A stretch of 64,000 nucleotides of DNA. Source: a virus. Positions within the stretch are counted from its first letter, which is position 1. Every line of letters starts with the position of its first letter. The notes under the pieces were generated by a model. It was given only the letters and a program-made list of their open reading frames with translations, searched no databases and was not told the DNA's origin. The stretch lies in IMG/VR virus record IMGVR_UViG_3300046504_000138, positions 1-64,000 of that record; one strand, written 5' to 3'. A program made the translations under genes and the position numbers. Positions 1 to 64,000 of this stretch are shown here, piece after piece.

Positions 1-50
1 AATATCCTGAAAAGGATATAGTAGTTATTATGAGAAAAAGTGTGGTATAA
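1..50 (+). CDS. 3' end of an upstream gene (partial)
   Basis: An open frame enters from the left edge and ends ...IVVIMRKSVV at a TAA at 48-50. The stop overlaps the next ATG (TAATG), so it is probably the preceding gene of the tail operon. Too short to assign. Confidence 0.5.
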   Translation, partial: YPEKDIVVIMRKSVV

Positions 51-826
51 TGGAATTCATAAAGAAAACGATATATCGAATTATGACAACGGGTCATACG
101 ACTGGTTGTACCGGAACTTGCGTTGTTATAATTCCAAATACTGGCATTACATATCAACTTAAAATTAATTTAGTTCAGGATGCACAGGATATTGGTTTTT
201 TTAATGCATATCTACTTGATACTCCATTTAATTATATTAATATAACCGGAATTACTTCAGGTCTTACTATATTTGAAAAAGTTTTGAGTGGTGAAATAAG
301 CCTTGGAGTAAGTGGATTGCCAATTGTAGTTGATAGTGGTTATATTACTGGTACTACAATATCGTCAGTGAGTTATAATGTAACGGGTGATAGTCAAAGC
401 AGACTTGCAGAATTACGTAAATATGTTGTTTCTGCAATAACAAGTACAACAGCACAACTGTATTTTACAGGCGGTAATTTAACTACCGATGGTGTAGATT
501 TGGCTCAGTCAGTAGGCAATCAAATGGTTTATTTTCTTGGTGGCATAAAATATGTTGATATTCTCTCAGGATATACATCAGGAACTACATTTAGTTTTAT
601 AACGCATGGTGAGTATAACAATCCAAGTTTTATCAACAAACCAATCTATCAAGACCCAAATAAAGAAAATATTATTAGTAATCCAAAATTATACGATGAT
701 GTATTTATAGTAAGACAAGAATTATCGGCATTTGACAAAAATTATAGACTCGAATACATAAAAAGTCTTGTTGATTTGTCAACATATGCTGCAGGTAGTT
801 TCTTTAATATAGTTAATAACACATAA
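50..826 (+). CDS. Probable tail/baseplate structural protein
   Basis: A 258-residue protein rich in Thr, Gly, Ser, Ile and Asn, the composition of beta-rich phage structural proteins. No catalytic motif is seen. The start at 50 overlaps the preceding stop (TAATG); an internal ATG at 84 is an alternative. It lies 4 bp before the next structural gene and is followed by the large baseplate/fibre gene, so a tail role is inferred from context and composition only. Confidence 0.55.
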   Translation: MEFIKKTIYRIMTTGHTTGCTGTCVVIIPNTGITYQLKINLVQDAQDIGFFNAYLLDTPFNYINITGITSGLTIFEKVLSGEISLGVSGLPIVVDSGYITGTTISSVSYNVTGDSQSRLAELRKYVVSAITSTTAQLYFTGGNLTTDGVDLAQSVGNQMVYFLGGIKYVDILSGYTSGTTFSFITHGEYNNPSFINKPIYQDPNKENIISNPKLYDDVFIVRQELSAFDKNYRLEYIKSLVDLSTYAAGSFFNIVNNT

Positions 827-830
827 TAGT

Positions 831-1739
831 ATGGCAGTAGGAACATTCGGTATAGTAAGACCTTCAGACGTTGACATTAACGATGTCAGTGTCTATTACA
901 ATTACACACCAAACAGGGAAACACTTACCCCTGCAATATATTCTTTAAATGCAAATGAAATACTAACATATAACTATTTGCCTGTTGATGAAGAACTTGT
1001 TGCAGTAGGTACAAATAATAACATATTGGAAGGTCTGTATAATTTATTATTACCCGCAACAATATTTAATCAATTGGGAATTTATACAATCTATCTCAAG
1101 CCTAAAATACTTCCAAGTGTAATCATAGATTGTAGTGTATTGGCATCATTGCCAAGTATTAAAGGAATTGTTATAGATATGAATTCAATACCATCAAATT
1201 TACAGGCAAATAATGCCTTACAGGGATATCGAATTGAATATTTAAGTGCAGATGGCAGCAAATTAAGAAATGTTGTCAGGTATGTTGTTACTTCAAATAA
1301 GGTAGTTCCAATTAGTCAGAACGTAGGAAATACAAATCAAAAATCAATACAATATCGTTTTGATGATTCAGGCACGTTGATATTTTTGCAGGTTACTCCA
1401 AGCAGTTCATCAGACGTAAAACCAAACGTGTTGCCATTTATAGGCAATCCTGGACAAACAATTTTAATGTCAAATACTTACTTCTCACCACTTGTTATCG
1501 AAATAGAATTGGTACAAAATACCATTAATACTCTTGCTAATATTCTTGCAGGTGATCAAGTAAAAGATGTTCAACAGGGAATATTGACATATTATGATGA
1601 AAATAAGGTTATTACAAACCAATTCAATCTTTATGAGATAAAAGATGACGTAACAAATGTTCCATTATATGAAATAAAAGAGGTTAGAACGAATATAGAT
1701 ACTTCGCAAAACTTTAATACTGTGACTGATGGGTTATAA
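831..1739 (+). CDS. Probable tail/baseplate structural protein
   Basis: A 302-residue Asn/Ile/Thr-rich protein starting MAVGTFGIVRPSDVDIND, with no signal peptide or membrane segment. It lies directly after the previous tail-type gene and is followed by a strong hairpin terminator at 1765-1797, so it closes an operon. I do not recognise the family; the structural role is inferred from position and composition. Confidence 0.55.
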   Translation: MAVGTFGIVRPSDVDINDVSVYYNYTPNRETLTPAIYSLNANEILTYNYLPVDEELVAVGTNNNILEGLYNLLLPATIFNQLGIYTIYLKPKILPSVIIDCSVLASLPSIKGIVIDMNSIPSNLQANNALQGYRIEYLSADGSKLRNVVRYVVTSNKVVPISQNVGNTNQKSIQYRFDDSGTLIFLQVTPSSSSDVKPNVLPFIGNPGQTILMSNTYFSPLVIEIELVQNTINTLANILAGDQVKDVQQGILTYYDENKVITNQFNLYEIKDDVTNVPLYEIKEVRTNIDTSQNFNTVTDGL

Positions 1740-1764
1740 TAAATCAGTTTAAAGATAGTAACAC

Positions 1765-1800
1765 GAAAAATCTCAATATATTGTATTGGGATTTTTCTTT
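1765..1800 (+). terminator. Rho-independent terminator
   Basis: A 14-bp stem (1765-1778 with 1784-1797, one G-T wobble) and a 5-nt loop lead into a T-rich tract. It separates the 831-1739 gene from the next promoter at 1806. Confidence 0.8.
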
Positions 1801-1805
1801 TTATC

Positions 1806-1814
1806 GTATTTATA
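1806..1814 (+). promoter_or_regulatory. Late-type promoter GTATTTATA
   Basis: Exact GTATTTATA, 16 bp before the GTG start at 1831 and just after a terminator. One of a recurrent set in this window. Confidence 0.7.
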
Positions 1815-1830
1815 GTAAAATGTAAACATT

Positions 1831-4800
1831 GTGGCAAAAGTAAAAGTTGTAAATACAAATCTCGATCAAAATTTAAATGGAACAAATTTCACTCACACGA
1901 CATCTGAAACAATATTTCAATTCGGTAGTTTTGCTCTTACATCTAATTTTAGTGGTAGAGTACCAATTGATTACACTAATACTCTAAGTACTTTTGTTCG
2001 TCCTGTTACATTAGAAACACTTGGTGTCAATGATGTTCGATCAGCAATAATGTATGATCAAAATACAAATGCCGTTTTAAATCTCGATAAATCAAATCTC
2101 AACACTTTTATTAGATTTGGTTCGGCATACGAGTTTTTGAGAGTTTCAGTACAAGAAATTATTTTAGCATATCCCGGAAGTCTTTTTGCTAATTCAAAGG
2201 TCAATCCAAATGGTAATATAACATTTACTGGTTTCAGTTATAATCCAGTAACAAATATTTCAACATTTTATGTTCCAATAGCATATATAATAAATAAATT
2301 TGGATTAGTTTATAATTCAGGCAATACAAGTATGCCTGATAACATGGCGATTAAAAACCTAAACATATCTTATGATCAATATGCAATTTGGTCTAAATAT
2401 CTTCCGGATTTAACATTTCCAATAGTTAGTTTTAGTGGTTATAATACGAATAATCCAACACAATTAAATTATAATACTACAATAATACAAGTGCTTGGCG
2501 ATCCCTTTTCTTTTATTAGTGGTACAACAAATCCTATAACGCACATAAAAACAATTAATATTGGTTATTTTGACTTTCACATAAGACCAAATAACGTGGT
2601 TTTTGATGAATTCCGTGCATTAATTTCTCCATATGAGCAATATATGATGTCACAAAGAGATGGAATAAATGGTTTTATTTTTACAATAAATAATCCAACT
2701 CTTCTTGATGATGGCAATATCACATATTCAAATACTCAGGTTCTATGGAATACAAGTGATGGATATAACATAGATATCGATACAAATGCATATCAAAGAT
2801 TTTTACAGATATTATTGACCATTGGTACAAAATATGATCAAATTAAAACTGATTTAATTGCAAGATTCTTAACACCTGCTTCAATTAAAACATATGATCT
2901 CACTCAAGACGGCAAAATGACTAAATTGTTGAGAATTTATGGCAGGGAATTCGATCAATTAAGAGAATTTATAGATTCACTTGTTTATATTAACACTGTA
3001 ACATATAATAAATTAAATAATATTCCAGATCAATTAATACAAAATCTTGCAAGGACATTTGGTTGGAATTATTTTAATTTGGTTAATGAAACTGAATTGG
3101 TTAATAATGTGTTAGGCATTGATACTGTTGAAAGAAATCTGAATACTGATTTATTACCTGCCGAAATAAATATAGAACTTTGGAGAAGAATTTTAATTAA
3201 TACAAATTATTTTTGGAAATCTAAAGGCACTCGTCAGGCAATTAAAGCAATGTTTTTAATGATTGGCATACCTGAACCATTCATTAATATTACAGAATAT
3301 ATATATTTGGTTGATGGTAAGATCAATCCAAACACCGTTCCATTAACACGAGCAGATTTTCCTTCAAACAGTCTTCCATATGATACAAGTGGCTATCCTG
3401 TTGCACCTACAGAAACAAATGATTTTTATTTTCAGGTTAGTGGTGATACTGATGCAGGACAAACATACATGAATGCATTTCGTATGGCAGGTTTCGACTT
3501 ACAGTTAACGGTTGATAACAGAAAATCATGGATTCAAACAGGCGCAACAGTAAGAGTTGATGATAGCACACCACAATATTATCAACAAGATAGCAAATTG
3601 GTTCTAAACACTAAAGAAGTTGATGTTGCACTTGATACGGCACGTGGTATTGAATATGATGTTTATGAGTATATTCAAAAAGATTTTAAAGCAAATAATA
3701 GTGGTTTTACAATGCCATTTTCTTATGTTAATATTTCTTTAGGTCTTACCGGACTAACGCAATCAATATTTAAACTTCCTGCGCCATATAACAAACAACA
3801 AGGTAATTTGGAAGTCAGATATAATGGTATTTTACTGAATGCACCAAGAATATATACTGGTGGTACTGGTACAAGTGCCACGTTAATAGAGGCAGATTAT
3901 AGTGTCGATCCCATTAATAATACGTTTACACTATTAACTGCAAGTGCTTATTCAAATACTTATAGAACTGATGTAATTCAGGCAACATTTATTTATTCCG
4001 GCACAACATCAAAAACGGGTTTGACTATTACTGTTGAATATGTAGTTACGAGAATCAAGCCAAGCCTTATGGTAGGTACAACAATTCCATTACCAAGTTA
4101 TCCACGTGGAGACGTACAGGTGACAATTAATGGCATTGCCCTAACAAAAGGTACACCACAATTTACTGCAGATTATATAGTCAATCCTGCCAATTCGAGT
4201 GGTGGTAGTAATAGTATTATAATTCAAAATCCTGAACTTATTGGATATCTTAATATTAGTCCTTATGTACAGGTGGCTTATGTTAAAGTTACAGGTAGTA
4301 ATGATATTAATGCAAGAAGTGAAGTAGTAAGAGTAGATAGTTTTAATTCAAGCAAAATATATTATAATGTTGGAGCAAATAAATATGTTTATAAACTTAA
4401 TTATAAAGTAAATAATGCTTCAGATGTTAAATTCTTAGTTGATGGTATTGCATTAGTGCCTAATAAAGATTATAGTATTAATGTTCTTGATCCTTTTGAA
4501 ATATTCTTACCAAGTGGCATCAGATATGGCACTGTAATTAGTGCATATTATCTTGTTGGCGGTAATGCATATTTTACTCCCGTCATTTCCGATGAATTTG
4601 GATTGGGCGACATAAGTAAATTATCGTTCTTGGAATTCATTGATTTGATTCAAAGAAAGATGATAAATGCAAGAAATCGTAAGACCGTTTCGGATTTTAA
4701 AGGCGGTTGGTATCCGGCATTACTGAGAATTTATGAATTATATTTGCAAAGAGGTCTGCTTCCACCTAATAATCCTCTTCATTCAAATGGTTATACATTT

Positions 4801-6258
4801 GCAAACTTATATCCATTCTTGAGTAAATATAATGCTTTTTTTCAAAAATTTGTTGATGAATTACTTTCAGCAACAATCATATTAAGAGGCGGTGGTTTAC
4901 TTATTCGTAATACAGTATTCACCAAGCAAAAATTTATGTATAAAAGAGGTGTTAACTTATTTTCAGGTGGAACTATTGGTATAATTGATATGAGAGGCAA
5001 TGCTATGCTTCAATATCGTGGTGATGATGGCAGTCAATTTTTAATTGATCAAGAAATATCACAACCACAGCCACCAATACCACCAACATTCTATGTTGAT
5101 ACAATATCCGGTACGACAGGAATTGGTAGTATTATCAACACTGGTGGTATGAACATACAGAATTACAATCTTCTTACATCATATGGTATACAGTATAGAT
5201 GTGCCGAAACAGACCCGTGGTCATGTTGTACTTTACTTGGTGCGCCAATAATTAATAATTATAATACGTCAATAAGTGGTTTATTGGAAAATACTAAATA
5301 TGCATATCAAGCATTTGTTATTGCTAATGTTGGTTTTGCACTTGGACAAATTTATAGTGGAATAACGTTATCAACACCAGTTACTCCGGGATTATTAACT
5401 AAATTAGGTACTCCGGGTGTAACAATAATTGATAGTGGTGGTATTGCAATAACGGGTGGAAGTTGTGCAGATTGGTATGGCATGCAATATCGTGTTGTTG
5501 GACCTGTTAATACTGATATTGTTGTAACTCCCGATACATTAAGTATGCCTGCAGTATGTACAACATGTAATGTTTGCGTAACTGGTGATATAAGTAATAC
5601 ATATTTTGTGGCATGTAATGTTCCTTGGATACTTGTCAATCCGTCATCATCAGGAGCACCTTCACCATCGGGAGCAATTAGTCAGATTACCACATGTAAT
5701 AATGTTGGACATATACCAAGAACAGGTTTAATATGTTATGCTCCTACATTAGGTACAACTAAATGCGTTACTGTTTGTCAAGCACCGACAATCGTACCAT
5801 TTAAATCAGTAAATTTCTTATGTTGTACAGGTGGTATTTCAGAACCACTTCAATGTCTGAGTTTAGGTACAATCGGAGTATCGCCAACAATGTCAGCAGG
5901 TGAATGTTTCACCGCATTTTTCACATGGAGTTTGTTCAAACCAAGTACTCCTTTTGCACCACAACAAATTTGTGTCGAACTTTGTTGCAATGGAACAACA
6001 ATTGGTATGTGTCAATTTAGTAGCAAAAATTGTTATAGCAATTCAGGCAATTTTGGTACACGTACTGTTCGTCCGGGTGATGTATTTGATGCAACAGCAT
6101 ATGCTACTGCACAAACAACAGACTGTACACCAAGTAGTGCAAGTATTGCAATTACCAACATTACAAGTGTTAGTGGTTGTTTCTGTCTTGGTGCGCAAAC
6201 ATCGGTATATGCACACACAAGCAGTTGTGTACCACTACCACCAGAACTAATAGTATAA
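1831..6258 (+). CDS. Large baseplate (P2 gpI-like) protein with FN3- and BACON-like C-terminal domains
   Basis: A 1475-residue virion protein starting at GTG; no ATG is suitably placed after the promoter. Residues about 340-490 contain a segment ending KSKGTRQAIKAMF.MIGI, which resembles the KGT..AI..al...G signature of P2 gpI-family baseplate proteins. The middle is beta-rich with repeated SGTT/GTTS segments. Around residues 1085-1180 is an FN3-like repeat. Residues about 1230-1320 fit a BACON-like domain (a W..V.PSSG segment, then an RTG.I strand and a closing V.VCQAP). The C-terminal third is markedly Cys-rich. Likely a baseplate protein that also carries a surface-binding tip; the domain calls are by eye. 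Confidence 0.7.
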   Translation: MAKVKVVNTNLDQNLNGTNFTHTTSETIFQFGSFALTSNFSGRVPIDYTNTLSTFVRPVTLETLGVNDVRSAIMYDQNTNAVLNLDKSNLNTFIRFGSAYEFLRVSVQEIILAYPGSLFANSKVNPNGNITFTGFSYNPVTNISTFYVPIAYIINKFGLVYNSGNTSMPDNMAIKNLNISYDQYAIWSKYLPDLTFPIVSFSGYNTNNPTQLNYNTTIIQVLGDPFSFISGTTNPITHIKTINIGYFDFHIRPNNVVFDEFRALISPYEQYMMSQRDGINGFIFTINNPTLLDDGNITYSNTQVLWNTSDGYNIDIDTNAYQRFLQILLTIGTKYDQIKTDLIARFLTPASIKTYDLTQDGKMTKLLRIYGREFDQLREFIDSLVYINTVTYNKLNNIPDQLIQNLARTFGWNYFNLVNETELVNNVLGIDTVERNLNTDLLPAEINIELWRRILINTNYFWKSKGTRQAIKAMFLMIGIPEPFINITEYIYLVDGKINPNTVPLTRADFPSNSLPYDTSGYPVAPTETNDFYFQVSGDTDAGQTYMNAFRMAGFDLQLTVDNRKSWIQTGATVRVDDSTPQYYQQDSKLVLNTKEVDVALDTARGIEYDVYEYIQKDFKANNSGFTMPFSYVNISLGLTGLTQSIFKLPAPYNKQQGNLEVRYNGILLNAPRIYTGGTGTSATLIEADYSVDPINNTFTLLTASAYSNTYRTDVIQATFIYSGTTSKTGLTITVEYVVTRIKPSLMVGTTIPLPSYPRGDVQVTINGIALTKGTPQFTADYIVNPANSSGGSNSIIIQNPELIGYLNISPYVQVAYVKVTGSNDINARSEVVRVDSFNSSKIYYNVGANKYVYKLNYKVNNASDVKFLVDGIALVPNKDYSINVLDPFEIFLPSGIRYGTVISAYYLVGGNAYFTPVISDEFGLGDISKLSFLEFIDLIQRKMINARNRKTVSDFKGGWYPALLRIYELYLQRGLLPPNNPLHSNGYTFANLYPFLSKYNAFFQKFVDELLSATIILRGGGLLIRNTVFTKQKFMYKRGVNLFSGGTIGIIDMRGNAMLQYRGDDGSQFLIDQEISQPQPPIPPTFYVDTISGTTGIGSIINTGGMNIQNYNLLTSYGIQYRCAETDPWSCCTLLGAPIINNYNTSISGLLENTKYAYQAFVIANVGFALGQIYSGITLSTPVTPGLLTKLGTPGVTIIDSGGIAITGGSCADWYGMQYRVVGPVNTDIVVTPDTLSMPAVCTTCNVCVTGDISNTYFVACNVPWILVNPSSSGAPSPSGAISQITTCNNVGHIPRTGLICYAPTLGTTKCVTVCQAPTIVPFKSVNFLCCTGGISEPLQCLSLGTIGVSPTMSAGECFTAFFTWSLFKPSTPFAPQQICVELCCNGTTIGMCQFSSKNCYSNSGNFGTRTVRPGDVFDATAYATAQTTDCTPSSASIAITNITSVSGCFCLGAQTSVYAHTSSCVPLPPELIV

Positions 6259-6269
6259 TAATTAAATAA

Positions 6270-6278
6270 GTATTTATA
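6270..6278 (+). promoter_or_regulatory. Late-type promoter GTATTTATA
   Basis: Exact GTATTTATA 16 bp before the ATG at 6295. Confidence 0.7.
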
Positions 6279-6294
6279 AAATAAAAACAATAAA

Positions 6295-7128
6295 ATGCCA
6301 GCACCACATCCTTGGATAACAACAGCACTTAATGCAGGACCGATTCCCGGAACAACTTATGATTTTACCATTCCCGGTTTAACTGCAAGCACTGTGTTTC
6401 AATATCGTTCATACATGATTGTTTGTGGTGTGGAATATTTTGGTGATACATTGGAAATTGCAACATTACCTACACCAACATATCCACCAACAGTTAGTAC
6501 TTGTGCAATGACTGCTATAGGACAAACAACCGCAACAGGTAATGGTCTTGTGTCGTCTGACGGTGGTTCAGTAGTAACTGCACGTGGTAGTGCTTGGAAT
6601 ACTGCACCGACTCCAACCATTGCAGATAGTCATACTGTTGATGGCAGTGGAACAGGTACATTTGTTAGTTCATTAACAGGATTGGTTGCAAATACCACAT
6701 ATTATATTCGTGCTTATGCAACAAATGCTAATGGTACTTCTTATGGTAATGAAGTGAATTTTATGACACTTCCAATACCACCACCACCAACACTTACTGT
6801 ATTTCTTGAAGCATGTACAGATTGTTACAACATGGTTCTTGCAGGAGCATTTTGTTTGGTGTGTTGTAATGGCAATACCTATTCAACAATAATCATTGGT
6901 TCACCATATGCAAATCAAATAAGTAAATCATGTACACTTAATGGTGTTCCTGCGGGATGTTATTATGTTGATTATGATGGTGTACAATTGTGGTGTTGTT
7001 CTCCTACACATATTCAAGTATCGATTTCTGGTGTTAATTGGTCAGATGATTTTCATCCGAGTTGCTTTTATCAATGTTGTACTGCTTGTTTTGATACAGA
7101 TAATTCAGTATATGGATGTATATATTAA
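6295..7128 (+). CDS. Tail fibre/adhesin-like protein with FN3-type repeats
   Basis: A 277-residue protein. Residues about 70-160 match the FN3-like repeat common in Bacteroidetes surface proteins: a TA.GNGLVSSDGG segment, then RGSAWNT, and a YYIRAYATNANGTSYGNEV strand followed by F.T. A proline stretch (PIPPPPT) links to a Cys-rich C-terminus with CC pairs. It has its own late promoter and lies between the baseplate gene and other tail genes, so it is probably a receptor-binding or decoration protein. Acquisition of the repeat from host-type surface proteins is plausible but not shown. Confidence 0.65.
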   Translation: MPAPHPWITTALNAGPIPGTTYDFTIPGLTASTVFQYRSYMIVCGVEYFGDTLEIATLPTPTYPPTVSTCAMTAIGQTTATGNGLVSSDGGSVVTARGSAWNTAPTPTIADSHTVDGSGTGTFVSSLTGLVANTTYYIRAYATNANGTSYGNEVNFMTLPIPPPPTLTVFLEACTDCYNMVLAGAFCLVCCNGNTYSTIIIGSPYANQISKSCTLNGVPAGCYYVDYDGVQLWCCSPTHIQVSISGVNWSDDFHPSCFYQCCTACFDTDNSVYGCIY

Positions 7129-7143
7129 AAAATAAAATTAATT

Positions 7144-7152
7144 GTATTTATA
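7144..7152 (+). promoter_or_regulatory. Late-type promoter GTATTTATA
   Basis: Exact GTATTTATA 13 bp before the ATG at 7166. Confidence 0.7.
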
Positions 7153-7165
7153 TAAAAAGAATTAA

Positions 7166-8512
7166 ATGGCATTTATCGATAAAAAAGACCCTGTAGTATT
7201 AAATATTAAATTAACTTCAAAGGGTAGGGAATTATTGGCACAAGGATTGTTGAATTTTCAATACTATGCTATTGGCGATAGTGAAATCGATTATGCTTTT
7301 AATGCTGCTGTTGAAGCAAGTCCAGGTTCTTCGGGATATACAGCATTTCAATCTACTATATTAAGACCTGCAGATCAAAATCCTGAAATATTGTCATTTA
7401 TAACACGAAATGTGACAGGCAGTCCTTATAATCTCATAACAGGAAACCCAATTTTATCATATACTGTTGATAATGCAGTACAACCAATTGGATTTTTTAT
7501 AAGTGGTACTACATTTGTTACAGATGCTAATCATGTTAAACAGCCAAGTGCAATGGTACAAGTTAATACAATTACTGGTATTACTGGAATATTACGTAGA
7601 CAATTAATTTTAAAGAAAACACCATCATATGGTATAAGTGGTCTTGAACCGCAATCAGGTGATTCATTATTAATTAAATGGACGATTACTGGTCAAACAA
7701 CTGGATTTACTACTAATCCGACTGAGCCAAAGCCATATTTATGGTATCGAATTACTAATATTGTTTCTGGTACATTAGCAGGTGCGGGAGTAACAATTAC
7801 TGTTGATAGAAATTTACCTAATTTTAGTGGTTTGGGTATTCCTGCAAGTGTTCAGGCAGGTGCTATGATTTATTATAACTATATAAATTATACTGGTAAT
7901 ACAATTTTTAATCAAACTGCAACAGATTATCTTAATTCAAGTGTGCTGTCATTCTTACAGAATAGTCAGTGTCCTACTGTCATATTTCCATTTTGGAATA
8001 TGTCAATAATTTATACTGATGAAATTTTGGGTGTACAAAATTATAATTTAAAATATACGCAATTTAATACAAGAACATTTGGTGGTTTTGTTTCTTATAT
8101 TCAACAACAGGCACAAAATAATCCAAATTATTTGAAAAAGTTAGGCGTTATTCACTATACTAATTCAAGTCCTGCAAATGTTTATGCAGAAGGATTTTAT
8201 CTCGGTACACCTACATTACAACTTCCTACATTAATGTATCATAGATCAACAGGAAAAGCATTAGGTGTTATATTTTCAGCAGGTGGTGGACCATACTTAT
8301 TAACAGGTGCTACACCAACAAGTAAATCACTTAATACAGAATATTATGATTTAGTTGATCCTTCAGGATTTGTTGTTGGTAAAATATTTACATTTTTAAA
8401 AATATTTGTAATTGAAGATCAGGATTTATTATACGCAATGTCATATAAATCAAATAGATCATGGACTCTTCCTGAATTCATATTAACCATGAATCCAGCA
8501 GGCTGTATATAA
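7166..8512 (+). CDS. Tail-associated structural protein
   Basis: A 448-residue protein starting MAFIDKKDPVVLNIKLTSKG. The N-terminal segment (..LTSKGRELLAQG..NFQYYAIGDSEIDY) looks like a phage tail/baseplate assembly protein type I have seen in other large phages, but I cannot name the family. The remainder is Gly/Thr/Asn-rich beta-type sequence without catalytic motifs. It has its own late promoter and tail-gene neighbours. Confidence 0.6.
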   Translation: MAFIDKKDPVVLNIKLTSKGRELLAQGLLNFQYYAIGDSEIDYAFNAAVEASPGSSGYTAFQSTILRPADQNPEILSFITRNVTGSPYNLITGNPILSYTVDNAVQPIGFFISGTTFVTDANHVKQPSAMVQVNTITGITGILRRQLILKKTPSYGISGLEPQSGDSLLIKWTITGQTTGFTTNPTEPKPYLWYRITNIVSGTLAGAGVTITVDRNLPNFSGLGIPASVQAGAMIYYNYINYTGNTIFNQTATDYLNSSVLSFLQNSQCPTVIFPFWNMSIIYTDEILGVQNYNLKYTQFNTRTFGGFVSYIQQQAQNNPNYLKKLGVIHYTNSSPANVYAEGFYLGTPTLQLPTLMYHRSTGKALGVIFSAGGGPYLLTGATPTSKSLNTEYYDLVDPSGFVVGKIFTFLKIFVIEDQDLLYAMSYKSNRSWTLPEFILTMNPAGCI

Positions 8513-8514
8513 TA

Positions 8515-8523
8515 GTATTTATA
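8515..8523 (+). promoter_or_regulatory. Late-type promoter GTATTTATA
   Basis: Exact GTATTTATA 14 bp before the ATG at 8538; it begins just after the previous stop codon. Confidence 0.7.
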
Positions 8524-8537
8524 ATAAAAATTAAAAC

Positions 8538-9269
8538 ATGGCATCAGGCTATACAATTTTCGTCACATATCTTTTAAGTGGTGCTACTACGCAAAATTAC
8601 AGTACTGCAGTTCATTGCAATTATATTAAATCGTTGTATTTGGATACTGAAGCACCAGATATGCAGGAAGTTAAGATATATTTTAATCCAAGTGATAATG
8701 GATTTAAATTTTTAAATGGCAGTCTTGGTACGGGATTCTCCGCAAATAAAATTTATGCGGTAGTTCAATTAGTTAATAATAGTGGATTTACTTATGCTTC
8801 AGGTGTTACACCGACAGCAGCAAATTGGAAATTATATAACTTAACACCAACAGGTGTAACTGCGTTAACATCAAGTTTTTTAACCAGTCAAGTATTTAAC
8901 ATTCCATTAAATGTGTATGCAGGAAAGCCAACATATAACTTGGATTATCTTAATTATCCAATAGCATCACGATCCGATGAATTGTGCTTTGGTGATGAAG
9001 TATATTTCTTTGGTGATGTGCAAACCGATATTGAAGCAGTGGTATATACAACAGACTTATCAATTCCATTACCATTAAATCAATTTAATTCAAGTAATAA
9101 TAATACTTGGTTACAATTAAATCCAAAACCATCGGTATTCATAAGTGAAGTTGGACTATATGCATCGGTTAACGGCACATTGGAACTTGTGGCAATAGGT
9201 AAACTAAATGATCCTGTGCCAAAAGACAATTCGATTTCAAGAACATTGATATTTGACATCGATTTTTAA
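8538..9269 (+). CDS. Probable tail structural protein
   Basis: A 243-residue Asn/Thr/Leu-rich protein with no recognisable catalytic motif. The C-terminal half has a plausible beta-sandwich pattern (VFISEVGLYASVNGTLELVA), similar in feel to tail-fibre attachment proteins whose 'EVGLYA' strand recurs in fibre genes. It is the last gene of the tail block and has its own late promoter. Confidence 0.55.
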   Translation: MASGYTIFVTYLLSGATTQNYSTAVHCNYIKSLYLDTEAPDMQEVKIYFNPSDNGFKFLNGSLGTGFSANKIYAVVQLVNNSGFTYASGVTPTAANWKLYNLTPTGVTALTSSFLTSQVFNIPLNVYAGKPTYNLDYLNYPIASRSDELCFGDEVYFFGDVQTDIEAVVYTTDLSIPLPLNQFNSSNNNTWLQLNPKPSVFISEVGLYASVNGTLELVAIGKLNDPVPKDNSISRTLIFDIDF

Positions 9270-9270
9270 T

Positions 9271-9306
9271 GCGATAATTATCGTAACGAAATCTATCGCA
9301 ATCATT
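9271..9306 (+). terminator. Possible terminator after the tail block
   Basis: GCGATA (9271-9276) can pair with TATCGC (9294-9299), followed by AATCATTTTTATT. The stem is short and the T-tract imperfect. Confidence 0.4.
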
Positions 9307-9353
9307 TTTATTGAAAATAATCATAAAATTTTATATTTTTTTATAATTTCTTA

Positions 9354-9362
9354 GTATTTATT
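9354..9362 (+). promoter_or_regulatory. Late-type promoter variant GTATTTATT
   Basis: 8/9 match to GTATTTATA, only 7 bp before the ATG at 9370, which is closer than usual. Confidence 0.45.
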
Positions 9363-9369
9363 GTAAATA

Positions 9370-9633
9370 ATGGATAAAAAATTTACAATATATATGGATA
9401 AAACTATTGGCATTAACGGAACTAAGCCAAAATCAGTAATCATTGATGGTAATTTGCATAGCAGTTTTAAAATGTTATGCAAAGGAAAAAGCATGAAAAT
9501 TGGCGGTGTTATTGAAGACTTGATCAAATTATATTTATATGATCCTAAGAATCTTCAAAAAATGATTGATGACTTAAAGGACCGTACTGTAATTACTAAC
9601 AGAGTTACTGGTGAACAGGTAAAAATCGGATAA
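9370..9633 (+). CDS. Small ribbon-helix-helix-like protein
   Basis: An 87-residue protein. Residues about 23-55 (SVIIDGNLHSSFKMLCKG then KIGGVIEDLIKLYL) follow the strand-helix-helix pattern of RHH DNA-binding proteins. It may act as a small repressor or nucleoid-type protein; the target is unknown. It lies 3 bp before the resolvase gene, probably in one operon. Confidence 0.55.
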   Translation: MDKKFTIYMDKTIGINGTKPKSVIIDGNLHSSFKMLCKGKSMKIGGVIEDLIKLYLYDPKNLQKMIDDLKDRTVITNRVTGEQVKIG

Positions 9634-9636
9634 TTT

Positions 9637-10248
9637 ATGGAAAAATACATATGGTCATTGGATATTTCGACAACTAATGTGGGGTGTTCACTTTGGAACA
9701 ATAAAGGAAAGTTGATTGAATTAAAACATTTAGCATTAAAGTCAGATAAAGAAACTTCAGTGGATGATAGAGATATTCATAAAGCAGATGTCTTTAAAGA
9801 ATATTGTATTGCCTACAGACAGAGAATTGAAAATGATTTAAATGGTGAAATGCTACACATATTTGTAGAAGCACCATTACAAAATACTCCTAAGAATATT
9901 AATACTACAGCATTATTGCTTGGCTTTAATGGTATGGCAAGATATGTTCTATATGAAGTATTCGATTTAATGCCGATTAAGATCAGTGTATATGAAAGTC
10001 GTAAATTATTCTGTCCTGAATTAGTGAAGGTATCATTTAAAAAAGGCGAAAAAGTAGAAACTATGAGTTTCCCCGAAAAATATTTAAAAGAAAAAAAGTT
10101 GTATATTTGGGAAAAGGTTGCTAAATTAGAACCCCAAATCGAATGGTTTTATACCAAAAACAATACTCTTAAAGACATGTGTTTTGATATGTCAGATAGT
10201 TATTGTGTTGGTTTTGCCGGACTAAAGACTTTGGGTATTGTGAAATGA
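9637..10248 (+). CDS. RuvC-like Holliday junction resolvase (RNase H fold)
   Basis: A 203-residue protein with the RNase H-fold acidic pattern: LDISTTNVG (Asp9) on the first strand, FVEAPL (Glu near residue 79) on the fourth, and a C-terminal helix FDMSDSYCVG with two Asp near 185-187. This is the RuvC-type layout, so it probably cuts branched DNA before packaging or during recombination. Its stop overlaps the next start as ATGA, so translation is probably coupled. Confidence 0.75.
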   Translation: MEKYIWSLDISTTNVGCSLWNNKGKLIELKHLALKSDKETSVDDRDIHKADVFKEYCIAYRQRIENDLNGEMLHIFVEAPLQNTPKNINTTALLLGFNGMARYVLYEVFDLMPIKISVYESRKLFCPELVKVSFKKGEKVETMSFPEKYLKEKKLYIWEKVAKLEPQIEWFYTKNNTLKDMCFDMSDSYCVGFAGLKTLGIVK

Positions 10249-10553
10249 AATTTATTTATTTAATCCAATCATTAGAAAACGGGTATTATAAAATAGGTGT
10301 TTCAAAGCATCCACAAAAAAGAATACAAGGATTACAAACTGGTAATCCTTCACCTACAAAATTAATTGGGGTATATCAAACCGAATACGCAAATCAAATT
10401 GAACGAGCATTGCAAAGAAGATATGCACATCTTCATAAAGAAGGTGAATGGTTTGACTTGGGCATAAGTCAAGAAGTAAATTTCAAGAAGGAATGTCAAA
10501 AAATTGAAGACTCAATAGTGTTTCTTAAAGAAAACGGCAATGTATTTATATAA
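10245..10553 (+). CDS. T5orf172/MUG113-type GIY-YIG-fold protein
   Basis: 102 residues from the ATG at 10245, which overlaps the resolvase stop. The sequence FIYLIQ...YYKIGVSKHPQKRIQGLQTGNP, then IERALQRRYAHLHKEGEWFDL, is typical of the T5orf172 (MUG113) branch of the GIY-YIG superfamily. The function of such phage proteins is unclear; DNA binding or nicking is likely. An upstream in-frame start inside the resolvase gene is much less likely. Confidence 0.75.
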   Translation: MKFIYLIQSLENGYYKIGVSKHPQKRIQGLQTGNPSPTKLIGVYQTEYANQIERALQRRYAHLHKEGEWFDLGISQEVNFKKECQKIEDSIVFLKENGNVFI

Positions 10554-10557
10554 AACC

Positions 10558-10588
10558 TTGACAATATGGGAATTTTGTTATAAGTTTG
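10558..10588 (+). promoter_or_regulatory. Host-type (Bacteroidetes) promoter
   Basis: TTG at 10558-10560 and TAAGTTTG at 10581-10588, 20 bp apart, upstream of the gene at 10628. Confidence 0.6.
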
Positions 10589-10627
10589 AGCAAAATTTCG
10601 AAATAATCTTATCTAAATATTGTAAAT

Positions 10628-12154
10628 ATGAAGAGTAAACAAATTGACAAAGCAATTGAAATTATTAATTATGCAATCCAAAATCAAATAACTGTAACTG
10701 AAGCATCCGTGAAATGCGGATTCGCATACACCTACGTGAAAAATGTAAAAGCACAGGTGTATGAAAATTATGGAATTGGAAATCTAACTGATGAACTTTT
10801 TAAAAAGTTTGTCAAAGCCTATGAAAGATATCAGGAAGAAGGCTTAGAATGGAGTAAACCATCAAGAAAAACAAACAATGACTTTACTAAAGTCAGTGAT
10901 CCGACAAAAGAAAAAGAACATTTTGTCAGAACTGAACACATCGGCAATAGACAACCTCTCGATCTACCCAAGACAAATGAAAGTGAAAGATTGTTTCTTA
11001 ATGTGGATGAAGATAAAGAACAGGCAGAAGTCACATGGGTTAGTGGAGCAAATTATCCAAAGGACCATGTAAAAACTCTCGATGAATTACTTGCTGCCAC
11101 TAAAGTTGATTTGGACATTTGGAAAGTCAGAGAATATTGGATAAATAAATGGGATGTTACAAGTTGGAAACAAAAGTTTCCACAAACAGTTCAAAATTGG
11201 CAGGTTAAAGCACGTCTCGAAAAAGACGTTAAACTCAGTGAGGCTCTTGACATAGAAAAGATTTTCAAGAGAATGATTACTGATTACAAAGTGCCTCAAG
11301 TTCCCTTCTATAAAAAAGATAATGCAGACACTGACGAAAATAATCTTCTTGAATTAGCAATATTTGACCTGCATATGGGCAAACTTGCATGGGGCGGTGA
11401 AACTGGTGAAAGTTATGATACCAAAATTGCCCGTGAAAGATTCATATATGCAATTAACGATTTATTAATTCTCGCAAACAGATTTCCATATTCACGTATA
11501 TTGTTTCCAGTCGGAAATGATTTCTTCAACAGTGATACCATATTTAATACGACCACACAAGGAACACCGCAGGATGAAGACCTACGTTGGCAGAAAACAT
11601 TTAATGTTGGCGTAAGACTTCTTATTGATGGAATTAATCTTTTGAAACGAATGGGTAAACCTATTGATGTGTTGGTAATACCTGGTAATCATGATTTTGA
11701 ACGTAGTTTCTATATGGGTAAATATCTTGAAGCATGGTTCAATAATGATCCTGTGGTATGCATTAATACGGGTGCATCACCAAGAAAATATTATAAGTTT
11801 GGTAAAGTATTACTTGGTTTCACTCATGGTAGTGAAGAGAAAGAAGGCTCACTTCCAATGATTATGGCAAATGATATAGAATCAAAACCAATGTGGAGTG
11901 AAACCCTCTATCATGAATTTCATGTTGGTCACATTCATAGAAAAAGAGACATGAAATATTCGGCAACACTTGATAAGATAAGAGTATTAAACGAAGATTT
12001 AGGAGTTACTGTTAGGTATCTCTCAAGCCTTACAGGTACAGAAGAATGGCATCACAAAAAGGGTTTTGTTGGTGCAGTTAAGGCAGCAGATGGCTTTATT
12101 TGGAACGATGAAAAAGGTCTTCTTGCGCATATAAATTCAAATTTAAAAGTATAA
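10628..12154 (+). CDS. HTH-metallophosphoesterase
   Basis: 508 residues. The N-terminus (about 18-45, TVTEASVKCGFAYTYVKNVK) looks like a helix-turn-helix. The C-terminal half has the calcineurin-type metallophosphoesterase motifs in order: FDLHMG near 247, GNDFF near 296, PGNHDFE near 352, THGSEE near 400 and GHIHRKR near 433. It probably hydrolyses phosphodiesters in DNA; the HTH suggests site or structure recognition. It is distinct from the Mre11-Rad50 fusion further downstream. The next gene follows after 4 bp. Confidence 0.8.
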   Translation: MKSKQIDKAIEIINYAIQNQITVTEASVKCGFAYTYVKNVKAQVYENYGIGNLTDELFKKFVKAYERYQEEGLEWSKPSRKTNNDFTKVSDPTKEKEHFVRTEHIGNRQPLDLPKTNESERLFLNVDEDKEQAEVTWVSGANYPKDHVKTLDELLAATKVDLDIWKVREYWINKWDVTSWKQKFPQTVQNWQVKARLEKDVKLSEALDIEKIFKRMITDYKVPQVPFYKKDNADTDENNLLELAIFDLHMGKLAWGGETGESYDTKIARERFIYAINDLLILANRFPYSRILFPVGNDFFNSDTIFNTTTQGTPQDEDLRWQKTFNVGVRLLIDGINLLKRMGKPIDVLVIPGNHDFERSFYMGKYLEAWFNNDPVVCINTGASPRKYYKFGKVLLGFTHGSEEKEGSLPMIMANDIESKPMWSETLYHEFHVGHIHRKRDMKYSATLDKIRVLNEDLGVTVRYLSSLTGTEEWHHKKGFVGAVKAADGFIWNDEKGLLAHINSNLKV

Positions 12155-12158
12155 TAAA

Positions 12159-12692
12159 ATGGCAGAAAACAACAAATTATTAAATTTAGCAAAGGGTAAT
12201 AAAAAAGCAACTCCTGCTAAAAAAACGGGTGTGAAAAAGGAAAAGGTTATTACACCTGAAGAACAAAGAGACCTTAAAGCAAAAGCAAAGGTTAAAGAAC
12301 TATTGGATGGCGTTGATTTATCACCGACAAAAAAGGAAGATGATTTACTTGAAATAAGTAAGGAAGAACAACACGGTACTGATTGGCTTCAGGAACAAGT
12401 TGGTTTGCTTTCAAGTGAAAATGAATTACTTAAGGCAGATTTAGCCGTAGCAAAAAGTGATTATCAGAAACTGTTAGTGGAAAACCAACAAATTAAACAA
12501 GGTGTAGGCATTCAGGATGAAAGCACGTTGAAAACAGGTGTTTTAACAATTTTCCACGAAATTCAATCACAACATTTGAAGAATCCAGGATTTACTCAAT
12601 TCGGTACACCTAATTTTGTTATTTTCCCACCTGCATTTTTAAATAGAATGATCATGTATTTTCCTTTCTTACAGAAAGAAAAACGATTCTAA
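12159..12692 (+). CDS. Coiled-coil protein of unknown function
   Basis: 177 residues. The N-terminus is Lys/Ala-rich (NKKATPAKKTGVKKEK), and residues about 75-120 form a likely coiled coil (LLSSENELLKADLAVAKSD...LLVENQQIKQ). The C-terminus is aromatic and hydrophobic (FVIFPPAFLNRMIMYFPFL). It probably binds nucleic acid or a protein partner. It is co-transcribed with the phosphoesterase and followed by a terminator. Confidence 0.6.
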   Translation: MAENNKLLNLAKGNKKATPAKKTGVKKEKVITPEEQRDLKAKAKVKELLDGVDLSPTKKEDDLLEISKEEQHGTDWLQEQVGLLSSENELLKADLAVAKSDYQKLLVENQQIKQGVGIQDESTLKTGVLTIFHEIQSQHLKNPGFTQFGTPNFVIFPPAFLNRMIMYFPFLQKEKRF

Positions 12693-12709
12693 AAAAGAAA
12701 ATCAAAATG

Positions 12710-12747
12710 ATTTGCCTTAATGCTTTGAATTGAGGCAAATTTTTTTT
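12710..12747 (+). terminator. Rho-independent terminator
   Basis: ATTTGCCTTA (12710-12719) pairs with TGAGGCAAAT (12731-12740) with one mismatch, followed by seven T. It ends the 10628-12692 operon and overlaps the next promoter. Confidence 0.75.
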
Positions 12748-12754
12748 ATATTTG
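12725..12754 (+). promoter_or_regulatory. Host-type (Bacteroidetes) promoter
   Basis: TTG at 12725-12727 and TATATTTG at 12747-12754, 19 bp apart. The predicted transcription start is near 12760, just before the ATG at 12763. Confidence 0.65.
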
Positions 12755-12762
12755 CCATTAGT

Positions 12763-13392
12763 ATGAATCGAGTAGGCAATAGAATGTTTAGATGTGTGTA
12801 TGTATATGAATTTTCAGACAATTCCGCATATATTGGCTTAACATATAATTTAGAAAAAAGAAATATCAATAGAAAAACACAATCGTATGATGCTGTAACC
12901 AAACATATTTCTGAAACTAATTCAACACCAATAATAAAGCAATTAAGTGAGTATATACCAACTAATAAGGCATCATTATTGGAAAATGAATATATTAAAA
13001 AGTATAAAAATAATGGATGGAAAGTATTAAATAAGACAAAAGGCGGTGAAATTGGCTCTGGTGAAAGAATATGGACAAAAGAGTTATGTCAAAAAGAAGC
13101 ATTAAAATATAATACAAAGTCTGAATTTTATTATTTCTCAAATAAAGCATATACTGCAGCACAAAGATATGGTTGGTTAGATGAAATTTGTCAACATATG
13201 AAATCTCAAATTCATCATTGGACTATTGATGAAGTTAAATATGAAGCATTAAAATATAGTGCAAGATATGAATTTACAAAAAATAATAAAAATGCATATA
13301 TATGGGCAATAAGACATAATGTATTAGATGAGATTTGTCAACATATGTGCAGTATGATTGGCACAAATCAATATAAAGAAAAAATAAAATGA
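12763..13392 (+). CDS. GIY-YIG homing endonuclease
   Basis: About 209 residues from ATG 12763 (or 202 from ATG 12784). The GIY-YIG core is CVYVYEFSDNSAYIGLTYNLEKR. Downstream are two copies of a 40-residue DNA-binding-type repeat, each starting W.I/K and ending LDEICQHM. The first seven codons (MNRVGNR) resemble the start of the downstream primase (MSQVRGQ), suggesting that the element landed just inside the primase gene. Its TGA overlaps the primase ATG (ATGA). A still earlier TTG at 12730 lies inside the terminator and is unlikely. Confidence 0.8.
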   Translation: MNRVGNRMFRCVYVYEFSDNSAYIGLTYNLEKRNINRKTQSYDAVTKHISETNSTPIIKQLSEYIPTNKASLLENEYIKKYKNNGWKVLNKTKGGEIGSGERIWTKELCQKEALKYNTKSEFYYFSNKAYTAAQRYGWLDEICQHMKSQIHHWTIDEVKYEALKYSARYEFTKNNKNAYIWAIRHNVLDEICQHMCSMIGTNQYKEKIK

Positions 13393-14474
13393 GTCAAGTT
13401 CGTGGTCAAGAATTTCATGCTATAATTCAAAATATTTTTGATGATGTTAATGGACTAAATGTTAGTGAACAATTGCAAGTAGATTGTCCTCGTTGTGCTG
13501 AAACAGATGGATTATCTCATGGAGACGGCAAACATAATCTCGAAATCAACACAGCAAGACGTGTTTTCAGATGTTGGCGTTGTGATGAGCCGAAGTTCTC
13601 AGGATCATTAGGAAGACTTATCAGGTTATATGGAACAAAGATTGACTATGAACTATATAAATCTTATGCTGATATTTATGGTGATGAATATTCGTATGAT
13701 GATGACGATGAAAAAGAATATGCACCCGTATTACTTCCAAAAGAAATGATTTTATTCAGTCAAATGGAAACTGGTAATTTAGATCATTTTGAAGCATATA
13801 ATTATTTATTGAATGATAGAAAAATATCGAGAGAGATAATGTTAAAATATCGGCTCGGTTTTTGTACTGAAGGTAAGTACGCCAAAAGAATAATAATTCC
13901 ATCATACGATCCGAAGGGTGAAATAAATTATTTTGTTGGCAGAACATATGACCCTACTGTAAAGAAAAAGAAATACGATAATCCAAAATCTGATAAGGAT
14001 AGGATTATTTTTAATGAAGGATTTGTAAATTGGGATTCTACTGTATATCTTGTTGAAGGTGCGTTTGAAATGTTATCATTTCCCGTGAATATCATACCGA
14101 TGTTAGGAAAAACATTATCAACCACATTGTTTTTGAAACTGAAAGAAATGAAACCGAATGTAGTGGTGTTGTTAGACCCCGATGCATATAAAGACAGTAT
14201 AGAATTGTATTATCAATTACATACGATTTATGTGGACTGTGAAGAAAGGGTCAAGTTGGTTAAACTTCCAACCAATGATGACTTGGATGAACTCCGTAGA
14301 AATCATGGTCAGGATGCTGTAATAAAAGCATTGCGTACAGCAAGAAATTTAACCACAGATGATTATTTTATTAAACGGTTGCAGAAACCTTACGAACATG
14401 ACAGAGCACGAAGATACGAATCTAATTCAAAATATTTTGAATGGAAATCCGGCAGCACAAGAAACGGCATATAA
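13389..14474 (+). CDS. DnaG-type DNA primase (zinc finger and Toprim)
   Basis: 361 residues. The N-terminal zinc-binding domain has CPRC near residue 33 and CWRC near 62. The Toprim core has VYLVEGAFEML near 220 and VVVLLDPDAYKD near 258. No helicase domain is attached, so it would make primers for the phage fork together with a separate helicase. The end overlaps the sigma factor gene in another frame by about 77 bp. Confidence 0.85.
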   Translation: MSQVRGQEFHAIIQNIFDDVNGLNVSEQLQVDCPRCAETDGLSHGDGKHNLEINTARRVFRCWRCDEPKFSGSLGRLIRLYGTKIDYELYKSYADIYGDEYSYDDDDEKEYAPVLLPKEMILFSQMETGNLDHFEAYNYLLNDRKISREIMLKYRLGFCTEGKYAKRIIIPSYDPKGEINYFVGRTYDPTVKKKKYDNPKSDKDRIIFNEGFVNWDSTVYLVEGAFEMLSFPVNIIPMLGKTLSTTLFLKLKEMKPNVVVLLDPDAYKDSIELYYQLHTIYVDCEERVKLVKLPTNDDLDELRRNHGQDAVIKALRTARNLTTDDYFIKRLQKPYEHDRARRYESNSKYFEWKSGSTRNGI

Positions 14475-14997
14475 AAACTATAGAAAGATAGTAAAAAATT
14501 ATATTCTAAGTAAATTTCCACCATATTATGATCTGGAAGATGATGTGTCAGAGATAATGATCAAAGTCTTTCTTAATCTCAAAGATTACGATAGTAGCAA
14601 ATCTAAATTTAAATCTTGGGTTATTACAATAGCAAAAAATTATCTTATTGATAAGTGGAGAACTGGTACTGTTAGTATATCTGCTGGTGATATAAGTTTA
14701 AGTACTTCAAATCCAAATTATGGCACGACAAGTTGTACAACAAATGGTAATAATTTAATAACATATACTTCGACAAATAATGCCAGTTGTTGTTTTGAAA
14801 ATTGCAATGCTGTTAGTTTTGTATCAGCACAATTATCACCAATGGATTTCACATTACTCGATATGAAATATGTTCAAGGGTATGATTATAAGGAAATTGG
14901 TAGTGAATTTCAACTCACGAGCAATACCGTCAGTAATAAAATAAACTATATTAAAACTAAATTAAAAAAGAATCTTCCCGGAGACATTTTTGAATAA
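14398..14997 (+). CDS. ECF-like sigma-70 family factor
   Basis: 199 residues from ATG 14398, inside the end of the primase gene. Region 2: a helix with YYDLEDDVSEIMIKVFLNL followed by SKFKSWVITIAKNYLIDKWR. Region 4: LLDMKYVQGYDYKEIGSEF followed by LTSNTVSNKI, a sigma-type HTH. Between them is an unusually long Ser/Asn/Thr/Cys-rich linker of about 60 residues. It probably redirects host RNA polymerase; the recurrent GTATTTATA elements are its most likely targets, which is inference. A terminator follows immediately. Confidence 0.8.
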   Translation: MTEHEDTNLIQNILNGNPAAQETAYKNYRKIVKNYILSKFPPYYDLEDDVSEIMIKVFLNLKDYDSSKSKFKSWVITIAKNYLIDKWRTGTVSISAGDISLSTSNPNYGTTSCTTNGNNLITYTSTNNASCCFENCNAVSFVSAQLSPMDFTLLDMKYVQGYDYKEIGSEFQLTSNTVSNKINYIKTKLKKNLPGDIFE

Positions 14998-15000
14998 AAA

Positions 15001-15031
15001 ATGAGGTCACAATCCGTGACCTCATCTTGTT
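15001..15031. terminator. Bidirectional terminator between convergent genes
   Basis: A perfect 10-bp inverted repeat, ATGAGGTCAC (15001-15010) and GTGACCTCAT (15016-15025), with A-rich sequence on the left and a T-rich tract on the right. It serves both the sigma gene (+) and the Hsp20 gene (-). Confidence 0.85.
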
Positions 15032-15051
15032 TTTGAGACATTCAATATGCG

Positions 15052-15480
15052 TTATTTAATCTCAATTTTTTTCTTTGTTTGTTTTGGTTCTTCGAGTTTT
15101 GGAACTGTTACGGTTAATACACCGTCTTCCAAATTAGCACTGATATTGTCAACATCAGCATCATCAGGTAAGATAAATGATCTTTTATATTTGCCAGTAA
15201 ATGATTCTTTACGGTTGTATTTCAAGTCTTTGACTTCTTTACGTTCTGCCTCAATAGAAAGTCTTCTTTCATTAACATCAACAGTAACATCTTCTTTTTT
15301 TATCCCGGCAAGCATTGCTTCAACGACATATTCCTTTTCATTTTCAATAATATCGTGAATGGGGCATTTAATTGATGTGTCATCGAATGGATTAAGAAAA
15401 ATCCTCTCAAAAAGTTCAGGTATTTCTTCAAAGTCAAAAAATACACTTGGTTTGTAGGTGCTGTGCTTAATTGGTAACAT
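15052..15480 (-). CDS. Small heat-shock protein, Hsp20/alpha-crystallin family
   Basis: About 142 residues from the ATG at 15480; an upstream ATG at 15513 would lie inside the promoter-like element. The alpha-crystallin domain is clear: EYVVEAMLAGIKKEDVTVDV, RLSIEAER, then ESFTGKYKRSFILPDDAD and the closing LEDGVLTVTVPK motif. It would hold misfolded proteins, perhaps virion subunits during assembly. It is an isolated minus-strand gene with a shared bidirectional terminator. Confidence 0.9.
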   Translation of the reverse strand: MLPIKHSTYKPSVFFDFEEIPELFERIFLNPFDDTSIKCPIHDIIENEKEYVVEAMLAGIKKEDVTVDVNERRLSIEAERKEVKDLKYNRKESFTGKYKRSFILPDDADVDNISANLEDGVLTVTVPKLEEPKQTKKKIEIK

Positions 15481-15510
15481 ATTTTTAAGTTTTAAATTAA
15501 AATTATTTTT

Positions 15511-15519
15511 CATAAATAC
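15511..15519 (-). promoter_or_regulatory. Late-type promoter variant GTATTTATG
   Basis: Minus-strand GTATTTATG, 30 bp before the proposed Hsp20 start at 15480. A plus-strand GTATTTATA also occurs at 15539-15547 with no start codon at the usual distance. Confidence 0.4.
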
Positions 15520-15617
15520 TACTAAATCTATGCCATAGGTATTTATATGACAAAATTACTGCTAAATATTAATAGAATTATAATTGAAATGCCATTCTGA
15601 CAATTTTATAAAAACTC

Positions 15618-15648
15618 TTGCATTTCAAGGCAGTTTTAGATATATTTG
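15618..15648 (+). promoter_or_regulatory. Host-type (Bacteroidetes) promoter
   Basis: TTG at 15618-15620 and TATATTTG at 15641-15648, 20 bp apart, upstream of the Mre11-Rad50 fusion. Confidence 0.7.
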
Positions 15649-15678
15649 TGAAAATAATTTTATATTAAAGAATTATGA

Positions 15679-18600
15679 ATGATAGAAAAAATTGCCCATT
15701 TAGGGGACATCCACATTCGAAAAGTACCTACAAGAAATGACGAATACGAAAAAGTATTTAAAAACCTCATAGATTCCCTCACAAAAGAAAAACCTGACAG
15801 AATAGTAATTGTTGGAGATTTAGTTCACGATTATCTTGACTTACAGGGTGAACAATTGATCTTAGCATCAGATTTACTCAATGAACTGAGTAAAATTGCT
15901 CCGGTTCGTGTAACAAGGGGTAATCACGATTGCCGTAAGAAAAATTTAAGGCGTGTAGATTCAGTACGTGCTATCGTAAAAACACTTCATAATCCCAATG
16001 TTGTTTATTATGGTGGAACAGGCTTTTATGATGATGAAAATATTATGTGGGTGGTTTGGCATCATGGAGAGCAAAAAAATAATCCTTGGAAATCAAAAGA
16101 TGGTAAGAAATTGGATGTAAATGGTTCACCAGACTTTACATTCGTAGATTTATTTCATGATCCAATAACCGGATGTAAATCTACTACGGGTTTTGAAATG
16201 AAAAGCAAACAATATTACAAAATCTCTGACTTCAAAGGTCAAATATCGATGTTTGGTGATATACACCGCATGCAATTTTTAGACAAACATCAGACTAAAG
16301 CATATTGTGGATCACTCATAGCACAAGATGTAACTGAAGGTGATGATAACTTTCATGGTTATATGATGTGGGATGTAAAAAACCGTGTTGCAGAATTAAT
16401 ACCTATTGCAAATGAATATTCATTTAAGAATATCAGAATAACACCATATACGGACTTTGATGATTTGGATTTTGAAATACAGAATCCAACTGAATTTATG
16501 AAAGTTAGATTTGTTTGGGGAACATTACCTAACACCAGAAACCGTCAGAATGAAAGAAAATTATCAGAATATGTTAAAGGAAAATATAAAGGCATTACAA
16601 TTTCTCATAAGAATGAATTCATTGAATCAGAGAAAATTGAAATAAATGAAAATGTCACCTTAAATAATATTACTAATTCTGCTGTTCAACATGAAATTTT
16701 CAGAGAATATCTTGAAAAGATCGGTACGGATAAACAACTTATTGAAGACCTGATTGCTTTGGATGAAGAAATTGTTGCAGATATTACCCTTGACGACATT
16801 TCAAATATTGAATGGAATATCATTAAGTTTGGTGGTAAAAATTTTATGTCATATCATGAACTTGACATTGATTGGCGTGATATGGATGGTCTGTTTCAGA
16901 TCACCGGAATAAATACTGCAGGTAAAACTACCATAATGAAACTTATATCTTATATTCTTTTCGGTAAAACCTTGGAGACTGAGACCCGCATGAAATATGG
17001 TGATCAACGTTTCGTTAACAATAGAAATGGTTCAAATTCTTGTGAAGGATATCTCGTATTGGAAGCCAATGGCGAATATTATGGCATCAAAAAGAAAACT
17101 GAAATTAACAAAAATAAATCAGGCGATATCACAGGTGCTCCAACCACATTGAGTTATTATGTGCTCAGTAATCCCGATGAAGAAATGACTGATGCAAATG
17201 CATTGGAGAAATTAGATGAAGATAAACGTGTTAAAACACAACAAAAAATTGATACGATCATCGGTAGTTATGATAACTTCATGCGTATTGTAATGACTAC
17301 TTCAGATACTCTTAACAGGATATTGTCAAATGACATGGCAGTTTTCATTGATTCATTACTTTATGATAGTGGATTGGATATATTCGATAAAAAACTCGAA
17401 GGTCTGAAAGTATATCAGAAAAAAGCCAATGAAAAGGCAAGAGTTACCTGTAATATTGACATTACAAATGCAATGAATGCCACTTTACTGCAAGAAATTA
17501 CAGTACTTGAAGGCGATGTTGAGGGACTTGAAGATAAAACAATACCGGATATTCAACAGCATATTCAGGGTGGAAAAACATATATTGAAGTGCTTACTAA
17601 GAAGTTATTCAAAATAGACCCCGAAATTTACGGTTTAAAGGTAGATGATGTTAAGACGACTATTGGTACTCATAACAAGACTATTGGTGAAATAAAGGCA
17701 CGAGAAGTAGTTTTAAAGGCAAGTATCGCACCACTCAAGACAACATATGATGTCGAAAGGCTTAAAACACTTCTTGAACAGAGGGATACACATAAGACTG
17801 AGGAATATCAAAAGAAATTAAATATTAAGTCTTTTGAACAAGATATCCGTGATGAAGAACATCAGATTGAAATAATTAATGGTGATATTTTCAGATTAAA
17901 ACAGGAAGGTGCTAAATTAAAAAAAGAAATTGGTGATTTAAAAAACAGTAAAGTTTGCAGTCTGTGTGGACAGGTAATTAACAAGCAGGAACATATTGAT
18001 CACATTAATAAAACTGTAAAGGAAAAAGAAGTTGAAATGTTCAGGATTGCAGGAGAAATAAAAACCAAAGAAGAAATCGATAAGAAAAAACATCAAGACT
18101 TCATTGAAATTAATAAAGGTACGATCATTGCAATTCAAAAAGAAATCGATAATGATACTCTTGCAATGGAAGGCGTATTGAAAGAAATAGGTACTTTAAC
18201 CAACGATAAAAATGATGTCGAAAAACGTAAAGAACTTCAAACCGAATTAGATCAAGTACCAATAAAAATTCAAAACGAAGAACTGAAAATCAGTATATTA
18301 CAACAAAAAATTGATAATTACGAAAACAGTCTGAAGCAGATTGAAGAGAATCAAAAAATTGAAAAAGGTATTAGTGCAGCAAAAGATAAACTCTTAGTTT
18401 TGGAAACTGAAGAACAGGAAAAGAAAGAAGATGTTTTCATAAAGAAAAGTTCAATTGCAAGTAAACAAGCATTGATCAAAACGAATAATGATCTCATAAT
18501 TGCCTTTACTGAACAGGAATACAGAGATAGTGTTATGAATCTCTATAAAAAGTGTGTTCACCGTGACGGTATTCCAAGACAAATATTGACTGCTTATATT

Positions 18601-19008
18601 ATACCTAAAATTAATCTGACATTGGAGAGTATATTATCGGTAGCACCATTTAAGGTTTGGCTTGATGCCGATGATCTGCGTCCAAAATTGGCATATAATA
18701 ACCGTCCTGGCGCAATCATTGATTGTATCAGTGCTTCAGGAAAGGAAAGAACATTTTCAAGTGTTGTGTTGAAATTTGCATTGAACCAAATCAATGTAAA
18801 AGCAAAACCAACGATGTTCTTACTTGATGAAGTAATGGGTAAATTAGATTTGGAAGGCAGTGTTGAAGAATTTATAGATATTCTGCAGTTGATTAAGACT
18901 AATATGAAGAAGGTCTTGGTTGTAGAGCACGTCCACGAAATTAACCCCGATTATCTAATCAGTGTGCAATTAGATGAAGACGGAATATCATCACTTATAA
19001 TAGAATAA
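15679..19008 (+). CDS. Fused Mre11-Rad50 (SbcD-SbcC) nuclease-ATPase
   Basis: 1109 residues in one frame. Residues 1-370 are an Mre11/SbcD phosphoesterase: GDIHIRK near 8, GDLVHDY near 47, RGNHDCRK near 80, WHHGE near 127, GDIHR near 193. Residues about 376-1109 are a Rad50/SbcC ATPase: Walker A GINTAGKTT near 407, a long coiled coil with zinc hook CSLCG near 759, signature SASGKERTFSS near 1016, Walker B MFLLDEVMG near 1044. In T4 (gp47/gp46) and bacteria these are two proteins that join into a complex for DNA end processing; here they are covalently linked. No stop or frameshift separates the halves. Confidence 0.9.
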   Translation: MIEKIAHLGDIHIRKVPTRNDEYEKVFKNLIDSLTKEKPDRIVIVGDLVHDYLDLQGEQLILASDLLNELSKIAPVRVTRGNHDCRKKNLRRVDSVRAIVKTLHNPNVVYYGGTGFYDDENIMWVVWHHGEQKNNPWKSKDGKKLDVNGSPDFTFVDLFHDPITGCKSTTGFEMKSKQYYKISDFKGQISMFGDIHRMQFLDKHQTKAYCGSLIAQDVTEGDDNFHGYMMWDVKNRVAELIPIANEYSFKNIRITPYTDFDDLDFEIQNPTEFMKVRFVWGTLPNTRNRQNERKLSEYVKGKYKGITISHKNEFIESEKIEINENVTLNNITNSAVQHEIFREYLEKIGTDKQLIEDLIALDEEIVADITLDDISNIEWNIIKFGGKNFMSYHELDIDWRDMDGLFQITGINTAGKTTIMKLISYILFGKTLETETRMKYGDQRFVNNRNGSNSCEGYLVLEANGEYYGIKKKTEINKNKSGDITGAPTTLSYYVLSNPDEEMTDANALEKLDEDKRVKTQQKIDTIIGSYDNFMRIVMTTSDTLNRILSNDMAVFIDSLLYDSGLDIFDKKLEGLKVYQKKANEKARVTCNIDITNAMNATLLQEITVLEGDVEGLEDKTIPDIQQHIQGGKTYIEVLTKKLFKIDPEIYGLKVDDVKTTIGTHNKTIGEIKAREVVLKASIAPLKTTYDVERLKTLLEQRDTHKTEEYQKKLNIKSFEQDIRDEEHQIEIINGDIFRLKQEGAKLKKEIGDLKNSKVCSLCGQVINKQEHIDHINKTVKEKEVEMFRIAGEIKTKEEIDKKKHQDFIEINKGTIIAIQKEIDNDTLAMEGVLKEIGTLTNDKNDVEKRKELQTELDQVPIKIQNEELKISILQQKIDNYENSLKQIEENQKIEKGISAAKDKLLVLETEEQEKKEDVFIKKSSIASKQALIKTNNDLIIAFTEQEYRDSVMNLYKKCVHRDGIPRQILTAYIIPKINLTLESILSVAPFKVWLDADDLRPKLAYNNRPGAIIDCISASGKERTFSSVVLKFALNQINVKAKPTMFLLDEVMGKLDLEGSVEEFIDILQLIKTNMKKVLVVEHVHEINPDYLISVQLDEDGISSLIIE

Positions 19009-19022
19009 ATCATATTTTTTTA

Positions 19023-19031
19023 CTATTTATA
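19023..19031 (+). promoter_or_regulatory. Late-type promoter variant CTATTTATA
   Basis: 8/9 match, 14 bp before the ATG at 19046. Confidence 0.5.
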
Positions 19032-19045
19032 GGTAAAATTACGTC

Positions 19046-20197
19046 ATGGATTTAAAAAAATATGATGAACTAAGAAAAAAAATCAATACTAAGGACTTTG
19101 AAGGCAACAATAAAGGCTTGGATAAGTGGCTTTATCTGTTTTCATTCTTAGGAAATATTGGTTCTATATTCTTTTCATACTTTCTCGTATTTCCGGGATT
19201 ATTTAAAGCAATTTCGATTAATTTAATTGCAGGAATTTGGGCAACTATACTTGCATTTAGTGTTACAATTATTTTTCTTGTAGCATTTGAAGTAATTAAA
19301 AGATATTTAATCAGAAGTTTTGCTTCAGAATATGTTTCAAATAAAAAGAAATTTAAAGCAAGTATTGTTGGTTGGTTGACCATATCGGTTTCAATAATTG
19401 TATTGAGTTTTTATCTCTCCATTATTGGATCAAAGAACCTTGCAAGTACTTCGACATATAAAGATAATCTTGTCGAAGTTAAGGCGACAACCACAACTGA
19501 TAGTCTTTCAATAATGTATGAGAGAAAGAAGAAAACCTATGAGGTTGATAATGAAGCATTAAGAACAGTAAATAATCAATTACGTACTACGATGGCAGAA
19601 ACACCCATAGGCTATGTATCAATTCGTAAAGGTTATCAATTAAACATTGATAAAAATGCTCAAATAATTACAGATAATCAGGCAGAAATAAATAAGATTG
19701 ATAATCAATTAGTTCAGCACATTACAGAGATTAAATCTGAATTACAACAAAATAAATCTCAGAATTCAACTGAAGATGTTCAGAACATTATTTTATTTAT
19801 AATCATTGCATGTTTCTGTGAAATCATTATCTTTGCTGGTGTTTACTTTAGAGAATGGTTTGAATATAACTTATTTGTTATACATCAACAGAAATTTGAA
19901 AAGATTTATACGAAGAAAGACAGGTATCATTCATTATTGGCATTCATATACAACGAAGGAAAATTATTGCCCGGAGATAAGGTAATGGGTGGCTTGGAAC
20001 TGAAAGAACTTGTGGCAGAAAAGACAACAATACAGAATTCAAATAAGTTTGTTGATGAATTTCTTCATGATATGGATAGGTTAGGTGTATTCAATACGGT
20101 AGGTAAAAGAAGAATGATTGGTTGTACATACAATGAAGCAAATACTATCGTTGAAAATTTTGATGAAGCATTAAGAATATTAGAAAATATGAAATAA
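19046..20197 (+). CDS. Membrane protein with coiled coil
   Basis: 383 residues. Three hydrophobic segments lie in the N-terminal third (about 33-55, 60-85, 108-130) and one near 250-270. A polar, Gln/Asn-rich coiled-coil-like region lies between (about 140-245), and a cytosolic tail follows. No enzyme motif is seen. Under a late-type promoter; it may be part of the envelope remodelling or lysis functions. Confidence 0.6.
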   Translation: MDLKKYDELRKKINTKDFEGNNKGLDKWLYLFSFLGNIGSIFFSYFLVFPGLFKAISINLIAGIWATILAFSVTIIFLVAFEVIKRYLIRSFASEYVSNKKKFKASIVGWLTISVSIIVLSFYLSIIGSKNLASTSTYKDNLVEVKATTTTDSLSIMYERKKKTYEVDNEALRTVNNQLRTTMAETPIGYVSIRKGYQLNIDKNAQIITDNQAEINKIDNQLVQHITEIKSELQQNKSQNSTEDVQNIILFIIIACFCEIIIFAGVYFREWFEYNLFVIHQQKFEKIYTKKDRYHSLLAFIYNEGKLLPGDKVMGGLELKELVAEKTTIQNSNKFVDEFLHDMDRLGVFNTVGKRRMIGCTYNEANTIVENFDEALRILENMK

Positions 20198-20199
20198 TT

Positions 20200-20379
20200 A
20201 TGGCAAATATTGATGACAGACAAACAGCAAGACTTCTTAAAGAAGCATTAAAAATTGTCGATAAATTGGCAAAATTTGATATGAGTGACGTTACTTCAGA
20301 TGATAATGTTGCAGTTGAATTGGAAGATTTAATTGAAGAAGCAAAAAAGTTGACAAAACATAGATTGTGGAAATTATGA
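20200..20379 (+). CDS. Small acidic helical protein
   Basis: 59 residues from ATG 20200, starting MANIDDRQTARLLKEALKIV, with a C-terminal acidic helix (VELEDLIEEAKKLTK). It sits 2 bp after the membrane protein gene, and its TGA overlaps the deaminase ATG (ATGA), which supports a translated gene. No family recognised. Confidence 0.55.
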   Translation: MANIDDRQTARLLKEALKIVDKLAKFDMSDVTSDDNVAVELEDLIEEAKKLTKHRLWKL

Positions 20380-20849
20380 GTAAAACAAATTGGGATTTAA
20401 GATTTATGCACATGACTGATGTGGAAATTGCTCAATGGAGCAAGGACCGTTCAAGTAAGGTTGGTGCATTGATTATTAGAAACAAGGAAATTGTAACAAG
20501 TGGTTATAATGGAATGCCAAGAGGCGTTAATGATGATGTTGAAGCACGACATGAACGACCAGAAAAGTATCATTGGTTTATTCATGCCGAAGCAAATGCT
20601 ATAATTAATGCAGCACGACAAGGTAAAAGCACAATGGATGCCGATATTTATATCAATTGGTTTCCATGCGATCAATGTGCCGGATTTATTGTTCAGGCAG
20701 GCATTAAAAGAGTTTTTTGTGATAAAGAACCAGATTTAAATAACGAAAAATTTGGTGAAGGATTTAAAAGAGCATTACAAATTCTTGAAGAAGGTGATGT
20801 GGAAGTTATATACATGAACTACGATGCACATAGACAAGCAAACATATGA
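20376..20849 (+). CDS. dCMP/deoxycytidylate deaminase family
   Basis: 157 residues from ATG 20376. Zinc deaminase motifs: HAEANAIINAA near residue 70 (ligand His and catalytic Glu) and PCDQCAGFI near 98 (Cys ligands). SSKVGALIIRN and the GYNGMPRG motif are typical of dCMP deaminase (ComEB/T4 Cd type). It would make dUMP for thymidylate synthesis and fits with the DHFR gene at 61.8 kb. Confidence 0.9.
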   Translation: MSKTNWDLRFMHMTDVEIAQWSKDRSSKVGALIIRNKEIVTSGYNGMPRGVNDDVEARHERPEKYHWFIHAEANAIINAARQGKSTMDADIYINWFPCDQCAGFIVQAGIKRVFCDKEPDLNNEKFGEGFKRALQILEEGDVEVIYMNYDAHRQANI

Positions 20850-21435
20850 AGTTAAAGAAGATTGTCGATACAAAACACAAATTGCCAAAACCCAGATCAT
20901 TTTAGCCACAAGTCTGAGGAAGGATAGTAATCATATTATCAGATTATTGCATAAAGATTATAGCAAAACTAAAAAATGGAATACGTTTACTGTCACAAGA
21001 ACCGGAATAATATATCAGCATTTTGATCCTAAATTTCATTCAGATTTTATCGGCATTAAAGAAGTCGATAAGAAAAGTATTTCTATTGTCATAGAAAACA
21101 TGGGATGTTTATTTAAAACTCCAAGTGGTAAGAATATCAATTGGTTGAATGAAATATGTCCTGATGAAAATGTTATTGAAAGAGATTTTCTTGGTTACAA
21201 ATTTTGGGAAAGATTTACTGATGAACAACTTCAAAGCATTATTGAACTGTGTAATTATCTTTGTGAAGAACATAATATACCTAAATCAGTAATAGATTTT
21301 CATCATTATCATAAAGACACGTTTAAATTTAGGGGTATTGTATTTAGAAGTAATTACATTGATGAAAGCAGTGATATTAATCCTTCATTTGATATACAGA
21401 AGTTTAACGAAATGCTACATAATGAAAATAATTAA
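20824..21435 (+). CDS. Amidase_2-like protein (possible endolysin)
   Basis: 203 residues, starting inside the end of the deaminase gene (26-bp overlap). The layout resembles N-acetylmuramoyl-L-alanine amidase type 2: W.TFTVTRTGIIYQHF, then SISIVIENMG, then FTDEQLQSIIELCNYLCEEHNIP followed by VIDFHHYH and FRGIVFRSNY. Two further lysis-type enzymes (GH25 at 27.2 kb, transglycosylase at 35.1 kb) are encoded. Assignment is by pattern only, and the zinc ligands cannot be confirmed by eye. Confidence 0.5.
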   Translation: MHIDKQTYEVKEDCRYKTQIAKTQIILATSLRKDSNHIIRLLHKDYSKTKKWNTFTVTRTGIIYQHFDPKFHSDFIGIKEVDKKSISIVIENMGCLFKTPSGKNINWLNEICPDENVIERDFLGYKFWERFTDEQLQSIIELCNYLCEEHNIPKSVIDFHHYHKDTFKFRGIVFRSNYIDESSDINPSFDIQKFNEMLHNENN

Positions 21436-21444
21436 GTATTTATA
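21436..21444 (+). promoter_or_regulatory. Late-type promoter GTATTTATA
   Basis: Exact match overlapping the preceding stop, 12 bp before the ATG at 21457. Confidence 0.7.
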
Positions 21445-21456
21445 AAAAAGAAAAAT

Positions 21457-21978
21457 ATGGATAATAAAGGTATAAACAGTAAAACTTCTCCAAATCAAAT
21501 GCGTATTTTAATGAAAAGAATGCGTGAAGGCAAATATACTCCTAACGCCTATCAAGAAACTACAAAGCATGAGTTATCTATGCGTGATATGCTTAAAATA
21601 ACCCGTAGGTTGAATGAGGATGTTGAAGAAAAAGAACCTGAAGTAAATTTGGCAACTGTTGAAGATGAAAAAGAACTTACTGACAATTTTACGAATTTAT
21701 TTAACGAAATGAATGTTAGTATTAAACCATTAACTTTGAGTAGTGATCCGAAATTGAAACTCACAAAAGATTCCGGTTTTTGGGGTGGTACTGTTGATGG
21801 TGCTATACAATTTGCATATAAGGCAACTCCCGATAAGGATTCATCGGGAATAGAGTTTAAATATCTTCCTTCAGTTAGTCCTGATGATCCCGACAATCAG
21901 GAAATCATTAAAAAGATTGAAGCATTCTACGATACCTTCTACGAATATTGGAGAGATAATTTTCAAGAAACTCAATAA
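21457..21978 (+). CDS. Late protein of unknown function
   Basis: 173 residues, hydrophilic. The basic N-terminus (MRILMKRMREGKYTP) is followed by an acidic middle (EDVEEKEPEVNLATVEDEKE) and a C-terminal globular part ending in a Tyr/Phe-rich helix. Its own late promoter suggests a virion or assembly role. Confidence 0.55.
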   Translation: MDNKGINSKTSPNQMRILMKRMREGKYTPNAYQETTKHELSMRDMLKITRRLNEDVEEKEPEVNLATVEDEKELTDNFTNLFNEMNVSIKPLTLSSDPKLKLTKDSGFWGGTVDGAIQFAYKATPDKDSSGIEFKYLPSVSPDDPDNQEIIKKIEAFYDTFYEYWRDNFQETQ

Positions 21979-21994
21979 AATATCTGAATGCTAT

Positions 21995-22003
21995 GTATTT
22001 ATG
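21995..22003 (+). promoter_or_regulatory. Late-type promoter variant GTATTTATG
   Basis: 8/9 match, 14 bp before ATG 22018. It decides the start: the in-frame ATG at 21988 would lie upstream of the promoter. Confidence 0.6.
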
Positions 22004-22017
22004 GGAAAATACATACC

Positions 22018-22800
22018 ATGAGTGGAAAAACATTACAAATAAAATTGAATCTAACGACAATAGTAGTTATTGTATTGTTGGTACTTGGAGTTGCTGGTGG
22101 ATGGTATCTCTATCAAAAGAAAGTAAATAATCTCAAAACAGAACTTGATTTAGCAACTAAGTTAAAAAATGCATTATTAGATACGGTGACTGTTTATCAA
22201 AATAAACAAGGTGAATGGGTTGCAGAAAAACTTACACTACAGGAAACATTGGCTAATCTCAATAAGATAAACAGTCAATTAACCACAGAGCAAAAAGATT
22301 TATTGGCAAGAGTTGCAGCAGCAAATAAACAAAATACTGTAATTGCAGCAGCATTGATTGCATCAAATGTAACTATTGATTCATTGAAAAATCTAACTAA
22401 ACCGATTGTCGATAGTTTAAATAAGAGCATAACATTTATTGATTCGACAAAGAATCTTAAATATGACATTAGAATCGGTAATGTCGTACCAGTGCTTAAA
22501 TTAACTCCTACTCTAACATTTCGAAATTTAACATTACCAAATTTACAATATATTGAATTTTTCTGGAAAAATGATAAAAAGGATAATTATCCGGTTGCTT
22601 TTAGTGTAACTAATTCTAATGAATATTTTAAAACAATGAATATTGATAGTTATATAATTCCTCAAGTAAATAAGTCAACACTTAAACCAACATTTTGGCA
22701 AAAGGTGGGGGATTTTTTTACTAAAAGTGGTGGTAAGTTTGCGTGGTTTGGTGCTGGTGCTGGCGTAGGCATTGCAGCATATTTATTACTTGCGAAATAA
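22018..22800 (+). CDS. Membrane-anchored coiled-coil protein, spanin-like topology
   Basis: 260 residues from ATG 22018. An N-terminal membrane segment (TTIVVIVLLVLGVAGGWYLY) is followed by a long coiled coil (about 35-140) and a beta-type domain. A second C-terminal hydrophobic segment (FAWFGAGAGVGIAAYLLLA) follows. An N-terminal anchor with a periplasmic coiled coil resembles an inner-membrane spanin, but the C-terminal membrane segment is not usual for one. A strong terminator follows. Confidence 0.55.
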   Translation: MSGKTLQIKLNLTTIVVIVLLVLGVAGGWYLYQKKVNNLKTELDLATKLKNALLDTVTVYQNKQGEWVAEKLTLQETLANLNKINSQLTTEQKDLLARVAAANKQNTVIAAALIASNVTIDSLKNLTKPIVDSLNKSITFIDSTKNLKYDIRIGNVVPVLKLTPTLTFRNLTLPNLQYIEFFWKNDKKDNYPVAFSVTNSNEYFKTMNIDSYIIPQVNKSTLKPTFWQKVGDFFTKSGGKFAWFGAGAGVGIAAYLLLAK

Positions 22801-22833
22801 TATACTCCGTAAGTGGGGGACAATTTATATTAA

Positions 22834-22875
22834 AAAGAACGCACATCATATTATATGTGCGTTCTTTCTTTTTGT
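22834..22875 (+). terminator. Rho-independent terminator
   Basis: A perfect 13-bp stem (22834-22846 with 22855-22867) with an 8-nt loop, followed by CTTTTTG. Confidence 0.85.
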
Positions 22876-22884
22876 GTTAGGTAA

Positions 22885-22893
22885 GTATTTATA
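22885..22893 (+). promoter_or_regulatory. Late-type promoter GTATTTATA
   Basis: Exact match between a terminator and the ATG at 22913 (19-bp gap). Confidence 0.7.
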
Positions 22894-22912
22894 AACAACA
22901 GATAAACGCAAA

Positions 22913-23119
22913 ATGAATAAGGATGAAGTTAAAGAGATTGTTAACAATGAAATTAAGAAATTCATTAATGACGTGCTTGATAAAGAAATGAAAAAGATTT
23001 TACAATCTAAGAGCAGTGCAAGTCGTGGTGAACTTGTTGATATGGTGAGAAGTGCATTTGACTCTGTTTATCAAACATTGTGGCAGAAAAAAGATTTTTG
23101 GAAGACTGGAATTAAATAA
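22913..23119 (+). CDS. Small helical late protein
   Basis: 68 residues, charged helices (MNKDEVKEIVNNEIKKFI), a Ser-rich turn and a second helix. No family recognised. It precedes the 1193-aa gene by 13 bp under the same late promoter and may be its assembly partner. Confidence 0.55.
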   Translation: MNKDEVKEIVNNEIKKFINDVLDKEMKKILQSKSSASRGELVDMVRSAFDSVYQTLWQKKDFWKTGIK

Positions 23120-23132
23120 TTGATATAAACTA

Positions 23133-26100
23133 ATGGCAACATTCAAACCAACAACGGGCACTGATCCTACACCGCAAGGTAAAAAATTTGAGACAAACTT
23201 TAAAAAGACTATGACTCAATATAATGTTAATTTAGGTGAAGTCGATAGCAAATTAGATGAAGCAGAACAGTCTTTGAAAAAGAAAATCTTCAGTCTTGCT
23301 AAAATGGAAGCATTGGTGTTTTCAGACCCTAAATTATCTTCAGTTTATGAAGAAATGTCTGAGAATGGTGAAGAAAAATATGGATATCATTATAATGAAA
23401 CTATTCAAAATATGTTGTTTAATGACTATGTTTTGAATAGTCCTAAGTATTTACAGAAATACAAACAGGCACAACCAAAAGAGAAAAAAAGAAGGGATAA
23501 GAGTGGTATAAATCAATTAAAGAAACACGGTGAAGAAATGCAAACAAGAAATCTCGTAACGAAACCCGCACCTAAACCTGTCACTGAAGCAGATGAACAG
23601 AAGACAAAGGTATTGTTTTTAGTCAATGAAAAAGACCCAAATGATCCTGATTTATTCGCATATTTTCCAGAAGAAGAGGGAGATAGAAAAGGTAATAAAA
23701 CAGCATATTCACACGTTGGTCAGCACTCGGCAGCAAGTCCTGCGTATGCTGAAGAAAGTCGTCAGGCAACTCCTGAAGAATATCAGGACCTTAAAGCAGA
23801 ACTTGAAGGTTTGGGATATAATCTCGAAGTTCTCAATGGAATTGGAGAAACAACAGGTGCAGGTGGCGCAGGCGGTGGTGGCGGAGCATTTAGTGGCAGT
23901 GGTCAATATTCTGCACCATTGGGATATAAAAAGAATGTCGATGAATTTACTATGATGAAAGGTAAACCTGAACAAAATGTTGATGTAGAGGCTGCAGATG
24001 AACCACAAGATGATGATTGCTATATCGAATCAAATGGTTTTAAATATACCGTAAGTTGCAATGGCAAATTCATAAAAGAATTTGTAGAAATGGATGATGC
24101 TCTTGCTGCAGTAAAAACATGGAAAGAAGCCAATAATTGGTATCCAAACACTTGGTTTATTTCAGATCATGGAAATTTTAGTTTAATTGATGACGAAGGT
24201 AATATTATAAACGAAACCACTGGTAGTGGTTCATCTGGTGCATATTATGGACCTGCAATGTGGGGTTCAGGTGATTTAATGCACACAAAAGGCAAGGCAA
24301 AAGTAAAAACTGTTCCTATGGTAAAGGGCGGAACAATAATTGGTGAAAATAAGAATTATCTTATCGATCCAACAGGCTTTGAAAAATATGTAGAAAGACT
24401 TAATGAAGCAGATATATCATATCAAACAGAATTAGGAAAAAGATATCAACAATCTCATACAGGAAGTAATCAAGGCTTGGGCGTTAGTGAAGTGCCTCAA
24501 ACACCTGAACGTGAACAATTAAAACAAGGTATTGATAATAATACTTCATTATATATTGGTCAGGATATTGATAAAATGAGAGACGATGATGTGAAAATTT
24601 TGCATAATGATATGACACAGAAAAATTCATATTTTCCACATCCAAATAATCCTAATTTACAGAATGATGGTATTTCAGGTAAAGCAAAAGAAGATAATAC
24701 AATTATTGATAAAACAAGTGCATTTACAAGTGATACGGTAAAACATTGGAATCCAAGTGATACTAATATCGAAATGGATACATTAAAAACTGGTGATCCT
24801 GATAAACCTGATTTAAATCTCATGGAAGACTCAGGCACTAAATTAGAAACAACACAGCAATTGAAAGATTATATTGCATTAAAAAAGACAACAACCGGAA
24901 AGGGTTTGACAAGAGACGATGTTCCAAAAGTTGCAGGTCAGGCATTATATGATCTTGCAATACAAATGGCAGACAGATTTTTATCTCCTGTTAGTTGGGA
25001 TGAATTGGCTGATACTAATTCTATGTGGAGTTATATCAGAAAAGAAGGTGGAATGACATTTGAACAATTGGATGTTGCAGTAAAAAAAGCATCAAAGAAA
25101 AGAGCAAAGGATGACGGAACTGGTTTTGATAAATTACTTGAAACCAACGTAAATGAATTCTTAGGCGGGGATGCGGTGATTGGATCAGACGTAAAAAATA
25201 TTCAACCAAGAGCAGGCGAAAAACCATTTGTGCTTAATGGCAGTAAATGGGAATTTGAAACTGCTACATATGATAACGGAAAAAAAGATATCGTTGTTTA
25301 CAGTTATAAAGATGACATATATTATGATTATCTCAAATGGCGTGAAGCAATGGGTATTGATAAAAATACACAAACTATGAACGAAGTGAAAAAAATAGAC
25401 GAAAAAGCCAAGTCAATTGAACAACAAAGGTTGTTTGGAATGGCACATGCAGTACAAAAGGGTGAGTTACCTGCAAGTAAAGTTGGTGGTGCTGTGAAGA
25501 AAATAGCAAAAGATGTAAGTCCTAAAGATGTTGAAGATTTTGCATCTACTAAACATAAAGGTTTACCGGATAAAGTAAGTGAAAGTGCTCAAGACAGCAT
25601 TATAGCAGATAAACCTGATTCGATGTCAAATAAGGCAACCCCAACAAGTCAGCAAAGTAGTGGCATTGATCAAGGAACAAAATCAGCAGGTGGCGGTGGT
25701 AGTGTGAGTGAATCTTACGAAAGCCTGTTGGAAGAAATAAATAAAGAATTGGATGCATTTTCAATTCATCATGATAAATTAAAAAGAATGGCAGAAGATA
25801 GAAAACCATCAGCATTGGTACTAAGAGACCGTGTTGGCAGTGAAAACGAAAAGAATTTCAAATCAGATTTGAAAGATAGTTCAGTAGCAAAAGAAGTGGA
25901 CGTAGAAAACGCATTAGAATGGAAAGATCAACAGACTGATGTTGGTAAAGACCCACAAAAATTAGGTGCTGATATAGAAAAAACAGAAATTAAAAGTGCT
26001 GATATGAAGTCAGGTGAAGCACTTAAAGATGTTGGTGATTCAGCAAACGATAAGGGTGACGAGATTCCAAAACGTAATATGACAGAAGAAGAACAAGATG

Positions 26101-26714
26101 AAGTTTGGAAGTATCGTTTTGGTCTTGGTGATCTGGTTTACGATAATGAAGTCGGCAAACGTTTTGAAGACCGTATGAAAAAAGATATGGGTGAAAAACT
26201 CTATAAGCAAAGACAGGAAAAACTTAAATTCCGTGGTAAAGCACCAATGTATAATAAAGACCCACAGCCAATTGATCAAACGACTGCAGATAAAGTACAG
26301 TTCGATAAAGAACAGACTGGTTGGAATGAAAGAGTTGGTTTAAAAGAAACTCAAATAACTGGTAAGTATTTTGATGATCTTGGCAAAAAGAAAATCATTG
26401 ACTTTAATTTAAATGAAGTTTTAGAATTAAAATCAGATAAAAGAGTACCTGAACTTAAAAAAGTAAGTCTTGAAGGTCTTGGAAACACATATACACAGAA
26501 AGTTAGTGTTAATGAAAATTTTGTTAAAGCAGTTGGTGGTTTTAAATTCTTTACTAATGGTCAGGATGTGTTTGCACTTAAAAATCCTGTTCAGAATTTA
26601 AGTGAAGGTATTGAAAAGGATAAAAAACCTGTTGTAAACGAACAAATGGAAAAAATGAAACATCTTGTTGGTTATAATACTGCTACATTTGTTAAACAAA
26701 GTAAGATAATATAA
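23133..26714 (+). CDS. Very large hydrophilic protein, probable virion/internal protein
   Basis: 1193 residues, strongly hydrophilic, Lys/Asp/Glu-rich, with low-complexity Gly segments (about residues 245-262) and many short unique blocks. Residues about 165-235 contain FAYFPEE...TAYSHVGQHSAAS then EEYQDLKAELEGLGY, which resembles a short domain in small phage and bacterial proteins that I cannot name. The C-terminus ends NEQMEKMKHLVGYNTAT. It is co-transcribed from a late promoter. An internal or head-associated virion role is inferred from size and context only. Confidence 0.55.
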   Translation: MATFKPTTGTDPTPQGKKFETNFKKTMTQYNVNLGEVDSKLDEAEQSLKKKIFSLAKMEALVFSDPKLSSVYEEMSENGEEKYGYHYNETIQNMLFNDYVLNSPKYLQKYKQAQPKEKKRRDKSGINQLKKHGEEMQTRNLVTKPAPKPVTEADEQKTKVLFLVNEKDPNDPDLFAYFPEEEGDRKGNKTAYSHVGQHSAASPAYAEESRQATPEEYQDLKAELEGLGYNLEVLNGIGETTGAGGAGGGGGAFSGSGQYSAPLGYKKNVDEFTMMKGKPEQNVDVEAADEPQDDDCYIESNGFKYTVSCNGKFIKEFVEMDDALAAVKTWKEANNWYPNTWFISDHGNFSLIDDEGNIINETTGSGSSGAYYGPAMWGSGDLMHTKGKAKVKTVPMVKGGTIIGENKNYLIDPTGFEKYVERLNEADISYQTELGKRYQQSHTGSNQGLGVSEVPQTPEREQLKQGIDNNTSLYIGQDIDKMRDDDVKILHNDMTQKNSYFPHPNNPNLQNDGISGKAKEDNTIIDKTSAFTSDTVKHWNPSDTNIEMDTLKTGDPDKPDLNLMEDSGTKLETTQQLKDYIALKKTTTGKGLTRDDVPKVAGQALYDLAIQMADRFLSPVSWDELADTNSMWSYIRKEGGMTFEQLDVAVKKASKKRAKDDGTGFDKLLETNVNEFLGGDAVIGSDVKNIQPRAGEKPFVLNGSKWEFETATYDNGKKDIVVYSYKDDIYYDYLKWREAMGIDKNTQTMNEVKKIDEKAKSIEQQRLFGMAHAVQKGELPASKVGGAVKKIAKDVSPKDVEDFASTKHKGLPDKVSESAQDSIIADKPDSMSNKATPTSQQSSGIDQGTKSAGGGGSVSESYESLLEEINKELDAFSIHHDKLKRMAEDRKPSALVLRDRVGSENEKNFKSDLKDSSVAKEVDVENALEWKDQQTDVGKDPQKLGADIEKTEIKSADMKSGEALKDVGDSANDKGDEIPKRNMTEEEQDEVWKYRFGLGDLVYDNEVGKRFEDRMKKDMGEKLYKQRQEKLKFRGKAPMYNKDPQPIDQTTADKVQFDKEQTGWNERVGLKETQITGKYFDDLGKKKIIDFNLNEVLELKSDKRVPELKKVSLEGLGNTYTQKVSVNENFVKAVGGFKFFTNGQDVFALKNPVQNLSEGIEKDKKPVVNEQMEKMKHLVGYNTATFVKQSKII

Positions 26715-26715
26715 A

Positions 26716-27087
26716 ATGGGAAACATAACAGATAGAATAAGTAAAGAACAGTTTGATACTGCATGCAATAATCATTTACCAAGTGGTTGGATTAAATTTG
26801 CATTCAAGTACTTTTCAAAAGAAACTGAAGCAAAAAATATGGAAGTTAAAAATACTGTTGTATATACTCTTGGTGGATTATTTTTACTTGGATTAATAGC
26901 AGCAATGTTAAATTTCTCAGATAAAATTATTGGTATTTTTATTATACCATATTCAATTTTGTTAGGGGTATTGGTACTTTATTTATTTTCTGCGGTATTT
27001 TTAAACAACTACAGGATTAAACAAATCCGCAAAGAACTTGGTATTACCCAAGATGAATATGATGCTTTAGTATCAGTATATTGTTAG
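26716..27087 (+). CDS. Small two-TM membrane protein
   Basis: 123 residues. Two hydrophobic segments (about 48-68 and 75-100) form a hairpin; the N-terminus is cytosolic and amphipathic and the C-terminus is charged. It starts 1 bp after the preceding stop. It could be a holin-type or membrane-docking protein, but nothing is diagnostic. Confidence 0.5.
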   Translation: MGNITDRISKEQFDTACNNHLPSGWIKFAFKYFSKETEAKNMEVKNTVVYTLGGLFLLGLIAAMLNFSDKIIGIFIIPYSILLGVLVLYLFSAVFLNNYRIKQIRKELGITQDEYDALVSVYC

Positions 27088-27109
27088 AAAAAATTAAGAA
27101 AATTTAGAG

Positions 27110-27137
27110 AAGGCATTAGAAATAGTGCCTTTTTTTA
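27110..27137 (+). terminator. Rho-independent terminator
   Basis: AAGGCATTA (27110-27118) pairs with TAGTGCCTT (27123-27131) with one wobble, followed by a run of T. Confidence 0.75.
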
Positions 27138-27144
27138 TGAATGA

Positions 27145-27153
27145 GTATTTATA
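27145..27153 (+). promoter_or_regulatory. Late-type promoter GTATTTATA
   Basis: Exact match 13 bp before the ATG at 27167. Confidence 0.7.
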
Positions 27154-27166
27154 GAAAAATATAATT

Positions 27167-27847
27167 ATGGTATCAATATTATCACAACAGAGATTAGATA
27201 ATTTAAACTGCGTCTTGGGTTTAGATTGTTCAAAGTATCAAAAAGACATTACTTGGAGTACTGCAAAAGCAGCAGGAATTCAATTTGCTTTTGTAAAAAT
27301 TACTGAAGGACAAACAGGACATGAAGATGCTCTTTATAATGTAAAGGCGAGAGTTCTTTCCGCACAACAAAATGGCGTAAAAATTGGTTATTATCATTTT
27401 GCCCGTCCTGGCGATGTTGGCGTTCCCGAAGATGATGCAAATGCAGAAGCACAAAATGTCTTAGGTCATATTGGTTATTTGCCTGTTGCCGATTTACCAC
27501 TTGCTTTTGATGTTGAAGCATATGCAAGTACTGTTGTTTGGAACAATAAAGTAGATCACATGAATAGATTTATTACTGCATTTATTAAGGCAATGAGTGA
27601 CCATAATATCGATGTTATTATTTATTCATATAAAAGTTTTCTTGACACCAATGCAAGTCCTAACTTTGGTTCATATCCTTTATGGATTGCTGCATATTTG
27701 AATTATCCTGAAGTTAATTTACCTGTAGTTCCCAATGGATGGACCGAATGGAAAATTTGGCAATTTACAGAACAAGGACAAATTGGTGGCTATACTGGAA
27801 ATATTGATTTGAATATTATGCATAAAGATTATTTTGATTCATTTTAA
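27167..27847 (+). CDS. GH25 lysozyme (muramidase)
   Basis: 226 residues. GH25 fold motifs in order: LGLDCSKYQKDITW near 17, FAFVKITEG near 44, VKIGYYHFARPG near 72, LPLAFDVEAY near 110 with the catalytic acidic pair, IYSYKSFLD near 150, PLWIAAYL, and W.IWQFTEQG...GNIDLN at the end. It cleaves the glycan backbone of peptidoglycan. No signal peptide, so release needs a holin, or it is virion-borne. Own late promoter. Confidence 0.9.
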   Translation: MVSILSQQRLDNLNCVLGLDCSKYQKDITWSTAKAAGIQFAFVKITEGQTGHEDALYNVKARVLSAQQNGVKIGYYHFARPGDVGVPEDDANAEAQNVLGHIGYLPVADLPLAFDVEAYASTVVWNNKVDHMNRFITAFIKAMSDHNIDVIIYSYKSFLDTNASPNFGSYPLWIAAYLNYPEVNLPVVPNGWTEWKIWQFTEQGQIGGYTGNIDLNIMHKDYFDSF

Positions 27848-27850
27848 AAT

Positions 27851-28285
27851 ATGAGTACTGCTCAAAAATATATTATAGTAAAAGATCGTGTTGAAATCTA
27901 CAAAGACTTCACCTTAAACTTATTATATTATATTATTGATTTTTATCTCGACAGAGAAACCCTCAGTGCTGATCAGGACATCAGAAATCATTTTATGTGG
28001 TGTTATAGAAAAGTTTGTGATGAATTCAAACAAGAAAGTTTGGATTTCAGCACTAATGATGTATTAAGGGAATATTTTTATCAATTTTATTATCATCAAT
28101 TTTATAAATTAAAAACTGAGGAAAGTAATCACGATAGTTCATTGGCATTTTATGAAAAATTTTGGAGAAATATCTTTAAAATTGATAAGCAAAAGAACAA
28201 AAATGTAATAAACACATTGATAGAAGTCTATAATATTTTCGACACTTCAATAAATCAGGAAAAAAATATCTTGGAAATCGTCTAA
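27851..28285 (+). CDS. Helical protein of unknown function
   Basis: 144 residues, Tyr/Phe-rich amphipathic helices (YYIIDFYLDRETL, VLREYFYQFYYHQFYKL). Three bp after the lysozyme gene, so probably co-expressed late. No family recognised. Confidence 0.5.
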   Translation: MSTAQKYIIVKDRVEIYKDFTLNLLYYIIDFYLDRETLSADQDIRNHFMWCYRKVCDEFKQESLDFSTNDVLREYFYQFYYHQFYKLKTEESNHDSSLAFYEKFWRNIFKIDKQKNKNVINTLIEVYNIFDTSINQEKNILEIV

Positions 28286-28291
28286 AAACTC

Positions 28292-28322
28292 TTGCATATA
28301 GTATTTAATAGTGCTATATTTA
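28292..28322 (+). promoter_or_regulatory. Host-type (Bacteroidetes) promoter
   Basis: TTG at 28292-28294, 20 bp, then TATATTTA from 28315, upstream of ATG 28363. Confidence 0.55.
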
Positions 28323-28362
28323 CAAGCATAAAAATAATATTATTTTAAAAACAAATTTAAAC

Positions 28363-28647
28363 ATGGCAAATTTGAAACTCGACCTCTTAAACAAACTGAG
28401 GAATGACAAGTATTATGAAGAACTTGAATTGGTGCGTCTTGCACAAGACCCAAACACAAATTATAAGGAAAAAATTGACAGAATGTCTGATAGACTTATG
28501 ACCATCAGTATTTTGAATGCACAGATGGGACTTGCTGAACAATACTTCCAAGAACCTGCACCAGTTGCAGCACCTGTAGCAGGAGCACCAGTACCTGGAT
28601 CAGCACCTGCAGGAGTTGTACATCCGGGACAAACTTTTGGTGAATAA
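28363..28647 (+). CDS. Small protein with Pro/Ala-rich tail
   Basis: 94 residues: an N-terminal helical part and a C-terminal PAPVAAPVAGAPVPG-type low-complexity tail. Unknown; possibly a scaffold or linker protein. First gene of a four-gene plus-strand cluster. Confidence 0.5.
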   Translation: MANLKLDLLNKLRNDKYYEELELVRLAQDPNTNYKEKIDRMSDRLMTISILNAQMGLAEQYFQEPAPVAAPVAGAPVPGSAPAGVVHPGQTFGE

Positions 28648-28650
28648 AAA

Positions 28651-28845
28651 ATGAACTTAGGAACTAAAATATCTGAGTTTCTATTTATATCTTCCATCAT
28701 CTTTATTGTTTATATTCTTGGAAATTTGGCATTAAAGATGTATGGAAGGTTTATTCTTGCCGAAGACGTAACATTTGAATTAAATACGTTTGAGAAAATA
28801 ACACTATGGATTTCTTTGGCGTTATTTTTCTCATATATAATATAA
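28651..28845 (+). CDS. Small two-TM membrane protein
   Basis: 64 residues, hydrophobic segments at about 9-28 and 48-64. Three bp after the preceding gene. Unknown. Confidence 0.5.
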   Translation: MNLGTKISEFLFISSIIFIVYILGNLALKMYGRFILAEDVTFELNTFEKITLWISLALFFSYII

Positions 28846-28849
28846 TAAA

Positions 28850-29347
28850 ATGAAAGAAGTTGAAGGAATTTTAACACCCATCGAAGGATACATGCTCTCA
28901 ATTGAGAGAGATACTATCAATGGTTGGTATTTCATGAAAGTTGGAATACCAAAAAATTGGGTATTTGATGAAAACAATGAAATTGGATATGAAATACTTA
29001 GTGAGGCTAATGAAGGTAAATTATTGAAAATTTATCCCAAAAAGCAAACAATAGTTATTGATGATCTCATTGCATTTGTTGAAATTATTATCCACACCAA
29101 TGAAACTATTGCAGCAAAAGAAAAAGAATTTGCTGATCAAATGGAAGAATTCAAAAAGAATTTGGAGCAAAAAGCAAGTAACTTTTATAAAGAGTTAGAT
29201 GAACTGAAAGACAATTCTTTTAAAAAACTTAATGATAAATTCGTTAATGAATTAATTACTGGAAAAAAACCAAGAAAACCCAGAAAGCCAAGAATTCCCG
29301 TAATAGTTACCCCACCTGAAAATCTCAACGAAGGCGGTTCGCAATAA
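28850..29347 (+). CDS. Coiled-coil protein with basic tail
   Basis: 165 residues: a small globular N-terminal part, a coiled coil (about 85-135), and a basic Lys-Pro-Arg repeat tail (KKPRKPRKPRIP). The tail suggests nucleic acid or membrane contact. Unknown. Confidence 0.5.
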   Translation: MKEVEGILTPIEGYMLSIERDTINGWYFMKVGIPKNWVFDENNEIGYEILSEANEGKLLKIYPKKQTIVIDDLIAFVEIIIHTNETIAAKEKEFADQMEEFKKNLEQKASNFYKELDELKDNSFKKLNDKFVNELITGKKPRKPRKPRIPVIVTPPENLNEGGSQ

Positions 29348-29353
29348 ACTCTA

Positions 29354-29698
29354 ATGGCACTCGATAAGAAAATATTATCGGTTGATGCAGATGATGATGA
29401 CGGTGTTGACATCAAATCATTTACATTATTCGTTCAAGAAAATACCAATAGAAACAAAAATTCTATTGCCAATCAATTTACAGAACTTGGCGAAGACCTT
29501 CTTGGTGAAATTGAAGAAAAAAAGCAGAGAAAAGAAACCGAAAAGCAAAAACTTATTCCATATATTCTCAGGCACGATAAAAAATATTCTCAACGACAAT
29601 TGAATTCGTATTCGTTTGAAGATGTCAAGGAAATACGTGATGAATTAAAAAATAAAAATATCTTCAGAAGAATATTTCACTTCATTTTTAACCTTTAA
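29354..29698 (+). CDS. Acidic/helical protein of unknown function
   Basis: 114 residues with an Asp run near the N-terminus, a charged coiled coil and a hydrophobic C-terminal end (IFRRIFHFIFNL) that may touch the membrane. It ends against the convergent minus-strand gene, overlapping by 11 bp. Confidence 0.5.
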   Translation: MALDKKILSVDADDDDGVDIKSFTLFVQENTNRNKNSIANQFTELGEDLLGEIEEKKQRKETEKQKLIPYILRHDKKYSQRQLNSYSFEDVKEIRDELKNKNIFRRIFHFIFNL

Positions 29699-30059
29699 GA
29701 TTATCATTTATCGTATCCGGCTTGGCTTCGTTTAATAATTGTTTTGTACCATCGCCCATTTGACCATTATCTTCGTTACCGCCACCAACAACTTCTTGTG
29801 AAGTTGGAGTTGTTTTAAGTCCAAAACTATTTTTGAATCCTAATAAAGTAAGTACAAAACCAATTAATTCAACAAGAAGTACGTGATCTACTACTTTAGT
29901 TTTCCACATTACAATCAAACTCATTATGACAGTTGTAGTTAATAATATTAAACCAATTAGTGCTGTAAATCTTGTTATGCTATATTTTGCAGTATTGGTA
30001 TCTCGCAAAATATCAAAGAAAAATCTACGAAAATTATGACGTGTCATTTTTATTTCCAT
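29688..30059 (-). CDS. Two-TM membrane protein, holin candidate
   Basis: 123 residues. A basic N-terminus (TRHNFRRFFFDILRD) precedes two membrane segments (about 29-52 and 58-76) and a hydrophilic Gly/Asp/Asn-rich tail. The RFTALIGLILL hairpin followed by LLVELIGFVLTLLG resembles small phage membrane proteins sometimes annotated as holins. It is an isolated minus-strand gene between plus-strand genes. Confidence 0.5.
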   Translation of the reverse strand: MEIKMTRHNFRRFFFDILRDTNTAKYSITRFTALIGLILLTTTVIMSLIVMWKTKVVDHVLLVELIGFVLTLLGFKNSFGLKTTPTSQEVVGGGNEDNGQMGDGTKQLLNEAKPDTINDNLKG

Positions 30060-30066
30060 AATATGC

Positions 30067-30095
30067 TTGTTTTTCCCATAAATACATTATATTTG
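30067..30095 (+). promoter_or_regulatory. Host-type (Bacteroidetes) promoter
   Basis: TTG at 30067-30069 and TATATTTG at 30088-30095, 18 bp apart, upstream of ATG 30124. Confidence 0.55.
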
Positions 30096-30123
30096 CATAT
30101 AAATTATCTAATTCATTATAACT

Positions 30124-30972
30124 ATGGAACTTTTTGAAGAAGTATTCAATCCCGGCAGCATATACGATATGCTATTTTTCAATGTAAAAGCAGTTCTTAT
30201 CTATCCTACCCTTGCAGAGTTGCAGAAAGAAAATCCAACATTGTATGATCGTTGGAAGTATCTTTCAAAGAGCAAATATAATCTCGATATGGATACCTAT
30301 CATGGCACTGCAGGCGCAATGCTTGATGAAACAATGAAATATGCTCAAATATCATATGAAGAAAAAGCAGTTTTTTATCCGGAGTTCACGAGAATTTTAG
30401 CAATAACCTATGGAACGGTTCGTAGTGAAAATGGTTTACCTAAAAGATTTTTGAAAAAAATCGCAAATGAAGATGAATATCTGACACTTGTAACTTTCAT
30501 GGATGTACTCTATGGCATTTCAAGTGAAGCCATACAGTCAAGTCCGCCATATTTTCCAATACTCTGTGGACATAACATAATGAGTTATGATATACCATTG
30601 TTAATCAAACGATTTTTGTTTCATAAAGATAAATTCAAAGAATTTAGAAGGAAAGAAAATCCTAATGAAATAAACAATCTATTGCCACTTATATTAAAAA
30701 AATGTTTAAGTGCTAAACCTTGGGAAAGCAAAATAGTTGATACTGTTAATGTTTGGAAATTTAATGGTAGTGATTATAGTCCATTAATGCTTGTTGCCGA
30801 ACACCTTGGTTTAAAAAAGACAGTTGATTTGGATGCATTACCCGATGTTAATAAAAAATATTGGAGTATGGAAGAAGCCAAGCCACAAGAAGCCTTGGAG
30901 TACGTGGCATTACAGTCTGCAACACAAACAAATCTTGTCATACAACTCATGACTCAGTTAAGAGACCTTTAG
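30124..30972 (+). CDS. Degenerate DnaQ-like 3'-5' exonuclease (probably inactive)
   Basis: 282 residues with the layout of the PolB-type 3'-5' exonuclease family: an N-terminal strand MLFFNVKAV where active members have a FxDxE-type Exo I; FYPEFTRILAITYG; Exo II GHNIMSYDIPLLIKR near 149 (Asp kept); and a C-terminal YVALQSATQTN where active members have YxxxD. Asn20 and Lys22 replace the Exo I acidic pair and Gln replaces the Exo III Asp. It may be a DNA-binding or regulatory relative. A terminator follows. Confidence 0.65.
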   Translation: MELFEEVFNPGSIYDMLFFNVKAVLIYPTLAELQKENPTLYDRWKYLSKSKYNLDMDTYHGTAGAMLDETMKYAQISYEEKAVFYPEFTRILAITYGTVRSENGLPKRFLKKIANEDEYLTLVTFMDVLYGISSEAIQSSPPYFPILCGHNIMSYDIPLLIKRFLFHKDKFKEFRRKENPNEINNLLPLILKKCLSAKPWESKIVDTVNVWKFNGSDYSPLMLVAEHLGLKKTVDLDALPDVNKKYWSMEEAKPQEALEYVALQSATQTNLVIQLMTQLRDL

Positions 30973-31000
30973 TTTTCATTAAATCATATTTTTATTCTCT

Positions 31001-31037
31001 GAATTGAAGTAGATTTCATTATTTACTTCAATTCTTT
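31001..31037 (+). terminator. Terminator
   Basis: A perfect 11-bp stem, GAATTGAAGTA (31001-31011) with TACTTCAATTC (31024-31034), followed by TTTGG. The T-run is short. Confidence 0.6.
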
Positions 31038-31038
31038 G

Positions 31039-31047
31039 GTATTTATA
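31039..31047 (+). promoter_or_regulatory. Late-type promoter GTATTTATA
   Basis: Exact match 16 bp before the ATG at 31064. Confidence 0.7.
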
Positions 31048-31063
31048 TCAAAAGAGAATAAAT

Positions 31064-33994
31064 ATGAATTTAGATTTTCTTAGTTCAATCAAAATAAAGA
31101 ATGTTTATGCCACATTACTTTCAGGAACTACTGTTTGTGGATTAACTGCTGTATATGGCACAAAAATATATGAAAATAGTACTTGCCTTGGCTTAACATA
31201 TTTGGGCATTAATGCATGTGCTGTAGATTCAGCAAAATTAAATAATAAATCTGCATCATATTATCTTAATACTGGCAGTACAGCATTATGTGCAACAACT
31301 GCAGGTAATGCTTTGGCATTGTGTGGTTGTGTGCCTGCAAGTTTTCTTCTTAGTGGTGGCACAGCAAAAAATAGTACTTGTTTAAACGGACAATTAGCAA
31401 GTTATTATATGACTGCAACAGTAGGATTAACTGGCGCAACAAATGGTTTAGGTACTACAAGTCAAAAAATTTGTCTTGGCGGTGCTTTAATAGCAGGAAC
31501 TTCAATAACAGGTAACTATGCTTTATGTTTGGGTACTGTTGCAAGTAAGTTATCTGCAATAGATTTACATTCTGCAGGCAATACGACTATTGTAGCAGGA
31601 GCATTATTAATGTCATCAAGTGGTGCAACATTTACGGATTTAACTTTAACAACTAAACAAGGTATTAAATATGCAAGTGATTATAGTTTAACATATGATC
31701 CACGTTCATTGGTTGATAAAGGATACGTTGATAGTGTTGCAACTGGATTGAATATTCACCAAGCAGTTTGTGCTGCAACAACAGGTCCTATTACATTGAG
31801 TGGTAATCAAACTATTGATGGTGTTCTGACAACTACAGGTAATAGAATTTTGGTTAAAAACCAAGCAGCAGGTCAAGATAATGGTATATATTCTGCAAAT
31901 ACAAGTACTTGGGGTCGTACAAGTGATTATCAAACAAACGTTCAAGTTACTAATGGCGATTTGATCCCTGTTACAAGTGGTTCAACTCAAAATAGTTCAA
32001 TTTGGGCATTAACAACACCTGAACCGATTACTGTCGGTACTACTGTTTTAACATTTACAGAATTTTCAACAGTCATTGATATCCAGGCTGGTGCAGGTAT
32101 TGCTATTACTCAAGTAGGCGGTATACATACTGTTTGTGTTTTATTAGGAAGTAATTGCGGATTATCACTTGCTGGCACTGGATTATGTGTTAATTCCAAT
32201 ATTGCAGGAAGTTGTTTAAGTTATAGTAGTGGTGTTCTTAATGTTTGTGCTTCATGTTTCTTGGGTGCTACTGCTTGTGCTACTGATAGTGCAAAATTTA
32301 ATAATGTATTACCAGCAGGATATCTTCTTAGTGGTGGAACTGCAGTTTGTGCAACAACTGCTGGTAATGCTTTATCTTTAGGTGGTGCATTAGCAAATAC
32401 ATATGCATCTTTAGCAAGTCCAAATTTTACAACATGTATATGTACACCTGTAATGTGTTCAACAGGTGTGGTTAAAGGAACTATAATAAGTGGTTCAAGT
32501 TGTATTGAATCACCAGTTATTCGATTAACAACAGGTGCTGCAGCAGGATGTGTTTTCACGTCAAATGCCGGAGGTTGTGGTGTTTGGTGTTCTCCAACTA
32601 CTGGTAATATCGTTTGGAGTGGTACAACAGCAAATGGTGTTGGTACGTATTATAGTTCAACATGTATAAAATCACAACCTAACATGACATTTGATGGCAC
32701 AAAATTGGGTGTAACTGGAAATATATGTGCAACCACATGCCTTTGTGGTGCTTGTACTTATGGTAGTACTTGTGTATGTACACCATATATGTGCGGTGCA
32801 ACTACCTATGCCAGTACTTGTGTTTTTTCACCCATTTCGTGTGGTACTACTTGTGTTATTGGACCTATTGTACTTGGTTCTACTTGTGTTTGTGGTGCAA
32901 TTGTATGTAGTAATACTTGTATTCTTGCAAGTACATATATTTGTGCAACTACTTGTTTGGCTGGTTGTAGTCTTATTATTTGTAATACTTCAACAGGTAC
33001 TGATGCAATAAAAATCTGCAATACGGCAACAAATGGTAGATTTTGGTCTGTAGGTGATGGTGCTGGTAGTTCACCGGGTATATTTGGCATATATGATAAT
33101 ACTGGTTCTGCATTAAGATTTAGTATCAATAGTACTGGTGTTGTTTGTGCTACAAATTGTTTTGCAGGTAGTGGTGCAGGGTTGACTGGTACTGCAAGCA
33201 GTTTAACTGTAGGTACAGCAACAAATGCTTTATCTTTAGGTGGTAATCTTGCAAATACTTATGCGCCACTTGCAAATCCTGTCTTTACTTGTTGTATTTC
33301 AAGTTGTGGTACTCACAAAATAGGAGTATATACATATTTGGGTAATTTATACAGTGCCAGTGATACTTGGTTAGGTCAAAATGCATATCCGAATTTTGAA
33401 ACGGCAGTTCAAATAAAATTAGGTAGTAGTTACACAGCAAGTGGTGCAGCAATACTTAATGTAGGTTTTAACGGTTTAAAATTTTATCAGTGGTCACCAG
33501 CATCAATATCTGGTTGTGTGGCTAATTCTGTTCTGACATTACCAGCACCAACATTAAATATTGGTGCTGATTGTAACACTTGTATATGTGGTTGTTTATG
33601 TCTAAGTAGTAATGGTACTGCTGCGGATTGGATTGCAACTTCAGATTGCAGACTTAAAAAATGTATTAAACCAATTATGGATGCACTATCAACAGTGATG
33701 CAATTAGAGGGTGTTTGCTATGAATTATGTAGTGATGAAAAACATTTGAATCAAATTGGTCTTATTGCACAAAATGTTGAATTAGTGCTTCCAGAAGTAG
33801 TATCACACGGTATACCAAATGAAGAAGATTTTAAATATGGTATTACTGATGACAAACTTGGTTTGAAGTATGATAAAATAACTGCTGTTCTTATCGAAGC
33901 AATCAAAGAACAACAAAAACAAATCGAAAAACAAGATGAACAAATTGCTTGTCTTAGATATGATTTAAATTATTGGAAAAACTATAATACCTAA
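31064..33994 (+). CDS. Tail fibre/spike with C-terminal S74 chaperone domain
   Basis: 976 residues. The bulk is Gly/Ser/Thr/Cys-rich with short repeats (CVCTPYMCGAT.Y.STCV and similar, about residues 550-640) that fit a beta-helical shaft. Residues about 215-330 contain a fibre module with GNRILVKNQAAGQDNGIYS and TWGRTSDYQ. The C-terminus from about 860 is a peptidase_S74 (endosialidase-type) intramolecular chaperone: TSDCRLKKCI with the cleavage Ser-Asp, then IGLIAQNVELVLPEVV, LKYDKITAVLIEAIKEQQKQIE. The domain trimerises the fibre and then cuts itself off. Cys is strikingly frequent. Confidence 0.85.
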   Translation: MNLDFLSSIKIKNVYATLLSGTTVCGLTAVYGTKIYENSTCLGLTYLGINACAVDSAKLNNKSASYYLNTGSTALCATTAGNALALCGCVPASFLLSGGTAKNSTCLNGQLASYYMTATVGLTGATNGLGTTSQKICLGGALIAGTSITGNYALCLGTVASKLSAIDLHSAGNTTIVAGALLMSSSGATFTDLTLTTKQGIKYASDYSLTYDPRSLVDKGYVDSVATGLNIHQAVCAATTGPITLSGNQTIDGVLTTTGNRILVKNQAAGQDNGIYSANTSTWGRTSDYQTNVQVTNGDLIPVTSGSTQNSSIWALTTPEPITVGTTVLTFTEFSTVIDIQAGAGIAITQVGGIHTVCVLLGSNCGLSLAGTGLCVNSNIAGSCLSYSSGVLNVCASCFLGATACATDSAKFNNVLPAGYLLSGGTAVCATTAGNALSLGGALANTYASLASPNFTTCICTPVMCSTGVVKGTIISGSSCIESPVIRLTTGAAAGCVFTSNAGGCGVWCSPTTGNIVWSGTTANGVGTYYSSTCIKSQPNMTFDGTKLGVTGNICATTCLCGACTYGSTCVCTPYMCGATTYASTCVFSPISCGTTCVIGPIVLGSTCVCGAIVCSNTCILASTYICATTCLAGCSLIICNTSTGTDAIKICNTATNGRFWSVGDGAGSSPGIFGIYDNTGSALRFSINSTGVVCATNCFAGSGAGLTGTASSLTVGTATNALSLGGNLANTYAPLANPVFTCCISSCGTHKIGVYTYLGNLYSASDTWLGQNAYPNFETAVQIKLGSSYTASGAAILNVGFNGLKFYQWSPASISGCVANSVLTLPAPTLNIGADCNTCICGCLCLSSNGTAADWIATSDCRLKKCIKPIMDALSTVMQLEGVCYELCSDEKHLNQIGLIAQNVELVLPEVVSHGIPNEEDFKYGITDDKLGLKYDKITAVLIEAIKEQQKQIEKQDEQIACLRYDLNYWKNYNT

Positions 33995-33999
33995 GAGTT

Positions 34000-34590
34000 A
34001 TGGCAATGTGCAATAGTGGAAGTTTGGGCATGATAAGTGCACCACAAGGTGGATGTAGTAGTATATCATTGGCTGTTTGTGGTAGTGCACAAGCAAGCAG
34101 TTTATGTTCAATGTCTCTTGCTGCAGGTAAAATCGCACCACATGCAATGAGTGAATTTCATGGATATGCACCAATAATACCTATTAGAATGTGTCAAACT
34201 GGTGGTGGTAACTGCGGAACTGCATATGCAACAAATATTGGCTGTTTAACACCTGCAATTTCAGTTGTTGGTGATTGTTATTGTGTTTGTTTCTGTACAC
34301 ATATGTGTGTAACTACGGGTGGCGTGGGATATTCACAAATTATTATTCAACGTGCTGGAACAAATCAACTTTCTTGTTGTATTACTGCTGGACAGGCATG
34401 TATTAATCCATCTGTTTCATTTTTAGTTTCTAATGGTCAAGCAGTTAACATTAATCTTTATGCTTGTAAGAGTTGTCCCGGAGGATGTTGTGGTGGTTCA
34501 TCGGCATGCGTTTGTTTAAATAGCATAACATCAGTTGTTGGTTGTTATAGTGCTGGTACTCCTGCCAATGAAATAGCAGTAACCAATTAA
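34000..34590 (+). CDS. Extremely Cys-rich virion-associated protein
   Basis: 196 residues with 22 Cys (about 11%), many in CxC, CC or CxxC spacing (YCVCFCTHMC, SCPGGCCGG). Gly and Ser are also abundant and there is no signal peptide. Five bp after the S74 fibre gene, so probably a fibre tip or accessory protein expressed with it. No family recognised. Confidence 0.6.
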   Translation: MAMCNSGSLGMISAPQGGCSSISLAVCGSAQASSLCSMSLAAGKIAPHAMSEFHGYAPIIPIRMCQTGGGNCGTAYATNIGCLTPAISVVGDCYCVCFCTHMCVTTGGVGYSQIIIQRAGTNQLSCCITAGQACINPSVSFLVSNGQAVNINLYACKSCPGGCCGGSSACVCLNSITSVVGCYSAGTPANEIAVTN

Positions 34591-34611
34591 TATTTTTAAT
34601 AGTAAAATCAA

Positions 34612-34788
34612 TTATTCGTGTTTTAAAGCATTACAATCAATTTTAAGCCTTATAATTGTTCTGAGGTCTTCTGGTATATAATCCCATAGATATGTGCTAA
34701 AACCCTGCCAGAAGTCGTATTCCAACAATAATTTGAGTCTATCTTCAGCACTTAACTTCACCCAATAATTTTCTGCTTGTTGATCCAC
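34612..34788 (-). CDS. Small protein with GTG start
   Basis: 58 residues, start GTG 34788, amphipathic helices (VDQQAENYWVKLSAEDRLKL, then YDFWQGFSTYLWDYIPEDL). No ATG is available. A minus-strand GTATTTATC lies 22 bp upstream, and the aromatic-rich composition is not random. Function unknown. Confidence 0.5.
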   Translation of the reverse strand: MDQQAENYWVKLSAEDRLKLLLEYDFWQGFSTYLWDYIPEDLRTIIRLKIDCNALKHE

Positions 34789-34810
34789 TGATTAAAAGTA
34801 CTTATCAATA

Positions 34811-34819
34811 GATAAATAC
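34811..34819 (-). promoter_or_regulatory. Late-type promoter variant GTATTTATC (minus strand)
   Basis: 8/9 match, 22 bp before the GTG start at 34788. Confidence 0.45.
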
Positions 34820-34821
34820 TT

Positions 34822-35124
34822 TTAAACCCAAGTAAGGTGACTTGAAAAACTACCTTCTATGTATGGAGCATCACAATAACCTTCAAATTCTTCATCCGAC
34901 ATAAATGCTCTTTTCTTTTTATCTTCATGATACAATAAGGCATTCAGCATATCGAATATCGTATTATGAAACGTATATGTATTTCTCTCATGATCAAAAG
35001 AGTAAACAAGTGTTTCTCTCCAATTTTCATGCTGAACTTCTGATGAATAATTTAAGAGTATTCCAATGGTATATCTGCCATCGGAAAACTCTTCATTATG
35101 AATTTCCTTTATGTGCGTTATCAT
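34822..35124 (-). CDS. Protein of unknown function
   Basis: 100 residues from ATG 35124; an upstream ATG at 35145 would extend the overlap with the transglycosylase gene. It contains ENWRETLVYSFDHERNTYTFHNT and an acidic C-terminal half. Translational coupling with the transglycosylase is likely. No family recognised. Confidence 0.5.
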   Translation of the reverse strand: MITHIKEIHNEEFSDGRYTIGILLNYSSEVQHENWRETLVYSFDHERNTYTFHNTIFDMLNALLYHEDKKKRAFMSDEEFEGYCDAPYIEGSFSSHLTWV

Positions 35125-35788
35125 ATTTTTTTGTATAATTTGCAAGAAATTCCGGATTTGAGTGTGATCTTGCTATAAAGGCAACAAAGTCTGTAGTTTC
35201 CTTATATGGTGGTATTCCCCTGTATTTAAGTACAGTACCTTTACCCGCATTATATGATGCAAGAGCCAATTTCCATGAAATTTTTTCAGGATTGCTTCTG
35301 CTTTTCCAAAAAGAATATAAATCTTTCAGATAATTCAAACCAATATAAATATCTTCCTGATCCACATCTAAATGTAAAGTATCTGTACGTAATAAAATCT
35401 GATACGTTAGTTTAGTGTCAGGTATTAATTGCATAAGACCAACTGCACCTGCAGGTGATACAACAGTATCTCTGAAAGTAGATTCTTTAAAAACTAATCT
35501 AAATGCCATTCTTTCAGGTATTTTGAGAGTATCAGCAACATCGTAAATAAATTCAATATATTTTGTATCAATATAATCCGGAATAATTAATTCGGATTCA
35601 AATTCGATATTTTGAATTAAATTTCTTATATATATTTCTTTTTCCAATTTAGCAACCTTTTCTTCCAACATTTTTGTAGCATATTCATCAACAGTGTTTT
35701 TCGTGCTTGATTCTGCATTACCTATACTAATATTGCTAAGAGTGAAAACAGTAAAAAGAAATAGTAGTGTTAAAATAAGTTTTTTCAT
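35096..35788 (-). CDS. Secreted lytic transglycosylase (SLT fold)
   Basis: 230 residues. A signal peptide (MKKLILTLLFLFTVFTLSNI, cut near AES) is followed by a linker/coiled coil. The SLT domain carries the catalytic Glu in LVFKESTF near 104, then SPAGAVGLMQLIP and LALASYNAGKGTV near 185. It cleaves peptidoglycan glycan strands without water. Export in the host suggests a role in lysis or wall opening during infection rather than a cytosolic endolysin. Confidence 0.9.
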   Translation of the reverse strand: MKKLILTLLFLFTVFTLSNISIGNAESSTKNTVDEYATKMLEEKVAKLEKEIYIRNLIQNIEFESELIIPDYIDTKYIEFIYDVADTLKIPERMAFRLVFKESTFRDTVVSPAGAVGLMQLIPDTKLTYQILLRTDTLHLDVDQEDIYIGLNYLKDLYSFWKSRSNPEKISWKLALASYNAGKGTVLKYRGIPPYKETTDFVAFIARSHSNPEFLANYTKKYDNAHKGNS

Positions 35789-35807
35789 AACCTCGGTTTT
35801 AATAATG

Positions 35808-36014
35808 TTATTTATTGAAAATCAATGAGTTATTTGTTAATAAATTTTGGAAATTTCCCGAAAATCTTGGGGATTTAAAACCAAAATGCCCGAAAAACTT
35901 TGTTTTTTCGGGTATCGTGAGAATTGGCATGCTCAAATCGAGAGAATTTTGAGTACTTCGAGCCAAAGGTATCTTATCTTTAAGGATTGTTAATATGTTT
36001 TTTTTATAATACAT
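35808..36014 (-). other. Leader region or small gene upstream of the transglycosylase
   Basis: A 68-codon open frame (MYYKKNILTILKDKIPLARS...) starts 10 bp after a minus-strand GTATTTATA. The same stretch contains a CCCGAAAA/TTTTCGGG hairpin (about 35889-35912). It may be a small gene or a structured 5' leader of the transglycosylase mRNA. The residues look low in coding quality. Confidence 0.3.
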
Positions 36015-36024
36015 TATAATTCAC

Positions 36025-36033
36025 TATAAATAC
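36025..36033 (-). promoter_or_regulatory. Late-type promoter GTATTTATA (minus strand)
   Basis: Exact match on the minus strand. It is upstream of the transglycosylase gene and could supply a late lysis transcript. Confidence 0.6.
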
Positions 36034-36056
36034 TCTGAAATTCACTAAATGTTAAA

Positions 36057-36305
36057 TTACTTCTTATCAGCCTGTTGTGCGGGGTTTGGAAATAATTTGA
36101 CTTCTAAGCCACCAATAATTTGATAGGCTTCAAGAATAAGTTCTTGTGCCTTTTTAATTCTTTTTTTTAATTCTTTGTGTTTTTTATAAACAGGGTGCTC
36201 AATAAGAACATCTTCGATCATATTAGCAATAATATATGCCCTGTCGATTGCTTCGACATAATGACCTTCATTAAGACCTTTGATTTTTTTCTTCTTTTTT
36301 CCCAT
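36057..36305 (-). CDS. Small basic helical protein
   Basis: 82 residues from ATG 36305 (MGKKKKKIKGLNEGHYVEAI...), mostly helical, Lys-rich. It overlaps the end of the GNAT gene by 35 bp. Unknown. Confidence 0.5.
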   Translation of the reverse strand: MGKKKKKIKGLNEGHYVEAIDRAYIIANMIEDVLIEHPVYKKHKELKKRIKKAQELILEAYQIIGGLEVKLFPNPAQQADKK

Positions 36306-37026
36306 TATACAATAATTTTTCTTTGATCCTGTTAACAACAATATTCGAATTAAGAATAAATAAATGGTTTTCACCAATTCTTGCAAATCCGCATCTGTTG
36401 GCAACCGAAAATAATTTATATTCGTTGGTTTCAGTATCTTTTTTCTTCATAAGTTCTGCCAATCCATAGTATTCCATTGCCGGAACACTTTCAATTTCAT
36501 TTATCTGCTGAAATTGATGATAAACTCGAACATTTTTTATCTTAAAGTAATATTCGGCATCATTAACGTTATCCTGAACTGGCTTAACTAATGCAATGAT
36601 TGCCACATTCTCAGCATAGAAATCCCTGTAAATCATTTCCATGAATTCTTCTGTAACACCAAGTTTCCTGAAATCAGGATGAACAACTAAACCGTGTATA
36701 AGAACGACTTTACAATAAGTTTCAAGTCTTAATTTTCTCTGACTAATAAGTTCCATCAACTCTACATAGGTGTTTTCTTTTCTATGTGCTCTAAGCAATT
36801 TATTGAAATCAACATTTAATGCTGCACCTAAATCAATATTTATTGTTGATAAACCATATTCGCCTATGATCTTTGGTGGTATATTCTCAGCAATTTTCAA
36901 TTCAGATATAGTTCCATTGTATTCGGTTATAATGTTGTCATTCTCATTAACCAAATCAAAGTTTTTTCTATAACCTTGCGTTTTGAACGTTAAATTGTTC
37001 CAAATATCCCATCCATCTTTATTCAT
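36271..37026 (-). CDS. GNAT-like acetyltransferase
   Basis: 251 residues from ATG 37026. The central segment VVLIHGLVVHPDFRKLGVTEEFMEMIY matches the GNAT acetyl-CoA-binding loop region (R-x-x-G-x type, here RKLGVT), followed by a strand with IIALVKPVQDN. The N- and C-terminal parts are unfamiliar. A host-type promoter places the transcript start almost on the ATG. The substrate is unknown. Confidence 0.6.
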   Translation of the reverse strand: MNKDGWDIWNNLTFKTQGYRKNFDLVNENDNIITEYNGTISELKIAENIPPKIIGEYGLSTINIDLGAALNVDFNKLLRAHRKENTYVELMELISQRKLRLETYCKVVLIHGLVVHPDFRKLGVTEEFMEMIYRDFYAENVAIIALVKPVQDNVNDAEYYFKIKNVRVYHQFQQINEIESVPAMEYYGLAELMKKKDTETNEYKLFSVANRCGFARIGENHLFILNSNIVVNRIKEKLLYNGKKEEKNQRS

Positions 37027-37032
37027 AATTGG

Positions 37033-37063
37033 CAAATTTAAGCATTATTTTATTAAAAAACAA
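37033..37063 (-). promoter_or_regulatory. Host-type (Bacteroidetes) promoter (minus strand)
   Basis: Minus-strand TTG (37063-37061), 20 bp, TAAATTTG (37040-37033). The -7 element ends 6 bp before ATG 37026, predicting a near-leaderless mRNA. Confidence 0.55.
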
Positions 37064-37066
37064 ATT

Positions 37067-37513
37067 TTATTGTAATTCATTGGACTTCTCCAACTTACCC
37101 AAGAGGTCAACGAAGTAATTTCTTATCTGCTCTACTTCAAGATACTCTTTAGGTTCAAAGTTTTGATCAATCCAAGTCGTCCAATATAATTTTATACCAA
37201 ACCTGTCCATGTCGTTGATAAAATCATTGATGTCACGAGGAAACGGCATCTTATGACTTACTCGTTGATTTGCCTTGAACGAATTGGCATCTTTTCCAAT
37301 TGAATAATGTTCTACAAAGAACTCCAAGGTGATCTTATCGTCATTACTGAACTTATACCAAGTACCCATATTCTTACCCCGCCAACCCTCAAAAATCGTG
37401 TCACAAGGCTTTTCAGTAACCGGAGACAACATATCCACTGTAAATGGAACAGTGAGAAAATTTTTATATCTCTCACTGCCCAATGTGTTAATATATGGAG
37501 TTACAATTATCAT
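37067..37513 (-). CDS. Protein of unknown function
   Basis: 148 residues, globular, Trp/Phe-rich (FEGWRGKNMGTWYKF, LYWTTWIDQNF). Its start overlaps the stop of the secreted-protein gene by 4 bp (ATGA), so the two are one operon. Confidence 0.55.
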   Translation of the reverse strand: MIIVTPYINTLGSERYKNFLTVPFTVDMLSPVTEKPCDTIFEGWRGKNMGTWYKFSNDDKITLEFFVEHYSIGKDANSFKANQRVSHKMPFPRDINDFINDMDRFGIKLYWTTWIDQNFEPKEYLEVEQIRNYFVDLLGKLEKSNELQ

Positions 37514-38034
37514 TTGGTTGTTAATGACATAATATTATAGGTCTTATCATAATTCCGAGTAAGAGTCAAAACATTAAGTTCATCACGAATTTCTGATTCA
37601 CCCTTTTTCCAAACTAATGTCTTTAGTTCTATAATAATATTGCCATTATCGGGATCAACATTAATTGTTCCATAGCATTGTTTATCATTTCTCCTAACAT
37701 GTATATCCAATGCTTGAAGAGAAACAGGAAAACCATCTTGCCAATGAAAATAATCATGTCTGATCACCGAAGATGCCTTTTCCCATCCATTATCAGTCTT
37801 ACGATATAGATATAAGTCCTTATCTCTGATATTTTCACTGAGGTTTTTCACAAATGGTTCATATGCGAGAACATATATTTCATCATTTGCTTTAAAACAA
37901 CGATTATCGGATATAGTCCAATCTTTGGTTTCAATCAATGAAGGCTGTTCAAAGATTGGAAGATATCCTTCTGATTGTGAAAATGCTACCGAAGTAAACA
38001 TTAACCCGAATAAAAATAAAATAACCTTTTTCAT
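37510..38034 (-). CDS. Secreted protein of unknown function
   Basis: 174 residues with a clear signal peptide (MKKVILFLFGLMFTSVAFSQ, cut after the FSQ region). The mature part is a beta-rich domain with two Cys. A phage protein exported to the host periplasm could act in superinfection exclusion or envelope modification; that is inference. It is driven by a minus-strand TTGTAACATT/TATAAT promoter. Confidence 0.6.
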   Translation of the reverse strand: MKKVILFLFGLMFTSVAFSQSEGYLPIFEQPSLIETKDWTISDNRCFKANDEIYVLAYEPFVKNLSENIRDKDLYLYRKTDNGWEKASSVIRHDYFHWQDGFPVSLQALDIHVRRNDKQCYGTINVDPDNGNIIIELKTLVWKKGESEIRDELNVLTLTRNYDKTYNIMSLTTK

Positions 38035-38060
38035 AATACAAAATTTATTAGTTCTGCCTA

Positions 38061-38091
38061 ATTATACGATGATAAGGTCAAAATGTTACAA
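38061..38091 (-). promoter_or_regulatory. Phage promoter TTGTAACATT/CGTATAAT (minus strand)
   Basis: Minus-strand TTGTAACATT starting at 38091 and TATAAT at 38066-38061, 22 bp between TTG and TATAAT, 26 bp before the ATG at 38034. Confidence 0.75.
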
Positions 38092-38113
38092 AAAAACTAA
38101 GATTTTTTGATGA

Positions 38114-38332
38114 TTATACCAAATTTAATTCACAAACAGTCAATATTAGGACCTTTTTTGGCAATCTTTTACCCTCTAATTTGCTCTTAATCAATGAATC
38201 AGCATATGTGTCAGTCATTATTTCACCGACATTCATCCAACTTCTATCAGGTACTTCCAATATTGTTTCTTCTGTCACAGCATCAATGTATTTGACCGTG
38301 ATTCTCGGTGTATTTTTTACGTATTTTGCCAT
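38114..38332 (-). CDS. Small protein of unknown function
   Basis: 72 residues (MAKYVKNTPRITVKYIDAVT...), beta-alpha composition. Stands between the secreted-protein promoter and the exonuclease operon. Unknown. Confidence 0.5.
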   Translation of the reverse strand: MAKYVKNTPRITVKYIDAVTEETILEVPDRSWMNVGEIMTDTYADSLIKSKLEGKRLPKKVLILTVCELNLV

Positions 38333-38339
38333 AATTGTC

Positions 38340-38586
38340 TTATTTAGTAATGAAAAAATAATTGCTGTTTAAATGATTTCTTAAAAGAAATATCATTTTT
38401 TTTAATCTAAATCTTGAAATTTGGGGTATTCTTTTAATTATTTCACTATCACAATAATTAAACCCTATATATTCATTTATTTGATTTTCAAAAATTTTCA
38501 TGTCTCCATCGAAATTTTGTTGTTTTTTTCTAATGGTCTTAATTTTTCGTTTTTGTATAATTTCAGGAGTTGAACTATTTTTCATT
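38340..38586 (-). CDS. Uncertain basic protein
   Basis: 82 residues from ATG 38586 (MKNSSTPEIIQKRKIKTIRK...). Longer in-frame starts would overlap the exonuclease gene. The basic N-terminus (SSTPEIIQKRKIKTIRKK) recalls DNA-contacting segments of homing endonucleases, so it might be a fragment of one. Low certainty. Confidence 0.35.
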
Positions 38587-38619
38587 TTGGTTATTGTTTC
38601 TTTACCAAAAAAGACTTCT

Positions 38620-39141
38620 TTATGGCAATTTAATATTATATGTCTTTGATAAATATAATAATGCTTCAGCATTTCCTTTACAATCCATTCTTGGATCATG
38701 ACTATGAGTTGTTATTCTATGTTTTTTCCATCTGTAATACATGTCGCCACTTGCACCAGAAAATAAATCTCCAATTCTTCTTGAGGACCAACCAAAAGGA
38801 TTTGAACCATTAAATTTGTGAAAATAATAGTTAAGACATACACCAAAATCATAACCATTATTATCTGAAATACCAACAGGCGAACCTTTGGAATTGTATC
38901 TTAACCATTCAGCAAATTCTTTCATCACCTTCTCAGGTTCATCGAAAGTCAGATGTTCTTCACGGCTAAAACCACTAATTGCCAATGCTTCAGGATTCCA
39001 TTTATCAGAAATGGGTCTAATTTTACCGTAAAATGTTTTGGATAATGATGGTTCGACAACAATTGCAGCAAAACACACCATTGAATATTCTGGCATAAGT
39101 GGACCATCACTTTCACAATCTACACAAATTAATTTACTCAT
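38620..39141 (-). CDS. DEDDh 3'-5' exonuclease (DnaQ-like)
   Basis: 173 residues. Exo I: CVDCESDGP (Asp8, Glu10). Exo II: ISDNNGYDFG near 90. Exo III: HDPRMDCKGNAEAL near 150, the H-x4-D of the DEDDh class. All catalytic residues are present, unlike the exonuclease-like gene at 30.1 kb. It probably trims DNA or RNA 3' ends. Start overlaps the HAD gene stop (ATGA), so part of the leftward operon. Confidence 0.8.
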   Translation of the reverse strand: MSKLICVDCESDGPLMPEYSMVCFAAIVVEPSLSKTFYGKIRPISDKWNPEALAISGFSREEHLTFDEPEKVMKEFAEWLRYNSKGSPVGISDNNGYDFGVCLNYYFHKFNGSNPFGWSSRRIGDLFSGASGDMYYRWKKHRITTHSHDPRMDCKGNAEALLYLSKTYNIKLP

Positions 39142-39626
39142 AATAATATTTTTAAAATTTTATCTTTTACTCCACTTTGTTTTATTCCTTCATTAGCACG
39201 GGTACATCTGACAAAGTTTTCTGGTATCCAAAGTTTTAAATCCAAATCATCAACTGCCACCCATTTAGTAAGTTCGTTTTCACTCGCATATTTATTAATT
39301 TCATATGAACGGCACTCTTCAAGTTGTTGCAGACTTGTGAACTGTACTCCCCAAGAAGAATTTGTTACTCCTGAAACTTTTGCCTTTACATTATTCCATT
39401 CAAAAATCTCATTTAATACTGCAATAGTATAACGATCTCTCCAATCAGATGAAATTATAATAATAGGATCGGTCTTTTCAACAATAGCATTAAAAACCTT
39501 TACGCATGTTTCATCAAAACGATAACAATCATACATAGGATGCCATTTTTTCCTATTAGTATAGTATTGTGTTGTCGTAGCAAGTACTCCGTCAATATCG
39601 AGTAATATATATCTTTTAATGCTCAT
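39138..39626 (-). CDS. HAD-superfamily phosphatase-like protein
   Basis: 162 residues. HAD motif I LLDIDGVLAT (Asp10, Asp12), motif II IIISSDWRDR near 57, and motif IV VAVDDLDL near 127. It resembles the HAD domain linked to RNA repair proteins. Predicted phosphatase or polynucleotide-end phosphatase. Overlaps both neighbours by 4 bp, so tightly coupled. Confidence 0.75.
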   Translation of the reverse strand: MSIKRYILLDIDGVLATTTQYYTNRKKWHPMYDCYRFDETCVKVFNAIVEKTDPIIIISSDWRDRYTIAVLNEIFEWNNVKAKVSGVTNSSWGVQFTSLQQLEECRSYEINKYASENELTKWVAVDDLDLKLWIPENFVRCTRANEGIKQSGVKDKILKILL

Positions 39627-40000
39627 TCTATGTCTTCTTTATCCCAATCTATGGTCAAACCGTCCTTTAATACCTTTAAATGAATGTCAATGTGTTCAAC
39701 ACCTTTTTCGGGTTTAAATGTAAGGTCAAGAATTGCTTCTTTGGTCTTTTCATTGATATCTATGTTGATTTTGCAATCTCTTTTCAGAAGTTCTTCTTTG
39801 ACAATTTTTGCTTGTTCATAATCCTCTCGCATTATTGCAAAGGCATATAATTTACCTAAATCAGGGATGGCAAAAGACGATAAATCATCAAATTCGGGAA
39901 AATTAATGCCAATAAGATGAATACTATCCATAGTAGCATCAGGATCAAATTTTTGTATTAATTTGAGCACGTGTCTTCTAAGTTCTTCTTCCCATCCCAT
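39623..40000 (-). CDS. UVR-motif-like small protein
   Basis: 125 residues. Residues about 48-72 (LGKLYAFAIMREDYEQAKIVKEELLKR) fit the UVR helical hairpin of UvrB/UvrC and Clp adaptors. The rest is a short beta-type domain. It may mediate a protein contact in the exonuclease/HAD operon. Confidence 0.5.
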   Translation of the reverse strand: MGWEEELRRHVLKLIQKFDPDATMDSIHLIGINFPEFDDLSSFAIPDLGKLYAFAIMREDYEQAKIVKEELLKRDCKINIDINEKTKEAILDLTFKPEKGVEHIDIHLKVLKDGLTIDWDKEDIE

Positions 40001-40007
40001 AATTTAA

Positions 40008-40562
40008 TTAAGTTCTATTCAATTTTTGCCAAATTGCCGTGCAGTAACCAATTTGGTATTTGCAATCGTCAATTGGATTGTGTTCAGTTCCCATTTTGGG
40101 ATAATGCTCTTTTACTTCCGGTGCAAATGCAACCAAAGTCCTGACATCACGTTCACATCTGAAATTCCAAGGTTCTTTTAATCCACACTTAATATATGCA
40201 TCTTCAAGAATACCCATATCAAATCTTACACCATTGCCCCAAAGTTGAACTGTTGTAATGCCTAACTGTTCTAAATACAATTTAAAGTCATAAAGTACTT
40301 GACTGATATTTTTGCCATCACCTATGGCAACTGCCATGCGTGCTTTTTCGTTCTGCATGAACCACCATTCAATGGTGTCACCATTTACGATCATACCTCT
40401 ATCAAGACATGATTGAATATCGACTTTGGTATAAAATTCTCTACCAAATTCTCCGGTTTCAATGTCGAATTCAACAGCACCAATAGAGCAGATTACCGAA
40501 TTGCTCTTATTGCCTAATGTTTCAAGGTCAACCATTACATGACCTAATTTTTTTGTTTCCAT
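40008..40562 (-). CDS. DexA-like 3'-5' exonuclease
   Basis: 184 residues. VMVDLETLG (Asp12, Glu14) near the start, then SVICSIGAVEFD...GEFGREFY.KVD and NGDTIEWWFMQNEKAR, which is the pattern of the T4 DexA/Rv2179c-type exonucleases. WGNGVRFDMGIL (Exo II) and a C-terminal HNPIDDCKYQIGY (Exo III) complete a full catalytic set. Likely degrades single strands of DNA or processes RNA. Confidence 0.8.
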   Translation of the reverse strand: METKKLGHVMVDLETLGNKSNSVICSIGAVEFDIETGEFGREFYTKVDIQSCLDRGMIVNGDTIEWWFMQNEKARMAVAIGDGKNISQVLYDFKLYLEQLGITTVQLWGNGVRFDMGILEDAYIKCGLKEPWNFRCERDVRTLVAFAPEVKEHYPKMGTEHNPIDDCKYQIGYCTAIWQKLNRT

Positions 40563-40565
40563 GTT

Positions 40566-41120
40566 TTAATTATTAATTGTATGTACTTTATCTAATTCGT
40601 CCCATAATTCCTGAAGTATGTCCTGATTAAGTTTGCTTTTGTACCAAACAAGTGCTTTCTTAAATATGGGTTTGCGATATGCATATTCTTCAACGTATTT
40701 CTTATACATTGAACTACCATGTGCTTTACTATACATAGCATTGGCAAGTATATCGCACATCTTAAGTATAATTGCACGATAATTTATTACAGTTTTGCCC
40801 ATTGTAAGTAAATGTTTCATCAAACGATTTTCTGCTGATACATCTGTTACCGCCAATACTATATCTGCAGCATCCTTTCCAATTACTGCTGAAACATCAT
40901 TATATGATTGTTTTGTATCTTCCAATATATCATGGCAATACGCAGCAGCAACGGTAATATCTCTATCTTCCGGCTTAACAAAAATGGACTTGTAGTGTTG
41001 AACAACAAGAACTACTCCATTAACATGCACCATATAACTCTGACCTTTATCATAAGTACAATTTGCGTCATCGTGACATTTACGGGCGTATTCTGCAATT
41101 ATTTTAAAATCTGGTGTCAT
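40566..41120 (-). CDS. HD-domain hydrolase, RelA/SpoT-hydrolase-like
   Basis: 184 residues. Metal-site motifs: YMVHVNGV (His32), YCHDILEDT (His63-Asp64, Glu67-Asp68), VLAVTDVS, and IILKMCDILANAM in the position of the K..DR..N motif. This order matches the (p)ppGpp hydrolase half of RSH proteins and small stand-alone hydrolases. No synthetase domain. It could lower alarmone levels in the host, or act on another nucleotide. Confidence 0.65.
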   Translation of the reverse strand: MTPDFKIIAEYARKCHDDANCTYDKGQSYMVHVNGVVLVVQHYKSIFVKPEDRDITVAAAYCHDILEDTKQSYNDVSAVIGKDAADIVLAVTDVSAENRLMKHLLTMGKTVINYRAIILKMCDILANAMYSKAHGSSMYKKYVEEYAYRKPIFKKALVWYKSKLNQDILQELWDELDKVHTINN

Positions 41121-41323
41121 TGTTTTTCGTTTAATTCATTTAACAATTCTTGATAATATATTAAATCATTTTGTGCATGATCTAAGTCTCCACTAAAGAT
41201 ACTGACTTCATTTTGTGCTTCTTTTAGTTTCTTTTTGGCTTCTTCTAAACGATAGGAAGCATCATCGTAAGCATGTCCTGCAGTTTTAAGATTACCTTCA
41301 ATATGTTCTCTAATTTTTTCCAT
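41117..41323 (-). CDS. Small coiled-coil protein
   Basis: 68 residues, almost entirely coiled coil (YRLEEAKKKLKEAQNEV...). First gene of the leftward operon; its stop overlaps the HD gene start (ATGA). Confidence 0.55.
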   Translation of the reverse strand: MEKIREHIEGNLKTAGHAYDDASYRLEEAKKKLKEAQNEVSIFSGDLDHAQNDLIYYQELLNELNEKQ

Positions 41324-41379
41324 GATGCAATAATACGAATAATAAATTTAATCTCCAAATTTTAAAAATATTTGTGTGA

Positions 41380-41418
41380 GAATCATGTAAGATTTTATCA
41401 GAATTATGTAAGTTTTAT
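41380..41418. repeat. Imperfect direct repeat upstream of divergent genes
   Basis: GAATCATGTAAGATTTTAT (41380-41398) is repeated as GAATTATGTAAGTTTTAT (41401-41418), a 21-bp period. It lies in the 213-bp gap between the leftward operon and the gene at 41537. Possibly an operator; otherwise the gap holds a CTATTTATA at 41432-41440 and nothing else I can recognise. Confidence 0.45.
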
Positions 41419-41536
41419 TGGGTTTAATTTTCTATTTATAGTATATGTTGTATCCATACTCTGTTCAAATTTACTATCTCTGTCAGTTACAATATAATAT
41501 ACAAATAATTGTAGTTTAATATAAAAATTTAAAGTT

Positions 41537-41722
41537 ATGCCAATTTTAACAATTTTATTAGTATTAGTTGCCGTAGGAGTTATTCTATGGGCAGTTAATA
41601 AATATGTTCCAATGGCTTCCAGTATTAAAAACATCCTCAATGTTGTAGTAATTGGTATTACAATATTTTGGCTTCTTAAAGTCTTTGGAGTTTTTGCCTA
41701 CTTAGGCAGTGTACACATCTAA
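41537..41722 (+). CDS. Small two-TM membrane protein
   Basis: 61 residues with two hydrophobic segments (about 3-22 and 33-52). It starts MPILTILLVLVAVGVILWAV and resembles a small membrane protein common in bacteria and phages, of unknown role. A terminator follows. Confidence 0.6.
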   Translation: MPILTILLVLVAVGVILWAVNKYVPMASSIKNILNVVVIGITIFWLLKVFGVFAYLGSVHI

Positions 41723-41749
41723 AAACAAACAATTTTGTTTTCAAAGAGT

Positions 41750-41795
41750 GAGTGAGTGTTTGACGTAGAAATATGTCATCTCACTCATTTTTATT
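41750..41795 (+). terminator. Terminator
   Basis: GAGTGAG (41750-41756) pairs with CTCACTC (41780-41786), inner TGAC (41761-41764) with GTCA (41775-41778), followed by ATTTTTATTATTT. Confidence 0.65.
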
Positions 41796-41830
41796 ATTTG
41801 CCCTTGCATAATAAAATTATTTTCGTATTT

Positions 41831-41862
41831 TTGTAACATTATTGATTTCAATACGTATAATG
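41831..41862 (+). promoter_or_regulatory. Phage promoter TTGTAACATT/CGTATAATG
   Basis: TTGTAACATT at 41831-41840 and CGTATAATG ending 41862, 22 bp between TTG and TATAAT, 14 bp before ATG 41877. Confidence 0.75.
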
Positions 41863-41876
41863 CAATAAAAACTATT

Positions 41877-42125
41877 ATGGAAAACGAAGAGAAGGGTATT
41901 GAAAATATCCAGAAAATAATAAAGACCAAAGGATTTCACATCATATTTAAAGGTGATCCTTCCGTTGGTATCTTTGATTCCAGGTGGGAACTCAATGGTG
42001 ATTTTTATTTTGATAATCAACAGGAACTTGAAGATTTTCGTAAAGAACTTCAGGTACTCTATGAAAACTATTGCGGTGAAGTAACAATTGAAACATTCGA
42101 AGAATATGCTGACAGGTTCAACTGA
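41877..42125 (+). CDS. Small protein of unknown function
   Basis: 82 residues, acidic, beta-alpha composition (FHIIFKGDPSVGIFDSRWELNG). It has its own phage promoter. Its 3' end overlaps the orphan start of an ancestral HAD gene. Confidence 0.55.
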   Translation: MENEEKGIENIQKIIKTKGFHIIFKGDPSVGIFDSRWELNGDFYFDNQQELEDFRKELQVLYENYCGEVTIETFEEYADRFN

Positions 42126-42177
42126 ATACAAACCAACAAACGTAATATTTCTTGATGTGGAGACGTATTTATATTAA
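42106..42177 (+). pseudogene. Orphan N-terminus of the HAD gene at 42980
   Basis: The frame MLTGSTEYKPTNVIFLDVET... stops at 42175-42177. Its NVIFLDV matches NCIFLDV of the downstream HAD protein, and homology ends inside the DxDG motif codons. This looks like the original start, cut off by insertion of the LAGLIDADG gene. Confidence 0.65.
42165..42173 (+). promoter_or_regulatory. Late-type promoter GTATTTATA
   Basis: Exact match 13 bp before ATG 42187, at the insertion boundary. The longer ACGTATTTATAT is also found at 54287. Confidence 0.65.
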
Positions 42178-42186
42178 AACATTAAA

Positions 42187-42996
42187 ATGGGAACAAAATA
42201 TGCGTCAAAACAAATAGAAAAAGAAATTATTTCATTATATGAAACAAAATCAGAGAACGAAATAGCATCAATTTATGGTAGAACACAATCTGGAATTAAT
42301 TTAATTCTAAAAAGAAATGGAATTCGAAAATTAAAAAAAAGTAGATTAAACATGAGTCATCTTGCACTTAATGTTGACTATTTTAAAGAAATTAATTCAA
42401 AAGATAAAGCATATTGGCTTGGCTTTATATGCGCAGATGGAAATATTAAAAAAACAAATAATAAAGTATCATTAACATCAAAAGATTTGGAAGTGATTGA
42501 AGGATTTAAAGGGGCAATTGGTGCAGAACATACTATTAGTAAGAGAAAATTTTTTGACAAAAGAACTAATAAAACATATATCGGATATTTAATTCAAATT
42601 GGTAATGAATTATTTGTTAATAATTTAATTGATTTAGGTGTGACATCAAATAAAACAGATATATTGAAATTTCCGAAGATTGATGAAAAATATTATTCAT
42701 ATTTTATTGCAGGATTATTTGACGGAGATGGGTTTGTTGGTATCAGAAATCATAATAAACTACGAATAAGTCTTATTTCAACTAAAGAAGTGTTAGATTT
42801 TATAAGTAATTTATTGACTAATATAGGAATTAATGAATTATCGAAAGTTAAAGTTTCGAAGAATAAAATAAATGTTTGGAAAACATGTCTATATAAAGAC
42901 GCAGATAAGTTTTTAAATTATATATATGGTGATGATAATTTTAAGTATTATTTAATGAGAAAATATAACATATTTAAAAATGCAAGTAGAAATTAA
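42187..42996 (+). CDS. LAGLIDADG homing endonuclease
   Basis: 269 residues. An N-terminal HTH (SENEIASIYGRTQSGINLILKR) precedes two LAGLIDADG motifs: YWLGFICADGNI near 78 and YFIAGLFDGDGFV near 176. The two acidic residues suggest an active single-chain nuclease. It interrupts the 5' end of a HAD gene and overlaps the re-made HAD start by 17 bp. Confidence 0.85.
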   Translation: MGTKYASKQIEKEIISLYETKSENEIASIYGRTQSGINLILKRNGIRKLKKSRLNMSHLALNVDYFKEINSKDKAYWLGFICADGNIKKTNNKVSLTSKDLEVIEGFKGAIGAEHTISKRKFFDKRTNKTYIGYLIQIGNELFVNNLIDLGVTSNKTDILKFPKIDEKYYSYFIAGLFDGDGFVGIRNHNKLRISLISTKEVLDFISNLLTNIGINELSKVKVSKNKINVWKTCLYKDADKFLNYIYGDDNFKYYLMRKYNIFKNASRN

Positions 42997-43582
42997 TAAA
43001 TTTCAAAATTGTATATTTTTGGACGTTGACGGTGTTTTGAATTGTCAATTATTTTATGATGAAAAATTCAAAGAACTCAAACATTTTGATGGCATACCAT
43101 TTTATAAAACCGTGAAAAAATACTTACGCAAATTATTTCATCAAAAAGAAATCAGTGATTTGAACTATTATAAATCACAAATGTGTGCCAAACGCATAAG
43201 TTGGCTCAATATATTATGCGAAGAAACTAATAGTGCAGTAGTCCTCAGTGCTTCTATGAGAAGTGGTTGGTCTGTTCCGGACTTACAGAAAATTTTTAAT
43301 TATTGTGGTGCTACCTTTATTATAATAGATAAGACGAGTCATTGTGATTGTAGAATCAGAGGTGTGGAAATCCAAAATTGGATGAAGGATAATTGTATGA
43401 AATGGTTTGGTGTTCAATATTATGATTTTCATCGTTATGCAATCATTGATGACGATTCAGATATGTTACTTTGTCAAAAGGGGAATTTTTTTCAAACTGA
43501 TAATTATAGTGGTTTAACTCCCACTACTTGTTATAAAATAAAAAGATTTTTTACACAAAAAACATTTCATTACAATGAATAG
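42980..43582 (+). CDS. HAD-superfamily protein (RNA-repair-type HAD)
   Basis: 200 residues. Motif I IFLDVDGVLN (Asp15, Asp17); AVVLSASMRSGW near 87; RGVEIQNWM near 128; and YAIIDDDSDML near 151. The pattern (T.A.VLS.S.R, then R..EI..WL, then DDD.D) is that of HAD domains found in RNA repair polyproteins. A second HAD of the same kind is at 39.1 kb. Its N-terminus differs from the orphan copy upstream. Confidence 0.75.
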   Translation: MQVEINKFQNCIFLDVDGVLNCQLFYDEKFKELKHFDGIPFYKTVKKYLRKLFHQKEISDLNYYKSQMCAKRISWLNILCEETNSAVVLSASMRSGWSVPDLQKIFNYCGATFIIIDKTSHCDCRIRGVEIQNWMKDNCMKWFGVQYYDFHRYAIIDDDSDMLLCQKGNFFQTDNYSGLTPTTCYKIKRFFTQKTFHYNE

Positions 43583-43826
43583 CAAAAATTTAATAATTGG
43601 TTTTATTTTTCTTGTCCTATTATCAACAGGTATTGAATTTATCTTCAAAGAAAAACACGGTGGATTAGACACCAAGCAAGTTGAAATAACCGAAACTAAG
43701 ACTTATGAACAAGGACTATGGGATGGTTTTAATAAGACCATGAAGTATCTTGATCAAATTGGTTACATCAAAGATACCGTGCATATTGAAATTACCAAAC
43801 TCGATAGTGTTTTACATGCAAAATAA
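43575..43826 (+). CDS. Small membrane-anchored protein
   Basis: 83 residues with one N-terminal membrane segment (LIIGFIFLVLLSTGIEFIF) and a hydrophilic tail. Overlaps the HAD stop by 8 bp. Unknown. Confidence 0.55.
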   Translation: MNSKNLIIGFIFLVLLSTGIEFIFKEKHGGLDTKQVEITETKTYEQGLWDGFNKTMKYLDQIGYIKDTVHIEITKLDSVLHAK

Positions 43827-43832
43827 TTAAAT

Positions 43833-44720
43833 ATGACTGATACTGATGTAATTGAGAAGATACTGAAATCCAGTAAACCTTCAGATTTGTTCACAGATGA
43901 TGAACCTAAAAAGATTTATATTCAATATTCCAAATTAATTCACCCTGATGTTTGCAGTCATAAATCAGCAGGTGAAGCAATGGCAAAAATGAATTATTTT
44001 AAAGATGTACTTGAAAATGGTACTCCTTATGTTGATGAAAGTGGTCCATTCAGGGTTTTTGAGAAGAAAATTGTGTATGTCGTCACTGATGCCAATCGCA
44101 AATTAATTACCAAATCTGTTGAAAATTATAAGAAACTTATGTCACTGCATGACAAACCGTCAGTTAATTTTCATAGATATCTGCCAGAAAGTATGGTTTT
44201 GGAAAAAGACTGTCTTACAATAAATTTGAAGGATCGTAGTATTCCTTTAACCGGACAGAAATTACCTCAAGAACACGTTAATTGGCTGTTTTCCAGGATG
44301 TTCGAATTTGTATTGTGGTTGAGGCAAATTAATTACTCACACATGGGTATGAATCCTACTACAGTCTTCGTAGTGCCTGAAACTCACGGTATTATAATAA
44401 TTAATTTCTATCATATGGCTACTTTAGGCAAGAAAGCCGAAACAATCAGTGCCAAGTATAAAATGTGGTATCCTACTATTCTTTTTACACAAAAAATCGC
44501 AACACCTGATATTGATTTGGAACTTTCTAAGAAAATTGCATTATATTTGTTGGGCGATAGATCAGCAGCAGGAACAAAATTAAAAATGGATAAAACGATT
44601 AATAAAGAAATTTTGAATTTTCTTCTGACAAAACATCAGAACCACAAAGATGAATTTGTTCAATATAGAGAATTATTGGCAAAAAATTTTGAAAAGAAAT
44701 TTTATCCACTACATTTGTAA
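43833..44720 (+). CDS. J-domain/pseudokinase fusion
   Basis: 295 residues. Residues about 1-65 look like a DnaJ-type J domain with the HPD tripeptide in YSKLIHPDVCSHKSAGEAM. From about 140 the sequence resembles a protein-kinase C-lobe: WLFSRMFEFVLWLRQI.YSHMGMNPTTVFVV, where active kinases have a HRD/HGDxxxxN loop, then IIIINFY where they have DFG. The catalytic Asp and the DFG Asp are both absent, so it is probably a pseudokinase. The J domain suggests recruitment of host DnaK. The kinase reading is by eye. Confidence 0.55.
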   Translation: MTDTDVIEKILKSSKPSDLFTDDEPKKIYIQYSKLIHPDVCSHKSAGEAMAKMNYFKDVLENGTPYVDESGPFRVFEKKIVYVVTDANRKLITKSVENYKKLMSLHDKPSVNFHRYLPESMVLEKDCLTINLKDRSIPLTGQKLPQEHVNWLFSRMFEFVLWLRQINYSHMGMNPTTVFVVPETHGIIIINFYHMATLGKKAETISAKYKMWYPTILFTQKIATPDIDLELSKKIALYLLGDRSAAGTKLKMDKTINKEILNFLLTKHQNHKDEFVQYRELLAKNFEKKFYPLHL

Positions 44721-44752
44721 ATAATTTTAGTACTAATATTAAATTTAAATTT

Positions 44753-44950
44753 ATGGGATTAGACAAATTTTCCTCACTCGAAGAAATGGGTGAACAGAAT
44801 GAAGCACCGGAAACTCCGGTGGCAGCAACCTCTCCTGAAGCAACTCCGGTTGCCGAAGCCGTAGTAACAGAACCCAAAACAGAAGAACCACCTGTAGCAA
44901 GTGGTAATTTTGTTTCGGAAGATAACTGTGAAACCACTAAAACTGAATAA
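44753..44950 (+). CDS. Small acidic Pro/Ala/Glu-rich protein
   Basis: 65 residues, low complexity (PETPVAATSPEATPVAEAV), probably disordered. It lies 2 bp before the vWA gene and may be a tether or adaptor of it. Confidence 0.5.
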   Translation: MGLDKFSSLEEMGEQNEAPETPVAATSPEATPVAEAVVTEPKTEEPPVASGNFVSEDNCETTKTE

Positions 44951-44952
44951 TC

Positions 44953-45867
44953 ATGGGATACAGTACATGGTCAGATGACGCATATTCACACTTAAGTAGT
45001 GGTTATGCAAGTAAAAGTGCTGCAACGATTTTCAGTAAATCTGCAGTAAGTGACATGCTTCCTATGAATTTAGGGATAAGGGAATCACGTGACAGTGACA
45101 TACACCCTGAATCATTAGCAATAATGGTATTCCTTGATGTAACAGGAAGTATGGGTAGAATTCCGGAAAGTATTATCAAAAATGAACTTGGTACTCTTAT
45201 GAATACCATTATTGACAACGGTGTTCCAAACCCACAGGTTCTTTTTGGTGCAATCGGTGATCATCATTGCGATAGCACACCACTTCAACTCGGTCAGTTT
45301 GAGTCAGGTACAGAAGACCTTGACAAATGGCTGAAAAATACCTATCTTGAAGGTGGTGGTGGCGGTCAGAACATGGAGTCATATTTATTGGCATGGCTTG
45401 TTGCAGGAAGGCATACTTCAATTGATTGCTTTGAAAAACGCAATGAAAAAGGATTCCTTTTCACACTCGGTGATGAAAAAACATGGGGTGATGTAAATGC
45501 AAGCAGACTGAAAGACCTTTTGGGTTACACTCAGGCAGAAGATGTAACTGCTGAACAACTTCTTGAAGAAGCACAGAGACTTTATAACGTGTATCATATA
45601 CATGTTAATGAAGGCAGTTACAGGGACGATCCGGATGTTATTGGTAATTGGAAGAAACTTCTCGGTGAAAGAGTTATTGTTTTGAATGATTATCATGCAA
45701 TATGCGCAACAATAGCAACACTTATTGCTGTGCAGCATGGTGCTGACATCAAAACAGTTACTGCCAAATTCACTGCAGCAATGGCAGGCGCAGTTACTAC
45801 TGCATTATCAACTGTAAATGTTGGTGGAGTTGTATCAAAAAATGATGATGGAGTTATAAAACTCTAA
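44953..45867 (+). CDS. vWA-domain protein
   Basis: 304 residues. The MIDAS motif VFLDVTGSMG near 60 (DxTxS) is followed by GAIGDHHCDS near 98 and LEGGGGGQNMESYLLAWL near 135, all normal features of a vWA fold. FTLGDEKTWGDVN supplies the late acidic strand. The N-terminus MGYSTWSDDAYSHLSSGY is shared in its first eight residues with the WGR-ligase (MGNSTWSDERF). vWA proteins act as metal-dependent protein-binding hubs. Confidence 0.8.
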   Translation: MGYSTWSDDAYSHLSSGYASKSAATIFSKSAVSDMLPMNLGIRESRDSDIHPESLAIMVFLDVTGSMGRIPESIIKNELGTLMNTIIDNGVPNPQVLFGAIGDHHCDSTPLQLGQFESGTEDLDKWLKNTYLEGGGGGQNMESYLLAWLVAGRHTSIDCFEKRNEKGFLFTLGDEKTWGDVNASRLKDLLGYTQAEDVTAEQLLEEAQRLYNVYHIHVNEGSYRDDPDVIGNWKKLLGERVIVLNDYHAICATIATLIAVQHGADIKTVTAKFTAAMAGAVTTALSTVNVGGVVSKNDDGVIKL

Positions 45868-45886
45868 AAACATGCGAACGGTTATA

Positions 45887-45918
45887 AGGGACATGTGTAA
45901 AAATATGTCCCTTTTTTT
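45887..45918 (+). terminator. Rho-independent terminator
   Basis: AGGGACAT (45887-45894) pairs with ATGTCCCT (45905-45912), followed by TTTTTT. The T-run merges with the -33 TTG of the next promoter. Confidence 0.8.
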
Positions 45919-45947
45919 GTAACATTATGAATTACTTTACGTATAAT
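45917..45947 (+). promoter_or_regulatory. Phage promoter TTGTAACATT/CGTATAAT
   Basis: TTGTAACATT from 45917 and TATAAT at 45942-45947, 22-bp spacing, 17 bp before ATG 45965. Confidence 0.75.
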
Positions 45948-45964
45948 TAGAAAATAATACTCTA

Positions 45965-47104
45965 ATGAAGATAAAAATTGTATTGGGGTTAGGCTTCGGG
46001 GATGAAGGTAAAGGCGCAACAGTCAATGCTTTATGTACTGATCCTAAAAATACTGTAGTTGTTAGGCATAATTCGGGTCATCAAGTTGGACACACTGTTG
46101 TTCATAATAATATCCGGCATCCATTTTCGAACTTTGGTTCAGGTACACTCAAAGGTGTTCCTACATACTTTTCAGAATACTGTACTGTTAATCCATTGGC
46201 GGTGAAAAAAGAAGGCGATGTTCTTCGTGCACAAGGAATTTATCCCGTTGTATATTATAATGCCAATGCTATGGTGACTACACCATATGATATTTATAGG
46301 AATACAAATGATGGCAATAATGTTTTACATGGCACTGTTGGTGTTGGTTTTGGCGCAACAATTCAACGTAATGAGGACATGTATCACCTGTACATCAGAG
46401 ACCTTCAATATCCGAAAATTAGAGACATGAAATTGATTGCTATTCAGCAATACGTTTGCCGTGAAACCAATGATTATGCCATTGTTGGAAACAAACATTA
46501 TGATCAAATCATTGAAAAATTCAAATTGTCGTGTGATGAACTTGTTCAGAAGTACTCAATTATTGATAATTTCGGTTACATTCGTGTACATGATCCTGAT
46601 TTGATTTTTGAAGGTGGTCAGGGTATTATGCTTGACATGGATTATGGTTTCTATCCAAATGTAACACGAAGCAATACCACAAGCAAGAATGCAATGGAAA
46701 TTATTGAGAAGAATGGTCTTGGCAGTCATATGATCGAAACATATTATGTCACACGTGCATATCAAACCAGGCACGGCAATGGACCGATGACTAACGATGA
46801 TTTGGATATTTCATATATCAAACCTAATCCTCTTGAAACAAATGTTGATACAGGCGCACAAGGCATTTTCAGAAAATCTGTATTGGACATGGATTTACTA
46901 AAATATGCATTGAATTGTGATAAGTATCACAATAAAAGTTTGGGAAAATTTTTGGTAGTTACCTGCATGGATCAAGTTGGGGAAAGAGTACCTGTTACTG
47001 ATTTCGAAGGTAAACTTTTGAGTCTCATGCCAAAAGAAATCGGCAATTGGCTGAGTATATTTAATGTTTATACATCAAATTCTGATCAAGGAATTGTTTT
47101 TTAA
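45965..47104 (+). CDS. purA: Adenylosuccinate synthetase-like (PurA)
   Basis: 379 residues, shorter than the usual 420-430 of bacterial PurA. P-loop GFGDEGKG with Asp13 in the position of the catalytic Asp; NSGHQVGHTVV with the catalytic His; FEGGQGIMLDMDYGFYPNV then RSNTTS, the IMP/Asp-binding region; and a C-terminal TCMDQVGERVPV. It would join IMP (or a deoxy relative) to aspartate. Phage PurZ enzymes that make aminoadenine, as I recall them, replace this Asp, so the residue favours PurA. It may boost the adenine pool. Confidence 0.85.
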   Translation: MKIKIVLGLGFGDEGKGATVNALCTDPKNTVVVRHNSGHQVGHTVVHNNIRHPFSNFGSGTLKGVPTYFSEYCTVNPLAVKKEGDVLRAQGIYPVVYYNANAMVTTPYDIYRNTNDGNNVLHGTVGVGFGATIQRNEDMYHLYIRDLQYPKIRDMKLIAIQQYVCRETNDYAIVGNKHYDQIIEKFKLSCDELVQKYSIIDNFGYIRVHDPDLIFEGGQGIMLDMDYGFYPNVTRSNTTSKNAMEIIEKNGLGSHMIETYYVTRAYQTRHGNGPMTNDDLDISYIKPNPLETNVDTGAQGIFRKSVLDMDLLKYALNCDKYHNKSLGKFLVVTCMDQVGERVPVTDFEGKLLSLMPKEIGNWLSIFNVYTSNSDQGIVF

Positions 47105-47123
47105 TAAATATTGTATATATTTG
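47094..47123 (+). promoter_or_regulatory. Host-type (Bacteroidetes) promoter
   Basis: TTG at 47094-47096, 19 bp, TATATTTG at 47116-47123, ending 4 bp before ATG 47128, which predicts a leaderless mRNA. Confidence 0.55.
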
Positions 47124-47127
47124 CATT

Positions 47128-47922
47128 ATGAAATTCTTAATTCAAAAGATCAACGGTGAGATCAGGCATGATTTTGCATTCACACTCTTAGAATCCATAA
47201 GATTTAAGAATTGGTTATCACGTAATGATAAAAAAGATAAAATCAAAGTAAAATTCATCGAATATAGTGACGAAATACCTGAACCTTCGGATATTTATCC
47301 AATGCCATTTAAACCAATGCACAAGGATTACGTGCCAATTGGCAGTGTTGAATTTGTCAGTGATTTTCTAATGCATTTTCATAATCTCAAACCTGAACCA
47401 ATAAATGTTCCGGAAGAACTTTTCGGGTTTGCAAAAAGATATATATTTAATGATAGTCATTTAGGCTTGGAGAATCAAGCAGGAAAATTCTTTGTAAAGA
47501 GTAATGACAAAATCAAAGGCTTTGCTGAACTTGTAGAATGTTTTGATAATGGCAATCAGGGAACAAAATACTCAATTCCAATACCTGTGGGAGCATATCA
47601 ATTTTCAGAATATATCAGAGGCATTGAAAGTGAATGGAGAGTCTTCGTATATGAAGATAAAATGGTTGGATTACAGAATTATACTGGTGATTTTACTGTA
47701 TTTCCAAATATTAATAGAATCAAACAAATAATCAATGCATTCGAAGTAAGTGGTAGTGCCCCGATAGCATATACACTTGATGTAGGTGTGACAGATCACG
47801 ATACAATTATTATCGAAGTGCATGATTTTTTCAGTTGCGGACTCTATGGATTTGCAAATCACGGAGTATTACCGCATATGTTTTATAGATGGTTTGAAGA
47901 ATATTTATTCATAAATTTCTAA
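47128..47922 (+). CDS. ATP-grasp family protein
   Basis: 264 residues. Lys-containing strand FFVKSNDKIKGF near 113, then FSEYIRGIESEWRVFVYEDKM near 153 and YTLDVGVTDHDTIIIEVHDFFSCGLYGF near 214, the order of the ATP-grasp nucleotide and Mg sites. It resembles the phage-associated ATP-grasp group seen near stress and peptide-tagging systems. Such enzymes ligate a carboxylate to an amine; the substrate is unknown. Neighbours: PurA and the SGD-repeat protein. Confidence 0.65.
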   Translation: MKFLIQKINGEIRHDFAFTLLESIRFKNWLSRNDKKDKIKVKFIEYSDEIPEPSDIYPMPFKPMHKDYVPIGSVEFVSDFLMHFHNLKPEPINVPEELFGFAKRYIFNDSHLGLENQAGKFFVKSNDKIKGFAELVECFDNGNQGTKYSIPIPVGAYQFSEYIRGIESEWRVFVYEDKMVGLQNYTGDFTVFPNINRIKQIINAFEVSGSAPIAYTLDVGVTDHDTIIIEVHDFFSCGLYGFANHGVLPHMFYRWFEEYLFINF

Positions 47923-47924
47923 AT

Positions 47925-48305
47925 ATGAAAATGAGTAGTATTATAATAAATGGTAAGTCATACATTGGAAGCCAAGTCAGTGTCAGTGGTAATAAGATTA
48001 CAATAAATGGCACTGATGTTACTCCGGATACCAAGATAGTTAATATCACAATTGAAGGTGATGTTGATTATGTGACTGCTGATTACTGTGAAAAAATCAT
48101 AGTAAATGGTAATGTAAAAACAGTGTGTACTACAAGTGGTGACATCGAATGCAAAGATGTTGCAGGTGATGTTAAACTCACAAGTGGTGATGTTCAATGT
48201 GGTAATGTTGGTGGTAGTGTACAGACCGTAAGTGGTGATGTTAAAGCCGAAAACATCAATGGTAGTGTAAAAACTCTCTCAGGAGACATTAAATATAAAA
48301 AATAA
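47925..48305 (+). CDS. Beta-repeat (SGD) protein
   Basis: 126 residues. The C-terminal two-thirds is built from repeats around TTSGDIECKDVAGDVKL, LTSGDVQCGNVGGSVQT and TVSGDVKAENINGSVKT, a right-handed beta-helix or bactofilin-like stack. No enzyme site. Found between the ATP-grasp gene and the ligase with 1-2 bp gaps, so one operon. Confidence 0.65.
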   Translation: MKMSSIIINGKSYIGSQVSVSGNKITINGTDVTPDTKIVNITIEGDVDYVTADYCEKIIVNGNVKTVCTTSGDIECKDVAGDVKLTSGDVQCGNVGGSVQTVSGDVKAENINGSVKTLSGDIKYKK

Positions 48306-48306
48306 T

Positions 48307-49662
48307 ATGGGAAACAGTACTTGGTCAGACGAAAGGTTTATTGCAAACCGAAAATACAAAGCATTGTGTGTAATTATGACACCTAATGGTATTGTAAAAG
48401 AAGGAACAGTGTTAACAACAGAAGAATGGAAAGAGGTCTTAGTATTTGGCATAGGACATGATTTTGACGGCATGTTCGAATTAGTTGATGAAACAAACAA
48501 AAATAATAATATGAAAGAATTTCCAAAACTCTTCAAAAAAACAACAACAGGTGCTATTCAGGAATGGACAGTCAGTGTTGATGAAATTAATGGTATTCCT
48601 ACCATAATCAATAGATTTGGTCAGGTTGGCGGTAAAATTCAATACAGTCATGAACAAGTTCTATCAGGCAAAAACACTGGCAGGGCAAATGCAACTACTG
48701 CAATGGAACAGGCAGAAGCACAAGCCAAAAGCCGTTGGGAAAAACAACTCAAAAAGGGATACGTTCAGAATATCGAAGATGCACAGGCAGGTGTTGTTGA
48801 TGCCATTATTGAAGGCGGTATTGCTCCAATGCTTGCGCATAAATTCTCAGAACAAGGGCATAAGATAAAATATCCGGCACTTGCACAGCCGAAACTTGAT
48901 GGACACCGTTGTACTTCACAGAACATGACATCATTACTTCATCACATTTCAGAGAACGGTAATGAAATTACTCTTTGGAGCAGAACACGTAAGCCTATTA
49001 CAAGTTGTCCACATATAATTGAGGCACTGAAATATATTTCAATTCCCAGACTTGATGGCGAACTTTATAATCATGACTATCATAATAACTTTGAAGAACT
49101 CAGTTCATTAATACGTCAGGAAGAGCCAAAAGAAGGATATGAAAAGATTCAATATCATGTTTATGATATGCCAAGTTCCAATATGACCAATATTGAACGT
49201 AACGAAATTCTACAGTCATTTAAAAAGGGTTTTGAAGGTACGCCAATTCATATTGTTGAAACTATTGTGGTTAATGATGAAGACGAACTCATGGTGGCTT
49301 TCGAACATTTTCTTGCAGAAGGTTATGAAGGTTGCATGGTCAGGAATGCAGATGGCATATATGTCAATAAACGTTCATATGACCTGCAGAAAATCAAAGA
49401 ATTTGACGACAGTGAGTTTAAAATTATTGGAATTAAAGTCGGAACTAAAGGTTCAATGGCAGGTAAAGCAGTATTCACCTGTGATATTCCCAATGTAGGA
49501 ACTTTTGATGTTAAATTGAAAGGCAATATGGATGATCTGAAAACATATGCTGATGACCCAAGTTTGGTTATTGGTAAAATTCTCACGGTCAAATATCAAG
49601 GATTTACCAAGTATGGTTTTCCAAGATTTCCTGTTGGATTGCGTTTCAGAGAAGATTTATAA
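48307..49662 (+). CDS. WGR-domain DNA ligase (ATP-dependent)
   Basis: 451 residues. Residues 1-68 form a separate N-terminal part that starts MGNSTWSDERF. Residues about 80-160 are a WGR domain (EWTVSVDEINGIPTIINRFG, then a KSRWEKQLKKGY end). From about 190 comes the ATP-ligase core: AQPKLDGHR with the adenylated Lys near 197, DGELYNHDY, YEGCMVRN, DLQKIKEF, and an OB-fold tail TVKYQGFTKYGFPRFPV. It seals DNA nicks; the WGR part probably directs it to DNA ends or nicks. Confidence 0.85.
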   Translation: MGNSTWSDERFIANRKYKALCVIMTPNGIVKEGTVLTTEEWKEVLVFGIGHDFDGMFELVDETNKNNNMKEFPKLFKKTTTGAIQEWTVSVDEINGIPTIINRFGQVGGKIQYSHEQVLSGKNTGRANATTAMEQAEAQAKSRWEKQLKKGYVQNIEDAQAGVVDAIIEGGIAPMLAHKFSEQGHKIKYPALAQPKLDGHRCTSQNMTSLLHHISENGNEITLWSRTRKPITSCPHIIEALKYISIPRLDGELYNHDYHNNFEELSSLIRQEEPKEGYEKIQYHVYDMPSSNMTNIERNEILQSFKKGFEGTPIHIVETIVVNDEDELMVAFEHFLAEGYEGCMVRNADGIYVNKRSYDLQKIKEFDDSEFKIIGIKVGTKGSMAGKAVFTCDIPNVGTFDVKLKGNMDDLKTYADDPSLVIGKILTVKYQGFTKYGFPRFPVGLRFREDL

Positions 49663-49663
49663 T

Positions 49664-49837
49664 ATGGCACAAAAGAAGAGAATTCAATATCAAGAAACCT
49701 ATAAAAAGGGTGTGGTTGCCGAAAAAGAGCAAATGCTTAAACTCATTAACATGCCAGAAACAATAGTTTATGCTGTTAAGGCAGGCAAATACGATGATGG
49801 CAAAGAATTTATTACAATAACAATTGATAATGTATAA
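49664..49837 (+). CDS. Small protein of unknown function
   Basis: 57 residues from ATG 49664 (MAQKKRIQYQETYKKGVVAE...), 1 bp after the ligase. Its end overlaps the next start. Part of a chain of small overlapping genes to 51.66 kb. Confidence 0.55.
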   Translation: MAQKKRIQYQETYKKGVVAEKEQMLKLINMPETIVYAVKAGKYDDGKEFITITIDNV

Positions 49838-50060
49838 AGGTATGGTACGATTTTTAGAAGAAAACGGTTTTCCAATGACGTTGATCTTGGACACTGATTT
49901 TAATTACGAAGACCCTCAAAATGATTTTAAGGGTCATTACACAAAAGTCACAGATGCTGCAGGTAATATTGTTGGCGAATTTGCACACAAGGATTTACGT
50001 GGAAGAATTCATTGGGTGAATGGTTTCTTTACTGCTTTAAAGTTAAGAAATGGAATATAA
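49830..50060 (+). CDS. Small protein of unknown function
   Basis: 76 residues from ATG 49830 (or 72 from ATG 49842), beta-rich (TLILDTDFNYEDPQNDFKGH, then an HWVNGFFTALKLRNG end). Its stop overlaps the next ATG (TAATG). Confidence 0.5.
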   Translation: MYKGMVRFLEENGFPMTLILDTDFNYEDPQNDFKGHYTKVTDAAGNIVGEFAHKDLRGRIHWVNGFFTALKLRNGI

Positions 50061-50350
50061 TGGTACTTAAAGGCACATACACACTCAGTTATTATAGTGA
50101 AAAGATACTTCACGATCTGATCATTGTTGTTGAACTCCGGATGATTGAAGGCTTAATGAAGCCAGGACAGAACGTTTGGGAAGGTTTTGCCACATTGAAC
50201 GGTCAACCATATGAGGAAGAAGATTTAAGTCATTGTGTTAATGCTTTACTTACCGTACAACGAATTGGTTTAGAACGCAAAAGAATTTTGAAAGACAACT
50301 GTAAATTAAATAAGATGACCTTTAAAGTAAAAAAGGAGACAATAAAATGA
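50060..50350 (+). CDS. Small protein of unknown function
   Basis: 96 residues from ATG 50060 (TAATG overlap). Residues about 37-75 contain KPGQNVWEGFATLNGQPYEE and a helix. No recognised family; Cys74-region motifs are not metal-like. Overlaps the next start by 4 bp. Confidence 0.5.
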   Translation: MVLKGTYTLSYYSEKILHDLIIVVELRMIEGLMKPGQNVWEGFATLNGQPYEEEDLSHCVNALLTVQRIGLERKRILKDNCKLNKMTFKVKKETIK

Positions 50351-50679
50351 CAACAGATGAATTAAACACTGCATTAACAATGGAGATAATTCATTATAAA
50401 GAAACCGATGAATTAACTCCTGATCTGAAAAGATTACTCATGGAACTAATTTGGTTAGAAACGCCAAAAGCAAGATATAAATTCTTGAGTGATAATATAA
50501 AAATATTGTGTGAAGCAGATGCATATGTTGCTGCATGTAAACACTCTATACATTTCGATCCTAAAAAGTCTGATAAACCAAATCTATATATGGGTCAAAT
50601 TATATGGTGCTCATATTGTAGTACAATAAAAAAGCATGCAGGAGAATTAGGTTTAAAAACAACAAGAGAAAGAGTATGA
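50347..50679 (+). CDS. Small protein, possible zinc binder
   Basis: 110 residues, start overlapping the previous gene by 4 bp. It carries a Cys/His set (AACKHSIHFD near 57-66 and IWCSYCS near 80) that could bind zinc. Unknown function. Confidence 0.5.
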   Translation: MTTDELNTALTMEIIHYKETDELTPDLKRLLMELIWLETPKARYKFLSDNIKILCEADAYVAACKHSIHFDPKKSDKPNLYMGQIIWCSYCSTIKKHAGELGLKTTRERV

Positions 50680-50933
50680 AACCAAGAGAATTTCTTAAAA
50701 TAATGATGGAATATGTCGATGAAGACAGACGTTGGAGAGCATTAAGTGTTGGCGATATTATTTATGATGCACAAGCACGTTGGGGAGATACTGATTATCA
50801 TAAAATGATAATTGATGAAATTAATCTTGAAGAACGAGAAGTTATTGCACATGATGCAAGTCCTGTTGTAAATTTTCATAATGCAAAACTAAGTGGTTTT
50901 TTAACTGAAAAAGAATTTAACAAACTAAAATAA
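50676..50933 (+). CDS. Small protein of unknown function
   Basis: 85 residues, ATGA overlap upstream. Two helices with a strand pair (SVGDIIYDAQARWGDTDYHK). Confidence 0.5.
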   Translation: MKPREFLKIMMEYVDEDRRWRALSVGDIIYDAQARWGDTDYHKMIIDEINLEEREVIAHDASPVVNFHNAKLSGFLTEKEFNKLK

Positions 50934-51274
50934 TGAAATTCTATAGATACGAAACAGTTCAATATGCAGTTATTGGTGATGATGGTGAATATACTGATTC
51001 ACATCTTCCCAATCCAAAATTGGAAGTAAGAGAATATGATCTGCTTAAGGAAACGCCAAAAGGATATTGGATTGGTTATGGTAGTATGGGTTATAGTCAT
51101 TATAATTGGAAGAAATGGGTAAGTAAAACTTGCAAAAAAAGATTTGCATATCCCACAAAGGAAGAAGCATTAATAAATTTTATTAAACGAACAGAAAAGA
51201 GAATTGGAATTTTGGATAGCCAGTTAATGGCATGTAAAATAAGTTTGAATTTAGCAAAAAACCTGAAAATATGA
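50933..51274 (+). CDS. Phage accessory protein of unknown function
   Basis: 113 residues. The pattern KGYWIGYG...WKKWVSK..KKRFAYPTKEEALINFIKRTEKRI is one I recognise as recurrent in small phage accessory proteins without known function. TAATG overlap upstream, ATGA downstream. Confidence 0.55.
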   Translation: MKFYRYETVQYAVIGDDGEYTDSHLPNPKLEVREYDLLKETPKGYWIGYGSMGYSHYNWKKWVSKTCKKRFAYPTKEEALINFIKRTEKRIGILDSQLMACKISLNLAKNLKI

Positions 51275-51660
51275 AATTCAAAACATTAAAAAGAGTTAGT
51301 CCTATTGATAGTAAATTTGATGAATATGCATCAATAGGAGAAGAGGGTGAAATGTATACTCATGAGCATCCAAAATGGCTTGGTAATGAAGCAACAATTG
51401 AAGGTCTAAAAAATCTTTGTGATGATGAAGATATTGATATTGATTGGAAGAATTATAAGATTGTCGAAATCGAATATTTTGAAGGCAATGTTAGTGCAGA
51501 TATCCGTAATAAACTTACTCCTGCCTTTAATTTAATTGCATTGCTCAATTTATATTTTAAAGAAGAAGATCAACAAAAAAGATACTTATTAAAACGTGTC
51601 ATTAAAAAAGAAATGGCACGAAGTAAAAAAAATATAAAATATATTGACAACTTGTTGTAA
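51271..51660 (+). CDS. Protein of unknown function
   Basis: 129 residues, acidic N-terminal half (EEGEMYTHEHPKWLGNEATI), basic C-terminal helix (LLKRVIKKEMARSKKNIKYI). Last gene of the overlapping chain; the next promoter overlaps its stop. Confidence 0.5.
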   Translation: MKFKTLKRVSPIDSKFDEYASIGEEGEMYTHEHPKWLGNEATIEGLKNLCDDEDIDIDWKNYKIVEIEYFEGNVSADIRNKLTPAFNLIALLNLYFKEEDQQKRYLLKRVIKKEMARSKKNIKYIDNLL

Positions 51661-51686
51661 CATTACAGTATCTTTGTCGTATAATG
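51655..51686 (+). promoter_or_regulatory. Phage promoter TTGTAACATT/CGTATAATG
   Basis: TTGTAACATT from 51655 and TATAATG at 51680-51686, 22-bp spacing, upstream of lemA at 51742. Confidence 0.75.
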
Positions 51687-51741
51687 TAATCGTATAACAT
51701 GATCGTATGAAAATTTATTATTAACTAAAATTTGATAAAGT

Positions 51742-52311
51742 ATGAAAACAGGAACATTAATTGGTGCAGGTGTATTTGCACTTATCGTAGTAGGATTTCT
51801 CTTTTGGGCAATTGGTTTATCAAACACCGAAAAGAAACTCTACCTGACAGGTAAAGCAGCACAAAATCAGACTCAGGTAATCTTTGACAATACTTGGAAA
51901 ACAATTCGTGATCAGGCTAATGTCACGGATAACTACAAGGATGATTTCAAAGAAATTTACATCGGTATGATGGAAGGTCGTTACAAAAACGATGCAGTTG
52001 CAGGTCAGCAATCTCTGATGAAATGGGTACAGGAAAGTAATCCGACTTTGGATGCAAGTATCTATAAGACTTTAATGAATACTATTGAAGGTTCACGTAA
52101 AGAATTTACATTTCAACAGGAAAAACTTATTGACATTGATCGTCAGCATAAATCCCTGAGAGCAACTTTCCCGAACACTTTGATCATCGGTGGTCGTCCG
52201 GACTTGGAAATTAAATTAGTAACAAGTGCTAAGACCGAAGAAGCCTTTAAGACTGGTCAGGATAACGACAATCTAATAAAAAGAGAGCCGAAACCTGCAG
52301 TAACAAAATAA
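51742..52311 (+). CDS. LemA-like membrane protein
   Basis: 189 residues. An N-terminal membrane anchor (LIGAGVFALIVVGFLFWAIG) precedes a helical LemA-like domain with YLTGKAAQNQTQVIFDNTWKTI, RKEFTFQQEKLIDIDRQ and FPNTLIIGGRPDL. The fold is an anchored four-helix protein of uncertain function, often carried by phages and Bacteroidetes. The RNA island starts directly after it. Confidence 0.7.
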   Translation: MKTGTLIGAGVFALIVVGFLFWAIGLSNTEKKLYLTGKAAQNQTQVIFDNTWKTIRDQANVTDNYKDDFKEIYIGMMEGRYKNDAVAGQQSLMKWVQESNPTLDASIYKTLMNTIEGSRKEFTFQQEKLIDIDRQHKSLRATFPNTLIIGGRPDLEIKLVTSAKTEEAFKTGQDNDNLIKREPKPAVTK

Positions 52312-52319
52312 AAAAGTTC

Positions 52320-52556
52320 TTTGAAGATAAAGTCTTTCTGCTGAAAGCAAACAGTGCAGTATGTTCATAGCCTTCAAAAATGGTGGCGATCCGCAAGGAT
52401 TGGGTTAAGTCCACCTTCTATTCAAAATGCATAGTCGTGCCAAGAGGACGTTGTTTGTAATAAGATGGCAAGAAAAATACTGGGACGATGTTGATAGACT
52501 GAAACGACTGCAACTACGTGCCATTCTGCTTGGAAAAACAGACAGAAAGACCCCAC
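52320..52556 (+). ncRNA. Structured non-coding region, upstream half of the RNA island
   Basis: A GC-richer stretch without a credible gene. GGTGG (52382-52386) pairs with CCACC (52411-52415), enclosing an ATCC-GCAA-GGAT tetraloop hairpin. The order TATG..CATAG, ATTGGG..TTA, GTCC..TTCT, ATTCAAAA, CATA (to about 52434) is repeated inside the tRNA-like element downstream. Function unknown. Confidence 0.4.
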
Positions 52557-52717
52557 GATTGGATGACGGAATTGGTAGACGTATACTTGTTGGTTTTAAG
52601 GTTAAAATATGTCTTTAAAGCATAGGGTAGTTCCACGCATTGGGGATTAGTGCACACGAGTCCTTCTGCAATTCAAAAAACATACCCACCATGCAGGTTC
52701 GAATCCTGCTCCAATCA
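52557..52717 (+). tRNA. Interrupted tRNA-Leu-like element
   Basis: Acceptor GATTGGA (52557-52563) pairs perfectly with TCCAATC (52710-52716), A discriminator, no encoded CCA. A Leu-type D-arm (ACGGAATTGGTAGACGT, 52566-52582) and a perfect T-arm (GCAGG-TTCGAAT-CCTGC, 52693-52709) are present. The middle is 110 nt, against about 32 expected for a Leu tRNA, so about 78 extra nt are inserted. A possible anticodon arm is 52608-52624 (loop CTTTAAA), and GGGTA/TACCC (52625-52629 with 52683-52687) could be a giant variable arm. Whether it is spliced, functional or a decoy is open. Confidence 0.5.
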
Positions 52718-52814
52718 CGAGTACTAACACGATGGCTGAGTGTTCAACTGACGGATAACATGCCAAAAAGGAAGCACCGTTACAAAGGAAAGTTGGCGAC
52801 TAAACCTAACTTTG
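52718..52814 (+). ncRNA. Structured region downstream of the tRNA-like element
   Basis: Contains an AAAGTTGG/CCTAACTTT hairpin (about 52788-52813) and a stretch (52732-52750) that looks like a tRNA-Ser D-arm region, but with no matching acceptor or T-arm. No coding sequence seen. Confidence 0.3.
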
Positions 52815-52845
52815 CAAGTTTGATAAATGAAACTTGTTTTTATTT
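52815..52845 (+). terminator. Rho-independent terminator of the RNA island
   Basis: CAAGTTT (52815-52821) pairs with AAACTTG (52830-52836), then TTTTTATTT. Confidence 0.8.
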
Positions 52846-52857
52846 AAATTATTAATT

Positions 52858-53721
52858 ATGGGATATCTTCACATTGAAAATCTTTACAAAAATCAAAGCA
52901 TTCTTTTATTTAAGGAATGCTATGCTATGGAAAAAATTCATGGCACTTCTGCACACATTAGTTGGAATTTCACTAATAAAATTGTGAATTTCAGCAGTGG
53001 TGGTGAGAGCCACGAAAACTTCATTAAATTATTTGATCAGGAATTTCTCAAAGCCAAATTCGTTGAGGTATTTCCTGATATTGATGTTGTTATCTTCGGT
53101 GAAGCATATGCCGGAAAACAGCAAGGTCAATCTCATGTTTATGGCAAACAATCAAAATTCATCGGTTTTGATGTTAAAGTTGGTGACTATTGGCTTAATG
53201 TACCGAATGCAGAAGATGTATGTAAACAATTCAATATTGAATTTGTGCATTATAGAAAGATTGAAGTCAATCTTGAAAATCTTACTGCCGAAAGAGATAT
53301 GGATTCCGTTCAGGCTGTTCGTAATGGCATGGGATATGGTCATAAACGTGAAGGCGTAGTTCTTCGTCCTTTAGTTGAAATGCGCATAAACAATGGTGAC
53401 AGGGTTATTTGCAAATACAAGCCTGACGAACAAATGGAAACCAAGACCAAGAGAGAAGTCAGTGAAGAACAACTTAAGGTTTTAAGTGATGCAAAAGCAA
53501 TTGCCGAAGAATGGGTAACTAATCTCAGGCTTGAACATGTGTTACAGAAATTCCTTGCTGATGTCAGTATGGAATCAATGGGTGAAGTAATTAAAGCAAT
53601 GGTTGAAGATGTTTACAGGGAAGGCAAAGGTGAAATAGTTGAAAGCAAAGAAGTAAGCAAAGCCATTGGCGGTAAAGCCGTACAACTTTTCAAACAGAAA
53701 CTTAATAGCACGTTAAAATAA
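52858..53721 (+). CDS. RNA ligase, Rnl2-like
   Basis: 287 residues from ATG 52858. Nucleotidyltransferase motifs: MEKIHGTSAHISW (motif I Lys near 26), NFSSGG, VIFGEAYAGKQQG (IIIa region), FIGFDVKV, KREGVVLRPL (motif IV) and VICKYK (motif V). This is the Rnl2-type arrangement that seals nicked or broken RNA, such as tRNAs cut by anticodon nucleases. It lies immediately after the structured RNA island and 2.2 kb before Thg1. Confidence 0.85.
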   Translation: MGYLHIENLYKNQSILLFKECYAMEKIHGTSAHISWNFTNKIVNFSSGGESHENFIKLFDQEFLKAKFVEVFPDIDVVIFGEAYAGKQQGQSHVYGKQSKFIGFDVKVGDYWLNVPNAEDVCKQFNIEFVHYRKIEVNLENLTAERDMDSVQAVRNGMGYGHKREGVVLRPLVEMRINNGDRVICKYKPDEQMETKTKREVSEEQLKVLSDAKAIAEEWVTNLRLEHVLQKFLADVSMESMGEVIKAMVEDVYREGKGEIVESKEVSKAIGGKAVQLFKQKLNSTLK

Positions 53722-54050
53722 TGGAAAAGATTTACGTACAAGATAAACGAGACATATCTATATATGATATGTTTAATGGCACTCCTGCAGAAGTCATTGA
53801 AAAAATAAAGAAGCAGAGTGCTGATTTGGAAGCCGAAGGTTGGAAAAATCTTAAATTTGCAATTTATAGTGATTACGAAACTCTTGAGATTATGTACACC
53901 GGAGAACGTCTTGAAACCGATGCTGAATTCAATAAAAGAAAAGGCAGACTTGAAACTAAATTAAAAAAGGATTATGCCAACTTGGAAAAAAGAAAAGCAC
54001 TTTTTGAAACCTTAAAACAAGAATTTGAAGGCAATGGAGATAAAAATTAA
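53721..54050 (+). CDS. Coiled-coil phage protein of unknown function
   Basis: 109 residues: KRDISIYDMFNGTPAEVIEKI at the start, then LKFAIYSDYETLEIMYTGERLETDAEFNKR and a C-terminal coiled coil. I recognise the pattern as recurrent in phages but not its function. TAATG overlap with the ligase stop. Confidence 0.55.
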   Translation: MEKIYVQDKRDISIYDMFNGTPAEVIEKIKKQSADLEAEGWKNLKFAIYSDYETLEIMYTGERLETDAEFNKRKGRLETKLKKDYANLEKRKALFETLKQEFEGNGDKN

Positions 54051-54240
54051 TATTAAGAATTGCAGTGAATGCCCTCATTTTAAAGAAGAACGGGTATATA
54101 CTGCAGATAGTTTTGAAATGCCTTTTGATTGGTTCTGCAAAAAAGCACATGGTCGTAAAATTGCAGGTTATGTTGAATGGCATGATAAAGTAGCAATACC
54201 CGATTGGTGTCCATGTAAAATAACTGATAAAAAAGAATAA
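54034..54240 (+). CDS. Small Cys-rich, likely zinc-binding protein
   Basis: 68 residues from ATG 54034. CSECPHFKEERVY at the start and FCKKAH and DWCPCK further on give four to five possible zinc ligands. Unknown function. Overlaps the previous gene by 17 bp. Confidence 0.6.
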   Translation: MEIKINIKNCSECPHFKEERVYTADSFEMPFDWFCKKAHGRKIAGYVEWHDKVAIPDWCPCKITDKKE

Positions 54241-54241
54241 A

Positions 54242-54355
54242 ATGAGAGACGAATTAGGTGACAGAATGAAGTTTTTTGTTTTATCTACGTATTTATATGG
54301 AAAATACGTATGGAAAACAATGACTATTATGTGTATGTCTATTTTAATCAACTAA
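54242..54355 (+). pseudogene. Orphan N-terminus of the Thg1 gene
   Basis: MRDELGDRMK at 54242-54271 matches the Thg1 start MVDELGNRMK at 55095 (8 of 10 residues). The frame then runs out into unrelated sequence. It is best explained as the original Thg1 start severed by insertion of the GIY-YIG gene. Confidence 0.75.
54289..54297 (+). promoter_or_regulatory. Late-type promoter GTATTTATA
   Basis: Exact match 12 bp before ATG 54310, at the insertion boundary; ACGTATTTATAT is shared with the LAGLIDADG insertion at 42.16 kb. Confidence 0.65.
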
Positions 54356-55074
54356 AATCGGGACAATGGATTTATAAAGAGCATGTTTTTAATTATCAAC
54401 CCTTTTACGTTGGTAAGGGTAGAAGAAAAAGAGACATCATGCATTTATGTCCATTCATGTTAGCATATAAAAACGTTAAAAATTCAACAATAAAATCAAT
54501 AATCAGTGAAATTGGAGAAATGCCAATTCATTATAGAATATACGAAAATTTGACCAATGAAGAAGCAATTAGCATTGAGATTGATTTTATAAAAACGTTT
54601 GGTAGAAAAGATAATGGCACAGGAATTTTATCGAATGGTACTGATGGTGGTGATGGTGCGAATAATTTTTCTGAGGATATCTTAAAAAAACTTGGCAACA
54701 ATCGTAGGAAGGTTTATCAGTATAGTCTTGATGGAATTTTTATTAAAGAATGGGAAAGTGTTAAATCAACCGAATTAGAATTTAAAAGTAGTGGCGATAT
54801 TTCTACGGCAATTAAACGAAATGGAACTTATTGTGGATATGTTTGGTCATATGAAAAACATGAAAGCATTAAACCAAGGACAAAATATCAACAACCAATA
54901 AAATATGAAAATATTAAACAGGTTAATAAAAGAACTAACGAAATTATACATACATTTGCAAATGCATTAGAAGCAGAAACCGAATTAAAACTAAATGCTG
55001 GTGCAAGAAACAAAATTTGTGATTGCTTGAATAATAAATTAAAGACTGCATACGGATATAAATGGAAATTTTAA
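54310..55074 (+). CDS. GIY-YIG homing endonuclease with NUMOD1
   Basis: 254 residues. GIY-YIG core YYVYVYFNQL...PFYVGKGRRKRDIMHL; an acidic helix with EAISIEIDFIKTFG; then NUMOD1-type DNA-binding repeats KVYQYSLDGIFIKEWESV...KRNGTYCGYVWSY and IKQVNKRTNEIIHTFANALEAE. It sits between an orphan Thg1 start and the complete Thg1 gene. Confidence 0.85.
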   Translation: MENNDYYVYVYFNQLKSGQWIYKEHVFNYQPFYVGKGRRKRDIMHLCPFMLAYKNVKNSTIKSIISEIGEMPIHYRIYENLTNEEAISIEIDFIKTFGRKDNGTGILSNGTDGGDGANNFSEDILKKLGNNRRKVYQYSLDGIFIKEWESVKSTELEFKSSGDISTAIKRNGTYCGYVWSYEKHESIKPRTKYQQPIKYENIKQVNKRTNEIIHTFANALEAETELKLNAGARNKICDCLNNKLKTAYGYKWKF

Positions 55075-55094
55075 ATAAACTAATATTTTGAAAA

Positions 55095-55892
55095 ATGGTT
55101 GATGAACTTGGAAATCGCATGAAGAAATTTTATGAGGACAGAACAAAAAGTTGGCTTCCACGCAGAACGTATACTATTATCCGTATTGACGGTAAAGCAT
55201 TCCACACATATACAAGAGGTTTAAAACAACCTTTTGATGAAGGTCTTGTCGAAGACATGGACGCAACTGCTTGTTACCTTTGCAAGAACATACAAGGCAG
55301 TAAATTTGCATTTGTTCAGAGTGATGAAATCAGTATTCTTTTAACCGATTTCGATAAAATAGATACAGATGCCTGGTTTGATGGCAACATACAAAAAATG
55401 GTAAGTGTTGCTGCAAGTCTGGCTACTGCAAAATTTAATCAGTTAAGACTTATTCGAACAAATAATGAAGTTGTTGAATTTACTGGTGCTGATATTGGAT
55501 TATATAAAATAGCAACTTTTGATGCACGTGCATTTACAATACCATGTGATTATGAAGTTGAAAATTATTTTATTTGGAGGCAAAAAGATGCTACAAAAAA
55601 CAGTATTTCAAGTGTTGCTCTGAGGTTTTATAGTCATAAAGAATTGGAAGGTAAAAACGGTGATCAAAAGCAAGAAATGATATTTCAAAAAGGCACTAAT
55701 TGGAATGATTATGCTCCAATGTTTAAAAGAGGCAGATTTATTTTCAAAAAAGAAGTTGAAATGGAAACACCATTTGTTTCAAAGGATAAAAAGCAAACCA
55801 CTTATATGCGAAATGTTTGGACAAGTGGCGAATGCCCAATATTTACTCAAGACAGAGAGTTTTTATTAAAATTTATTCCAAAAAATTCTTAA
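55095..55892 (+). CDS. thg1: Thg1-like tRNA 3'-5' nucleotidyltransferase
   Basis: 265 residues. Metal-binding RIDGKAFHTYTRG near 29 and QSDEISILLTDF near 75 are the hallmarks of Thg1/TLP, followed by VSVAASLATAKFN and the DATKNSISSVAL region. Bacterial and phage TLPs mainly repair 5'-truncated tRNAs by 3'-5' addition rather than adding G-1. Works plausibly with the RNA ligase upstream. Confidence 0.9.
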   Translation: MVDELGNRMKKFYEDRTKSWLPRRTYTIIRIDGKAFHTYTRGLKQPFDEGLVEDMDATACYLCKNIQGSKFAFVQSDEISILLTDFDKIDTDAWFDGNIQKMVSVAASLATAKFNQLRLIRTNNEVVEFTGADIGLYKIATFDARAFTIPCDYEVENYFIWRQKDATKNSISSVALRFYSHKELEGKNGDQKQEMIFQKGTNWNDYAPMFKRGRFIFKKEVEMETPFVSKDKKQTTYMRNVWTSGECPIFTQDREFLLKFIPKNS

Positions 55893-55894
55893 TT

Positions 55895-55926
55895 TTGTAA
55901 CAATTAGGAATCTTTATCGTATAATG
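55895..55926 (+). promoter_or_regulatory. Phage promoter TTGTAACA/CGTATAATG
   Basis: TTGTAACAATTA from 55895 and TATAATG at 55920-55926, 22-bp spacing, 16 bp before ATG 55943. Confidence 0.75.
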
Positions 55927-55942
55927 TATAAAACTTAATATT

Positions 55943-57373
55943 ATGCCAACAGTCTATCTTGCATTATTAATTCCGATCATAGTAACCGGAATTTTCTATT
56001 TTTTCAGAAAATCGCAATTTGTTTGGTGGGAATTCTTCATTCCTATTGGTGTAGTACTTATATCTGTTGTAATCGCCAAGGCACTTATTGAGCACTCAGC
56101 AGTTAAATTCACCGAATATTGGGGTTCAACTGTTACTGCAATCTATGAAGAAGAACCATATAATTATTGGCATCATGAAACCTGTTCATATACAACTACC
56201 GATAGCAAAGGTAATTCAACCACTCATTATTACGACTGTTCCCATCAAGTTGATGAAGGACCTTCATGGTATGCCAAAACCAATATTGATGAAACGTTTA
56301 ATATTACTGAACAACAGCATGATGAACTTCTGAGGCAATTCGGAACACGCAGGACTATTGTTGATTCTCATGAAAACTATTCTCCACGTGACCATGCAAG
56401 TAGCAGTCATGGTACTAAATTCGAAGGTAAAATAGTCGGTAAGACTTCATATGTTTATCAGACAGTATGGGGTGGCACTGACGATACACGCAAAGCATAT
56501 ACAAGTGAACATACTTATATTAATAAGGTCAAGGCAAGTGATCTGACTATCTTTAATATCAAAATGGTCAAAGAAACTCAGGCAGATAGTCTTGGCTTAT
56601 TTAGATATCCACCATATGAGGGCGGTGGGTTATTCGGAATGACAAAAGGTCTTGAATATCCAACCATCTTAGGCGGTAATATCAATAAAGAAACTCAGGA
56701 AAAATTCAAGAGACTCAATGGTAAATTTGGTCCAAGTAATCAATTAAGATTATGGATATTAATATATGAAAATAAACCATTGTCAACTGTAATATTACAA
56801 GAAAATTATTGGGTTAGAGGCAACATGAATGAATTAATAGTATGCATTGGTAAGAAAGGCAATGAAATTCAATGGTCTCATGCGTTTTCATGGGCATTAA
56901 GTGATGTATTGACTGCAGATGTAAAGAACCAAGTAATGAATCTCTATACGTATAAGGATAGCACTATTAAGAAAAATATGCCACGAGTAGTTCCGGTAAG
57001 TAAAGAAATACAGCATGCGGTAAATAAACTTAGAGTAAGTAAAGATAAATTACCACCTGCATTGCCTTTACCTAAACAAATCACCGTAGATACCATAATT
57101 AAGGTTAAATCGGCATATCCCATGTTAAATGAACAGACCTTGAATGACTATTACGACTATCTCAATGTAAATCTTTCGAAGTTCCAAAGAAGATCATTTA
57201 AAGAATTTGATTATCTTAGTGTAGAACCTTCAACAGGTGCAGTGATTTTTATATATATACTTGCACTGATAATTGCAATAGGTGTGAATTTTTGGGTAGT
57301 TAATAACGAAATTTATGATGAATCAGCACCTGAGAATAAAAATAAATGGAGAAATCCATATAATAGATATTAA
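55943..57373 (+). CDS. Membrane protein with large extracytoplasmic domain
   Basis: 476 residues. Membrane segments at about 3-20 and 30-50 near the N-terminus and 430-452 near the C-terminus; between them a 370-residue hydrophilic domain with a His/Tyr/Cys cluster (EEPYNYWHHETCSYTTTD, STTHYYDCSHQ). No known family recognised by eye. Own phage promoter. Confidence 0.6.
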   Translation: MPTVYLALLIPIIVTGIFYFFRKSQFVWWEFFIPIGVVLISVVIAKALIEHSAVKFTEYWGSTVTAIYEEEPYNYWHHETCSYTTTDSKGNSTTHYYDCSHQVDEGPSWYAKTNIDETFNITEQQHDELLRQFGTRRTIVDSHENYSPRDHASSSHGTKFEGKIVGKTSYVYQTVWGGTDDTRKAYTSEHTYINKVKASDLTIFNIKMVKETQADSLGLFRYPPYEGGGLFGMTKGLEYPTILGGNINKETQEKFKRLNGKFGPSNQLRLWILIYENKPLSTVILQENYWVRGNMNELIVCIGKKGNEIQWSHAFSWALSDVLTADVKNQVMNLYTYKDSTIKKNMPRVVPVSKEIQHAVNKLRVSKDKLPPALPLPKQITVDTIIKVKSAYPMLNEQTLNDYYDYLNVNLSKFQRRSFKEFDYLSVEPSTGAVIFIYILALIIAIGVNFWVVNNEIYDESAPENKNKWRNPYNRY

Positions 57374-57374
57374 A

Positions 57375-57497
57375 ATGAAACACTTTTTTAAAAGAATCTT
57401 TAATTGTGCTCTTCACGATTTTAAACCTGTGAGAGAGTGGATGCTTTGGGGTATAAGAACAGTTCAAGAAAATCTACAAAAAATTAGGAAATATTAA
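57375..57497 (+). CDS. Small basic protein
   Basis: 40 residues from ATG 57375 (MKHFFKRIFNCALHDFKPVR...), amphipathic. Short and unassigned. Confidence 0.4.
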   Translation: MKHFFKRIFNCALHDFKPVREWMLWGIRTVQENLQKIRKY

Positions 57498-57538
57498 AAA
57501 ATATTTATATCTTTGTCAAACTTTTTACTAATTTTATA

Positions 57539-57547
57539 CTATTTATA
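57539..57547 (+). promoter_or_regulatory. Late-type promoter variant CTATTTATA
   Basis: 8/9 match, 22 bp before ATG 57570. It argues against the earlier starts at 57513 (TTG) and 57549. Confidence 0.4.
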
Positions 57548-57569
57548 TATGAAAAGAAACTTATTAAAA

Positions 57570-57755
57570 ATGATAAAAGAGACAAATTACAAGGTTGTAA
57601 GGGTTACAAAGACCGAATTCGAGTTGGATAATGGTGACATATATCCACATAACTTCGAACTCGAAGAAGACATCACCGTTGAAGAATTTCAAAAATTACT
57701 GGATTCTTCAAAAGAACTAATCGTAGATTTACTGAGGAAAATTGATGAACAATAA
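57570..57755 (+). CDS. Small acidic protein
   Basis: 61 residues from ATG 57570 (MIKETNYKVVRVTKTEFELD...), alpha-beta composition. Overlaps the start of the recombinase gene by 11 bp. Unknown. Confidence 0.5.
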   Translation: MIKETNYKVVRVTKTEFELDNGDIYPHNFELEEDITVEEFQKLLDSSKELIVDLLRKIDEQ

Positions 57756-58479
57756 TTTACTAAATATAAAAGAAGCATCGGAGTACCTCAATACCTCTAA
57801 GGAAACATTAAGGAATTGGGATAAGAGTGGTAAGTTACCGTCAATAAAAACTGTTGGTGGTCATAGGAGATACCAAAAGGAAAAACTTGATGAATTCATT
57901 GGAATTATAAAGTCAGATGAAACATCGGATGTTGTTGCCACCTATGCCAGAGTAAGTTCACATGAACAGAAAACCAAAGGTGATTTGGATAGACAATCTC
58001 AGAGAATTTCTGAATACTGTGCAAAGAAGAAATTGAAAGTTGAATATATAATAAAAGATGTTGGGTCAGGATTATCCGATACAAGGTCGGGATTTGTTAA
58101 GTTAGGGAATCTGGTTATTGATAAGAAAATCACACAGGTCATCATCGAGAACAAAGACAGATTAACAAGGTTTCAATATAACTTTGTGGAGAAGATGTTC
58201 GGGAGTTACGGAGTTAAAGTAATATGTATCGACAAACCAGACGATGAAGGGGATAAAGAGTTTATTAATGACCTTATGATGATAATTGCGTCATTCTCTG
58301 GAAGATTATATGGAGCACGAAGTGCTAAAAACAGAAGAGAAAAGAAATTAAAAGAAAGTAGTATAAATTTTCCATTACCCGATAACGCAAAGCCAGAAGA
58401 TTATGAATGTCCAATACCTAAGTTTACTGATGACGATTTAAGGACTTATGATATGAAAATAATAATGAAAAATAAATAA
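57745..58479 (+). CDS. tnpA: IS607-family serine recombinase (TnpA)
   Basis: 244 residues from ATG 57745. MerR-like HTH at the N-terminus (NIKEASEYLNTSKETLRNWD..GKLPSI) is joined to a serine-recombinase domain: VATYARVSSHEQK with the catalytic Ser, then LDRQSQRI and ENKDRLTRFQ. This is the IS607 TnpA arrangement. The matching tnpB lies 730 bp downstream rather than next to it. Confidence 0.85.
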   Translation: MNNNLLNIKEASEYLNTSKETLRNWDKSGKLPSIKTVGGHRRYQKEKLDEFIGIIKSDETSDVVATYARVSSHEQKTKGDLDRQSQRISEYCAKKKLKVEYIIKDVGSGLSDTRSGFVKLGNLVIDKKITQVIIENKDRLTRFQYNFVEKMFGSYGVKVICIDKPDDEGDKEFINDLMMIIASFSGRLYGARSAKNRREKKLKESSINFPLPDNAKPEDYECPIPKFTDDDLRTYDMKIIMKNK

Positions 58480-58481
58480 TT

Positions 58482-58844
58482 ATGGAAAGAACAATTAAAT
58501 TTAGAGCATGGGACGAAGGTAATAAAATCATGCACAACAACTTTCAATTCATTCGTTCAGGTGAAGAAGGTAATGATTGGATAGTATTTACATCCGATAA
58601 ACAAACTCTTAAAGACAAACAACATCCGTTGGAAAATCCTTATTTTCAGCAACAATTGAAAATAATGGAATGGACAGGAATAGAAAATATTTTTGAAGGA
58701 GATATTGTCTCGTTAGGTGAAACTGACGGAGAAGGTGTTGTGAAATATAATGAAGATAGATTTTATGTTGATTACGGAACTATACATACAAGAGTGAGTA
58801 AAAATCATAAAGTATTGGGAAACATTTACGAAAAAACTGAATAA
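58482..58844 (+). CDS. YopX-family phage protein
   Basis: 120 residues. IKFRAWDEGNKIM at the start, LKIMEWTGIENIFEGDIV in the middle, and HKVLGNIYEKTE at the end are the YopX pattern. Function unknown; common in phages. Lies between tnpA and tnpB. Confidence 0.85.
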   Translation: MERTIKFRAWDEGNKIMHNNFQFIRSGEEGNDWIVFTSDKQTLKDKQHPLENPYFQQQLKIMEWTGIENIFEGDIVSLGETDGEGVVKYNEDRFYVDYGTIHTRVSKNHKVLGNIYEKTE

Positions 58845-58845
58845 T

Positions 58846-59049
58846 ATGAGTGGAGAAGTAGAATTTGGAAAATGTGATATTTGTAAAGAGGACAAACCTC
58901 TTGAAAGGACTTACTATCATTATGATATTAAATGTGAATGTCATTCACCTCGTCATTTTGAATTGGTTATACATTGTAAAGATTGCGTTCCAAAAGAACC
59001 ATCGGAAACTAAAATTATACTAAAAACATCAAATCTTTCAAAAATATAA
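58846..59049 (+). CDS. Small zinc-ribbon-like protein
   Basis: 67 residues. CDICKEDK, then CECHSPRHFE and HCKDC give a likely zinc ribbon. One bp after YopX. Unknown. Confidence 0.65.
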   Translation: MSGEVEFGKCDICKEDKPLERTYYHYDIKCECHSPRHFELVIHCKDCVPKEPSETKIILKTSNLSKI

Positions 59050-59051
59050 TC

Positions 59052-59207
59052 ATGAGAACAATAGAAATGAGTTGCTTAAGTTCTAAATATAATGAACTTA
59101 GAAAAGGATTAAAAATAACAAATGAATCGCATAGTAATCGTGTCATATTGTGGTTTCATTTTATCTGGTTCGCAATAAGATTTTGTACATATAAAACACC
59201 TAATTAA
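59052..59207 (+). CDS. Small protein with hydrophobic C-terminus
   Basis: 51 residues (MRTIEMSCLSSKYNELRKG...), ending in an aromatic hydrophobic stretch (VILWFHFIWFAIRFCTY) that may be membrane-bound. Ends 2 bp before tnpB. Confidence 0.45.
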   Translation: MRTIEMSCLSSKYNELRKGLKITNESHSNRVILWFHFIWFAIRFCTYKTPN

Positions 59208-59209
59208 TA

Positions 59210-60346
59210 ATGAAACTAATCAGGTCAACCAAATGTAGTTTGAAATTCGCAACAGCGAAGAAGCAAAATGATTTATTAATCATCTTGAGTGAATACTCAA
59301 AGGTGGTTAATATCTTCATTGACTATTTCTGGCTGAATTCTGAGAAAGCAACAAAAGGAGAACTCCTTAAACCAGTTGTTGACATACCCGAAACTTGGTT
59401 ATCGGCACGACTACGAAAGGTAGCAGCAAGAGAAGCCATCGACATGATTAATGCTTCAAAGATTCGTTGGAAAGAAAAAGCAGCGAAGCCAGTTCATAAA
59501 GGTAATAGGATGTATGTTAGTTGTACTATTGCTGACTTAGTATCAACCAAAAACAATGGTTATAAAACCGAAGACAGCAGACTTTTTGATGCTTGGTTAC
59601 ACATTGCCTCAGTAGGTAATAAAATGATAATGGATTTACCGATTAAATATCATAAACACTTCAACAAATATAACAACATCGGTAAGAGATTGAACTCGTA
59701 TATTATCACGAAGAATTATGTTCAGTTTAGTTTTGAAATAATAACACAACCTAAGAAAGAAGACACGAAGTGTATTGGTATAGATACTGGTATAAACGCA
59801 TTGGCGAGTCTTAACAACGGAAATCAGTATGGTAAAGACATTAAAGGTTGCATCGAGAGAGTGAAAAGATGTAAGCAGAAGTCCAAAGGCTATTATGTTG
59901 CTAAGAGAGCATTAAAACAACGCATAGATGAAACAGCAAAGGAAATATTAGTGAAAGAGAATCCTGATTTGATAGTTGTAGAACGATTAAAGAATATGGG
60001 ATATAAAACAAAAGCCAAATGCTTGTTGGCTAAAAGTATCAGGCGTTCTATCGGAACTTGGAATTGGAAGTACTGGTTGAAAAGGTTAGAAGCACAATGC
60101 GAGATTAACCGTGTTAGTTTTCGTAGTGTAGCACCTTATTACACCAGCACAACCTGTCCAGTATGTGGTCATTCCGATAGGGGAAATCGATTAGGAGAAA
60201 TGTTCTTGTGTCTCAGTTGTGGTCACGGGGATAATGCAGATATAAATGCGGGTAAGAACATTTTGAATCGATTTCTCACGGGACTATACGGTGCTCGTTA
60301 CAAACAGGAAAATCAAGAGAATTTGGTTGTTACCAATTTTTTGTAG
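59210..60346 (+). CDS. tnpB: TnpB (RuvC-like RNA-guided nuclease)
   Basis: 378 residues. RuvC-like core: IGIDTGINALASL near 189 (Asp), LIVVERLKNMG near 256 (Glu), and CLSCGHGDNADINAGKNIL near 333 (Asp). The zinc ribbon CPVCGHSDRGNR...CLSC lies between motifs II and III. All three acidic positions are present. TnpB uses a right-end RNA to cut excision sites and so keeps its element; here the element boundaries and guide RNA are not evident. Confidence 0.85.
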   Translation: MKLIRSTKCSLKFATAKKQNDLLIILSEYSKVVNIFIDYFWLNSEKATKGELLKPVVDIPETWLSARLRKVAAREAIDMINASKIRWKEKAAKPVHKGNRMYVSCTIADLVSTKNNGYKTEDSRLFDAWLHIASVGNKMIMDLPIKYHKHFNKYNNIGKRLNSYIITKNYVQFSFEIITQPKKEDTKCIGIDTGINALASLNNGNQYGKDIKGCIERVKRCKQKSKGYYVAKRALKQRIDETAKEILVKENPDLIVVERLKNMGYKTKAKCLLAKSIRRSIGTWNWKYWLKRLEAQCEINRVSFRSVAPYYTSTTCPVCGHSDRGNRLGEMFLCLSCGHGDNADINAGKNILNRFLTGLYGARYKQENQENLVVTNFL

Positions 60347-60352
60347 ATTTTT

Positions 60353-60544
60353 ATGAACGGTACATTTGGTAAGAGTGGTAAAGACCCTCTAAAATATGTG
60401 ATATTAAAGAATATGTCTGATGATCATATTAGAGCAATTCTTGATACTCAAAAACAAATTACTAATTTCTACCGCATGGAATTTGAAAGAGAATTAATGC
60501 GTAGGGCAAGAAAACCTGAACTTTCACTTAAAGAAACAACTTGA
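60353..60544 (+). CDS. Small helical protein
   Basis: 63 residues; YVILKNMSDDHIRAILDTQKQI is a pattern I recognise from small phage proteins. Unknown function. Its stop overlaps the next TTG start. Confidence 0.55.
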   Translation: MNGTFGKSGKDPLKYVILKNMSDDHIRAILDTQKQITNFYRMEFERELMRRARKPELSLKETT

Positions 60545-60687
60545 AAACGATTGATGAATTAGAATGGGTTCTTGGTGTTCTTGCATTAGGAATATGTTTA
60601 GGATTTTTTATGTATTTATATAATCATGAAAAAGAAAGAAAAAAAGAAATACGTAAAACCGGAAGTGACAAGGATAGTATTGGATAA
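60541..60687 (+). CDS. Small membrane protein with TTG start
   Basis: 48 residues from TTG 60541 (TTGA overlap), one membrane segment (WVLGVLALGICLGFFMYLY) and a charged tail. No ATG is suitably placed. Confidence 0.4.
   Translation: MKTIDELEWVLGVLALGICLGFFMYLYNHEKERKKEIRKTGSDKDSIG
60612..60620 (+). promoter_or_regulatory. Late-type promoter GTATTTATA
   Basis: Exact match but only 5 bp before ATG 60626, inside the overlapping membrane-protein frame. Confidence 0.35.
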
Positions 60688-60802
60688 CACATTCAGTTTG
60701 TGCATGATGTCGCATCCTGAACATCCACCGCACCCGCCACATCCACCGCACCCGCCACATAAAGGTGCTTTTGATAGTCCATTTGATAAACCTTTTAATT
60801 GA
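60626..60802 (+). CDS. Short peptide with His-Pro repeat
   Basis: 58 residues: a Lys-rich start (MKKKEKKKYVKPEVTRIVLD) resembling the widespread Bacteroidetes short peptides with the YxxPEVxxxxLD core, then a tandem HPPHPPHPPHPPH block (about residues 33-45) and a DSPFDKPF tail. The His-Pro block could bind metal. It is read in a different frame from the overlapping small membrane protein. Confidence 0.55.
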   Translation: MKKKEKKKYVKPEVTRIVLDNTFSLCMMSHPEHPPHPPHPPHPPHKGAFDSPFDKPFN

Positions 60803-60808
60803 AATATT

Positions 60809-61177
60809 ATGAATTACAATGAATTTTTAAGAAAAATTATTGATGAAGGTATTGAAGCAGCAAAAGCCGATTATACTGAGGAATCTGATAAACAACGTTT
60901 AGAAGGTTCAATTGCAGGATTTGAAGCCTGTCGTGATAAAACTCCTGAAGAACTTGTTGAAGTGTGGAAAAAAGCATCATCAGATGTTAATAATGCCTTT
61001 GGTGATAACGAAAAAAAATATTGGTGGTTTCGTTGTTTTCAACTTGAAGTCGAATGGGTTTGTAATGTAGTAAGTGCAATGTTATTAAATGAAGGTCGTA
61101 AACCTTTATTGGCGTGGTTGCCTACTGCTAATGGTGGAATGAAAGCATCATCAATACTTGGAGTTAATAAAGAATAA
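60809..61177 (+). CDS. Phage protein of unknown function
   Basis: 122 residues, helical; WWFRCFQLEVEWVCNVVSAML and KPLLAWLPTANGG are distinctive. The type is familiar from phage accessory regions without known function. Confidence 0.55.
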   Translation: MNYNEFLRKIIDEGIEAAKADYTEESDKQRLEGSIAGFEACRDKTPEELVEVWKKASSDVNNAFGDNEKKYWWFRCFQLEVEWVCNVVSAMLLNEGRKPLLAWLPTANGGMKASSILGVNKE

Positions 61178-61184
61178 TATTATT

Positions 61185-61754
61185 ATGGAAGAAGAAAAAA
61201 TTTTAGAACTTAGGATGTACTTCTTTGTACCCTACAACATAAGTCCAATACAACAAGCAATCCAGGCAGGTCATTCGGCATTGGAATATGCAGATAAATA
61301 TGGTGGCGAGGAACAATTTATTCATTTTGTCAGAGAACATAAAACTTGGGTGATTCTTAATGGTGGTACTACCAATTCAAGAAGAGACTTTAGTGGTGAA
61401 GTTATGGGAACTCTTGATCAGATTGGTGATTTATTACTTGCAAATGATATACAATTTGCTTATTTTCAAGAACCTGATCTAAATGATGCACTTACAGCAC
61501 TTTGTTTTATCTGTGATGAACGAGTATTTAATAAAGAAGATTATCCTGACTTTTTGGATTATATTTTTGATGTTAAAATGTATCCTGATGCCAGAAAAGA
61601 AACACCTGCAGAAAATTATGTAATGCTCAAGATGCAACCAATAGAAAAGTTACAGGAAATGTTTCCGGAATACTATAAAGAATGGGTAAGGTTTATTGGT
61701 GGAGTGAAAAATGTTTTCCTACGTGAAGTATTAAAAGGTAAAAAATTAGCATAA
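61185..61754 (+). CDS. PTH2-like protein (peptidyl-tRNA hydrolase 2 fold)
   Basis: 189 residues from ATG 61185. ISPIQQAIQAGHSALEYA near 18, HKTWVILNGGT near 49, and YFQEPDLNDALTALCFICDE near 100 follow the K..Q..HA, W, D-x-G-T..gp layout of PTH2-type proteins, though the first Lys is not obvious. It would be a tRNA-related accessory if the reading is right. Unassigned otherwise. Confidence 0.5.
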   Translation: MEEEKILELRMYFFVPYNISPIQQAIQAGHSALEYADKYGGEEQFIHFVREHKTWVILNGGTTNSRRDFSGEVMGTLDQIGDLLLANDIQFAYFQEPDLNDALTALCFICDERVFNKEDYPDFLDYIFDVKMYPDARKETPAENYVMLKMQPIEKLQEMFPEYYKEWVRFIGGVKNVFLREVLKGKKLA

Positions 61755-61781
61755 ATATAAAAAAATTAGAAAAATCCATCT

Positions 61782-62303
61782 ATGAAGAACTGTAAATTTA
61801 TAATAATTTCAGCAGTTAGTGTTGATGGCATTATCGGAATCGATAATGAAATTCCTTGGCGAATTCCCGAAGATTTCAAACATTTCAGGAATACCACAAT
61901 GGGTAATATACTTCTCGTAGGTTATAATACCTACAAAATACTTCCGGCAAAAGCATTTGAGGGCAGGGAATATATAGTAATAACAGGCGGTAATCCAATT
62001 GAAGATGTTAGTCCTGATATTTATCATTTCAGAGATTTAGATATGGTTTTTAGTGTACTAAGTAGTCATAATTTAGACTTTGATAAAATTTTTATTGCAG
62101 GTGGAGAAACGGTATACAATTCATTAATAGATTATTGTGAGGAAGCAATCATTACTTGGGTAAATAAAACTATACCAAATGGTAATAAAAGGTTTCCGAT
62201 TGTCAAATTATTTGCTAATTTTGAGGTTTATAGTGATCAGGATTGGCAGATAAGCAAATCAGGTGAACAGTATAAAATAACTTTTTATAAACGAAGATCA
62301 TGA
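61782..62303 (+). CDS. folA: Dihydrofolate reductase
   Basis: 173 residues. IISAVSVDGIIGIDNEIPWRIPEDFKHF near 8 (substrate and NADPH site), NILLVGYNTY near 43, IVITGG, and FIAGGETVYNSLI near 106. It regenerates tetrahydrofolate for thymidylate synthesis, in line with the dCMP deaminase at 20.4 kb. ATGA overlap downstream. Confidence 0.9.
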   Translation: MKNCKFIIISAVSVDGIIGIDNEIPWRIPEDFKHFRNTTMGNILLVGYNTYKILPAKAFEGREYIVITGGNPIEDVSPDIYHFRDLDMVFSVLSSHNLDFDKIFIAGGETVYNSLIDYCEEAIITWVNKTIPNGNKRFPIVKLFANFEVYSDQDWQISKSGEQYKITFYKRRS

Positions 62304-62599
62304 AAAAAGAAATCAGAATTTCTATTGTTGGCAATACTGCCACCGGAAAATCAGCATTGATGTTTGAGGTTTACAATCTTCTAACCGAATTAGGATTTGA
62401 CGTTGAATTACCGCCTATGAGCAGAGAAAATGGCGATGATTATGCGAATCATGAATCCTTTATTAATCAAATGCTTTCTTGCAGGGAAGAACGACTGAAT
62501 GCCGTTAAAGCCAAGACAAAAATAACTTTAAGGGAAATACAATCGTATAATGTTAACCAAAAAGAAATCATCCCCGAAGAAACCGATAACGACAATTGA
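62300..62599 (+). CDS. Small P-loop protein
   Basis: 99 residues. Walker A IVGNTATGKSALM near 10; the rest is too short for a full kinase or GTPase, and no clear Walker B is seen. Possibly a truncated nucleotide-binding protein. Overlaps the nuclease gene by 50 bp. Confidence 0.55.
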   Translation: MKKEIRISIVGNTATGKSALMFEVYNLLTELGFDVELPPMSRENGDDYANHESFINQMLSCREERLNAVKAKTKITLREIQSYNVNQKEIIPEETDNDN

Positions 62600-63089
62600 A
62601 ATGGAAGTGGCAATAGCCAAGTATTATGGAGTACGACAAAACATTATTGTACCGAATATTAGTTGGGGGTTGCCTGGAATGCATGAATGTGATATGTTCA
62701 TTATATCAAGAGCAGGATTAGTAACAGAAATTGAACTAAAACGAAGTAAATCAGACCTTTTAGCAGATTTTAAGAAAGGGCATGATCATAAAGACAGAGC
62801 AAACCGGATATGTGAATTTTATTATGGAATGCCCGAAGATTTATATGAAAAAGTTAAAAACCTGATACCTGAAGGCGCAGGAATACTAACTTGTCAAAGA
62901 CCCGATTGGGATGAAAGTGGAATGAGAATATATGTAAATGAAAAACGTAAACCACTGAGAAGAAAAAATGCAAGGAAATTAACTGAAAAAGAACAATTTA
63001 AAATAGCATGGCTTGGCACAATGAGAATTTGGACACTGAAAGAAAAAATAATTAAACTGCAAAAAAATGGAATTGCCAAAAAGGTTTAA
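62550..63089 (+). CDS. PD-(D/E)XK nuclease-like protein
   Basis: 179 residues. HECDMFIISRAGLVTEIELKR near 65-85 gives the D...ExK core, preceded by a conserved IIVPNISWGLPGMHE strand. The C-terminus is basic. It may act in repair or host DNA breakdown. Overlaps genes on both sides. Confidence 0.65.
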   Translation: MLTKKKSSPKKPITTIEMEVAIAKYYGVRQNIIVPNISWGLPGMHECDMFIISRAGLVTEIELKRSKSDLLADFKKGHDHKDRANRICEFYYGMPEDLYEKVKNLIPEGAGILTCQRPDWDESGMRIYVNEKRKPLRRKNARKLTEKEQFKIAWLGTMRIWTLKEKIIKLQKNGIAKKV

Positions 63090-63684
63090 TAACCGACCTA
63101 ACGACCATATATCATATGGTTTTAATTCACAAGCAACGGGACTAAAAATAAAACAAGATTATTTTATTGGAAGAGCAACAGCATTAGTTGGTGTGGTACT
63201 TGCATTTACGCCCAATGGTTTATCAGTTCTTATAAGTAAAAGATCAGATAAAATGAGAGACGAAGCCAATAGGGTTGGCATACCTTGTGGTTATCTTGAT
63301 TGGGACGAAACTCGTTATGAAGGTATGATGCGTGAAATATATGAAGAAACATCTTTATACATGCCTGATTATGAAAAATATGTGATCTTTGATAATAATA
63401 AAAATGCGTTTCATGTCAAAGATAATCCCAAAACAGATAAACGTCAGAATGTTTCTCATATATTTCTTACTGTATATGATTTTGCTAAAACAGAAGAAGC
63501 AATAAAAAACTTTCCTGTAGGTATTGAAGCATTTAGTTGTGGAGAAACTGCATGGGTAAAATGGATGAAAATTGTTGATTTTTATGCAACATATATGAAT
63601 TATGAATGGGCATTTAATCATGATGAAACAATAAAATCAGCACTACAATTTTTTAACAGTAATTTTAATAGAGAAGAACTATGA
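63067..63684 (+). CDS. Nudix hydrolase
   Basis: 205 residues. Full Nudix box: GYLDWDETRYEGMMREIYEETSL near 78 (G-x5-E-x7-RE-x2-EE). Flanking parts, including SHIFLTVYDF and TAWVKWM, fit the Nudix fold. Substrate is unknown: nucleotide diphosphates, NAD-type cofactors or RNA caps are options. Confidence 0.85.
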   Translation: MELPKRFNNRPNDHISYGFNSQATGLKIKQDYFIGRATALVGVVLAFTPNGLSVLISKRSDKMRDEANRVGIPCGYLDWDETRYEGMMREIYEETSLYMPDYEKYVIFDNNKNAFHVKDNPKTDKRQNVSHIFLTVYDFAKTEEAIKNFPVGIEAFSCGETAWVKWMKIVDFYATYMNYEWAFNHDETIKSALQFFNSNFNREEL

Positions 63685-63968
63685 AAATAAAAGCAAAAGA
63701 TTTATTGAAACTTGGTTTCAAAAGAGAAGATAATATTCCTGTTCATGAATTAGATAGGCAAGAATATCATTACTATACTTATAGTATTGATTTAACAAAA
63801 AAAGACAAATGCCTCTTGATCACTTGTACTAATGACGAAAAGGAAAACGGTGGATATTTTGTTGAATTCTATGATATGCAAGGCATTAGATTTAACAAAC
63901 TTGAAGACCTGAAAAAACTCATTAAGGTAATACAAAAAGCAGAAACAAAATATTATCAACCTGACTAA
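63681..63968 (+). CDS. Phage protein of unknown function
   Basis: 95 residues, beta-alpha (YYTYSIDLTKKDKCLLITC, then YFVEFYDMQGIRF and LKKLIKVIQKAE), a pattern familiar from small phage proteins. Overlaps the Nudix stop by 4 bp. Confidence 0.55.
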   Translation: MKIKAKDLLKLGFKREDNIPVHELDRQEYHYYTYSIDLTKKDKCLLITCTNDEKENGGYFVEFYDMQGIRFNKLEDLKKLIKVIQKAETKYYQPD

Positions 63969-64000
63969 TGACAATGCTTGATAATCAATTACAACTTACT
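63968..64000 (+). CDS. 5' end of a downstream gene (partial)
   Basis: ATG 63968 overlaps the preceding stop (TAATG); the frame MTMLDNQLQLT runs off the right edge. Confidence 0.5.
   Translation, partial: MTMLDNQLQLT

Follow-up and report, generated by a model that had tools for sequence, protein, structure and literature searches.

Genes and features of the HAD locus

The stretch analysed here, referred to as the window, comprises 64,000 nucleotides and derives from a 70,637-base IMG/VR virus record. A LAGLIDADG nuclease gene lies in it between a short orphan reading frame and a complete HAD gene. Relatives of the nuclease were surveyed in a set of 80 out of 538. Related loci are numbered with the prefix L, and nearly all of them are metagenomic contigs. 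The features of the locus are as follows:

41877..42125, + strand: gene for an 82-aa product (ORF), the left flank of the insertion
42106..42162, + strand: severed start of the original HAD gene, left as an orphan, MLTGSTEYKPTNVIFLDVE (HAD motif match p=0.0005; resembles the L011 N-terminus)
42163..42174, + strand: promoter-like motif ACGTATTTATAT, whose core GTATTTATA lies 22 nt before the nuclease ATG
42187..42996, + strand: two-motif LAGLIDADG homing endonuclease gene, 269 aa (LAGLIDADG_3 E=2.5e-15; phrog_4645 7.8e-45)
42980..43030, + strand: rebuilt HAD start, MQVEINKFQNCIFLDVD, also seen in L012 and L029, contrary to the pattern in the rest of the gene
42980..43582, + strand: intact HAD gene, HAD_SAK_2, 200 aa (PF18143, E=9.4e-17)

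The orphan frame runs from an ATG at 42106 through MLTGSTEYKPTNVIFLDVETYLY to a stop codon at 42175-42177, and its HAD sequence breaks off at the codon for the second Asp of DxD. Positions 42106-42125 are shared with the end of the preceding gene (82 aa), which is conserved and has a 93% identical relative in L029, and therefore only about 42126-42162 represents independent orphan sequence. When the orphan was compared with HAD motif I, none of 2000 dinucleotide shuffles reached the match found in the window (p=0.0005). An earlier note, made from sequence alone, had claimed that the orphan ends at the HAD catalytic motif just before the LAGLIDADG gene and that the HAD gene downstream is intact, with a different peptide leading into the motif. 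Both claims held, the former on the ORF coordinates and the motif match, the latter on the opening MQVEINKFQNCIFLDVDG at 42980, which is unlike the orphan N-terminus. Membership of HAD_SAK_2 is met by the family profile match and an intact motif I (DxDG, as FLDVDG), and comparison of the intact gene with L003/L004 gave a dN of about 0.18 and a dS over 1.4. The HAD ATG falls within the nuclease gene, producing a 17-nt overlap with its 3' end, and motif I has been recoded at synonymous sites, from CTT GAT GTG in the orphan to TTG GAC GTT in the rebuilt gene. This recoding could possibly block re-cutting, an effect that is inferred.

The nuclease ORF begins ten bases past the orphan stop codon and encodes the motifs LGFICADG and IAGLFDGDG, with D84, G85 and D179-G182 invariant across 16 relatives. 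Its AlphaFold model (pLDDT 87) is matched by Foldseek to I-Tsp061I, I-DmoI and I-SceI (2dch E=7.9e-11). The product meets the domain, two-motif and fold criteria for a LAGLIDADG nuclease, while its cleavage activity and biased inheritance are inferred. It shares the two-motif fold with I-Tsp061I and I-DmoI; these are intron-encoded, whereas the window nuclease is free-standing and has extra N-terminal helices, and some of its relatives, unlike the two intron enzymes, carry a C-terminal NUMOD1. Relatives from bacterial or archaeal genomes show at most 40% identity. A second HAD gene in the window (39138-39626) has no nuclease inserted. Contig 3300037164_000067 presents the reverse arrangement, with the first HAD gene empty and the second occupied. 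The nuclease tree did not resolve whether insertions in the first and second HAD genes belong to separate lineages.

The motif ACGTATTTATAT had earlier been read as a shared part of the insertion architecture, and in its exact form it occurs in the window at two nuclease genes only. That reading failed. The + strand holds 14 copies of the GTATTTATA core (1.1 expected; examples lie at 6270, 7144, 8515, 21436, 27145 and 31039) and the - strand one, and nine of the 14 sit 20-25 nt before an ATG (0.1 expected). Because the core is enriched and so placed, ACGTATTTATAT is considered promoter-like and was rejected as a homing mark, though these nuclease genes preserve it well. It is best interpreted as a promoter that these genes probably carry with them, its role in expression being inferred.

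Relatives with and without the nuclease

Comparison of related loci revealed a present/absent polymorphism at a defined site: L012 and L018 are occupied and L005, L006, L009, L011, L013 and L015 are empty, with the HAD gene directly 3' of the same upstream gene. A search for nuclease-free HAD homologues with an orphan-like N-terminus, as the earlier note had proposed, found one such case, L011, whose protein begins MITGATEQYLNKYDHIIFLDVDG (MITGATEQ...IIFLDVDG). When L011 is set against the occupied L012, alignment is found on both flanks and is interrupted by the nuclease and the new start. On the strength of this L011-like N-terminus and the uninterrupted HAD gene after the same upstream gene, the 42106 frame is identified as the severed HAD start. 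The alternative that it is an unrelated conserved small gene, which would have refuted the proposal, was not borne out. Deletions have removed part of the relic in L012, L018 and L029, with the start or the coding sequence gone, as would be expected of dead sequence.

The layout is repeated, again at the hhhDxD codons, at eleven more loci whose nucleases are related, and according to Pfam four HAD gene types are hit, namely two HAD_SAK_2 lineages, a PNKP-like HAD and NT5C. The nuclease-interrupted targets are:

HAD_SAK_2: L012, L018, L033, L034, L038, L040, L041
PNKP-like: L042, L189
NT5C: L044, L048

The order consists of an orphan ending in hhhDx(D), the nuclease, and a HAD gene with a new start at the nuclease end; in most HAD_SAK_2 cases a promoter-like GTATTTAT lies between orphan and nuclease. 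Examples of the motif in orphan and intact gene are:

L034: orphan IIFLDM, intact VLFLDLDG
L041: orphan YIFLDM, intact FIYLDLDG
L042: orphan IIFLDA, intact IIFLDIDG
L048: orphan IIYVDM, intact IIYVDLDG
L189 (the published 735-kb megaphage LR756501, PNKP-like): orphan VIFLDV, intact VVFLDIDG

Orphans were assessed with a motif profile against dinucleotide shuffles, since comparing upstream with downstream peptides indiscriminately across the 80 loci had proved too weak. A severed-end relic is present at 12 loci including the window, of which eight are individually significant (the window, L012, L034, L038, L040, L041, L042 and L048; p=0.0005-0.0105). Taken singly, those of L018, L033 and L044 do not reach significance; they have the same end position as the window orphan. 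At L038 the HAD gene is mostly deleted, and no orphan was found at L039. The earlier claim that the codons of the catalytic motif are targeted is supported by this recurrence at the same codons of other HAD genes, with cleavage itself inferred.

Two further observations concern related nucleases. In a sister clade (L028, L045, L047 and L049), orphan-like FLDL/WLDL/FVDY codons lie upstream with no same-strand HAD gene downstream, and in L028, L047 and L049 a HAD gene is located upstream on the opposite strand. L033 and L039 align at 94% through the nuclease, the second HAD gene and downstream sequence, beginning about 20 nt into the nuclease gene; their immediate left flanks differ, which suggests a recombination joint near the nuclease start.

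The new HAD ATG overlaps the nuclease 3' end at nearly all loci, the exceptions being L189, where it follows the nuclease stop, and L038, where the HAD gene is mostly lost. In the window and L012 it lies in the last codons of the nuclease. In relatives of the NUMOD1 type it lies in conserved terminal IWKYE codons (TGGAAATATGAA...), the HAD proteins beginning MKNN, MKIN, MKMN or MNNN, and in L018, L033, L034, L040 and L041, all of this type, only the first 10-15 nt look nuclease-derived. Between the window and L012, DNA identity is 86% in the HAD 5' end, a tract that extends some ten codons beyond motif I, against 67% over the rest, a contrast that is the largest among 78 pairs (mean -2.5, sd 6.3). 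Given this contrast and an L012 HAD body that is closest to the nuclease-free L011, the 5' end seems to have been transferred together with the nuclease. This is considered likely, although the mosaic signal is clear mainly in this one pair, with weaker support from L029. The rebuilt N-terminus claimed in the earlier note is thereby supported, and amounts to more than a new ATG, since nuclease-carrying phages share it.

Two loci bear scars of apparent nuclease loss. In L029 the nuclease is absent and the orphan scar is joined to a start of the donated type (MEAQLNKFRNCIFLDLDG), and in L017 the second HAD gene starts inside a leftover ...KNHYWRYEN fragment corresponding to the nuclease end of L040. 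It is likely that in both cases the nuclease was lost and the donated start retained, and a cycle of invasion, decay and loss is one possibility with which they are consistent. Separately, L029:3272-3793 joins 5' sequence of HAD, in frame, to the region for the C-terminus of an adenylosuccinate synthetase-like protein, apparently through a deletion, unless the assembly is chimeric.

Proposed mechanism and alternative explanations

These comparisons show the anatomy of the locus and its repetition across four types of HAD gene, as well as a mosaic 5' end and scars resembling nuclease loss. They probably point to a free-standing homing element of the LAGLIDADG type whose insertion gives the target gene a different start. 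Cleavage, the route of repair, protection from re-cutting and expression are inferred parts of this reading. In the proposed model, the nuclease would cut the HAD motif I codons (hhhDxD), with a predicted cut near GATGTTGATGG in the motif I DNA of the nuclease-free L011, whereas the rebuilt window sequence would be spared. Repair from the carrying phage would then copy the element into the target, and the severed 5' end of the original gene would remain upstream as a dead orphan. Besides the nuclease gene, the element would bring promoter-like sequence and a new start codon that overlaps the last nuclease codons; in the window and L012 it would also contribute a recoded motif I and roughly ten codons more. 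The target would thus remain one complete gene translated beside the nuclease, without intron, intein or gene splitting. The recoded motif should withstand re-cutting, and loss of the nuclease would leave the donated start behind.

Other explanations for this arrangement were considered. Under a tandem duplication, the phage would once have had a pair of adjacent HAD genes; the nuclease gene would have destroyed the first of them, and the second would always have been complete, with no start rebuilt. The orphan start and complete gene side by side, as well as the second HAD gene at 39138-39626, could be taken in its favour. However, no inspected nuclease-free relative has two tandem copies of this HAD gene, the 5' end of the complete gene groups with nuclease carriers whereas its body does not, and an overlap of the new start codon with nuclease codons is found at loci independent of one another, which leaves duplication very improbable. 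A self-splicing intron or an intein holding the nuclease, with the orphan and the downstream motif as exons joined after transcription, has in its favour that joining GATGT to GACGG would restore MLTGSTEYKPTNVIFLDVDG in frame. Nevertheless, only about 25 nt before and 35 nt after the nuclease ORF up to the motif are available, too little for a ribozyme, and an intein is excluded by the stop that ends the orphan frame. Rfam intron families gave no match at the locus, in a search that lacked a working positive control and also left a suspected intron, L088, unmatched. The orphans of L012, L018 and L029 lack a start or coding sequence, and the downstream gene has its own start. The criteria for a group I intron (a ribozyme core) or an intein (in-frame splicing domains) were not fulfilled, and this explanation was rejected as highly unlikely.

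A less remote alternative, which is still regarded as unlikely, is an ordinary intergenic homing gene that targets the adjoining HAD gene in the manner of T4 seg/mob, with the orphan as a by-product of a single imprecise repair and the HAD start as a co-converted allele. Free-standing phage nucleases often adjoin their targets and convert flanking sequence (PMC2988022), and the shortness of the 5' tract in common resembles what co-conversion produces. Against it, the start codon comes from sequence overlapping the nuclease and not from a standard intergenic region. One accident cannot account for the orphan either, because the same end codons recur at many loci and in different HAD families.

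Known systems and the Thg1 site

Replacement of the start by a homing element, the reading preferred here, finds its closest precedent in the mORFs of fungal mitochondria (Allomyces, Glomus; atp6, atp9, cox2, nad3), where a LAGLIDADG or GIY-YIG gene inserts into a protein gene and carries a divergent copy of the severed part, giving a hybrid gene with the native end left as a relic (PMC3630166). The phage element likewise keeps the severed native end as a relic, and a divergent replacement end carried by the element is indicated by the window-L012 identities (86% vs 67%), mainly in that one pair. In contrast, mORFs replace the C-terminus, in mitochondria, whereas the phage element replaces the N-terminus and start codon, its start overlaps the nuclease frame, and several non-orthologous targets share one motif. 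The T4 seg/mob genes and mobE in Aeh1 nrdA are free-standing phage nucleases that insert into functionally critical gene regions (PMC2988022). Like the window element, the seg/mob genes are phage-borne and free-standing, and some overlap neighbouring genes. Unlike it, T4-type insertions within genes split the protein into two working pieces, and no rebuilt start is described for them (PMC2988022). No description of N-terminal or start replacement by phage homing genes was found in the open-licence literature searched, subscription journals being outside its scope.

The usual accounts of how homing genes persist within protein genes invoke introns, inteins or split proteins. Start swapping would be another harmless route for invading a conserved active-site motif, with everything upstream of the cut replaced. 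The parasite would spread with the host gene unbroken, and new N-termini and new overlapping genes would result. It would also explain short orphan start fragments that annotation would miss, and a nuclease lineage crossing HAD genes through shared motif codons offers a testable route by which homing genes change target.

A similar arrangement is observed in the window at the 5' end of the Thg1 gene:

54242..54286, + strand: orphan Thg1 start, MRDELGDRMK then diverging, as native Thg1 starts in relatives
54310..55074, + strand: GIY-YIG-like homing nuclease in the Thg1 5' end (LEM-3_GIY-YIG 2.3e-06)
55095..55892, + strand: intact Thg1 with rebuilt start MVDELGNRMKKFYEDR (Thg1 7.2e-28)

Native Thg1 usually starts M(R/K)D(E/A)LGDRMK, as M(R/K)DELGDRMK in L110, L111, L113 and L115, and the orphans before GIY-YIG-like nucleases read MRDELGDRMK in the window, MKDALGDRMN in L139 and MKDTLGDRMK in L160. 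Relatives of this nuclease also lie upstream of Thg1 in L139, L160/L162 and L157, and in L139, L160 and L157 the new Thg1 ATG is inside the terminal AYG(Y/F)KW codons of the nuclease. In L114 a different, LAGLIDADG-like gene occurs at Thg1, with the orphan MKDELGDRS. The claim of the same architecture at Thg1 with a different nuclease family therefore held (54242-55892; GIY-YIG in the window, L139 and L160), and the Thg1 5' end is likely a second start-swapped site, mostly with GIY-YIG-like nucleases and with a LAGLIDADG-like one in L114.

A bolder reading may be proposed, towards which the balance tips only slightly when its parts are taken jointly. These are that start swapping defines a widespread class of phage homing genes and solves the problem of damage to the host gene; that conserved 5' active-site codons would be cut and a new start supplied from an overlapping frame of the nuclease C-terminus; and that one nuclease lineage tracks motif codons across non-orthologous HAD genes, with other families acting likewise at Thg1.

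Two more ORFs of the GIY-YIG family are present in the window, at 10203-10553 and 12730-13392 (T5orf172/MUG113 and GIY-YIG). Beyond the Thg1 gene, the ORF at 57742-58479 was taken by eye for a serine recombinase of the IS607 type whose N-terminus is MerR-like, and that at 59210-60346 for a TnpB-like protein.
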